From Actinomycetota bacterium (GTDB taxonomy: Bacteria; Actinomycetota; Acidimicrobiia; IMCC26256; PALSA-610): a stretch of DNA of 32,696 nucleotides. Positions 1 to 32,696 of this stretch are shown in pieces. Both the position numbers and the translations under genes were made by a program. Where the stretch lies: the NCBI GenBank assembly GCA_003134555.1, contig PLBO01000124.1, positions 1,730-34,425 of the forward strand, written 5' to 3'. Position 1 is the first letter of the stretch. The number at the start of each line of letters is the position of its first letter. The notes beneath the pieces were generated by a model. The model searched no databases. It saw only the letters and a list, made by a program, of their open reading frames with translations, and was not told the origin of the DNA.

Positions 1-135
1 CGTCGCGAGCCAGTCGCGCGGCGGAACCGGATGATCGGTGACGAAGCACGCGTCGAAGCCCGCCGCCTCGATTGCGAGCGCGCACGTCATCAGCGCGTCG
101 GGCGACGCGACGGGAAGCTCGACGGAGAACTTCAT
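1..135 (-). CDS. Luciferase-like (LLM class) F420-dependent oxidoreductase, N-terminal 45 residues
   Basis: Only the first 45 codons lie in the window; the gene runs off the left edge. The visible peptide starts MKFSVELPV and continues to an FVTDHPVPP stretch, which is the beta1-alpha1-beta2 start of luciferase-like TIM-barrel oxidoreductases (short beta strand, helix with EAAGFDA, then a strand ending in TDHP). Family members reduce or oxidise substrates using F420 or FMN. The ATG overlaps the stop of the upstream crotonase in an ATGA arrangement, so the two are translationally coupled and this is the fifth gene of the minus-strand acyl-CoA operon. The substrate cannot be judged from this fragment. 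Confidence 0.8.
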   Translation of the reverse strand, partial: MKFSVELPVASPDALMTCALAIEAAGFDACFVTDHPVPPRDWLAT

Positions 136-956
136 GCATCCGGTCGCGAGCTCGCGGGCGGCGCCCACCGCGGTTCACGCTTCTCGGCGAAGGCGCGCGG
201 CCCTTCCTCCTGGTCGGGGTGTCCCCACATCGACACGAGCTCCGCGGCGCCGGCCTTGCACGCGTCGGTGAGCCCGAGCTCGAGCGCGGCCCACAGCGCC
301 CGCTTCGTCGCGGCCATCGCCGCGGGCGAGTTGCGGGCGATCTTTTCCGCCAGCGCCTGCGCGACGTCTCGTAGGCGCTCCGGCGGGTCGACCACTTCGC
401 TGATCATGCCGAGCTCGTACGCACGTTGGGCCGACAGCCGCTCGTGGCGCCCGACGAACGCCATCCGCATCACGGCTTCGACCGGCATCTTCTTCATCAG
501 GCCGATGGCCTCGACGGCAACCACCTGCCCGATCGACACATGCGGATCGAAGAACTGCGCGTCGGCCGCGGCGATGACGATGTCGGCGTCGGCCACCCAG
601 TGGAATCCTCCACCCGCGCAGATCCCGTTCACGGCCGTGATCACCGGCTTCCACACGTCGTTGTGCCACGACGTGAAGTGGAGGTCGAACTTCTCGAGCG
701 ACTCGCGGTAGCGCTCCATGCCGCTGCCGTCGGTCGCGATCTCGGTCACGTCGACGCCGGTCTGGAACGCGCGGCCCTCACCGGTGTGCACGATCACCCG
801 CACCTCGGGATCGGCGTCGAGCGCGCGCCAGGCCAGCTCGAACTCGTCGCGCATACGGGCGTTCATCGCGTTCAACTGGTCGGGTCGGTTGTTGATCAAC
901 CAGCCGACCGGCCCCGTGCGTTCGAGGCTCAACGTTTCGAGTCTCGGATACTCCAC
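132..956 (-). CDS. Crotonase-fold (enoyl-CoA hydratase/isomerase family) protein with altered catalytic residues
   Basis: A 274-residue crotonase-superfamily protein, expected to act on a CoA thioester in the cytoplasm. The oxyanion-hole segments are present: GRAFQTGVD near residues 61-69 and CAGGG near 113-117. Aligned by eye to classical enoyl-CoA hydratase, the two catalytic glutamates (in GGGCEL and QPEILLG) are replaced by histidines: GGGFHWV (about H119) and FFDPHVSIG (about H139). It is therefore unlikely to be a standard hydratase; an isomerase, hydrolase or C-C lyase of the same fold is possible. The GTG start at 956 has an AGGA Shine-Dalgarno that overlaps the stop of the upstream acyl-CoA dehydrogenase, six bases away. 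The 3' end overlaps the next gene by ATGA. Family sure, reaction unknown. Confidence 0.88.
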   Translation of the reverse strand: MEYPRLETLSLERTGPVGWLINNRPDQLNAMNARMRDEFELAWRALDADPEVRVIVHTGEGRAFQTGVDVTEIATDGSGMERYRESLEKFDLHFTSWHNDVWKPVITAVNGICAGGGFHWVADADIVIAAADAQFFDPHVSIGQVVAVEAIGLMKKMPVEAVMRMAFVGRHERLSAQRAYELGMISEVVDPPERLRDVAQALAEKIARNSPAAMAATKRALWAALELGLTDACKAGAAELVSMWGHPDQEEGPRAFAEKREPRWAPPASSRPDA

Positions 957-962
957 GCTTCC

Positions 963-2189
963 TCAGCTCCTCGGAACTTCGCGCCAGGGCGCACCCTGCC
1001 ACGGATCGGGCTCACGCGGCAGACCGAGCACCCGCTCACCGACGATGTTCTTGTTGACCTCGGTCGTACCACCCTCGATCGTGTTCGCCCGGCTGCGCAG
1101 CATCCCGCGCACCTCGAGCGGTTGATCAGTCGTCCATGCCATCGCACCCGCGCCCAAGAGGTCGGCCGCGAGGAGTTGGATGCGCTGGTTGAGCTCCCCC
1201 TGGTGCACTTTGCCCACCGAGCTCTCCGGCCCGGGTGAACGCCCGGCCTTCAGCTGCGCGCGCACCCGCTGGTTCGTCCAGTCGCGGATGCGCTCCTCGC
1301 TGAACACGCGCACGAGACGTTGGCGGACGACGGGGTCGCGGTCGCGCCCCGACGCGCGCGCGATCTCGAGCAGGTGCTCGACTCCGCGGCCGCCGATACG
1401 GTCGACACCACCGGAGCCCGCGCCCGAGACCATCTGGCGTTCGCCCGACAGCGTCGCGTTGGCGACCTTCCAGCCCTGCCCGATCTCGCCGACGCGGTAC
1501 GCGTCGGGCACGAGTGCGCGATCGAGGAACACCTCGTTGAACTCCACCTCGCCGCCGATGTGGCGCAGCGGCCGCACCTCGACGCCGGGCTGGTGCAGGT
1601 CGAGCAGGAAGTAGGTGATGCCCTGCCGCTTCGGGACGTCGAGATCGGTACGCGCGAGCAAGATCGCGAAGTCGGAGAAGTGCGCCCACGTGCTCCATAC
1701 CTTCTGGCCCGTGACGCACCACGTATCGCCGTCGCGCTCGGCCCGCGTCGCGAGCGACGCGAGATCCGATCCCGCGCCCGGCTCGCTGAAGAGCTGGCAC
1801 CACTTCTCCTCGTTGCGCACCATCGGCGGCAGAAATCGCCGCCGTTGCTCCTCGGAGCCGTACGCGTACAGCGCGGGCGCGGTGTTGTTCAGGCCCAACG
1901 GGTTGAGCCGACCGAGGTTGAACGGCCGCAACACGACCTCGATCGCGCGCGCGACCTCCGGGGAGAGGTCGAGTCCGCCGTACGCGACCGGCCACGTGGG
2001 CACGACGAGCCCGGACGCCGCGAACACCGGATACCACTCTTCGTACTCTGCCCGCGTGCGGACCACGCGTACCGCCGACGCGCCGCCGCGCCGGCCCGCG
2101 TCGATCCAGGCGCACGGAACGTTCGCTTCGACCCACGCCCGCACCTCGCCGACGGCCGTATCCGCCGGCGTGTCGGCACCGACGTTCAT
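963..2189 (-). CDS. Acyl-CoA dehydrogenase (FadE-like)
   Basis: A 408-residue flavoprotein of the acyl-CoA dehydrogenase family, about the usual length. It would introduce the alpha-beta double bond into an acyl-CoA, passing electrons to ETF. Visible family marks are FSEPGAGSDLASL and TGQKVWSTWAH in the middle beta domain (FAD and substrate contacts) and, near the C-terminus, TIEGGTTEVNKNIVGERVLGLPR. The glutamate of IEGGT sits where medium-chain dehydrogenases carry the catalytic base. The sequence resembles actinobacterial FadE proteins from steroid or branched-acid catabolism more than straight-chain enzymes. The ATG overlaps the stop of the upstream crotonase (ATGA), showing coupling. The substrate is not determinable here. 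Confidence 0.93.
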   Translation of the reverse strand: MNVGADTPADTAVGEVRAWVEANVPCAWIDAGRRGGASAVRVVRTRAEYEEWYPVFAASGLVVPTWPVAYGGLDLSPEVARAIEVVLRPFNLGRLNPLGLNNTAPALYAYGSEEQRRRFLPPMVRNEEKWCQLFSEPGAGSDLASLATRAERDGDTWCVTGQKVWSTWAHFSDFAILLARTDLDVPKRQGITYFLLDLHQPGVEVRPLRHIGGEVEFNEVFLDRALVPDAYRVGEIGQGWKVANATLSGERQMVSGAGSGGVDRIGGRGVEHLLEIARASGRDRDPVVRQRLVRVFSEERIRDWTNQRVRAQLKAGRSPGPESSVGKVHQGELNQRIQLLAADLLGAGAMAWTTDQPLEVRGMLRSRANTIEGGTTEVNKNIVGERVLGLPREPDPWQGAPWREVPRS

Positions 2190-2977
2190 CTCCCCTCGAA
2201 GCGCGGCGCGCGCTTCTCACGAAATGCGGCCATGCCCTCCCGGAAGTCGTCAGTGCGCGACGACAACTCCAGCGCGAACGCCTCGTTCGCGAGCTGCGCC
2301 TGCAACTCGGCGCTCGCACCCGCGTTGAGAAGCCACTTCGTGAGCCCGAGTGCCACCGTCGGCCCGCTCGCCAGCTGGTCGACGACCTCACCGACGGCCG
2401 CGTCGAGCTCCGCACCCGGCACCGCACGATGGATCGCACCCCACTCGGCTGCCTCCGCGCCGCTCAGCATTCGTCCCAGCAGCAGCAGCTCACGCGCGCG
2501 CACCTCGCCGACTCGTCGGGGCAGCAACCAGGTGGCGCCGCTGTCGGGGGTGAAGCCGCGCGCGCCGAACGGCTCCCAGAAGCGCGCGTCGTCGGCCGCG
2601 ATCGTCACGTCGGCCGCAAGTGCGATCTGGAATCCGATGCCGGCGGCCCAACCGCGCACCTTGCAGACCACGGGGACCTGCACGGTGCACAACAACGGGA
2701 TCAGCCGGTGCGCCTGGGTGGGCAGTCGGCGCTGGATACTGCCCGCGCGCGGCTTGCGATCGGCGCGCTCGTTGCGGGCAACGATGTCGGCGCCCGCGCA
2801 GAAATCCTCGCCCACACCCTCGAGCACGACAACGCGCACACTCTCGTCGGTGCCGGCGCCTTCGATGGCGGCGATCAGCTCGAGCATCGTCTCGTCGTCG
2901 ATCGCGTTTCGTTTGTCGGGCCGGTTCAGCCGCAGGGTCAGCGCCCCGCGGTCGTCGCGCAACACGTCGAGACTCAT
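2186..2977 (-). CDS. Enoyl-CoA hydratase/isomerase family protein (PaaG-like active site)
   Basis: A 263-residue crotonase. Oxyanion-hole elements are GEDFCAGADI (about 56-65) and WAAGIGFQIA. The two classical glutamates are absent (Q and F at those positions), but a TPDSGATWLLPRRVG segment (D145) matches the aspartate-based active site of PaaG-like ring- or double-bond isomerases, where this aspartate does the proton transfer. A double-bond isomerase or specialised hydratase is therefore the best guess. The ATG at 2977 overlaps the stop of the MaoC-type gene, and its own stop overlaps the dehydrogenase start, both as ATGA, so it sits in the middle of a coupled beta-oxidation operon. The family assignment is firm and the reaction is inferred. 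Confidence 0.9.
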   Translation of the reverse strand: MSLDVLRDDRGALTLRLNRPDKRNAIDDETMLELIAAIEGAGTDESVRVVVLEGVGEDFCAGADIVARNERADRKPRAGSIQRRLPTQAHRLIPLLCTVQVPVVCKVRGWAAGIGFQIALAADVTIAADDARFWEPFGARGFTPDSGATWLLPRRVGEVRARELLLLGRMLSGAEAAEWGAIHRAVPGAELDAAVGEVVDQLASGPTVALGLTKWLLNAGASAELQAQLANEAFALELSSRTDDFREGMAAFREKRAPRFEGR

Positions 2978-4224
2978 CGGCTCGTGAACTCCTCGGAGAT
3001 CGCGGTCAGCGCGGATTGCAGATCGGAGGCCCCGCCGGGCGGATCGGGCAGCCGCACCGGTCCGCGCACGCGGCTCGGCACGAGGATCGTGGCATGACCC
3101 GGCGTCGTGAGCTCGCCCCGCTGGTTGACGGCCTCGAGCTCGATGTCGACGGCGGGACGATCACCCGCCGCGAGATACGCCCGAGTGATACGGCCCCGCA
3201 GCCATTGCGTGTCGCCTACGTAGTTGAAGCGCCGGAACTCGCAGTCGAGCTTCCACAGCCAGGCGTCGTCGCCCATCCAGTCGGTGCAGAGGTGGACGAG
3301 CCAGGTCTCGCGCATGCGGCCGTAGTCGAAGGTCGTCGGGTTGCCCGACCGGCGCGCGAACTCGGGATCCCAGTGCACGCGTTGCATGACATCGGGGACG
3401 TTGAGGTCGTCACGATGGAAGAAGCGCGGGATACGCATCCGGTTGTCGTGGCCCAAACGCAACGGCTTGACGCCGTACAACCCCATGCCCATACCCGCGT
3501 GCCAACAGACGATGTCGGTGACCGTGAGCGGACCCTTCACCATCGGCCCGACCTCGTCGCCCTCGTGCACGTCCTCGAACCAACGCGGTTCGGCACCCCG
3601 CGGGCGCTCGCGCGCGTACTGGGCGTCGACGTCGGCGATCTGCTCGTCGGTGTACGGATCGATCGTGATCGCGTCGTACTTCTTCTTGGCGCGGGCCTTC
3701 TCCCGTTCGGTCCGCACCATCAGCCGGTACTGACCCGACAGCAGCGCGCCGTTCTCGTCGCGAAAGACCTGGGCGGTCCACTCGTGGATGGCGCGGCCGG
3801 CGAACTCGCTTTCCTTGTCGAGCGCGGCCACGAGCGCGTTACGGCGAAACGTGCGGCGCAACGGGAACAACGGCGACCACCACTCGCGCGCGCTCGCCGC
3901 GTAGAACGCGTGCACGCCTCGCAGCGGGTCACCCTTCATGAGCTCCGCATGCTCGGGCGCGACCGCGTCGACCTCGTCCTCGCCGATCAGCGTGTCGCCG
4001 CCGACGAGTGCCGGCGACGCGATCGACTGCTCCCACCGCGTCTTCGGTCCGTACCCGGGATCGCACCACAACGGGTTGTCGTCGCCGTATGCCACCGCGA
4101 CGTTTCGAAACGTGTCGTGTGTCGGCAGGGTGTAGTGGGGCGGCATCGGGTGCGGCTCGGGAATGCCGATGCGAGCGCGGAGTCGTTCGACACCTTCGTC
4201 GGTGATACGGCCGGCGTCGCCCAT
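2974..4224 (-). CDS. FAS1-like dehydratase / MaoC double-hotdog protein
   Basis: A 416-residue protein with two hotdog halves, probably a (R)-type enoyl-CoA or beta-hydroxyacyl thioester dehydratase. The N-terminal half has a YGDDNPLWCDPGY segment, the FAS1-like variant of the MaoC motif in which tryptophan stands where the catalytic histidine usually is, followed by SPALVGGDTL. The C-terminal half has VHWDPEFA, then NPTTFDYGRMRETWLVHL, then VGDTQWLRGRI, typical of the second hotdog. It is the first gene of the minus-strand operon. A TATCGT -10 box lies nine bases before the ATG, so the transcript is probably leaderless or nearly so. Hydration of a bulky side chain (as in steroid or branched-acid degradation) fits the neighbours but is inference. 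Confidence 0.85.
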   Translation of the reverse strand: MGDAGRITDEGVERLRARIGIPEPHPMPPHYTLPTHDTFRNVAVAYGDDNPLWCDPGYGPKTRWEQSIASPALVGGDTLIGEDEVDAVAPEHAELMKGDPLRGVHAFYAASAREWWSPLFPLRRTFRRNALVAALDKESEFAGRAIHEWTAQVFRDENGALLSGQYRLMVRTEREKARAKKKYDAITIDPYTDEQIADVDAQYARERPRGAEPRWFEDVHEGDEVGPMVKGPLTVTDIVCWHAGMGMGLYGVKPLRLGHDNRMRIPRFFHRDDLNVPDVMQRVHWDPEFARRSGNPTTFDYGRMRETWLVHLCTDWMGDDAWLWKLDCEFRRFNYVGDTQWLRGRITRAYLAAGDRPAVDIELEAVNQRGELTTPGHATILVPSRVRGPVRLPDPPGGASDLQSALTAISEEFTSR

Positions 4225-4233
4225 GCGCCCGAG

Positions 4234-4239
4234 ACGATA
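4234..4239 (-). promoter_or_regulatory. Candidate -10 box (TATCGT) for the acyl-CoA operon
   Basis: TATCGT read on the minus strand fits the actinobacterial TANNNT -10 pattern and ends nine bases before the ATG at 4224. No convincing -35 is seen. It lies in the 48-base divergent space shared with the GT87 gene, so the two promoters are nearly back to back. Confidence 0.45.
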
Positions 4240-4258
4240 CCCGGGCGACCTCGACGCC

Positions 4259-4264
4259 TAGGCT
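4259..4264 (+). promoter_or_regulatory. Candidate -10 box (TAGGCT) for the GT87 gene
   Basis: TAGGCT matches TANNNT and ends eight bases before the GTG at 4273, the spacing expected for a transcript that begins at the start codon. There is no Shine-Dalgarno in front of that GTG, which agrees with leaderless initiation. Confidence 0.5.
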
Positions 4265-4272
4265 GACCGGCC

Positions 4273-5475
4273 GTGAGCCGGGTCGAGACGCAACGCGCGC
4301 GCGGGCCGCGCACCGAAAACGTCCCCGGTGCGATCCTCACGCTCGGCGCGTTGACGCTCGTCGCCGGAGGCGTCCTCGGCGCGATGTGGATGCTCCACCC
4401 GTACGTGCGCAAGTGGGACCTCGCCGATCTCGCCGTCTACCGCGCGGCCGGCCGGGCGGCCCTGCACGGTCATTCCGTATTCGGCTCCTACGTGCACGAT
4501 CAGCTCCGGCTGCCGCTGCCGTTCATCTATCCGCCGTTCGCGGCACTCCTGGCCGCGCCGTTCTCGTGGGTCACCGAGAAGACCGCGAATCTCGCCTGGA
4601 CCACGGTGACGGTCATCATCCTCGCGGCGGTAGTCCGCGTGTGCTTCGCCCCCCTCGTCCGCCGCTTCGGCCGCGCCGCTCCGATCGCGCTCGTGCTGAC
4701 TCTCGCCGCGGTCGTGGCCCTCTCGCCCGTCGAAGACCACCTGCGGTTCGGACAGGTCGGCATCCCGTTGATGGCATGTTGCGTCTTCGACTGCATGGTC
4801 GAAAATCCTCGCTGGCCGCGCGGCGCGCTCATCGGACTCGCGACCGCGGTGAAGCTCGTGCCCGCGATCTTCATTCCCTACCTTTGGTTTTCGGGGCGCC
4901 GGCGCGCGGCGGGCGTGGCCACGGCCACCTTCGGCGCACTCACGTTCATCGGCTTCGTCGTGACGCCCGGCGACTCGTGGGACTTCTTCCACAAGAAGAT
5001 CTTCGAGCCGACGAGTCCCAGCTTCTTCACGAACCAGTCACTCGAAGGCATCCTCCAGCGCGCGATCGGCGGGCCATGGCGCGTGTTCTGGCTCGCGGCC
5101 GTAGTCGTGGTACTGGTCTTCGGCCTCCGCGCGGCAGTGGAAGCGAGCCGGGCCGGCGACGAGCTCCGCGCGGTTGCGATCACCGGACTCGTGAGCGTCC
5201 TCGTGTCGCCGATCTCGTGGATCCACCACCTCGTGTGGGTCGTGCCCGCGATCGCCGTGATCATCGGCGCCGGGCGCAACCGCGCAAACGTCGCGATCGC
5301 CTTCCTCGTCGCCGCGCTGTTCGTCGCCCGGCTGCCCTACTTCGGTCACGACGAGCTGAAGACCGGTCTGCTCGCCGCGTTGCTCAAGGACTCGTACGGC
5401 TTCCTCTGCATCGCGCTGCTCGTCTACCTGGCGCGCCGATCGCGCGCCCGCGCATCGGTTCCCGTCAGCGCGTAG
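4273..5475 (+). CDS. GT87-type (DUF2029) polyprenyl-phosphate-sugar glycosyltransferase, integral membrane
   Basis: A 400-residue polytopic membrane protein with about ten hydrophobic segments, the first at about residues 19-41. After it comes KWDLADLAVYRAAGRAALHG, matching the first extracytoplasmic loop of GT87 enzymes (PimE-like mannosyltransferases), whose aspartate near D49/D52 is the expected catalytic residue. A PFIYPPFAALLAAPF segment follows, also typical. Such enzymes transfer a sugar from a polyprenyl-phosphate donor to a glycolipid or glycan on the outer face of the membrane. The start is GTG with no Shine-Dalgarno but with a TAGGCT -10 box eight bases upstream. The 3' end overlaps the convergent SufR-like gene by 11 bases. 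The acceptor is unknown. Confidence 0.85.
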   Translation: MSRVETQRARGPRTENVPGAILTLGALTLVAGGVLGAMWMLHPYVRKWDLADLAVYRAAGRAALHGHSVFGSYVHDQLRLPLPFIYPPFAALLAAPFSWVTEKTANLAWTTVTVIILAAVVRVCFAPLVRRFGRAAPIALVLTLAAVVALSPVEDHLRFGQVGIPLMACCVFDCMVENPRWPRGALIGLATAVKLVPAIFIPYLWFSGRRRAAGVATATFGALTFIGFVVTPGDSWDFFHKKIFEPTSPSFFTNQSLEGILQRAIGGPWRVFWLAAVVVVLVFGLRAAVEASRAGDELRAVAITGLVSVLVSPISWIHHLVWVVPAIAVIIGAGRNRANVAIAFLVAALFVARLPYFGHDELKTGLLAALLKDSYGFLCIALLVYLARRSRARASVPVSA

Positions 5476-6193
5476 CCGACGCCTTCCGAACCGGCTCGAT
5501 GCGGTACGTGCATCGGCGATCGCCGGCGACGATGTGCTGCGTGCGCTCGACCGACACCTGCGGACCGAGCACCTCACGGAACAACGCGAGCTCCGAGCCG
5601 CACAAGCCCGGACACGCGGCGGCCGCGGTGCAGATCGGGCAGTGGTGCTCGATGAGCAGCACACCCCGGCCGTCGGGGTCGTCCGGGTCGTCGGCCACCT
5701 CGGCCACGTAACCCTCCTCGGTGCGAATGCGGGCGAGCGCCTCGACGCGGGAGCGCAGCGGACCGCGCTTGGGCACCGCGCGCGCGTACGCGGCGCGCTG
5801 CACTTCGCCGCGCGCGTCGATGACCCGCGCGAGACCCTGGTCGCCGAGCGCGGTTCGCACTGCGGTGATCAACTCGACGGTCAGGTCGTCGTGGCGATCG
5901 GGGAAGAGATCCTGCGCGAGGTCGGTGAGGGCCCAGACGGTGGGCGGCCGGCCGCGGCCCTCGGCCGGGCCGGTGCGCGACGCTACGAGTCCGTGGTCGC
6001 CAAGCGCGTCGAGATGCTGGCGCACCCCGGCTTCGGTCATGTCGAGCGCCCGCGCGAGGTCGGACACCTTCGCGTCGGCGCGCTTCAGCCGCTCGACGAT
6101 CCGGCGCTTGGTGGGGCCGAGATTCGCCTGCTCGAGATTCGCCGGTTCGACGTTCCGGGCGGGTATCTGCGGGAGCGTCTTGACGTCGTCCAT
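5465..6193 (-). CDS. SufR-like Fe-S-cluster-binding winged-helix transcriptional regulator
   Basis: A 242-residue DNA-binding protein. Residues 27-90 form a winged helix-turn-helix (LARALDMTEAGVRQHLDAL, then a GRGRPP wing). The C-terminal part has cysteines at about 185, 188, 194, 198 and 228, in HHCPIC...CPGLC and AGDRRCTYRI. This is the pattern of SufR-type repressors that hold a 4Fe-4S cluster and release DNA when it is lost. No suf assembly genes are in view. Instead the gene is divergent from a Rieske protein across 45 bases that hold overlapping promoters and an inverted repeat. A TAATCT -10 eight bases before the ATG indicates a leaderless message, probably autoregulated. Family fairly sure; cluster binding and target are inferred. 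Confidence 0.83.
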   Translation of the reverse strand: MDDVKTLPQIPARNVEPANLEQANLGPTKRRIVERLKRADAKVSDLARALDMTEAGVRQHLDALGDHGLVASRTGPAEGRGRPPTVWALTDLAQDLFPDRHDDLTVELITAVRTALGDQGLARVIDARGEVQRAAYARAVPKRGPLRSRVEALARIRTEEGYVAEVADDPDDPDGRGVLLIEHHCPICTAAAACPGLCGSELALFREVLGPQVSVERTQHIVAGDRRCTYRIEPVRKASATR

Positions 6194-6200
6194 CGGGAGT

Positions 6201-6225
6201 TAGATTATCGCAACAGAACACTTGC
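6201..6225. promoter_or_regulatory. Divergent promoter with SufR-type inverted-repeat operator
   Basis: Two -10 boxes overlap here: TAGATT (6201-6206) reading right toward the Rieske gene and TAATCT (6202-6207, minus strand) reading left, eight bases from the SufR-like ATG. Next to them, 6210-6225 reads GCAACAGAACACTTGC, an inverted repeat with GCAA/TTGC arms. It equals CAAC-N6-CTTG, one base away from the CAAC-N6-GTTG SufR box known from cyanobacteria. It falls on the expected Rieske transcription start and inside the -35/-10 spacer of the regulator, so bound protein could block both promoters. The sequence match is seen directly; function is inferred. Confidence 0.55.
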
Positions 6226-6238
6226 AGAAAGGCTTCGG

Positions 6239-7981
6239 ATGATCGAACAGGCAAACCCGGTCTTCGCAGCCCGGGCCGGGACGCTCACGGAGCTGCAGGA
6301 GGCGGGCCGGCTGGTCACCAAGGTCGGCTCCGTGCCGGTCGTGGTGTTCTGGCACGACGGCGCCGCGTACGCGATCGAGGACCGGTGCCCGCATTTGGGC
6401 TTCCCGCTCCACCAGGGCACGGTCGAGGCCGGGCTCGTGACCTGTCACTGGCATCACGCGCGCTTCGATCTCGTGTCGGGATGCACGCTCGACATGTGGG
6501 CGGACGACGCGCGCGGCTTCGAGGCCACGGTGCGCGACGGTGACGTGTTCGTCGAACCGCGCGCCGACGACGACCCGATCGGGCATCTGCAGGCGCGCCT
6601 GCGCAACGGCCTCGAGGAAGGGATCACGCTGGTCGTCGCCAAGTCGGTGCTCGGTCTGCTCGACGCGGGCGTGAGCCCGGCCGACATCGTGCGGACCGGG
6701 GTCGACTTCGGCACGACGTACCGAGGCGCGGGATGGGGCGCGGGCCTCACCGTCCTCGTCGCGATGGCGAACCTCTTCCCCCACCTCGACGGCGACGACC
6801 GCGCGCTCGCGCTCGTGCACGGCCTCGCGTTCGTCTCGAACGACACCGGCAATCAGGCGCCACGCTTCCCCGTCGGTCCCCTGCCGACGCAGGCGGTGCC
6901 GATGACGCGCCTCGCCGGGTGGTACCGACGCTTCGTCGAGACCCGCTCGAGCGATTCCGCCGAGCGCACGCTCGAGACCGCGCTCACCGATCCTTCCCGT
7001 CTGGCTGCGGTCGAGGCAACGATGTTCGCCGCCGTCACCGATCACGTCTTCGTCGACGGTGGGCACACGATCGACTTCACGAACAAGGCCTTCGAGGCGC
7101 TCGACCTGTTGGGATCCGATGCGGCCGGCCAAGTTCTCCCGACGCTCGTCTCCCAAACCACGCGCGCGCAACGCTCGGAGGAATTCTCGGAGTGGCGTCA
7201 CCCGCACGATCTCGTCGCGCTGGCCGCCGAGACCGCGGCCCGGGTACAGGGACCGGCCCCGGCCCGGGCGGCTGGTATCGACGTCGGCGCGATCGGGTGG
7301 CAGCTTCTCGGCGACGAGCCCCACGCGGTCGCCGACGCGTTGGTCGACGCGTGGTTGGCGGGCGCGACCGATGAAGAGCTGGGACGCGCGCTCGCGTACG
7401 CGGCAGCATTGCGCATCGTTCGCTTCCACACCCGCAACGATCACGCCGACTGGGACACGGTGCACCACTCCTTCACGGCCGCGAACGCACTGCACCAGGC
7501 GCTGCGCCGCAATCCCACGCCGGAGCTGCGGCGAGCGGCCGTGCACGCGGCGCTGCGCATCTATCTCGACCGCTTCCTCAACGTCCCACCGGCGCGCCTG
7601 CCGCAGACGACGCACGGCAGCATCGAGGCGATGAACCGCTGCTTCGACGCCCAGGGAATGATCGACGAGGCCGCGAACGAGGCCTATGGCTTCTTGAAGG
7701 CGGGCGGTTCCCGAGCTGAGTTGATCGCCGCGCTCGGTCACGCGCTGCTCGTCGAGGACGCCGGGTTCCACTGGTTCCAGACCGTCGAAGCCGGCGTGCG
7801 CCAGGCGACCGCGTGGCCCGAGGGCTCCGAAGAGTCGGCGCTGATCCTCGTCGGCATCGCGCGCTTCCTCGCCGCGCACACACCGACGCGCCGCGAGCTC
7901 CCGACCGTCGTCCGCATCGCCGCGCGCCTACGCCGCGGCGAGGCCCTCTACGAAGACGACGAAGGCGGCGACGGGAACTAG
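6239..7981 (+). CDS. Rieske [2Fe-2S] protein with large uncharacterised histidine-rich C-terminal domain
   Basis: A 580-residue protein. The first about 100 residues are a Rieske ferredoxin domain with ligands C50-x-H52 and C69-xx-H72 (DRCPHLGFPLHQG and VTCHWHHARFDL). The remaining about 470 residues are mostly alpha-helical and unfamiliar, with histidines in VDGGHTIDF, EWRHPHDL, RFHTRNDHADWDTVHHSF and GHALLVEDAGFHWF that could bind a metal or cofactor. The closest resemblance I can suggest is to questin-oxidase-like (DUF4243) oxygenases, weakly. No signal peptide or membrane segment is seen, so the protein is cytoplasmic. The ATG at 6239 has AGAAAGG six bases upstream; longer upstream frame is rejected because it overlaps the regulator. 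Likely an oxidoreductase fed with electrons through its own Rieske centre and controlled by the adjacent Fe-S regulator. Confidence 0.85.
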   Translation: MIEQANPVFAARAGTLTELQEAGRLVTKVGSVPVVVFWHDGAAYAIEDRCPHLGFPLHQGTVEAGLVTCHWHHARFDLVSGCTLDMWADDARGFEATVRDGDVFVEPRADDDPIGHLQARLRNGLEEGITLVVAKSVLGLLDAGVSPADIVRTGVDFGTTYRGAGWGAGLTVLVAMANLFPHLDGDDRALALVHGLAFVSNDTGNQAPRFPVGPLPTQAVPMTRLAGWYRRFVETRSSDSAERTLETALTDPSRLAAVEATMFAAVTDHVFVDGGHTIDFTNKAFEALDLLGSDAAGQVLPTLVSQTTRAQRSEEFSEWRHPHDLVALAAETAARVQGPAPARAAGIDVGAIGWQLLGDEPHAVADALVDAWLAGATDEELGRALAYAAALRIVRFHTRNDHADWDTVHHSFTAANALHQALRRNPTPELRRAAVHAALRIYLDRFLNVPPARLPQTTHGSIEAMNRCFDAQGMIDEAANEAYGFLKAGGSRAELIAALGHALLVEDAGFHWFQTVEAGVRQATAWPEGSEESALILVGIARFLAAHTPTRRELPTVVRIAARLRRGEALYEDDEGGDGN

Positions 7982-7997
7982 ATGGCGAGCTGTCCGG

Positions 7998-8507
7998 CTA
8001 GCCGCCGCCGAGGTCGACCGCGTACGCCTCGTACACCAGATCGGCGCCGCGCTGGCGGTGCCGCGCCAGTGCCGCGAGCAGCGACGTGAGCTCGACGCGC
8101 AGATCCTCGGCCCAGGAGACGTAGGCATCGTCTTCGGTCGCGGGCGTCACGAGACGCTTCTCCGCGCGCACGATGGTTGCGAGGATGTCGCTGTGCTCGC
8201 GGCGCAGACGGGAGGCCGGAGTAGAGAGCCGCGGGGCCTCGGTGACCAGCTCGTCGAGGAACGCGCCCGGCGCCTCGGTCTCGACGATGTGGCGCGTCCA
8301 CACCTCGTGGACGATGTTCAACGACTCGCGTACGTGCATCACCCACTCGGCCCGATTCGCGAACGGCGCGGCGAGCGCGAGCTCGAGGCCGCTGAGTGCC
8401 GCCTTCAGGCCGGCTCGACGCAGACGCACGTCGTCGAGTGTCGGTAACAGATCCTGCGTGTCCGTACCTGCGCCCATAGCGCTGTCGAAATTGCGGTAGC
8501 GAGCCAA
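7998..8507 (-). CDS. Hemerythrin-like (HHE-type) four-helix protein, putative
   Basis: A 169-residue, largely helical soluble protein. The spaced motifs HEVWTRHIVETE (about 67-78), RLRREHSDIL (about 100-109) and LARHRQRGADLVYEAY near the C-terminus follow the H...HxxxE...H...HxxxxD/E rhythm of hemerythrin-type domains, which bind a di-iron centre for oxygen or redox sensing. The resemblance is by eye only. The start is TTG at 8507, chosen because a perfect AGGAGG (8515-8520 on the minus strand) stands seven bases in front; no ATG or GTG is better placed. The 3' end faces the Rieske gene 16 bases away. Proximity to two iron proteins makes an iron or oxygen role plausible but unproved. Confidence 0.7.
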   Translation of the reverse strand: MARYRNFDSAMGAGTDTQDLLPTLDDVRLRRAGLKAALSGLELALAAPFANRAEWVMHVRESLNIVHEVWTRHIVETEAPGAFLDELVTEAPRLSTPASRLRREHSDILATIVRAEKRLVTPATEDDAYVSWAEDLRVELTSLLAALARHRQRGADLVYEAYAVDLGGG

Positions 8508-8577
8508 TGCCGGACCTCCTGGGGAGGGCTAGTCCGCCGACGGTACGCCGAAAATCTGCCCTTGACCAGTGGCGTGC

Positions 8578-9576
8578 CTACCCGGATGCAAGGGGTCGCA
8601 AGCCCGGAAGGACCTTTGCCGCGAACAGCTCCAGGCTCGACCAGGCGAGCGCGGCGGGAAGGCCGCCCGCGAGCGGGTTGAAGACGATGCCGCCCTGGGC
8701 GGGCACCTCTCGAAGGCGGGCCAACACGTCTTCCGGTGTGCCGACGACGTATTGGGGGGAGGCCTTCAGGTCGTCGACCGAGGTCGCGTGGATGCCGGGC
8801 GTCGAGTGCTGTCCCGGCGTCTGGAACGACGCGTAGGTCTGCGCCTCGTAGAGCACGTACTTCCCGATCTCCGCCCACGCGCGCTCGGGATCGTCGGCCA
8901 CGTGCACGAAAGTGGGACCGACGGGTTGCAGCACAAAACCGCGGTCGAAGCCGATCTTGCGCGCCTCTTCGAAGTACGCGTCGCGCACCGAGGCGTCCGA
9001 GTTCATCGGGAACATCGCGAGCCGCAACCGCGCCGCGCGCCGCGCGGCCGCGGGCACACCGCCGCCGACGAACAGCATCCGGCGCGGATCGGTGACGGGC
9101 TTCGGCGTGACCCGCACCTCGCGTCCACGCCATTCGAAAGACTCCCCCGACAGTGCCTCGAGCACGACGCCGACGTGCTCTTCGAGGATGCGACCGCGCG
9201 CCGCGTGCTCCAAGCCCGCCATGTCGAACTCTTCGACGCGGTAGCCGGCGCCGAACACGACCCACATCCTTCCGGGGAACGCATTGTCGAGCACCGCGAT
9301 CTGCTCGGCGACGCGGATCGGATCGTGCAGCGGCAGGATCGCGGCACTGATCATGAGCCGGGCGTTCGCGGTGCGCGCGAGCACCGCGGCCGCCATCGTG
9401 AGCGGGGCGGGAAGCCAGCCGTCGTCGACGCCGTGATGCTCGGAGAGCACGAGCGAGTCGAAGCCGTGGCCGTCGGCCCACGCGAACTGCTCGAGCGCGG
9501 TCGCGTAGATCTCCGGCAACGACTCGGGCGCGAACGCCGGGGCGCGGAAGTCGTGCCGCATCGAGAGGAACGCCAT
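8578..9576 (-). CDS. LLM class F420/flavin-dependent oxidoreductase (luciferase-like monooxygenase)
   Basis: A 332-residue single-domain TIM-barrel protein of the bacterial luciferase family. Supporting segments are GFDSLVLSEHHGVDDGW near residues 39-55 (the SEHH motif after beta2), ARTANARLMISAAILPLHDPIRVAEQ in four-strand region, AVLDNAFPGRMWVVFGAGYR and later MLFVGGGVPAAARRAARL. The family uses FMNH2 or F420 for monooxygenation, desulfonation or hydride transfer. A strong GAAGGAGG Shine-Dalgarno stands just before the ATG at 9576. The gene follows another luciferase-like gene by 12 bases, and both follow an aldehyde dehydrogenase, suggesting that an oxygenase product is taken through an aldehyde to an acid. 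Which cofactor is used cannot be read from the sequence. Confidence 0.9.
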   Translation of the reverse strand: MAFLSMRHDFRAPAFAPESLPEIYATALEQFAWADGHGFDSLVLSEHHGVDDGWLPAPLTMAAAVLARTANARLMISAAILPLHDPIRVAEQIAVLDNAFPGRMWVVFGAGYRVEEFDMAGLEHAARGRILEEHVGVVLEALSGESFEWRGREVRVTPKPVTDPRRMLFVGGGVPAAARRAARLRLAMFPMNSDASVRDAYFEEARKIGFDRGFVLQPVGPTFVHVADDPERAWAEIGKYVLYEAQTYASFQTPGQHSTPGIHATSVDDLKASPQYVVGTPEDVLARLREVPAQGGIVFNPLAGGLPAALAWSSLELFAAKVLPGLRPLASG

Positions 9577-9588
9577 GGAAACCCTCCT

Positions 9589-10545
9589 TCAGGCGAGAGG
9601 AGCGCGTACGAGATGGGGCCCGACCTCGGCGCCGAACGCTGCGATCTGGTCGCAGTGCTCGTTGGCGTCGCGGGCGAACAGGCGAACCTGGAGATGGGAG
9701 ACGCCGATCGCACCGAGCCGTGTGTTCGCGAACTCCGCGATGCGATCGGGCGAGCCGTGCATCACACCCTTCGGCAGGTCCCACGTCGGCTCACCCACGT
9801 GCGCGACGAGGTGGTAGCCGATCTCCGGAACCGCACCCGGCCGCACGCGATCGCGCTCGCGCAGGATCGTCGCGATGTCGGCGGGGAGCTGGTCGAGCGG
9901 CGTCGCCTGGGGGATCCAGCCGTCGGCCATCGTCGCGACCCGGCGGAGCGCGGGCTTGCCCGAGCCGCCGATCCAGATCGGCGGATGCGGTTGTTGCACC
10001 GGACGCGGCCGCTGCCCGACCTCGCCGGTCGAGTCGGGCCCGGTCCACTCCTCGGTGAGCGCCGCGGCGATCGTCGCCAGCGCGTGATCGGTGAGCTCGC
10101 CGCGCTTCGCGAACGAGACCCCGAGCGCGTCGAACTCACCTTCCACGTGTCCCGCGCCGATGCCGACGATCGCGCGTCCGTTCGACAAGACGTCGAGCGT
10201 GGCGAACGCCTTCGCGGTGGTGAGCGGCGCTTGGTAGGCGGCGATGAAGACGTTCGACATCAACCGCGTGCGCGTGGTGTGCGCCGCGAGGTAGGCGAGC
10301 GTCGCGATCGGGTCGAACCACTGCGTCGACATCATCTCCGCGGGTTCGCGCGGGATGGCGACGTGATGGCACACGGCGACGTAGAGGAATCCGGCGGCGT
10401 CGCACGCTCGTGCGACGCGGACCATGTCGTCGACCGTTGCGTCCTGCTCCCAGGGCATCGACACGCGCACTGAAAGCGCCTGCACCGGGAGCTGCATGCC
10501 GTAGGCGAGGACGCCGTCGGGTACGACCGAGACCGTTCCCGTCAT
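9589..10545 (-). CDS. LLM class F420/flavin-dependent oxidoreductase (second copy)
   Basis: A 318-residue luciferase-like TIM-barrel protein, distinct from its neighbour rather than a recent duplicate. The N-terminus shows ACDAAGFLYVAVCHHVAIP, the helix and strand ending in CHH, with AYLAAHTTRTRLMSNVFIAAYQAPLTTAKAFATLDVLSNGRA compressed in the typical order. GIGAGHVEGEFDALG and PPIWIGGSGKPALRRVATMADGW are the cofactor and phosphate-side loops of F420-dependent members. The ATG at 10545 lies ten bases after the aldehyde dehydrogenase stop with no clear Shine-Dalgarno; translation is probably coupled. The pair of luciferase-like genes side by side could form a heterodimer or act on successive substrates. 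The substrate is unknown. Confidence 0.9.
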   Translation of the reverse strand: MTGTVSVVPDGVLAYGMQLPVQALSVRVSMPWEQDATVDDMVRVARACDAAGFLYVAVCHHVAIPREPAEMMSTQWFDPIATLAYLAAHTTRTRLMSNVFIAAYQAPLTTAKAFATLDVLSNGRAIVGIGAGHVEGEFDALGVSFAKRGELTDHALATIAAALTEEWTGPDSTGEVGQRPRPVQQPHPPIWIGGSGKPALRRVATMADGWIPQATPLDQLPADIATILRERDRVRPGAVPEIGYHLVAHVGEPTWDLPKGVMHGSPDRIAEFANTRLGAIGVSHLQVRLFARDANEHCDQIAAFGAEVGPHLVRAPLA

Positions 10546-10555
10546 CCGGGCCCGA

Positions 10556-12013
10556 TCACCCGGGCCACACGACCGACTGGAGATCGGTGTACGCGTGGAG
10601 GCCGAACATGCCGCCGTCGCGGCCGACCCCGCTGAACTTGGTGCCGCCGAACGGGGTGTTGTGGTTGCGCTGGGTCGTGTTGATCCCGATGTTCCCGGCG
10701 CGCAACCGCTTGCTCGCTCGGAACGCCTTGTTCGTGTCGGTGCTGAACACGTAGTCGTAGAGGCCGAAGTCGGTTCCGTTCATGAGCGCGATGCCTTCGT
10801 CCTCGTCGTCGAACGGCAGCACGACGATCACCGGCCCGAAGATCTCTTCCTGCACGACCTTCATGTCGAGCCGGCAGCCGGCGAGCAACGTGGGCGCGAC
10901 GTAGTAACCGGTTTCGGGCTTCTCCGGCCTCTGGCCGCCCGCGACGACCTCCGCGCCTTCGCGGCGGCCCGCCTCGACGTAGCTCTCGACGCGATCGCGG
11001 TGCGCGGCCGTGATCACCGGTCCGAGGACGGTGTCGGGCTCGTACGGGTCGCCCACCTTCAGCATGTTGGCCATCTTCGTGAGGCCGGCGACGACCTGTT
11101 CGTAGACACCGCGCTGCACGATGGCGCGCGTCGGTGCGGTGCAGATCTGACCCGAGTGGAACGTCCACGTAGAGCCGATCATCCCGATCGCGGTCTTGAG
11201 ATTCGCGTCGTCGAAGACGAGCGCGCCACCCTTGCCGCCCAGTTCGAGCAGCAGGCGCTTCATCGTGCGACCACCGACCTCGCCGATCCGCGTCCCGACT
11301 CCGGTCGAACCGGTGAACGACACCATGTCGATGTCGCGCGTCGCGACCAGCGCTTCACCGGTGACGGGAGTCGAGCCGGTCACGACGTTGACGACACCCG
11401 GCGGGAAGCCGACGTCGTGCATGATGCGCACGAGCTCGATGACCGCGAGCGGGTTCTGCGAGGCGGGCCGCACCACGACCGTGTTGCCCATTGCGAGCGC
11501 GGGCCCGAGCTTGCCGGCCATGTTCACGACCGGGAAGTTGTACGGGGTGATCGCGGCGACGGCACCGACGGGCTGGCGCCGCGCGATCGCACCCATCAAC
11601 CCGCCCGGCGCCAGCGCGGTCGCGGGCATCTCCATCGGCGCGAGCGGGATCACCGGCGATTCGTGCGCGAGCCGCGCGTACGTCTCGAAGCGAACGCGGG
11701 CCTGCGGAACCTGCATCTGCTTGCCGACCGTCGCCGTGCAACCGGTCTCCGCGATCACGAGCGGCAGCAAGGTGTCGAACTGGTCGCGCATCGCATCGGC
11801 GGTCTTCTGCAGCAGCTCGGCGCGCACGTCGGGCGAAGTCTGCGACCACGCCGGGAAGGCCTCCTGGGCCGCGCGAGCCGCGTCGAGCGCCTGGCGCTCG
11901 GACGCCTCGGGCGCGACGCCGACGACCTCTTCGGTCGCCGGATTCACGACGTCGTAGCCGCCGTCAGCACCGTCGATCCACTCCCCGCCGACCAAGAGCT
12001 GAGGTGTCGTCAT
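10556..12013 (-). CDS. NAD(P)-dependent aldehyde dehydrogenase
   Basis: A 485-residue member of the ALDH superfamily, full length, cytoplasmic, oxidising an aldehyde to the acid. Active-site elements are present: TPYNFP with the catalytic asparagine (about N159), LLELGGK with the general-base glutamate (about E257), and HSGQICTAPTR with the nucleophile (about C291). One oddity is VVVRPAS where most members have K-P-S/A, so the lysine contacting the cofactor ribose or phosphate is arginine. The ATG at 12013 has no Shine-Dalgarno; a TACAGT -10 box ends eight bases upstream, and an AACGCGTT palindrome abuts that box. The gene appears to begin its own unit, followed by the two luciferase-like oxidoreductases. 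Confidence 0.94.
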   Translation of the reverse strand: MTTPQLLVGGEWIDGADGGYDVVNPATEEVVGVAPEASERQALDAARAAQEAFPAWSQTSPDVRAELLQKTADAMRDQFDTLLPLVIAETGCTATVGKQMQVPQARVRFETYARLAHESPVIPLAPMEMPATALAPGGLMGAIARRQPVGAVAAITPYNFPVVNMAGKLGPALAMGNTVVVRPASQNPLAVIELVRIMHDVGFPPGVVNVVTGSTPVTGEALVATRDIDMVSFTGSTGVGTRIGEVGGRTMKRLLLELGGKGGALVFDDANLKTAIGMIGSTWTFHSGQICTAPTRAIVQRGVYEQVVAGLTKMANMLKVGDPYEPDTVLGPVITAAHRDRVESYVEAGRREGAEVVAGGQRPEKPETGYYVAPTLLAGCRLDMKVVQEEIFGPVIVVLPFDDEDEGIALMNGTDFGLYDYVFSTDTNKAFRASKRLRAGNIGINTTQRNHNTPFGGTKFSGVGRDGGMFGLHAYTDLQSVVWPG

Positions 12014-12021
12014 GAGCCGGA

Positions 12022-12034
12022 ACTGTAACGCGTT
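12022..12034 (-). promoter_or_regulatory. ALDH promoter -10 (TACAGT) with abutting AACGCGTT palindrome
   Basis: On the minus strand TACAGT (12022-12027) ends eight bases before the ATG at 12013. The perfect 8-bp palindrome AACGCGTT (12027-12034) overlaps its first base. In the wider form TGTAACGCGTTCTC it fits the core AAC-NN-GTT of TetR-type sites such as KstR boxes, with one flanking mismatch. Position between -35 and -10 suits a repressor. The regulator is not identified. Confidence 0.45.
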
Positions 12035-12053
12035 CTCTTTTCGCGGACCTCTT

Positions 12054-12076
12054 CGGCGGGCCTCAGCCGACCGCCG
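12054..12076 (-). terminator. Possible GC hairpin after the amidohydrolase gene
   Basis: CGGCGG (12054-12059) pairs with CCGCCG (12071-12076), with a small inner GGC/GCC stem. It lies ten bases past the amidohydrolase stop and before the ALDH promoter. There is no T tract, so it is not a classical intrinsic terminator, and hairpins of this strength are common in DNA this rich in G and C. Confidence 0.3.
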
Positions 12077-12085
12077 CGGCCCTGG

Positions 12086-13297
12086 TCAGGAGCCGAGTTC
12101 GAGATGGAGCATCTCGATCGCGTTGGTGCGGCAGATCTTGTCGACCTGCTCCTGGGTGAGATCCTTCATGATCTCCTCCGCGACCTTCTTCGTGTGCGGC
12201 CAGGTGGAGTCGCTGTGCGGGTAGTCGGTCTCGAAGGTGACGTTGTCGACGCCGACCGCGTCGAGGTTCTTCAAACCGTGCGGATCGTCGAAGAAACAGC
12301 CGTAGACGTGCTCGTAGTAGTACTCCGAAGGCGGGCGCATGACCTTGTCGGCGACCCCGCCCCAGCCGCGGTTGTCCGCCCACACCTTGTCGGCGCGCTC
12401 GAGCACGTAGGGGATCCAACCGATCTGACCCTCGCTGTACGCGATCTTCAGCCGCGGGAACTTCTCGAACAGGCCCGACATCAACCAGTCGGTGAGCGAC
12501 ATCGCCGCGTTCATGTAGGTGAGCGTGCTCCCGACCGCCGCGGGCGCGTCGGCCGACGTCGACGGCATCTTCGACGAGGAGCCGATGTGCATGCACACCA
12601 CCGTGTCGGTCTCTTCGCACGCGGCGAGGAACGGATCCCAGAAGCCGCCCGCGTCGTGCATCGACGGCAGTCCGAGGAACGCCGGGATCTCCGAGAACGT
12701 CACCGCGTGGTTTCCGCGCGCCGCGTTGCGCCTGATCTCCGCGGCCGCGAGGTTCGGGTCCCACAGCTGCACGATGACGAGGGGGATGAGACGCCCGTTC
12801 GTGCCGGCGCACCATTCTTCGACCATCCAGTCGTTGTAGGCCTTGACGCAGAGATCGCCGAGCACCCGGTCCTTGCGCTCCGTGAAGGTCTGCCCGCAAA
12901 AGCGCGGGAAGCTCGGGAACGCGAGCGACGCCTCGACGTGGTTCACATCCAGGTCTTCGAGGCGCGCCTTTTGGTCCCAGCAGCCCTTGCGCATGTCGTC
13001 CATCGTGATCGGGCTGACAGTGATCTCGTCACGCGGGTAACCGGCCGCCGCCGACAATCGGGTGAGCGGGTACTGGAGGTCTTCGATGAGCCACCAGTCG
13101 CACCACAGTCCGTCTTCGTTGTCGCCGGCCTCGTCGTAGCTGAACACGCCCCCGACGAACTTCATGTTCTTCACCTTGCGGCGAACGATGCGCGGCCCGA
13201 TCGCCTTGTACTTCTCGGGTAGGCGGTCCTGCCAGACGTTCGGCGGCTCGATCACGTGATCGTCGACGGAGATGATGCGAGGGATCTGCGGCGCCAT
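12086..13297 (-). CDS. Amidohydrolase family 2 metal-dependent hydrolase/decarboxylase
   Basis: A 403-residue TIM-barrel protein of the ACMSD-like amidohydrolase group, which hydrolyses or decarboxylates ring-derived acids using a Zn or Mn ion. The N-terminal metal motif appears as SVDDHVIEPP (residues 10-19, D-D-H instead of the common D-x-H-x-H). VVCMHIGSSS supplies the mid-barrel histidine, and FETDYPHSDSTWP near residues 356-368 carries the metal-binding aspartate with the usual DYPH context. The ATG at 13297 follows a TAGCCT -10 box by seven bases with no Shine-Dalgarno, suggesting a leaderless message separate from the isochorismatase-like gene 48 bases upstream. The C-terminal fragment at the right edge of the window belongs to the same family. 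Substrate unknown. Confidence 0.9.
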   Translation of the reverse strand: MAPQIPRIISVDDHVIEPPNVWQDRLPEKYKAIGPRIVRRKVKNMKFVGGVFSYDEAGDNEDGLWCDWWLIEDLQYPLTRLSAAAGYPRDEITVSPITMDDMRKGCWDQKARLEDLDVNHVEASLAFPSFPRFCGQTFTERKDRVLGDLCVKAYNDWMVEEWCAGTNGRLIPLVIVQLWDPNLAAAEIRRNAARGNHAVTFSEIPAFLGLPSMHDAGGFWDPFLAACEETDTVVCMHIGSSSKMPSTSADAPAAVGSTLTYMNAAMSLTDWLMSGLFEKFPRLKIAYSEGQIGWIPYVLERADKVWADNRGWGGVADKVMRPPSEYYYEHVYGCFFDDPHGLKNLDAVGVDNVTFETDYPHSDSTWPHTKKVAEEIMKDLTQEQVDKICRTNAIEMLHLELGS

Positions 13298-13304
13298 GGG
13301 GTGC

Positions 13305-13310
13305 AGGCTA
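13305..13310 (-). promoter_or_regulatory. Candidate -10 box (TAGCCT) for the amidohydrolase gene
   Basis: TAGCCT on the minus strand matches TANNNT and ends seven bases before the ATG at 13297, the spacing of a leaderless transcript. No -35 is obvious. Confidence 0.45.
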
Positions 13311-13345
13311 CATGCGGCGATTCGGCCGGCCCCAAGGCCTCCGGC

Positions 13346-13972
13346 TCATTGCCGGCGCCATGCCGCCACGATCTCGTCGGTCGTCGTGATCGTGGCGACG
13401 AGCGCAAGTGTGTTGTCGACAACCGCTTGTGCGTACTCGGCCGGGACGCCGGCCATGGCATCGCGCGGCATCACCATCTGGTAGCCGCGGTTGACCGCGT
13501 CGAACGCGAGGTTCGTCATCCCGATGTTCACCGACACGCCGACGCCGACGATCGTCGTCGCGCCGAGGTTCCTCAGTATGGAGTCGAGTTGGGTGCCGGT
13601 CATCGGACCGATGCCGTGATAGCGCGGCAACACCAGGTCGCGCGGGTCGACGCCGATCTCCTCCGGCACCTGAACCTCGGGTGTCCCCGGCGAGAGTCGA
13701 ACGGCAGACTTCTTTACTCCGGCGAAGAGCCGAGCGTTCGTATTGGCGCCCCGACCGTCGTCACGGGTCTCGGCGGTGCAGTGCAACACGGTGACCCCGA
13801 CCGCCCGGGCCGCGTGCGCGAGCCGCGCGCAGTTGCCGACGAGATCGACCGCCGCGGCCGCCTCAGCGAGAGCGGGCAACACCGACGGTGAGCCAATCAC
13901 ACCGTTCTGCACCTCTTGTAGCACGAGCGCGGTGTGCTCCGGCGCGACGAGTGCCTGCAGGTCGAGCGCCAT
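13346..13972 (-). CDS. Isochorismatase-fold protein lacking the cysteine hydrolase triad
   Basis: A 208-residue protein with the alpha/beta fold of isochorismatase and nicotinamidase-type cysteine hydrolases. The family's triad is Asp-Lys-Cys. Aligned by eye, all three are changed: the aspartate of the first strand (VVIDMQN) is glutamate in LVLQEVQNG, the lysine is arginine in LPRYHG, and the nucleophilic cysteine (TNVCVESTA) is glycine in VNIGMTNLA. The rest of the fold, including FDAVNRGYQMVMPRDAM, is well kept. This argues for a maintained non-hydrolytic or differently catalytic role rather than decay. The ATG has GAGGAG six bases upstream, and it follows the acyl-CoA synthetase stop by three bases, so the two are co-expressed. 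Confidence 0.85.
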   Translation of the reverse strand: MALDLQALVAPEHTALVLQEVQNGVIGSPSVLPALAEAAAAVDLVGNCARLAHAARAVGVTVLHCTAETRDDGRGANTNARLFAGVKKSAVRLSPGTPEVQVPEEIGVDPRDLVLPRYHGIGPMTGTQLDSILRNLGATTIVGVGVSVNIGMTNLAFDAVNRGYQMVMPRDAMAGVPAEYAQAVVDNTLALVATITTTDEIVAAWRRQ

Positions 13973-13975
13973 CAG

Positions 13976-15694
13976 CTACTCCTCGACGAACCCCGTGTCG
14001 GCGCGCGCGTCACGCAGCACGTCCTTCAAGATCTTGCCCGCCGCGTTGCGCGGCAAGGAGTCGCTGCGCACCTCCCACTCTTCGGGCACCTTGTAGTAGG
14101 CGAGCTCCGTCGCGCACCACGCGCGCACCGACTCGACATCGATGGTGCGCCCCGGCCTGGGCACGAGCACGGCCTTCACCGTCTGGCCCAGCTCGGGATG
14201 GTCGACGCCGATGACCGCGCACTCCTCGACGTCGGGATGGTCCTCGACGCGCTTTTCGATCTCGACGGGGTAGACGTTCTCGCCGCCCCGGAAGATCAGG
14301 TCGCGCTTGCGCGACGAGAGGTAGAGCCGGCCGCCTTGCATGCGTCCGATGTCGCCGGTGCGCAACCACCGCCCCGGCGCGATCGTTTCCGCGGTGGCCT
14401 CCGGGCGGCGCCAGTAGCCAGGCATCACCATCGGCCCGCGAATGCAGACCTCGCCGTCGACACCTTCGGGCACCGCGACACCGAGCGGATCGCGGATCTC
14501 GAGCTCGACGGTCGGAAGGGGTCGCCCGACCGACATCGGGAAGTCGATCAGCTCCTGGCCGTTGTTCAACGTCGCGAGCGCCGCACATTCGGTCTGGCCG
14601 TAACCGATACCCACGCTCTCCCGCGCGTTCGGGAACACGCGGCGGGTCCGCTCGATCAGCGACGGCGCGACCGGCGATCCGCCGCCACCCACCACCTTGA
14701 TGCTCGAGAGGTCGTACTTGGCGGTATCGGGGTGGTTCACCATGCGGTGCAGCACGGTCTCGGTGAACGACCAACCGGTGCAGTGCTCGCGCTCGATCAC
14801 CTGCATCGCGACCGCGGGATCGAAGCGTCCCATGAGCCACACGCTCTTCAGCCCGACCGCGAGCATCATGACGGCCGCGCTGTGCAGACCCGACACGTGG
14901 AACAGCGGGCTCGACACGAGCTGACAGGGCGCCAGCGGCGGCGGATCGTCGGGGCCGGGCGGCGGCGCCAGCATCGCGGCCTTGGCGCCGTTGTAGAAGT
15001 TGAGCATCAGGTACGACGCGACGTTGCGATGCGTGTTGATCGCGCCCTTCGGCCGGCCGGTCGTTCCCGACGTGTAGAGGATGATCGCCGGATCGTCCTC
15101 CTCCACCTGCACGTCGGCGAACGGGGCATCGGCGAACCGGGCGTCGGGGGCGTACGCCTCGAGCTCGGCGAAGTCGTCCTCGATCACGACGACGGGCACG
15201 CCGAGGTCTTCGCCGGCCAGACGCTCCATGCGCTTGCGGTCGGCGACGAGCAGCTTCGGCTCGCAGTCGTCGAGGAAGTAGCGAATCTCCGACGCGGTCG
15301 ACCACCCGTTCAGCCCCACCGCGACCGCTCCGAGACTGATCGCCGCCCAGAACGAGATCACCCACTCGGGACAGTTCGCGCCGAGGATCGCGACGCGGTC
15401 GCCCGGCTGCACGTCGAAGCGATCGCGCAACGCCGTCGCGACCGAGGCGACGAGGCGCGCGTGCTCCGCGTAGCCGAGCCGGCGTTCGTCCACGCCGTCG
15501 GTCGCCAGCATGTACGTGTTGTCACCGAAGTCGACCGACTTCAACAACAGATCGCGCAAAGTGCGGATGCGGTTCTTGAACGAGCGGATCGTCACGCCGT
15601 CGACCTGGACCTCGACGAGCTCGAAGGGTGCTCCCTCGGCGAGCAACGACGCCTCGACGCGAGCTATTTCCTCGGGAACACCGACCGACGGCAC
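13976..15694 (-). CDS. AMP-forming acyl-CoA synthetase (class I adenylate-forming enzyme)
   Basis: A 572-residue ligase of the fatty acyl/aryl-CoA synthetase family that activates a carboxylic acid to acyl-CoA via acyl-AMP. All core motifs are visible: YTSGTTGRPKG (P-loop-like A3), IGYGQTE (A5), RWLRTGDIGRM (A7), SSRKRDLIFRGGENVYP (A8 hinge) and LPRNAAGKILK with the C-terminal catalytic lysine (A10). The protein is cytoplasmic with no membrane segment. The GTG at 15694 has no Shine-Dalgarno but a TAGGGT -10 box seven bases upstream whose first three bases are the stop codon of the phosphatase gene. It likely supplies the CoA thioester entering the neighbouring oxidation genes. Its acid is not predictable here. 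Confidence 0.93.
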   Translation of the reverse strand: MPSVGVPEEIARVEASLLAEGAPFELVEVQVDGVTIRSFKNRIRTLRDLLLKSVDFGDNTYMLATDGVDERRLGYAEHARLVASVATALRDRFDVQPGDRVAILGANCPEWVISFWAAISLGAVAVGLNGWSTASEIRYFLDDCEPKLLVADRKRMERLAGEDLGVPVVVIEDDFAELEAYAPDARFADAPFADVQVEEDDPAIILYTSGTTGRPKGAINTHRNVASYLMLNFYNGAKAAMLAPPPGPDDPPPLAPCQLVSSPLFHVSGLHSAAVMMLAVGLKSVWLMGRFDPAVAMQVIEREHCTGWSFTETVLHRMVNHPDTAKYDLSSIKVVGGGGSPVAPSLIERTRRVFPNARESVGIGYGQTECAALATLNNGQELIDFPMSVGRPLPTVELEIRDPLGVAVPEGVDGEVCIRGPMVMPGYWRRPEATAETIAPGRWLRTGDIGRMQGGRLYLSSRKRDLIFRGGENVYPVEIEKRVEDHPDVEECAVIGVDHPELGQTVKAVLVPRPGRTIDVESVRAWCATELAYYKVPEEWEVRSDSLPRNAAGKILKDVLRDARADTGFVEE

Positions 15695-15701
15695 TCGAGA
15701 A

Positions 15702-15707
15702 ACCCTA
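15702..15707 (-). promoter_or_regulatory. Candidate -10 box (TAGGGT) built on the phosphatase stop codon
   Basis: On the minus strand the TAG stop of the phosphatase gene (15705-15707) continues as TAGGGT, a TANNNT box that ends seven bases before the GTG of the acyl-CoA synthetase. It would give a leaderless message. Confidence 0.45.
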
Positions 15708-16211
15708 TAGCCGGGGAATCACGGCGTGCAGAAGCTCGGCGATCTCTTGCGCGCAGTCGAGGAACACGTCGAGATCGCCGCCCGCAGGGTCGAGCACGTC
15801 CTCGGTCGGTTCGAGCTCCACTTCGTGCAAGCGCATCCGGGCCAGTCGATCGGCAAGCGGCGTGCCGTCGTCGACGAGGTCGCGCGCCAGGCGCTTGAGC
15901 GTCGCCGTACGCGGCGCCGCCTTCGGGTGCACGCGCCGCATCCACAACACGTGCTCACGTGCCAACGCGATCACCAGGTCGGCCGAATCGAGCTCCCGCA
16001 CCGTCGCCTGACGGCTCCGGTGGTCGGGGATCGGCAGGCCGAGCGAGGCGATGGCATCGCGCGTTCGCCAGCTCATCGGCATGCCCTCGATGACGTGCGT
16101 CCCCGACGTCGTGACGAGCAGACCCGGCACGTGCTCGCGCAGGACCGCGCCCGCCATCACGGAACGAGCGGCGTTCCCGGTGCACAAGGTCACTACGTGG
16201 AGGTCGGTCAT
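15705..16211 (-). CDS. Low-molecular-weight protein-tyrosine-phosphatase-like protein
   Basis: A 168-residue protein of the LMW-PTP/arsenate-reductase fold. The phosphate loop CTGNAARS (C10, R16) fits C-x5-R-S/T and is placed at the very N-terminus as in the family. The general-acid aspartate is probably D141 in DVLDPAGGD, matching the usual DP motif. Length is close to the common 150-165. It would dephosphorylate a tyrosine- or arginine-phosphorylated protein, or reduce arsenate if additional cysteines cooperate; only one further cysteine is seen (about C153), so phosphatase is favoured. It is the most upstream gene of the minus-strand catabolic group, ten bases before the acyl-CoA synthetase. 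The ATG has no well-spaced Shine-Dalgarno. Confidence 0.88.
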
Positions 16212-16255
16212 TCCTCGATGCCCATGTCGGGGCCGGACACTACCGGTCGGGCAGA

Positions 16256-17038
16256 ATGCTTCCCGTGCCGTACACGCTCGTCCTACTGCGCCATGGGCAA
16301 AGCGAGTGGAATCTGAAGAACCTGTTCACCGGTTGGGTCGACGTCGACCTGACCGAGCTGGGTCGCGACGAGGCGCGCCGCGGCGGGCGCGACCTCGCAC
16401 ACGCGGAGGTTCGGCCCGACGTCGTCCACACGTCGGTCCAGGTGCGCGCGATCCGCACCGCCGAGCTCGCGCTCGACGAGTGCGCACGGAAATGGATCCC
16501 GGTGCGCCGCTCGTGGCGATTGAACGAGCGGCACTACGGAGATCTACAGGGGCGGAACAAGCGCGAGACGACCGCGCAGTTCGGCGCGGCCAAAGTGAAG
16601 GTCTGGCGTCGTTCCTACGACCAACGGCCGCCCGATCTCGACCCGACCCTCGCCAAGAACGCGAAGCGCTGGGGCTACGACGAGCGGTACGCGGCGCTGC
16701 CGCGCGACCTGCTGCCGCGCGCCGAATGCCTGAAGGACGTGCTCGAGCGGATGCTGCCGTGGTGGTACGACGCGATCGTGCCCGACCTCCGCTCCGGCGC
16801 GACTGTGCTCGTCGCCGCGCACGGCAACTCGTTGCGCGCCCTCGTCAAGCATCTCGACGGGCTGACGCCCGAAGCGGTCGTCGAGCTGAACCTGCCGACC
16901 GGCGAGCCGTTGGTCTACGAGCTGAACGACGACCTGCAGCCGGCCCGACGCAAGGGAGCAGGCGGCGTGAAGGGCCGGTTCCTCGACCCGAAGCGGGCAC
17001 TCGCCGCGGCGGCCGCGGTGGCCCGGCAAGCCGGCTGA
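16256..17038 (+). CDS. gpmA: 2,3-bisphosphoglycerate-dependent phosphoglycerate mutase
   Basis: A 260-residue glycolytic/gluconeogenic enzyme interconverting 3- and 2-phosphoglycerate. The phosphohistidine motif [10 protein letters not shown] is at residues 9-18, [12 protein letters not shown] follows, then [11 protein letters not shown], then [10 protein letters not shown] with the catalytic glutamate, and [16 protein letters not shown] with the second histidine. It is slightly longer than the usual about 247 residues because of an alanine-rich C-terminal tail after YELNDDL. Start is ATG at 16256; a GTG at 16265 is also possible and would only remove three residues. The gene is divergent from the phosphatase gene, sharing 44 bases in which I see no clear -10 box. 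It is a housekeeping gene unrelated to the catabolic neighbours. Confidence 0.95.
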
Positions 17039-17076
17039 CCCTCGAGGTGAGGCACCGCGGCGCCGACAGAACCTCG

Positions 17077-17958
17077 ATGGGATCCAACATGGGTGCGCGG
17101 GCGCTGCTCGTGGTGGGGTTCCTCGCGGCGTGGATCGGCTACGACGCCTGGCTGGTGTCCCATGTGGTCCTCGACCCCAACTCGACCCGCGCCGCCGCGC
17201 ACGCGCTCTTGGAAACGCCCGCGGTACGGCGCGGGCTCACCGACGATCTGACGAGGGACCTCAACCGGAAACTCCCCGCGGCGGCGAAGAACCCACGGGT
17301 CCGTCCCGCCGTTGCGGCTGCGTTGCGCGATCCGCGGGTGACGAACGCGTTCGCCGACACCGTCGTGCACATCCAGCAGACGATCTTGACCGATGGCGAT
17401 AGCGCGAGGTTCGCGGTCGACGGGCGCGCGCTCAACGATGCCCTGCACGACGCGCTCGCGCCCGGCGATCCACGACTCGCCGCGCAGGTAGAGCGTCTGC
17501 CTCCGCTCGACGTGCGCGTCAAGGCCGACAACCTCCCGCACCTCCACGATCCGCGGACGACGGCGGCCGGCGTGGCGTTGCTCGGCATCATCGCCGCGCT
17601 CTTGTTGATCACTGCGTCGCTTCTGCTGCAGCACGACCGGCGATCGATCGCGCGGGTCGGACGCCGGACCGCGTACCTCGCGATCACGCCGCTGATCGTG
17701 TTCGCCGTGCTGCCGCGCGTCCTCGCGCACGCGTCGGGCGACGCGCCCGGAATCGCGGCGGCGTTGCTGAGGACCTACGGCAACCGCGTGCTGCCGTCGG
17801 CGGTCGGGCTCGTGATCGCGGGGCTCGCGATCGTCGCCGGCGCGATCGTGTGGCCGCGCGCCGGACGCACCGAGCGCGCCGCGACACCAACCGCCGCTGC
17901 GCCTCCGCCGCCGACCGCGGCCCACCAGCCCGAGATCACCGAGAAGTTGTATCTCTAG
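17077..17958 (+). CDS. Uncharacterised membrane protein with N-terminal anchor and three C-terminal membrane segments
   Basis: A protein of about 293 residues that I do not recognise. It has one hydrophobic segment near residues 8-24 (ALLVVGFLAAWIGYDAWLV), a polar stretch of about 140 residues with repeated helix-forming charged segments, then three membrane segments (GVALLGIIAALLLITASLL, YLAITPLIVFAVLPRVLA and VGLVIAGLAIVAGAIVW). A proline/alanine-rich hydrophilic tail follows. The topology suggests a large extracytoplasmic loop held by flanking anchors, as in many actinobacterial envelope proteins. Start is uncertain: ATG at 17077, ATG at 17089 and GTG at 17047 are all in frame and none has a good Shine-Dalgarno. 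It follows gpmA by 38 bases. The last 23 bases overlap the convergent cyclase gene. Confidence 0.72.
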   Translation: MGSNMGARALLVVGFLAAWIGYDAWLVSHVVLDPNSTRAAAHALLETPAVRRGLTDDLTRDLNRKLPAAAKNPRVRPAVAAALRDPRVTNAFADTVVHIQQTILTDGDSARFAVDGRALNDALHDALAPGDPRLAAQVERLPPLDVRVKADNLPHLHDPRTTAAGVALLGIIAALLLITASLLLQHDRRSIARVGRRTAYLAITPLIVFAVLPRVLAHASGDAPGIAAALLRTYGNRVLPSAVGLVIAGLAIVAGAIVWPRAGRTERAATPTAAAPPPPTAAHQPEITEKLYL

Positions 17959-18532
17959 CGAGGCCGTCGGCGAGCTCGCCGTAGTCCGCGGCCAGGACCC
18001 GCACGATCGGCACGGGCTCGGCGATGCCGCGGACGAAGACCGGACCGAGCGGTTCGAAGCCCACGCCCGGACGCGCGCCGATGACGTCGGCCGTCGCCTC
18101 CGAGCAGAGCACCTCACCCGGCCCGGCGAGATCGACGATGCGAGCGGCGAGGTTGACGTCGCGACCCACGATGTCGTCGCCGCGCCGCCGCGGACAACCC
18201 CAGTGCACTCCCATGCGAACCCAGAGAGGAACGTCGCCGATCTCGGTGGCCGAACCGGCCGCGCGCGCGGGGCCGTTGTCGGCGGCTTCGTTCACGGCAT
18301 CGAAATCACTCTGCAGTCGCAAGCACGTATCGATCGCCTCGCGCGGATCGTCGAACCAGAGCAGGAGTCCGTCGCCGAGCTCCTTCACGACGCGCGCGGT
18401 CGCGGGAAGCGCGGCCCGCACCATCTGCTCCTGGCGCTCGAGGAGCAGGAGCGCAATGTCGTCTCCGTGCGTATCCGTGAGCGCCGTGAAGCCGACGATG
18501 TCGGTGAAGACGATGGCTCCGTGCTCGGCCAT
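17936..18532 (-). CDS. Stand-alone class III adenylate cyclase catalytic domain
   Basis: A 198-residue cytoplasmic protein consisting of the class III nucleotidyl cyclase homology domain and little else. Metal-binding aspartates are D11 in VFTDIVGFT and D54 in KELGDGLLLWF. The adenine-selecting lysine-aspartate pair is represented by K50 and D125 (GRDVNLAARI), and the transition-state residues are N127 and R131 in that same motif. All catalytic positions are therefore kept and ATP to cAMP is the expected reaction. No membrane, HAMP or sensor domain is present. The ATG shares one base with the stop of the DUF4097 gene (TGATG), so both are translated from one message. The 3' end overlaps the convergent membrane protein gene by 23 bases. 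Confidence 0.9.
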   Translation of the reverse strand: MAEHGAIVFTDIVGFTALTDTHGDDIALLLLERQEQMVRAALPATARVVKELGDGLLLWFDDPREAIDTCLRLQSDFDAVNEAADNGPARAAGSATEIGDVPLWVRMGVHWGCPRRRGDDIVGRDVNLAARIVDLAGPGEVLCSEATADVIGARPGVGFEPLGPVFVRGIAEPVPIVRVLAADYGELADGLARDTTSR

Positions 18533-19209
18533 CAGGAGCTCGACACGCGGATCGCGCCGCTCACACTCTTGACCGCGATCTCACCGTCGTCACCCGTCGC
18601 GCAGTCGCACTGGACCTTTCCGCTGATCGAACGCAGCCGGGTGGCCGGTCTGCTCGCGGCCGGGACCCGCACCTCGACCTTGCCCGACACGGTGTGCACC
18701 GACACCGGCCCCGCGTTCGGCGCGACGGCGAGCAACACCTTGCCGCTGACGGTCTTCACCTCGGCCGCGCCGACGTTCTCCAAGAGCACGACGCCGGAGA
18801 TCGCGGCCACCATCGCGCGGCCCGCGCTTCCCACGTGCACGCTCGCGCTCTTCGTCATGATCCGGCACTCGCCGGAACACGTTCCGATGTCGATCTTTCC
18901 GGATTTCGTACGTACGTCGACGCGAGTCGCCTCGACGACCCGGATCTTCCCGCTCACCGTCGCGACGCGTACCGCGCCGAGGGAACCGAGGAGCTCGACC
19001 TTCCCCGAGACCGTCCCGACCGTCATGTCGGTGCCGGGCGCGCACCGCACCTCGATCGAGCTGGACGTCGGCGCGCGGCGGATGTGGATCGTGCCGTCGT
19101 CGTGGTGCTCGATCGTGCCCCCTTCGACTGAGAGGTCGGCTCCCTCTTCGGTCAGCACGCGCACTTCGCCGCTGCGGGTCGAGATGTGCACAGAATCCGG
19201 GTCCGGCAT
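18532..19209 (-). CDS. DUF4097-family beta-strand repeat protein
   Basis: A 225-residue protein of repeated short beta strands, expected to fold as a beta-helix-like stack. The unit V-x-T-V/K-S-G-K-V/I recurs about every 18-22 residues: GTVSGKVEL, ATVSGKIRV, RTKSGKIDI, AAISGVVLL, KTVSGKVLL, HTVSGKVEV, RSISGKVQC and KSVSGAIRV. Members of this family are often anchored to the membrane near anti-sigma or LiaX-like sensors, but here there is neither signal peptide nor membrane segment. The ATG at 19209 has a TAGGCT -10 box eight bases upstream that begins with the stop codon of helD. The downstream cyclase gene overlaps it by one base, pointing to a joint function, perhaps sensing. Function unknown. 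Confidence 0.87.
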   Translation of the reverse strand: MPDPDSVHISTRSGEVRVLTEEGADLSVEGGTIEHHDDGTIHIRRAPTSSSIEVRCAPGTDMTVGTVSGKVELLGSLGAVRVATVSGKIRVVEATRVDVRTKSGKIDIGTCSGECRIMTKSASVHVGSAGRAMVAAISGVVLLENVGAAEVKTVSGKVLLAVAPNAGPVSVHTVSGKVEVRVPAASRPATRLRSISGKVQCDCATGDDGEIAVKSVSGAIRVSSS

Positions 19210-19217
19210 CGAGGCGA

Positions 19218-19223
19218 AGCCTA
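19218..19223 (-). promoter_or_regulatory. Candidate -10 box (TAGGCT) built on the helD stop codon
   Basis: The TAG stop of helD (19221-19223, minus strand) continues as TAGGCT, a TANNNT box ending eight bases before the ATG of the DUF4097 gene. No Shine-Dalgarno precedes that ATG, consistent with a leaderless transcript starting inside the helD 3' end. Confidence 0.45.
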
Positions 19224-21254
19224 CGCGTCCTCGTCCGCGGCGGCATCTACGAGCACGGCCGGCAGCGGCCGCGCGTGCGCGAGCGCGAGGTGCTGGACTG
19301 CCCGAGTCAAGGCCACGAAGAGGAGCCGTACACCGTGCGGCCCCTCTTCTGCGATCTCGGCCGGCTCCGCGACGATCACCGCGTCGAACTCGAGGCCCTT
19401 TGCGAGGCGGGCCGCCAACACCACGAGCGGCCGGTCGGGGTCGACCTCACCCGGTTCCGCGAGCACGACACCGCGATCTTCGATCGCGCGCCGAAGTGCG
19501 TCGACGCGGCCGTCGCCCGCGATGACCGCGACGGTGCCGAACTCCTTCGCGAGGGCAAGCGCGTGCTCGGCGATCGCGGGCACGAGTTGTTCGGGCGCGA
19601 ACTCGTGCGTGTCGGGAGGATCACCGTCGGCGCGCACCGACCGCGAGGCCGCGACGCCGGGCGCCGCGGTCGGGAGCAGCCGGTTGGCCAGCGCGAGAAA
19701 CGACCCCGGAAGCCGGTAGCCCATCGTGAGCTCCGCCGGCTGCGCGTTGACCGGCCGCCCGAGATGCCGGAGCGTCGCTTCCCAGGTCGAAGGGGACGCG
19801 GGACCGGTCGCCTGCGCGAGATCACCGAGCACGGTCATCGAATGCCGCTGCGCCCGCCGCGCCAGCATCCGCAGCTGCATCGGCGAGAGGTCCTGCGCCT
19901 CGTCGACCACCACGTGCCCGAAGCGCCGCGGTGCGCCCCGGACGAACGCCTCGGCCTCGTCGATGAGAGGAAGGTCGTCGGCCGTCCACGCGTCGGCGCG
20001 ATCACGCGGTCGCAAGATCGCGCGCTGCTCGTCGTCCGACAGCACACCGGCCGCGGCGCGCGCCAGGAACGCGCGTTGGGTGAGCAACGAGCGCACGAGC
20101 CCGACGGGGCTCACGCTGCGCCAGCACGCGTCGATCGCCTTGCGCGACTCCGCGTCGGCGAGCAGCGCCGCGCCGAAATCGTTCTCGTCGAGCTCGATCG
20201 CGACACCGCCCGTGTAGCGGTCGTACGCGCGCCGCACCAGCGACTTCCGGAACCGCTCGCGTTGGGTCGCGAACGGCGCGTCGCGCCGCCGGGCCTCGTC
20301 GACGATCTCGCGCACGTCGTGGGCTTCGAGCGTCAATCGACGCGTACGGAACCGCACGGTCAGCCCGTCGGCCGGCACGCGCACCGCATCGGCGGCGCCC
20401 CGTGCGATCACGTCCGCGAGACGCGCGTCGCCCTTGATCGCCGCGACCGGCCGCGCATCCTCGGACACGACGCGGAAGCGCAGCGCGAGCAGACCGTCGA
20501 CCGTGGTCTGCGTCGCCGACGTCTCACCCAGTGACGGCAAGACCTGCGAGATGTAGCGCAGGAAGACCGGGTTCGGCCCGACGACCAACACGCCTTCACG
20601 CGCGAGCCGGGCGCGGTGCTCGTACAGCAGGAACGCGGCGCGATGCAGCCCGACCGCGGTCTTCCCCGTTCCCGGACCACCTTGCACAACCAGGCACGTC
20701 TCGATCGGCGCGCGGATGATCGCGTCCTGCTCGGCCTGGATGGTCGCGACGATGTCGCGCATCTGGCCCGTGCGCGCGCGCCCGAGCTCGGCGAGCAGCG
20801 GATCGGGCACTCCACCCGAGCCCGCGAGCGAGTCGGGATCGGTGAAGTCTTCCTCGAAGACGTCGGTGAGCTCGCGCGCGCTGAACACGAAGCGGCGACG
20901 CCGGTCGAGGCCGAACGGGTCGGCGAGCGTGGCCCGGTAGAACGGTGTCGCGACGCCCGCCCGCCAGTCGACGACAACGGGAACGCCGTCTCCGTCTTCG
21001 ATGTGGCGGCGGCCGACGTACCAGCGCTCGCCCGATTCCTCGTCGATACGACCGAAGCACAAGACCGCGACCTCGTCGTCGAGCGACGCGAGCCGGCGCT
21101 GCAACTGCCAGCGCACCGCGTCCGCATCGGCCTCGTTGGCGGCAAGGATGTCTTCGTTGGCAACCTTCTCCGCCGTCCGCCGGCGCATGGCTTCGAGACA
21201 CGATTGGGCGAAATCCAGGCGCGCGCGTTCGAACGAGACGTCCGGGTGCGGCAT
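19221..21254 (-). CDS. helD: HelD-like UvrD-family helicase, RNA polymerase recycling factor
   Basis: A 677-residue superfamily 1 ATPase. The N-terminal about 180 residues hold the HelD-type arm and the RIDEESGERWYVGRRHI...VVDWRAGVATPFY segment seen in HelD but not in UvrD. Then come GPGTGKT (193-199, Walker A), VVVDEAQD (448-455, Walker B), LGDLAQAT (motif III), KGLEFDAV (motif V) and LFVALTRAVQHL (motif VI). HelD pries stalled or post-termination RNA polymerase off DNA using ATP, and some actinobacterial versions confer rifampicin tolerance. I chose ATG at 21254 because a TATCTT -10 box lies seven bases before it; a longer frame to 21428 would run into the divergent TetR gene. Length is near the family norm. 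Confidence 0.92.
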   Translation of the reverse strand: MPHPDVSFERARLDFAQSCLEAMRRRTAEKVANEDILAANEADADAVRWQLQRRLASLDDEVAVLCFGRIDEESGERWYVGRRHIEDGDGVPVVVDWRAGVATPFYRATLADPFGLDRRRRFVFSARELTDVFEEDFTDPDSLAGSGGVPDPLLAELGRARTGQMRDIVATIQAEQDAIIRAPIETCLVVQGGPGTGKTAVGLHRAAFLLYEHRARLAREGVLVVGPNPVFLRYISQVLPSLGETSATQTTVDGLLALRFRVVSEDARPVAAIKGDARLADVIARGAADAVRVPADGLTVRFRTRRLTLEAHDVREIVDEARRRDAPFATQRERFRKSLVRRAYDRYTGGVAIELDENDFGAALLADAESRKAIDACWRSVSPVGLVRSLLTQRAFLARAAAGVLSDDEQRAILRPRDRADAWTADDLPLIDEAEAFVRGAPRRFGHVVVDEAQDLSPMQLRMLARRAQRHSMTVLGDLAQATGPASPSTWEATLRHLGRPVNAQPAELTMGYRLPGSFLALANRLLPTAAPGVAASRSVRADGDPPDTHEFAPEQLVPAIAEHALALAKEFGTVAVIAGDGRVDALRRAIEDRGVVLAEPGEVDPDRPLVVLAARLAKGLEFDAVIVAEPAEIAEEGPHGVRLLFVALTRAVQHLALAHARPLPAVLVDAAADEDA

Positions 21255-21261
21255 CGGATCC

Positions 21262-21267
21262 AAGATA
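21262..21267 (-). promoter_or_regulatory. Candidate -10 box (TATCTT) for helD
   Basis: TATCTT on the minus strand ends seven bases before the helD ATG at 21254, again leaderless spacing. No -35 hexamer is clear. Confidence 0.45.
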
Positions 21268-21308
21268 CTGAGCGCCGGGCCGCCCGTCCGGGCGATTCTT
21301 CGACGATC

Positions 21309-21337
21309 TTGCACACCTCGTGCACCATCCGTACATT
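21309..21337 (+). promoter_or_regulatory. Promoter of the TetR/Liv operon with inverted-repeat operator
   Basis: TTGCAC (21309-21314) and TACATT (21332-21337) are separated by 17 bases, and the GTG start at 21346 follows after eight bases, so the message should be leaderless. A perfect inverted repeat, TGCAC-ACCTC-GTGCA (21310-21324), overlaps the -35 hexamer. This is the expected position for the TetR protein encoded directly downstream to repress its own operon. The arrangement is seen in the sequence; binding is inferred. Confidence 0.6.
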
Positions 21338-21345
21338 GCGCCTTC

Positions 21346-21969
21346 GTGAACGGGCCGCAGCCAGTCGTGGTGGAAGGGCCGGCAGTCGACGGCCGCGCCG
21401 CCCGTTCGGCGAAGACCCGCGACGCCATTGCCGACGCGCTGCTCGACCTGCTCGCCGACGGCCGGCTGCGCCCGACCGCGCGGGAGATCGCGGAACGGGC
21501 CCGGGTGTCGGTCCGCTCCGTCTACGTGCACTTCGACGACCTGGAGGATCTCTTCTGCGTCGCCGCCAAACGACATTTCACCCGCATCGCCCCGTTGCTC
21601 GCCCCGGCGCCGGCGACCGGCGCACTGTCGCAACGCGCCGACGCGCTCGTGCGGCAGCGGATCCGTCTCTATGCGCAGGCCGGCGCGGTCGCCCGCGCGA
21701 CCCGGCTGCACGCCGCGTTCTCCCCCACCCTTGCCCGGATCTTGCGCGAGGCCCAGACCCGATCCCGCGCCGATCTCGAACGGCTCTTCGCCAAGGAGCT
21801 CCACACCCTCAGTCCCGCGCCGCGGACGAGCACCCTCGCGGTGCTCGACGTGCTCACCGGGCCCGACGCGTGGGAAACCCTGCGCGAGCGCTACGACATC
21901 GACGACGAGACCGCAATCCGGCGCGTGACCGACTCGATCGTCCTCCATCTCCGGGCGGCCCGCGCATGA
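21346..21969 (+). CDS. TetR-family transcriptional repressor
   Basis: A 207-residue regulator. Residues about 18-70 form the TetR DNA-binding domain: TRDAIADALLDLL, then the helix-turn-helix PTAREIAERARVSVRSVYVHFDDLEDLF. The remaining all-helical part is the ligand-binding and dimerisation domain, too divergent to tell the effector. The GTG at 21346 is preferred because it sits eight bases after a TACATT box and the region before it is the shared space with helD. The stop overlaps the ATG of the permease gene (ATGA), so the regulator heads the transporter operon and is likely autoregulated through the TGCAC-N5-GTGCA repeat. The natural effector is probably the imported compound or its CoA ester, by inference. 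Confidence 0.92.
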   Translation: MNGPQPVVVEGPAVDGRAARSAKTRDAIADALLDLLADGRLRPTAREIAERARVSVRSVYVHFDDLEDLFCVAAKRHFTRIAPLLAPAPATGALSQRADALVRQRIRLYAQAGAVARATRLHAAFSPTLARILREAQTRSRADLERLFAKELHTLSPAPRTSTLAVLDVLTGPDAWETLRERYDIDDETAIRRVTDSIVLHLRAARA

Positions 21970-24293
21970 CGCTCGCCCTCGGCCGGCGCGAGGTCGGCGC
22001 CCCGCTGAACTCGCTCGCGTCCCGGGCCCTCGCGGCCGTCGCGGTCGTCGCGGTCATCAGCGTGGCGTCGCAACCCACGAGCCGCGCGATCTCCCCCGTC
22101 GGCATCGTGGCCCTCGCGCTCGCCGCGATCCCGTACGTCGTGCGCGACTTCCGCGGACGCGCGGCGATGATTCCCGCAGTTCCTCTGCTCTTGATGTACG
22201 CGCTCGCCGACGCCATGTGGCACCCGCCCATGAGCTTCGTGCTCGAAGGTGTCATCGCCGGGCTGCTCACGAGCCTGCTCGCGGCCGGCATCGTGATCGT
22301 CTACCGCGCGAATCGCATCGTGAACTTCGCGCAGGCCGAGCTGGGCGCGCTCCCGGCGAACTTGGCACTGCTGCTGATCGTGGCGCGCCACTGGAACTAT
22401 TTCCTCGCGGCCGGAACCGGTCTCGCCGGTGCAATCCTGCTGGGCGTGCTCGTCGAGTTCTTGTTCCTTCGTCGCTTCTTTCGCGCGCCGAGGCTCATCG
22501 CCACGGTCGCGACGATCGGCATCGCGCAGATCCTCCTGGGCGTCACGTTGTTCCTGCCGCGCTGGATCGGCAGGTCGAACGACTTCAAGCTGCCGAACGA
22601 GCTGTCGTGGTCGTTCCATGTGGGCGTCACGAACTTCGGCGGCAACGAGATCCTCGTGCTCATCGTCGTCCCGATCGTGCTCGCCGGACTCGTCGCCTTC
22701 TTCCGGTTCTCGGCGGTCGGCACCGCGCTCCGTGCTACGGCCGAGAGCGCAGATCGCGCCGCGCTGCTCGGAATTCCGGTGCGACGGCTGCAGAGCGTGC
22801 TGTGGGCGATCGTCGGGGTGCTCGCGTACGTGACGCTCTTCCTGCGCAACGGTGTCATCGGCGCTTCGGTCTCGCAGGCGCTCGATGCGAGCGTGCTCCT
22901 CGCGGCGCTCGGCGCGGCGGTCATCGGACGGATGGAACGACTCCCGACGACGGTGTTCGCCTCGGTCGGGCTCGGCATCGTGTCCGAGGCGGTGTTCTAC
23001 CGCTGGGACAACGACGCGGCCCGCCCGGTCGTGATCACCTTGATCATCGCGGTCGCGTTGATCACCCAACGCAGCGACCGCGGCGGTCGTCTGCGCAGCG
23101 CGGCGACCTCGACCTGGCAGTCGACGCGCGAGATCCGACCCATCCCGACCGAGCTGCGGCGGGAACCGGCCGTCATCGCGGTCCAGGTCGCACTGGCAAC
23201 CCTCGTGCTCGCCGCGATCGCGGCGGTGCCGGTCTTCTTACCGGCGAACCGCATCTCGCAGATCGCGACGATGGGCATCTACGGGATGATCGGCATCGGC
23301 CTCGTCATGCTCACCGGATGGGCCGGTCAGGTGAGCCTCGGGCAAATGGCCGTGGCCGGCGTCGCGGGCGCGGCCGCCGGTTGGTTCTGCACCAACTTCA
23401 CCGATCCCGTGATCGGCGGCACCGTTGTCGCCATGCTCATCGGCGGGATCGTGGGCGCGCTGGTGACCGCCGCGATCGGCATGCCGACTCTCCGCGTGCG
23501 CGGCCTCACCTTCGCGGTCATGTCGCTCGCGTTCGCGCTCGTGACGTCGAAGTACCTTCTGAACAGCGGCTATTCACCGCTACAGCATTGGCTCCCGCAG
23601 TGGTTCCAGGACGGCAATCAACTCCCCCGCCCGTCAGTGTTGTCGATCGCGGGCCACAACTTCGTGAGCCTCGAGTCCGAGACGCGCTTCTACTGGATGA
23701 CGCTCGTCGTTCTCGGCATCGTCGTGTACGCGGCGCGGGGAATGCGATCGAGCCGCACCGGCCGGGTCCTCATCGGCGTCCGCGACAACGAGCGCGCCGC
23801 CGAGTCGTACAGCGTGAACACTCGGCGCACGTTGCTGCTCGCGTTCACCATCTCCGGATTCGTCACCGGCATGGCCGGCGCGCTGTTCCAAATCCAGCAA
23901 CAGTCGATCAGCGTCACCCTGTTCGATCCTGCCGCCGGACTCCAGGTGTTCGCGATGGTGGTCGTCGGCGGACTCGGTTCGATCGGCGGTGCCGTGATCG
24001 GTGCGGTCTACGTGTACGGCGCGCAGTACTGGCTCCCGCCCGAGTGGGGCTTCCTCTCTACGGGCGCGGGAATGCTCCTCGTACTGCTCCTCATGCCCGG
24101 CGGGCTCGGCGCCGCGCTGGGCGACGCCCGCGATGCTGCGCTGCGCTGGTACGCGCGCCGGCGCGGCATCCGCGTGCCGAGCCTCCTCGCCGACACGCGC
24201 GTCATCGCGCCGCTTCCGGAGCCGGCAGCCGAAGCGGTCGCCGAGGCGATGCAACGACCGGAGATCGACGAGTTCGTGGAGCTCCACGAATGA
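21966..24293 (+). CDS. Fused LivH-LivM branched-chain amino acid-type ABC permease
   Basis: A 775-residue membrane protein joining both permeases of a Liv (HAAT) importer. The first half, about residues 70-370, is LivH-like: YRANRIVNFAQAELGALPA (113-131), and the ATPase-coupling loop GTALRATAESADRAALLGIP (252-271). The second half, about 400-740, is LivM-like: LTGWAGQVSLGQ (449-460), VRDNERAAESYSVNTRR as its coupling loop, and ISGFVTGMAGAL. An extra N-terminal hydrophobic region of about 70 residues precedes LivH. The charged C-terminal tail after ARDAALRWYARRRG is cytoplasmic. It forms the membrane channel for an amino acid, short amide, or similar organic solute. It overlaps the TetR gene and the downstream fusion gene by ATGA at both ends. 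Confidence 0.93.
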   Translation: MTLALGRREVGAPLNSLASRALAAVAVVAVISVASQPTSRAISPVGIVALALAAIPYVVRDFRGRAAMIPAVPLLLMYALADAMWHPPMSFVLEGVIAGLLTSLLAAGIVIVYRANRIVNFAQAELGALPANLALLLIVARHWNYFLAAGTGLAGAILLGVLVEFLFLRRFFRAPRLIATVATIGIAQILLGVTLFLPRWIGRSNDFKLPNELSWSFHVGVTNFGGNEILVLIVVPIVLAGLVAFFRFSAVGTALRATAESADRAALLGIPVRRLQSVLWAIVGVLAYVTLFLRNGVIGASVSQALDASVLLAALGAAVIGRMERLPTTVFASVGLGIVSEAVFYRWDNDAARPVVITLIIAVALITQRSDRGGRLRSAATSTWQSTREIRPIPTELRREPAVIAVQVALATLVLAAIAAVPVFLPANRISQIATMGIYGMIGIGLVMLTGWAGQVSLGQMAVAGVAGAAAGWFCTNFTDPVIGGTVVAMLIGGIVGALVTAAIGMPTLRVRGLTFAVMSLAFALVTSKYLLNSGYSPLQHWLPQWFQDGNQLPRPSVLSIAGHNFVSLESETRFYWMTLVVLGIVVYAARGMRSSRTGRVLIGVRDNERAAESYSVNTRRTLLLAFTISGFVTGMAGALFQIQQQSISVTLFDPAAGLQVFAMVVVGGLGSIGGAVIGAVYVYGAQYWLPPEWGFLSTGAGMLLVLLLMPGGLGAALGDARDAALRWYARRRGIRVPSLLADTRVIAPLPEPAAEAVAEAMQRPEIDEFVELHE

Positions 24294-27200
24294 TGGGCAT
24301 GAGCAGTACGTCGATGAAGGACCGCAAGGTGCTCTTCCATGTCGGGAAGCTCGCGGTGCACAAGCCGCGCGGGATACACCGGTACTTCGACGAGATCACC
24401 GCGGGCTACGCCCTCTACCCGCTCATCGTGCTCTTCGCTCTCAATGCCCTCGACGAGCTCGATCGCGACGTGTTCGGCGTGCTCGCGCCCGACATCCGTG
24501 ACCACTTCCACTTGTCGAACCAGGGCTTCTTGTCGATCGTCGCGCTCACCCTGCTCGGAGGCCTGCTGCTCGAGGTCCCGCTCGCGTATTACGCCGACCG
24601 GCTCCCGCGCATGCGCATCGCCGTGATCGGTGCCGCCGTGTGGGCGGTGTTCGGCATCTTCACCGGCGCCGCGGTCAGCGTGTGGATGCTCGTGCTCGCC
24701 CGCTCGGGCTCGGGCATGGGCCGCGCGGTCGTCACACCGACGCACAACTCGCTCATCCCCGACATGTACCCGCCCGAGGTACGCGCCGAGGTGTTCGGCT
24801 TCCACCGGATGGGGCTCGCGCTCGGCGCGTTCGCCGGTCCGCTCCTCGGCGGTCTGATCGCGCAGTTCTTCGGCTGGCGCGCGCCGTTCTTCGTGTTCGT
24901 CCCGATAACCCTGGTGTTCGCGTACCTCGGCCTGCGCGTCATCGAGCCCGGACGCGGCCACTTCGAGCGCGCCGCCGCGGGCGCGGCGGCCGACGTGATC
25001 GGTACCGACGAGATCCCGCCGTCGTTCGCCGAGTCGGTTCGCATCCTGTGGCAGGTCCAGACCCTGCGTCGCATCTGGTACTCGCTGCCGTTCCTCGCGG
25101 CGTCGATCATCGGCCTGCTCACCCTCACGTCGCTGTACTACGAGCACGTGTTCCATCTCGGCGAGGCGCAGCGCGGCCTCGTGACGGCGTTGGCCGAGCC
25201 CGCGCAGTTCGTCGGCATCACCCTCGGCATCCCGCTCGCGTCGCGGTTGATGTTGCGCGACCCGGGCATCGGCCTGCGCATGCTCTCGTTGCTCGGCGTG
25301 GTGATCGCCGGCGCGTGGGTCGGGTTCGCGCTCGCGCCCACACTGTGGTTCGCGGTCCTGATGCACGTCGTGATCACCGGCGTGTCGGCGCTGCTCGTTC
25401 CCGGCATCTTCGCGACGCTCTCGCTCACGATCCCACCCAAGGTCCGCGCGCTCGGGTTCTCGATGGCGTCGTTGTTCATCCTGCCGGGGCTGATCGTGCT
25501 CTACATCGTCGGCGGGATCGCCGACACCTACGGCATCCGCGCCGGCCTGTTGGTCATGGTGCCGATCTTCCTCATCGGCGCGTGGATCCTCTCGTCGGCG
25601 TCGCTCTTCGTGAAGTCCGACATCAGCCGGGTATGGACGTCGACCGCGGCGCAGGCCGAGGTCAGGCTCAAGCGCAGCCAGGGGCTCGTCAAGCTCCTCG
25701 TGGTGCGCAACCTCGACGTGCACTACGACAACGTGCAGGTCCTGTTCGGGGTCGACTTCGAGGTCGACGAGGGCGAGATCGTCGCGCTGCTCGGCACGAA
25801 CGGGGCGGGCAAGTCGACCCTCATCAAGGCGATCTCGGGTCTGGTCGAGGCGACGAACGGCGCCGTCGTGTTCGACGGCCGTGACATGACGTACGCGCCG
25901 CCCAACGAAGTCGCGGAGCGCGGCGTGGTCGTCGTCCCCGGCGGCCAAGGGGTCTTCCCGACGCTGACCGTGTCCGAGCATCTCCGCCTCGCGGGTTGGG
26001 TCCACCGCAAGGACCCCAAGCGCGTCAACATCGCGACGCAACGCGTGCTCGAGCTGTTCCCGATCCTGCGCGACCGGCTCCCCGAACCGGCCGGCAACCT
26101 CTCGGGCGGTCAGCAGCAGATGCTCGCCCTGGGCATGGCGTTCATCGAGCAACCGCGCTTGTTGATGATCGACGAGCTGTCGCTCGGTCTCGCACCTGCG
26201 ATCGTCGAGCAGCTTCTCCCGCTGGTGCGCGACATGGCCGCCCAAGGAACGACGATCGTGCTCGTCGAGCAGTCGGTCAACCTCGCGCTCACGATCGCGG
26301 AGACGGCGTTCTTCATGGAGAAGGGTGAGATCCGGTTCCACGGCCCGACCGCGGAGTTGCTCGAACGGCCCGACGTGCTGCGTTCGGTGTTCCTCGAGGG
26401 CGCGGCGACGATGATGCACGACGGGGCGCCGGTGGCCGCCGCCGCGACGGTGCCGGCGACGATCGCCGGCGCGCGCACCAACGGCCCCGGCGGCAACGGC
26501 GCCAAGGTCGAGAGCGCGGCCATGGCGCAGGCGGTGTCGGCGCAGGAGCGGCTCGTGCTCGACGGCGTGTCGAAGCGTTTCGGCGGGCTCGCGGCACTGA
26601 GCGACATCTCGCTGTCGGCGCGCGCGGGTGAGATCGTCGGCTTCATCGGCCCAAACGGCGCGGGCAAGACCACCTTGTTCGACGTCATCTCCGGCTTCCT
26701 TCCCGCCGACGAAGGCACCATCGCGTTGGGTGAGGGCGACGACCGGCGCGACATCACGCGCCTGTCGTCATCCGCACGCGCTCGCCTCGGTCTCGGTCGC
26801 TCGTTCCAGGACGGCCGGCTGTTCGGCTCGCTCAGCGTGCGCGAGACCATCGCGTTGTCGTTCGAACGTCACCTCGACGTGCGCGATCCCGTTGCGGCCG
26901 CGCTTCACCTGCCGTGGGTGATCGACGCCGAGGACGAGGTCGAAGCGCGCGTCGAGGAACTGCTGGAGATGCTCGGCATCACCGACTTCCGCGACAAGCT
27001 CGTACGCGAGCTCTCGACGGGCAGCCGTAGAATCGTCGACATCGCGTGCTCCCTCGCGCACGGTCCGTCGGTGCTGTTGCTCGACGAGCCGTCGTCGGGC
27101 ATCGCGCAACGCGAGGCCGAGGCTCTCGGCCCTCTGCTGCTGCGCATACGCGAGCGCACCGGGGCCACGTTGCTCGTGATCGAGCACGATGTTCCGCTCC

Positions 27201-27358
27201 TGCTCGGCATCGCCGACCGCCTCGTCGCGCTCGACCTCGGCGAGATCGTCGCCGTCGGTCCACCCGACGAGGTCGTGCGCGACGACCGGGTTGTGCACTC
27301 GTATCTCGGTACCGCAGGAACCGCGATCGCGCGCAGCGGAACCACCACGGACATCTGA
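24290..27358 (+). CDS. MFS transporter - LivF-like ATPase - LivG-like ATPase triple fusion
   Basis: A 1022-residue protein with three full modules. Residues about 35-445 are a major facilitator domain with about twelve membrane segments and a YYADRLPRMR loop at the motif-A position. Residues about 468-705 are a LivF-like ATPase: Walker A GTNGAGKST (502-510), Q-loop GGQGVFPTLTV, signature LSGGQQQ (604-610), Walker B LLMIDE and LVEQS in place of the H-loop histidine, as usual in LivF. An Ala/Gly-rich linker spans about 710-750. Residues 752-1010 are LivG-like: GPNGAGKTT (787-795), RSFQDGRLF, an unusual signature LSTGSRR (908-914), LLLLDEP-type Walker B at D932-E933, and H966. The frame is uninterrupted and codons look uniform. 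It overlaps the permease gene by ATGA and probably energises it; the MFS role is unknown. Confidence 0.93.
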   Translation: MMGMSSTSMKDRKVLFHVGKLAVHKPRGIHRYFDEITAGYALYPLIVLFALNALDELDRDVFGVLAPDIRDHFHLSNQGFLSIVALTLLGGLLLEVPLAYYADRLPRMRIAVIGAAVWAVFGIFTGAAVSVWMLVLARSGSGMGRAVVTPTHNSLIPDMYPPEVRAEVFGFHRMGLALGAFAGPLLGGLIAQFFGWRAPFFVFVPITLVFAYLGLRVIEPGRGHFERAAAGAAADVIGTDEIPPSFAESVRILWQVQTLRRIWYSLPFLAASIIGLLTLTSLYYEHVFHLGEAQRGLVTALAEPAQFVGITLGIPLASRLMLRDPGIGLRMLSLLGVVIAGAWVGFALAPTLWFAVLMHVVITGVSALLVPGIFATLSLTIPPKVRALGFSMASLFILPGLIVLYIVGGIADTYGIRAGLLVMVPIFLIGAWILSSASLFVKSDISRVWTSTAAQAEVRLKRSQGLVKLLVVRNLDVHYDNVQVLFGVDFEVDEGEIVALLGTNGAGKSTLIKAISGLVEATNGAVVFDGRDMTYAPPNEVAERGVVVVPGGQGVFPTLTVSEHLRLAGWVHRKDPKRVNIATQRVLELFPILRDRLPEPAGNLSGGQQQMLALGMAFIEQPRLLMIDELSLGLAPAIVEQLLPLVRDMAAQGTTIVLVEQSVNLALTIAETAFFMEKGEIRFHGPTAELLERPDVLRSVFLEGAATMMHDGAPVAAAATVPATIAGARTNGPGGNGAKVESAAMAQAVSAQERLVLDGVSKRFGGLAALSDISLSARAGEIVGFIGPNGAGKTTLFDVISGFLPADEGTIALGEGDDRRDITRLSSSARARLGLGRSFQDGRLFGSLSVRETIALSFERHLDVRDPVAAALHLPWVIDAEDEVEARVEELLEMLGITDFRDKLVRELSTGSRRIVDIACSLAHGPSVLLLDEPSSGIAQREAEALGPLLLRIRERTGATLLVIEHDVPLLLGIADRLVALDLGEIVAVGPPDEVVRDDRVVHSYLGTAGTAIARSGTTTDI

Positions 27359-27393
27359 ACGAATCGCTCGACGAAAACAGGGAGAATCGAACA

Positions 27394-29121
27394 ATGCAAC
27401 CGACCACACCGCGTAAGAGACGATCGCCGCTCGTGCGCTACGCACCGTTCATCGTGATCGTCGTGGTGATCGCGATCGTCGCCGTTGCACTGGCGCTGAG
27501 CAACAAGAACGACAAGAAGACGGCGATCACACCCGGCAGCAAGGTGGCCCCGGCCAGCGACGTCCCGATCCAATACCAGGCCGCGCAGAAGGCCGGGACA
27601 CTGGCGAAGTACACATGGCAGGACCATTGCGACTCGGCAACGGGTCGCGTCGCGATGCCGGTTCTCTCCCCGGCGCCGTGTGTACCCAAGTACGAGGGCA
27701 CCAACGGCGGTGCGATCGCGGCACCCGAAGTCACGGCCGACACGATCCGAATCGGCTACTACCTGTCGAAGCCGGACCCGGTGACGGACGGGTTGTTGAA
27801 GGCGACCGGCACCTACGACACGCCCGCCAAGGTCGAAGCCACGATCAAGGACTACGTCCAACTCTTCGAGAACCAATATCAGCTCTGGGGCCGCAAGATC
27901 CAGCTCGTGAAGATCCAGGGCACGGGCGCGGGCGACGACGAGGTCGCGGCGAAGGCCGACGCCGACAAGGCAGCAAAACAGCTGCACGTGTTCGCCGTCA
28001 TCGGCGGTCCGATCCAGGCCCAGAGCTTCTCGAGCGAGCTCGCAGCGAACAAGGTGCTCTGCGTCGGGACCTGCTCCATTGCCGCGCCGCAGCGATTCAT
28101 CCAGGAACACTCACCGTACATCTGGCCGATCGGCCCGTCTCCGGAGCAGACCAGTCAGATGCTGGTCTCGTTCATCAAGCAACAGCTCGCCGGGAAGCCC
28201 GCGCAATACGCCGGCGATCCGTCGTTCCGCACCAAGACCCGAACGTTCGCGTTCCTCAGCTACGACACCAAGGACGGCCGGTTCAAAGCGTCATGGGACG
28301 ACATGATCCAGCGGTTGAAGGACGCGGGCATCTCCCTGAAGCTGCACAAGACCTACTTCCTCGACTTCAACGCGCTGACTCAAAACGCGCACGACATCGC
28401 GGTGGCGCTGAAGCAGGCCAACGCGACCAGCGTCATCTTCACCGGTGATCCACTCATGCCGAGCTTCTTCACGAAGGAGGCGACCGCGCAGAACTACTAC
28501 CCCGAATGGATCATGGCGGGGACGGTTCTCGCGGACACGAGCGTCTTCGGCCGTTCCTTCGACCAGAGCCAATGGGCACACGCCTTCGGGCTCGAGCTCA
28601 CACCCGCTCGGGTCGTGCAGTCGAAGAACCAGGCGTACACCGTGCACCAGTGGTACTTCGGCAGCAAGCCGCCGAGCGACAAGAGCTATGCGATCTCCTA
28701 CGGCGACGTGAAGTTGCTCTTGGACGGCCTCCAGTCGGCCGGACCGAAACTCACGCCTGAGAACTACAGGGCCGGCATGTACGCCATCGCGCCGCCCCCC
28801 GACGCGAACGCCTCTATCGCCACGTCCACGACGTACGGCGATCACGGGTTCTGGAACGGCAACGATCCGAACGGCCTCGACAACGCCGGGCTCCTGTGGT
28901 GGAACCCCAACGCCCGCGGCGAGGACGAGACCGGCATCGTGGGCAACGGCATGTACGAGCTCGTCGACGGCGGGAAGCGGTATCCCGCCGGCAGGTGGCC
29001 GAGCACTCCTGCGAAGCTGTTCGACCCGGCCGGCGCGGTGACGATCTACAACGACCTGCCACCCGATCTCACGCCGAAGTCGTATCCGTCGCCGCCCGGT
29101 TCGCCGGCGGCGGGCGGCTGA
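27394..29121 (+). CDS. Membrane-anchored Liv-type ABC transporter substrate-binding protein
   Basis: A 575-residue protein of the type I periplasmic-binding fold (Peripla_BP_6). After a positively charged start (PRKRRSPLVRY) comes one hydrophobic segment at about residues 15-36 with no lipobox cysteine, so it is probably held by an uncleaved signal anchor rather than a lipid. The fold is recognised from TADTIRIGYYLSKPDP, VFAVIGGPIQAQSFSSEL, VLCVGTCSIAAPQRF and YIWPIGPSPEQTSQML, which are the first-lobe strands, and SVIFTGDPLMPSFFTKEA in the second lobe. It is longer than the usual about 400 residues because of insertions and a Pro/Gly-rich tail. The ATG has AGGGAG nine bases upstream, 35 bases after the fusion gene, in the same operon. 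Ligand unknown. Confidence 0.9.
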   Translation: MQPTTPRKRRSPLVRYAPFIVIVVVIAIVAVALALSNKNDKKTAITPGSKVAPASDVPIQYQAAQKAGTLAKYTWQDHCDSATGRVAMPVLSPAPCVPKYEGTNGGAIAAPEVTADTIRIGYYLSKPDPVTDGLLKATGTYDTPAKVEATIKDYVQLFENQYQLWGRKIQLVKIQGTGAGDDEVAAKADADKAAKQLHVFAVIGGPIQAQSFSSELAANKVLCVGTCSIAAPQRFIQEHSPYIWPIGPSPEQTSQMLVSFIKQQLAGKPAQYAGDPSFRTKTRTFAFLSYDTKDGRFKASWDDMIQRLKDAGISLKLHKTYFLDFNALTQNAHDIAVALKQANATSVIFTGDPLMPSFFTKEATAQNYYPEWIMAGTVLADTSVFGRSFDQSQWAHAFGLELTPARVVQSKNQAYTVHQWYFGSKPPSDKSYAISYGDVKLLLDGLQSAGPKLTPENYRAGMYAIAPPPDANASIATSTTYGDHGFWNGNDPNGLDNAGLLWWNPNARGEDETGIVGNGMYELVDGGKRYPAGRWPSTPAKLFDPAGAVTIYNDLPPDLTPKSYPSPPGSPAAGG

Positions 29122-29131
29122 TCCCGGACGA

Positions 29132-29776
29132 TCACGCGTCGCGGGGGACGGGCACCCAGCCCTCTCCCGCGACGTACTGCCGCACGACGCGCGCGGGAAC
29201 GCCCGCGACAACGGTGTTGTCGGGCACGTGGAGACCGGCGACGATCGCACCCGCCGCGACCACGACGTGGCGGCCGATGCGCGAGCCCGGAAGGACGATC
29301 GCGCCGTGTCCGAGCCAGCTCCCGTCGCCGATCGACACGGGCTCGTTCTTCCACATCTGTACGCCGATCGGTAGCTCGATGTCTTCGTAGCCGTGATTCT
29401 GATCGGTGACGTAGACGTAGTGGCCGGTCCAGATGTCGTCGCCGATCTCGATGCGCTCGTGCCCGACGATGCCGATGCCCTTGCCGAGGGTGCAGCGATC
29501 GCCGATCGTGATGATCGGTTCGCCGCGCATGTCGGCCTGTGACGGCATCCCGGCGCTGAGGCTCGCCAACGGCCCGACGGTCGTGCCGCGACCGATCGCG
29601 ATCCGGCCCTCGCCGAACAGCACCGACTGCGGGAACGCGATCATGCTGCCGTCGCCGAAGGTGTGGAACGCGCGGGCGCGGCGATGACGCGGGCCGACCG
29701 CGCCGAGCCGGGTGATACCGGCCCATGCGGCGTGGATCGCATCGCCGGCGACACGCTCGACGTTCTCGCGCAGCAT
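29132..29776 (-). CDS. Left-handed beta-helix (hexapeptide repeat) acyltransferase
   Basis: A 214-residue protein with hexapeptide-repeat turns, typical of O- or N-acetyltransferases that act as trimers with acyl-CoA. Repeats are visible in RIAIGRGTTVGP, ITIGDRCTLGKGIGIV, IEIGDDIWTGHYV and VSIGDGSWLGHGAIVLPGSRIGRHVVVAAGAIV. The DQNHGYED loop holds the histidine that normally deprotonates the acceptor, and the VVAGVPARVVR end is the usual closing strand. The ATG at 29776 is supported by a TATCCT -10 box six bases upstream; longer frame would overlap the divergent gene. It is convergent with the binding-protein gene, ten bases apart, and starts 17 bases from the next gene. The acceptor, perhaps a sugar or antibiotic, is unknown. 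Confidence 0.88.
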   Translation of the reverse strand: MLRENVERVAGDAIHAAWAGITRLGAVGPRHRRARAFHTFGDGSMIAFPQSVLFGEGRIAIGRGTTVGPLASLSAGMPSQADMRGEPIITIGDRCTLGKGIGIVGHERIEIGDDIWTGHYVYVTDQNHGYEDIELPIGVQMWKNEPVSIGDGSWLGHGAIVLPGSRIGRHVVVAAGAIVAGLHVPDNTVVAGVPARVVRQYVAGEGWVPVPRDA

Positions 29777-29782
29777 CGTGGA

Positions 29783-29788
29783 AGGATA
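29783..29788 (-). promoter_or_regulatory. Candidate -10 box (TATCCT) for the acyltransferase gene
   Basis: TATCCT on the minus strand ends six bases before the ATG at 29776. The same bases, read on the plus strand, overlap the GGAAGGA Shine-Dalgarno (29780-29786) of the divergent gene, so the two signals are superimposed. Confidence 0.4.
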
Positions 29789-29793
29789 CGACG

Positions 29794-30840
29794 ATGGCGA
29801 ACACGACTGCGCTTCCGGTCCGCATCGGACTCCTCTACGACTTTCCCCAGATGGGCGACCTGTTCGAGAAGGCATTGCGGATGGGCATCGACGAAGTCGC
29901 GGCGACCGGGCGACTCGATCGTGACGTGGAGCTGATCGAGCGCCAGGCGCGCGGACTGCCTTCGGGAAGCGAAGCGGAGGTGGCGCGGGCGTTCGCGGAG
30001 TTGGACGACGAAGACGTCGTCGCGATCGTCGGGCCGTCGATCTCCGACAACGCGCTGATCGCCGCGCCACTGTGCGACGCGGCACGCATTCCCGCGATCA
30101 ACTACTCGGGGGGCGAGCGCACGCGCTCGCAATGGATGTTCCACTACCAGGTGGGTTCGCTCGAGGAGGAGCCGCCAGTCCTGGCGGCACGCATGGTCGA
30201 GCGCGGGCTGCGGCGCGCGGCGGTGATCTTCGACCAGTCACCGGTGGGGCGCCGCTACGCCGAGTGCTTCGAAGCCGCACGAGCGCGCCTCGGGCTCGAG
30301 GTCACCGGCACCGCGAGCATCTCGGCACTGGCCGAAGACGCGACCGACCTCCTCAGCCGGTTGCGGGAGCCGGGTCCCGACGTTCTCGTGTATCTCGGAC
30401 TGGGCGTCTCGTCACGCGCGGTCGCGCTCGCGCGCTCGTCGCTCGGATGGGACGTTCCGGTTCTCGCGAACTCCGCGCTGATGTTCGGCTACGCGCGTCC
30501 CGACTGGCGCGACGGTTACGCCGGTTGGGAGTACATCGACACGATTGCCGACGACAACCAAAGCCGGGCCCGCCTGCACGAACGGTTCCCCCACGCGGCC
30601 GGGGGTCCGATCGGCTGCGCGGCCTACGACATCGGCCGCTTGCTCGGCGAGGGCATCGCGGCCGCGGAGCACTTGACGCGCGCCGGCATCGCCGACGGAC
30701 TGCGGCGCGTCAAGCAACTTCCCGCGAGCTCCGGTCACGAGGGCACGCTGATCGGCTTCGGCGTGTGGGATCACGCCGCGCTGAAGGGTCATTATCTCGT
30801 ACTGCGCGCGTGGCGAGACGGTCACTCGGTCCAGGTCTGA
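29794..30840 (+). CDS. Cytoplasmic Liv-type ligand-binding (Peripla_BP_6 fold) protein without signal peptide
   Basis: A 348-residue protein with the two-lobed binding-protein fold: VRIGLLYDFPQMGDLFEKAL at the N-terminus, VVAIVGPSISDNALIAAPLCD, IPAINYSGGERTRSQWMFHY, RRAAVIFDQSPVGRRYAECF and VLVYLGLGVSSRAVALA in the expected order. The fold begins at residue 9, so there is no signal peptide, anchor or lipobox, and the protein should stay in the cytoplasm. GGAAGGA seven bases before the ATG fixes the start. A sensor or ligand-buffering role, like AmiC-type cytoplasmic relatives, is an inference; export by another route cannot be excluded. Only 17 bases separate it from the divergent acyltransferase gene, so its promoter must lie within that gene. 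Confidence 0.85.
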   Translation: MANTTALPVRIGLLYDFPQMGDLFEKALRMGIDEVAATGRLDRDVELIERQARGLPSGSEAEVARAFAELDDEDVVAIVGPSISDNALIAAPLCDAARIPAINYSGGERTRSQWMFHYQVGSLEEEPPVLAARMVERGLRRAAVIFDQSPVGRRYAECFEAARARLGLEVTGTASISALAEDATDLLSRLREPGPDVLVYLGLGVSSRAVALARSSLGWDVPVLANSALMFGYARPDWRDGYAGWEYIDTIADDNQSRARLHERFPHAAGGPIGCAAYDIGRLLGEGIAAAEHLTRAGIADGLRRVKQLPASSGHEGTLIGFGVWDHAALKGHYLVLRAWRDGHSVQV

Positions 30841-30847
30841 CCGCGCG

Positions 30848-30853
30848 TACCAT
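30848..30853 (+). promoter_or_regulatory. Candidate -10 box (TACCAT) for the Nfu-HEAT gene
   Basis: TACCAT fits TANNNT and ends six bases before the GTG at 30860; there is no Shine-Dalgarno for that GTG. It lies directly after the stop of the preceding gene. Confidence 0.35.
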
Positions 30854-30859
30854 GCCCGG

Positions 30860-31978
30860 GTGGCCCAGGACCGCGACGCGGCGCGTCTCCGCATCGCCCG
30901 CGCGGGGCTGACGCAGACCGCCGTCGAACGCGTGTCGCGCCCCTCGTTCGGACGGATGCCGATCACGCTCGTCGATCGCGCCCGCGCGCAGTTGCGCCGG
31001 TTCTTCTCCGAGGGTCCGTGGACCGTGGAGGACGACGCGGGACTCTCGGCCCTCGTCGGTCCGGGTGACGGTTGGACCGACGAGGAGTTGGCGCCCGGGA
31101 TCCGGCTCGGCTACGGATGGCGCGGCGGTAACTTCAAGGTCGAGGTCGCGGCCGACACCGACGCCGAGGCGTCCGCGGTCGCGGTCGCGACCGGAGTCGA
31201 AGTCGAAGTCGAAGCGCCATCGCCGATCCTGCCGCCGCACGAGCGAACCCTCGGCGACACGTTCGAAGAGTCCGTCATCGTCGAGGCCGGCCGCGATCCG
31301 GCTGAGCTCCGGTTCGCCACCGGCCCCGGACTGGCCGGCAAGGCCGGACGCTTCACGCGCGACGAACAAGGTTCGTCGGCCGCGGTCGCCGCGCTGTTCC
31401 GCGAGTTCGACGACGTCGACGAGATCCACCTCGAGCTCGGTTCGCTGTCGGTCACGCTCAACGATCCGGATCGATGGCAGGACATCTTGTTGGAGGTGTT
31501 CGACACGATCACGACCGCGTTCGTGCCGCCGCGCGCCGTCCAGCCCGACCGGCAATATGAACGCGCCGTCGCGGAGATCGGTTCACTCGACGCGTCGAGC
31601 CCGCGCGATCTCGCGCGCCTGCTCGACGCGACCACCTCACCCGACGCCGCGTATCGCTGTCTCGCGGTCGCCAAGCTGGAGCTCGCCGACCCGTTGGTGG
31701 TCGCCAAGCCCTGGACCCGCTCGCTCGAAGACTCGTCGCGCGCGGTCCGGCGCGCCGCCATCCGCGCGATGGCGCACGTCGCGTGGCCCGATCTCCGATT
31801 GCTGTTCGAGCGCGCGCTCGCCGACAAGGACGCGTGCGTGCGCTACTACGCATTGCGCGGCCTCGCGCAGATCGGCGTCGGTCGGGCCGAACCGAGCGTC
31901 GAGCGTCGGCGCCTCGACACCGATCTCAGGGTGCGCTTCGCGGCGCAGGCCGCGCTCGAGGGTCGGATTCCGCTCTAG
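30860..31978 (+). CDS. Nfu N-terminal-like domain plus HEAT-repeat protein (CvfC-like)
   Basis: A 372-residue cytoplasmic protein. Residues about 138-222 resemble the N-terminal domain of Nfu/NifU scaffold proteins (RFATGPGL...GRFTRDEQGSSAAVAALFREFDDVDEIHLELGSLSVTLNDPDRWQDILLEVFDTI, quoted here only as landmarks RFATGPGL, VAALF and SLSVTLND). Residues about 225-372 are helical HEAT-type repeats with SRAVRRAAIRAMAHVAWPDL and DACVRYYALRGLAQIG. The C-terminal Nfu CxxC Fe-S domain is missing. The arrangement recalls the conserved virulence factor C proteins of Firmicutes, whose role is not well defined. A V-E-V-E-V-E stretch near residue 115 comes from a short GTCGAA tandem repeat. The GTG start appears leaderless. 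The family is fairly sure and function is unknown. Confidence 0.75.
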   Translation: MAQDRDAARLRIARAGLTQTAVERVSRPSFGRMPITLVDRARAQLRRFFSEGPWTVEDDAGLSALVGPGDGWTDEELAPGIRLGYGWRGGNFKVEVAADTDAEASAVAVATGVEVEVEAPSPILPPHERTLGDTFEESVIVEAGRDPAELRFATGPGLAGKAGRFTRDEQGSSAAVAALFREFDDVDEIHLELGSLSVTLNDPDRWQDILLEVFDTITTAFVPPRAVQPDRQYERAVAEIGSLDASSPRDLARLLDATTSPDAAYRCLAVAKLELADPLVVAKPWTRSLEDSSRAVRRAAIRAMAHVAWPDLRLLFERALADKDACVRYYALRGLAQIGVGRAEPSVERRRLDTDLRVRFAAQAALEGRIPL

Positions 31979-31995
31979 CGCGTCGTCGTCACCGG

Positions 31996-32006
31996 GTGAC
32001 TGTCAC
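31996..32006. repeat. Short inverted repeat GTGAC-T-GTCAC
   Basis: A perfect 11-base palindrome with 5-base arms lies 18 bases past the Nfu-HEAT stop and 11 bases before the first ATG of the small CxxC gene. GGG and CCC flank it with one bulged base, so it could be an operator for the small gene or a weak RNA hairpin. No T tract follows. Confidence 0.35.
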
Positions 32007-32017
32007 ACCCCTCTGTC

Positions 32018-32227
32018 ATGCTCTCCCGCATGCAGACGATCGAGGTAAACGACCTGGTCAGCGCGTCGTTCGAGGCCTGTGCGACGTTCGGCGTCGGCGG
32101 CGACGGCTCTCCGGTGTGTGTTGCCTGCGGGTGGCTCGAGGCCGAGCACGAGCCCGAGATCGCGGAGGTGTACGCGCTGCCGAGGCGCAAGGTGCCGCGA
32201 CCCGCGCCGAAGCGCCTCGCGTCCTGA
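32018..32227 (+). CDS. Small uncharacterised protein with a CxxC pair
   Basis: A 69-residue open frame (65 if the ATG at 32030 is used). It contains a C-V-A-C pair near residues 34-37, an acidic middle part and a basic proline-rich end (LPRRKVPRPAPKRL). Third codon positions are overwhelmingly G or C as in neighbouring genes, which is the main reason to accept it. No family is recognised; a small zinc-binding or redox protein is conceivable. Neither start has a Shine-Dalgarno or a well-placed -10 box. An overlapping minus-strand frame exists but its composition looks worse. Confidence 0.5.
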   Translation: MLSRMQTIEVNDLVSASFEACATFGVGGDGSPVCVACGWLEAEHEPEIAEVYALPRRKVPRPAPKRLAS

Positions 32228-32312
32228 CGCCGCGTCAGCCCAGGCACGCATTCCGTTGACACGCGCCCGGCCTGCGCTCACGGTGTAGATCGCCTACGCA
32301 GAGGAGCCGGCT

Positions 32313-32522
32313 GTGCCAGAGAGCGTCTACAAAGTCATCGAGTTGGTCGGAACCAGTACCGAGTCCTGGGAGAAGGCGGCGTCCGCCGCGGTGGAGAAGG
32401 CGGCGTCGAGCCTTCGCGACCTACGGATCGCCCAAGTCGCCGAGCTCGACCTTCAGATCGAAGGCGGCGTCGTCAAGGCGTATCGAGCGAAGGTGAAGGT
32501 GTCGTTCAAGTACGAAGACTGA
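32313..32522 (+). CDS. Dodecin (flavin-binding dodecamer)
   Basis: A 69-residue protein that matches dodecin over its whole length: VYKVIELVGTSTESWEKAA, AVEKAASSLRDLRIAQVAEL and AYRAKVKVSFKYED are the strand-helix-strand-strand elements of the family. The tryptophan of TESWE is the residue that stacks on the bound flavin. Dodecins form hollow dodecamers that store or buffer riboflavin, FMN or FAD, and some bind CoA. A flavin buffer suits a genome segment with several flavin-dependent enzymes, but dodecins are widespread. The start is GTG at 32313 with GAGGAG six bases upstream. The convergent partial amidohydrolase gene ends six bases past its stop. Confidence 0.95.
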   Translation: MPESVYKVIELVGTSTESWEKAASAAVEKAASSLRDLRIAQVAELDLQIEGGVVKAYRAKVKVSFKYED

Positions 32523-32528
32523 CGACCT

Positions 32529-32696
32529 TCATACGTGCGAGCGGACCGCTCCCAGGCCATAACACTCGATCGCGTTCGCGCCGAGAATGCGCGCCTGGTC
32601 GGCGGACGCGAGCGGTGCGATCCGTTCGCGTATGTCGTCGACGACTCCCGGGTGGTACTCCGGGTGCGGATAGTCGGACGCCCACAGGATCCGATC
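32529..32696 (-). CDS. Amidohydrolase family 2 protein, C-terminal 55 residues
   Basis: The window cuts into this gene, leaving only its last 55 codons before a TGA. The peptide contains RILWASDYPHPEYHPG, the same D-Y-P-H metal-site signature as the complete amidohydrolase at 12086-13297, and it ends with ARILGANAIECYGLG, the usual C-terminal helix of the ACMSD-like group. The start and the catalytic N-terminus are outside the window. Being convergent with dodecin, it belongs to another transcription unit to the right. Confidence 0.85.
   Translation of the reverse strand, partial: DRILWASDYPHPEYHPGVVDDIRERIAPLASADQARILGANAIECYGLGAVRSHV

Follow-up and report, generated by a model that had tools for sequence, protein, structure and literature searches.

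A SufR-like regulator and a Rieske-fusion protein share a divergent promoter with a conserved palindrome in an Acidimicrobiia genome

The divergent locus and its palindrome

The window, i.e., the whole analysed stretch of 32,696 nucleotides of an Actinomycetota genome, contains a gene for a SufR-like regulator and, divergent from it, a gene for a protein with an N-terminal Rieske domain. The gene coordinates (Table 1) confirm the preliminary description of this DNA, in which the two genes were said to share a compact divergent promoter of 45 bases. Genes at 132–13297 look catabolic (enoyl-CoA hydratase, acyl-CoA dehydrogenase, luciferase-like monooxygenases, aldehyde dehydrogenase, amidohydrolase). 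In another genome (L082, G110), a homologue of the regulator is encoded about 1 kb away from genes for two enzymes, an aldehyde dehydrogenase and an amidohydrolase, that resemble the window's by eye.

Table 1. Genes, predicted promoter elements and palindromic sites. Positions are those of the window unless a contig is given.
Feature	Position	Strand	Remark
SufR-like regulator gene	5465–6193	minus	242 aa
Rieske-fusion gene	6239–7981	plus	580 aa
Divergent intergenic gap	6194–6238		45 bp
−35 TTGACG, predicted Rieske promoter	6180–6185	plus	within the initial codons of the regulator
−10 GATTAT, predicted Rieske promoter	6203–6208	plus	17-bp spacer to −35
Extended −10 TGC-GATAAT, putative regulator promoter	6212–6204	minus	judged by eye
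GAAAGG, ribosome-binding site of the Rieske gene	6227–6232	plus	from sequence
Putative operator TATCGCAAC-AGAACA-CTTGCAGAA (zero-mismatch site 1)	6206–6229		single palindrome over both promoters; regulator/Rieske promoter
Operator half-sites	CAAC 6211–6214; CTTG 6221–6224
Zero-mismatch site 2	C118:76636–76659		ahead of SDR gene and QueA-like gene
Zero-mismatch site 3	C121:53103–53126		start of MFS exporter

On the plus strand, TTGACG-N17-GATTAT (6180–6208) is the sole promoter-like match in 6050–6350, where 0.0 were expected, and transcription of the Rieske gene is expected to start near 6214–6217, inside the palindrome. The opposite −10 boxes proposed earlier, TAGATT (6201–6206) and TAATCT (6207–6202), do overlap; however, the best plus-strand promoter is the one given above instead. 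On the minus strand, TGC-GATAAT was judged by eye to be at least the equal of TAATCT, and a transcript starting from it would have a leader of a few bases only before the ATG. Since the predicted start site of the plus strand lies within the palindrome, which also extends into the minus-strand −10 and spacer, one bound dimer could block both genes.

The inverted repeat GCAACAGAACACTTGC is present as claimed, at 6210–6225. It had been called a near-consensus SufR box, which holds in part: CAAC-N6-CTTG is there, but the box of this family is CAAG-N6-CTTG and not CAAC-N6-GTTG, and the one-mismatch match to the latter is not significant alone. The window contains 10 such one-mismatch sites against a mean of 7.24 expected, i.e., not above chance, and we rejected this match as evidence by itself. 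What appears to give the putative operator its significance, judging from sequence, is comparison across genera and not the match to the SufR consensus. The family consensus, TNNNNCAAG-N6-CTTGNNNNA, spans 24 bp, and the family palindrome occurs with zero mismatches at a single site of the window. A weight matrix made from other genera only (21 boxes, none from the genus of the window, but chosen by their core, so that the matrix is not blind) scored this site at 24.2 bits and the next best in the window at 7.4; in simulated sequence totalling 3 Mb it found no site of at least 18 bits. The window copy has a degenerate left half-site, CAAC, facing CTTG on the right; two loci of the same genus (L009 and L010) have CAAT as the left half-site.

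Conservation of the box and relation of the regulator to SufR

Searching the class for the Rieske protein yielded orthologues that keep the divergent regulator (L007–L017). The regulator/Rieske intergenic regions of other genera share the 24-bp consensus, with shuffle p mostly ≤0.03. Lack of conservation in orthologous pairs would have counted against the idea; the repeat is conserved, so the idea stood. Several loci carry two copies of the box, 41–45 bp apart, and the upstream copy overlaps TTGAC, which may be a −35. In one case (L064) the outer arms alone are retained.

A later sample came from a scan of named genomes, in which L211, L212 and L219 repeat earlier genomes while L215 and L216 are new. 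The box scores 24–36 bits in all five of these loci, where the Rieske orthologue adjoins the regulator, and exceeds 12 bits in none of the ten orthologues without an adjacent regulator (L213, L214, L217, L218, L220–L224 and L265); identity is at least 54% in both groups. In cyanobacteria, three loci (L271, L252 and L242) have the Rieske enzyme near a SufR-like gene whose product is 40–44% identical to the window's regulator, together with paired palindromes of the TAAAG-N6-CTTTA type, 46–48 bp apart. Boxes of this type are also found in L254, whose genome contains the paralogue. At L242 the regulator gene follows downstream of the Rieske gene under a promoter of its own; both promoters carry a box pair, which links the box to each gene and not to a shared gap alone.

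The regulator has an ArsR-type winged helix at about residues 27–73, with R58-Q59-H60-L61 as the recognition helix. It had been described as SufR-like, and the cyanobacterial SufR equivalog model TIGR02702 indeed matches it along nearly its whole length (114.6 bits, E 5e-33), below the curated cut-off of 178.8 bits. True cyanobacterial SufRs score 292–345 bits, and actinobacterial SufRs adjacent to sufB score 77–116 bits. As the latter also fall under the cut-off, we regard this threshold as a cyanobacterial one. A PDB sequence search returned no solved SufR structure.

In the trees, the regulator groups in one clade (99/99) with regulators found next to the Rieske gene in Acidimicrobiia and cyanobacteria, some other members being PALP-adjacent. 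Cyanobacterial SufR (100/100) and sufB-adjacent actinobacterial SufR (100/97) form separate clades; the trees separate these clades without fixing the branching order among them. The regulator is not a SufR recruited away from suf, but a paralogue branching apart from both actinobacterial and cyanobacterial SufR. All four cyanobacterial genomes with the paralogue also hold a true SufR, and four further cyanobacteria have the true SufR alone.

The resemblance to known SufRs (Synechocystis sll0088, M. tuberculosis Rv1460 and Streptomyces avermitilis SufR) is nevertheless extensive: an ArsR-type winged helix followed by a C-terminal cysteine domain, three cluster cysteines common to both, a frequently divergent target with likely autoregulation, and a 24-bp palindrome with an N6 spacer and the same outer flanks (TTNCGCAA...TTGNGAAA). 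The differences lie in the clade and its two extra cysteines, in the targets, which here are candidates outside suf, and in the recognition code. Nearly all sufB-adjacent SufRs have an RRHL helix and boxes of the CAAC-N6-GTTG type, whereas the regulator's clade has RQHL (RLHL in L067) and CAAG-N6-CTTG boxes. This covariation of helix and box, drawn from few independent lineages, supports direct recognition.

The five C-terminal cysteines mentioned in the preliminary description are all present (C185, C188, C194, C198 and C228). Three of them, C185, C198 and C228, are invariant across 28 aligned homologues with the spacing C-x12-C-x29-C, and correspond to the cluster-ligand cysteines C203, C216 and C244 of Rv1460, spaced C-x12-C-x27-C (PMC6034842). 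The winged helix and the three cysteines that mark SufR (C-x12-C-x27/28-C) are therefore both found here. C188 and C194 are kept in Rieske-adjacent members of the clade, cyanobacteria included, and are absent from SufR. The regulator of L215 belongs to a different clade and is without C188 and C194.

The Rieske-fusion protein and further candidate targets

Residues ~8–111 of the divergently encoded protein form a Rieske [2Fe-2S] domain (PF00355, E 1e-13) with the C-x-H...C-x2-H pattern, C50-x-H52 and C69-x2-H72, all four residues being invariant. Its fold resembles that of the Rieske ferredoxins of dioxygenases (Z ~15.8). Like the Rieske non-heme iron oxygenases, the protein joins an N-terminal Rieske domain and a catalytic-looking domain in a single chain. 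Pfam and NCBIfam, however, gave no match past the Rieske domain, and the canonical oxygenase catalytic domain was not found: residues 141–553 are modelled as an all-helical domain (mean pLDDT 88) resembling BTG13. Fold comparison matched this domain to the questin oxidase BTG13 (7y3w; Z 17.5, 325 residues, rmsd 4.3, ~10% identity, with the caveat that helical folds inflate Z), to an Aspergillus non-heme iron dioxygenase (8yxs; Z 16.3) and to the hydroquinone dioxygenase PaD (8z4r; Z 15.0). The window's domain differs from these three in its low identity, in being fused to a Rieske domain and in its occurrence in bacteria and archaea. A profile search returned Rieske matches and chance matches only, so the link to BTG13 comes from the fold comparison.

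BTG13 binds its iron via histidines and a carboxylated lysine. H269, H276, K283 and H410 of the window's protein do not vary in relatives with as little as 27% identity, and would fit a BTG13-type metal site. From the modelled fold and these residues, the protein is likely a Rieske ferredoxin fused to a dioxygenase domain of the BTG13/questin-oxidase type. Relatives occur in halophilic archaea, Bacillota, Chloroflexota, cyanobacteria and on plasmids, and are named "Rieske (2Fe-2S) protein" where annotated; the family thus looks widespread in bacteria and archaea under records that say just "Rieske protein".

Scanning the 4.63-Mb genome with TWNNNCAAS-N6-STTGNNNWA returned exactly three zero-mismatch sites (Table 1). 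It had been proposed that the regulator controls a single Fe–S enzyme, which is at odds with the two further perfect boxes, one at an operon that pairs an SDR gene with a QueA-like gene, the other at an MFS exporter. Only one SufR-like protein was found in this genome, the window's regulator, so that it is the natural candidate at each of the three. The SDR–QueA box recurs in six more genomes (L154, L155, L157, L160, L162 and L163); no full box was found in five other such operons (L156, L158, L159, L161 and L164). The box of the exporter is present again in L207 and L210, with no full box in the orthologues L208 and L209. Some of the box-bearing SDR–QueA operons have no SufR-like gene that we could find alongside, and QueA-like operons elsewhere in the phylum adjoin a SufR-like gene of their own. 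The QueA-like protein of the C118 operon scores under the QueA cut-offs. This operon (L147 2382–4160; G000, contig C118) has a near-perfect CAAG-N6-CTTG palindrome upfront. Two other candidate boxes were rejected: C113:137200 looks like the operator of the adjacent TetR-type gene, and C79:816 lies inside a coding sequence.

The statement that there are no suf genes here is true of the surroundings of the locus, but the genome does have suf genes, sufBD included, on contig C83, away from the window's contig. No box was found at the sufB promoters of this genome and its relatives (18 loci, a few of them truncated). Titles and abstracts of the literature on SufR with Rieske or queA targets contained nothing relevant.

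Proposed regulation and alternatives

We propose, with a probability of roughly 0.7, a self-regulating divergent promoter at which a dimer of a SufR sister represses both genes from one palindrome, with a regulon of three, an Fe–S signal and an oxygenase as target. A regulator dimer would bind the palindrome at 6206–6229 and, to judge from its position, repress the Rieske gene and its own gene; the same regulator would also control the SDR–QueA-like operon and the MFS exporter. The signal would be an Fe–S cluster that is lost or altered in response to stress (iron, oxygen, NO or redox). The divergent target would be a self-contained oxygenase, with a Rieske ferredoxin and, from fold and invariant residues, a putative BTG13-like non-heme-iron dioxygenase domain. 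The sequence establishes how the genes are arranged, that the box exists and is conserved, that it lies on both promoters and that it tracks with the regulator; autorepression by the regulator is well supported on the same footing.

Fe–S sensing by the regulator may be assumed from its cysteines: the C-terminal domain keeps the three [4Fe-4S] cysteines of SufR plus two that are clade-specific, hence cluster loss or change is most likely the signal. In SufR, cluster loss is reported to relieve repression (PMC13421787). The same derepression here would induce an Fe–S enzyme during Fe–S shortage, an awkward logic that makes a substrate-sensing domain a serious, if improbable, rival. According to this alternative, the same box is bound, but the C-terminal domain is a V4R/Bet3-like sensor of a small molecule, perhaps the aromatic substrate or product of the oxygenase, and the cysteines hold a structural metal, e.g., zinc. 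In Foldseek, the regulator model matches, among others, Bet3 (E 5e-5) and the aromatic sensor domain of the phenol sensor MopR (E ~1e-3), an oxygenase and an exporter among catabolic neighbours would suit substrate sensing, and the induction paradox would disappear. However, the three invariant cysteines are spaced as in SufR, no V4R Pfam match is obtained at E 0.01 while TIGR02702 matches strongly, and SufR, which contains this same domain, does bind a cluster. The paradox would also be avoided if the cluster served to sense oxygen or NO.

It could also be argued that the regulator is simply the SufR of this genome, chiefly controlling suf in trans, with the Rieske gene incidental. It is the best TIGR02702 match of the genome, no other SufR was found, and suf genes do exist on C83. 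We rejected this explanation, and consider it very improbable, in view of the boxless sufB promoters here and in relatives (18 loci, a few truncated), the separation from the sufB-adjacent SufR clade and the cyanobacteria that hold paralogue and SufR side by side. Least credible of all is that the repeat is a chance match within an AT-rich promoter gap and no operator. About seven one-mismatch CAAC-N6-GTTG sites are indeed expected in the window, and conservation within the genus alone could stem from the promoter and the first codons of the regulator; yet a 24-bp palindrome kept across genera that tracks the regulator is difficult to reconcile with chance, and the later sample already contradicts it.

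Returning to repression by an Fe–S-sensing SufR sister, we hypothesize, at odds only slightly better than even, that the regulator represents an undescribed family. Its members would share a five-cysteine sensor motif, HCPIC-x5-C-x3-C...C, and an RQHL/CAAG-N6-CTTG code (TAAAG-N6-CTTTA in cyanobacteria), would have been tied for long to the Rieske–BTG13-like fusion in Acidimicrobiia and cyanobacteria, and would control a small regulon (the QueA-like/SDR operon and an exporter) beside or without SufR. In one review, SufR is presented as a regulator dedicated to the suf locus (PMC8593673). If the hypothesis is true, a sister family with non-suf targets and a shifted half-site would make the SufR design a sensor platform of broader use. 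It would also provide a defined specificity switch, in which R becomes Q in the recognition helix and C becomes G in the half-site, and a first entry point to the regulation of a Rieske-fused oxygenase that is widespread but uncharacterised.

Other homologues have different neighbours. In L083–L085, L087 and L088, a PALP-type (cysteine-synthase-like) enzyme is encoded close to a homologue of the regulator from the same clade, with a box in L084, L087 and L088 and none found in L083 and L085. Two clade members (L089 and L090) sit in what appears by eye to be a folate/pantothenate gene cluster, with five cysteines and no clear box. In L092 (3091–4035), a CAAG-N6-CTTG palindrome lies between a SufR-like gene of the QueA-type clade and the divergently oriented gene of a DUF6687 protein. 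Finally, a distant RQHL homologue (L189, G027) has hybrid half-sites like those of the window, TTTACCAACTTCCGCCTTGCGGAA.
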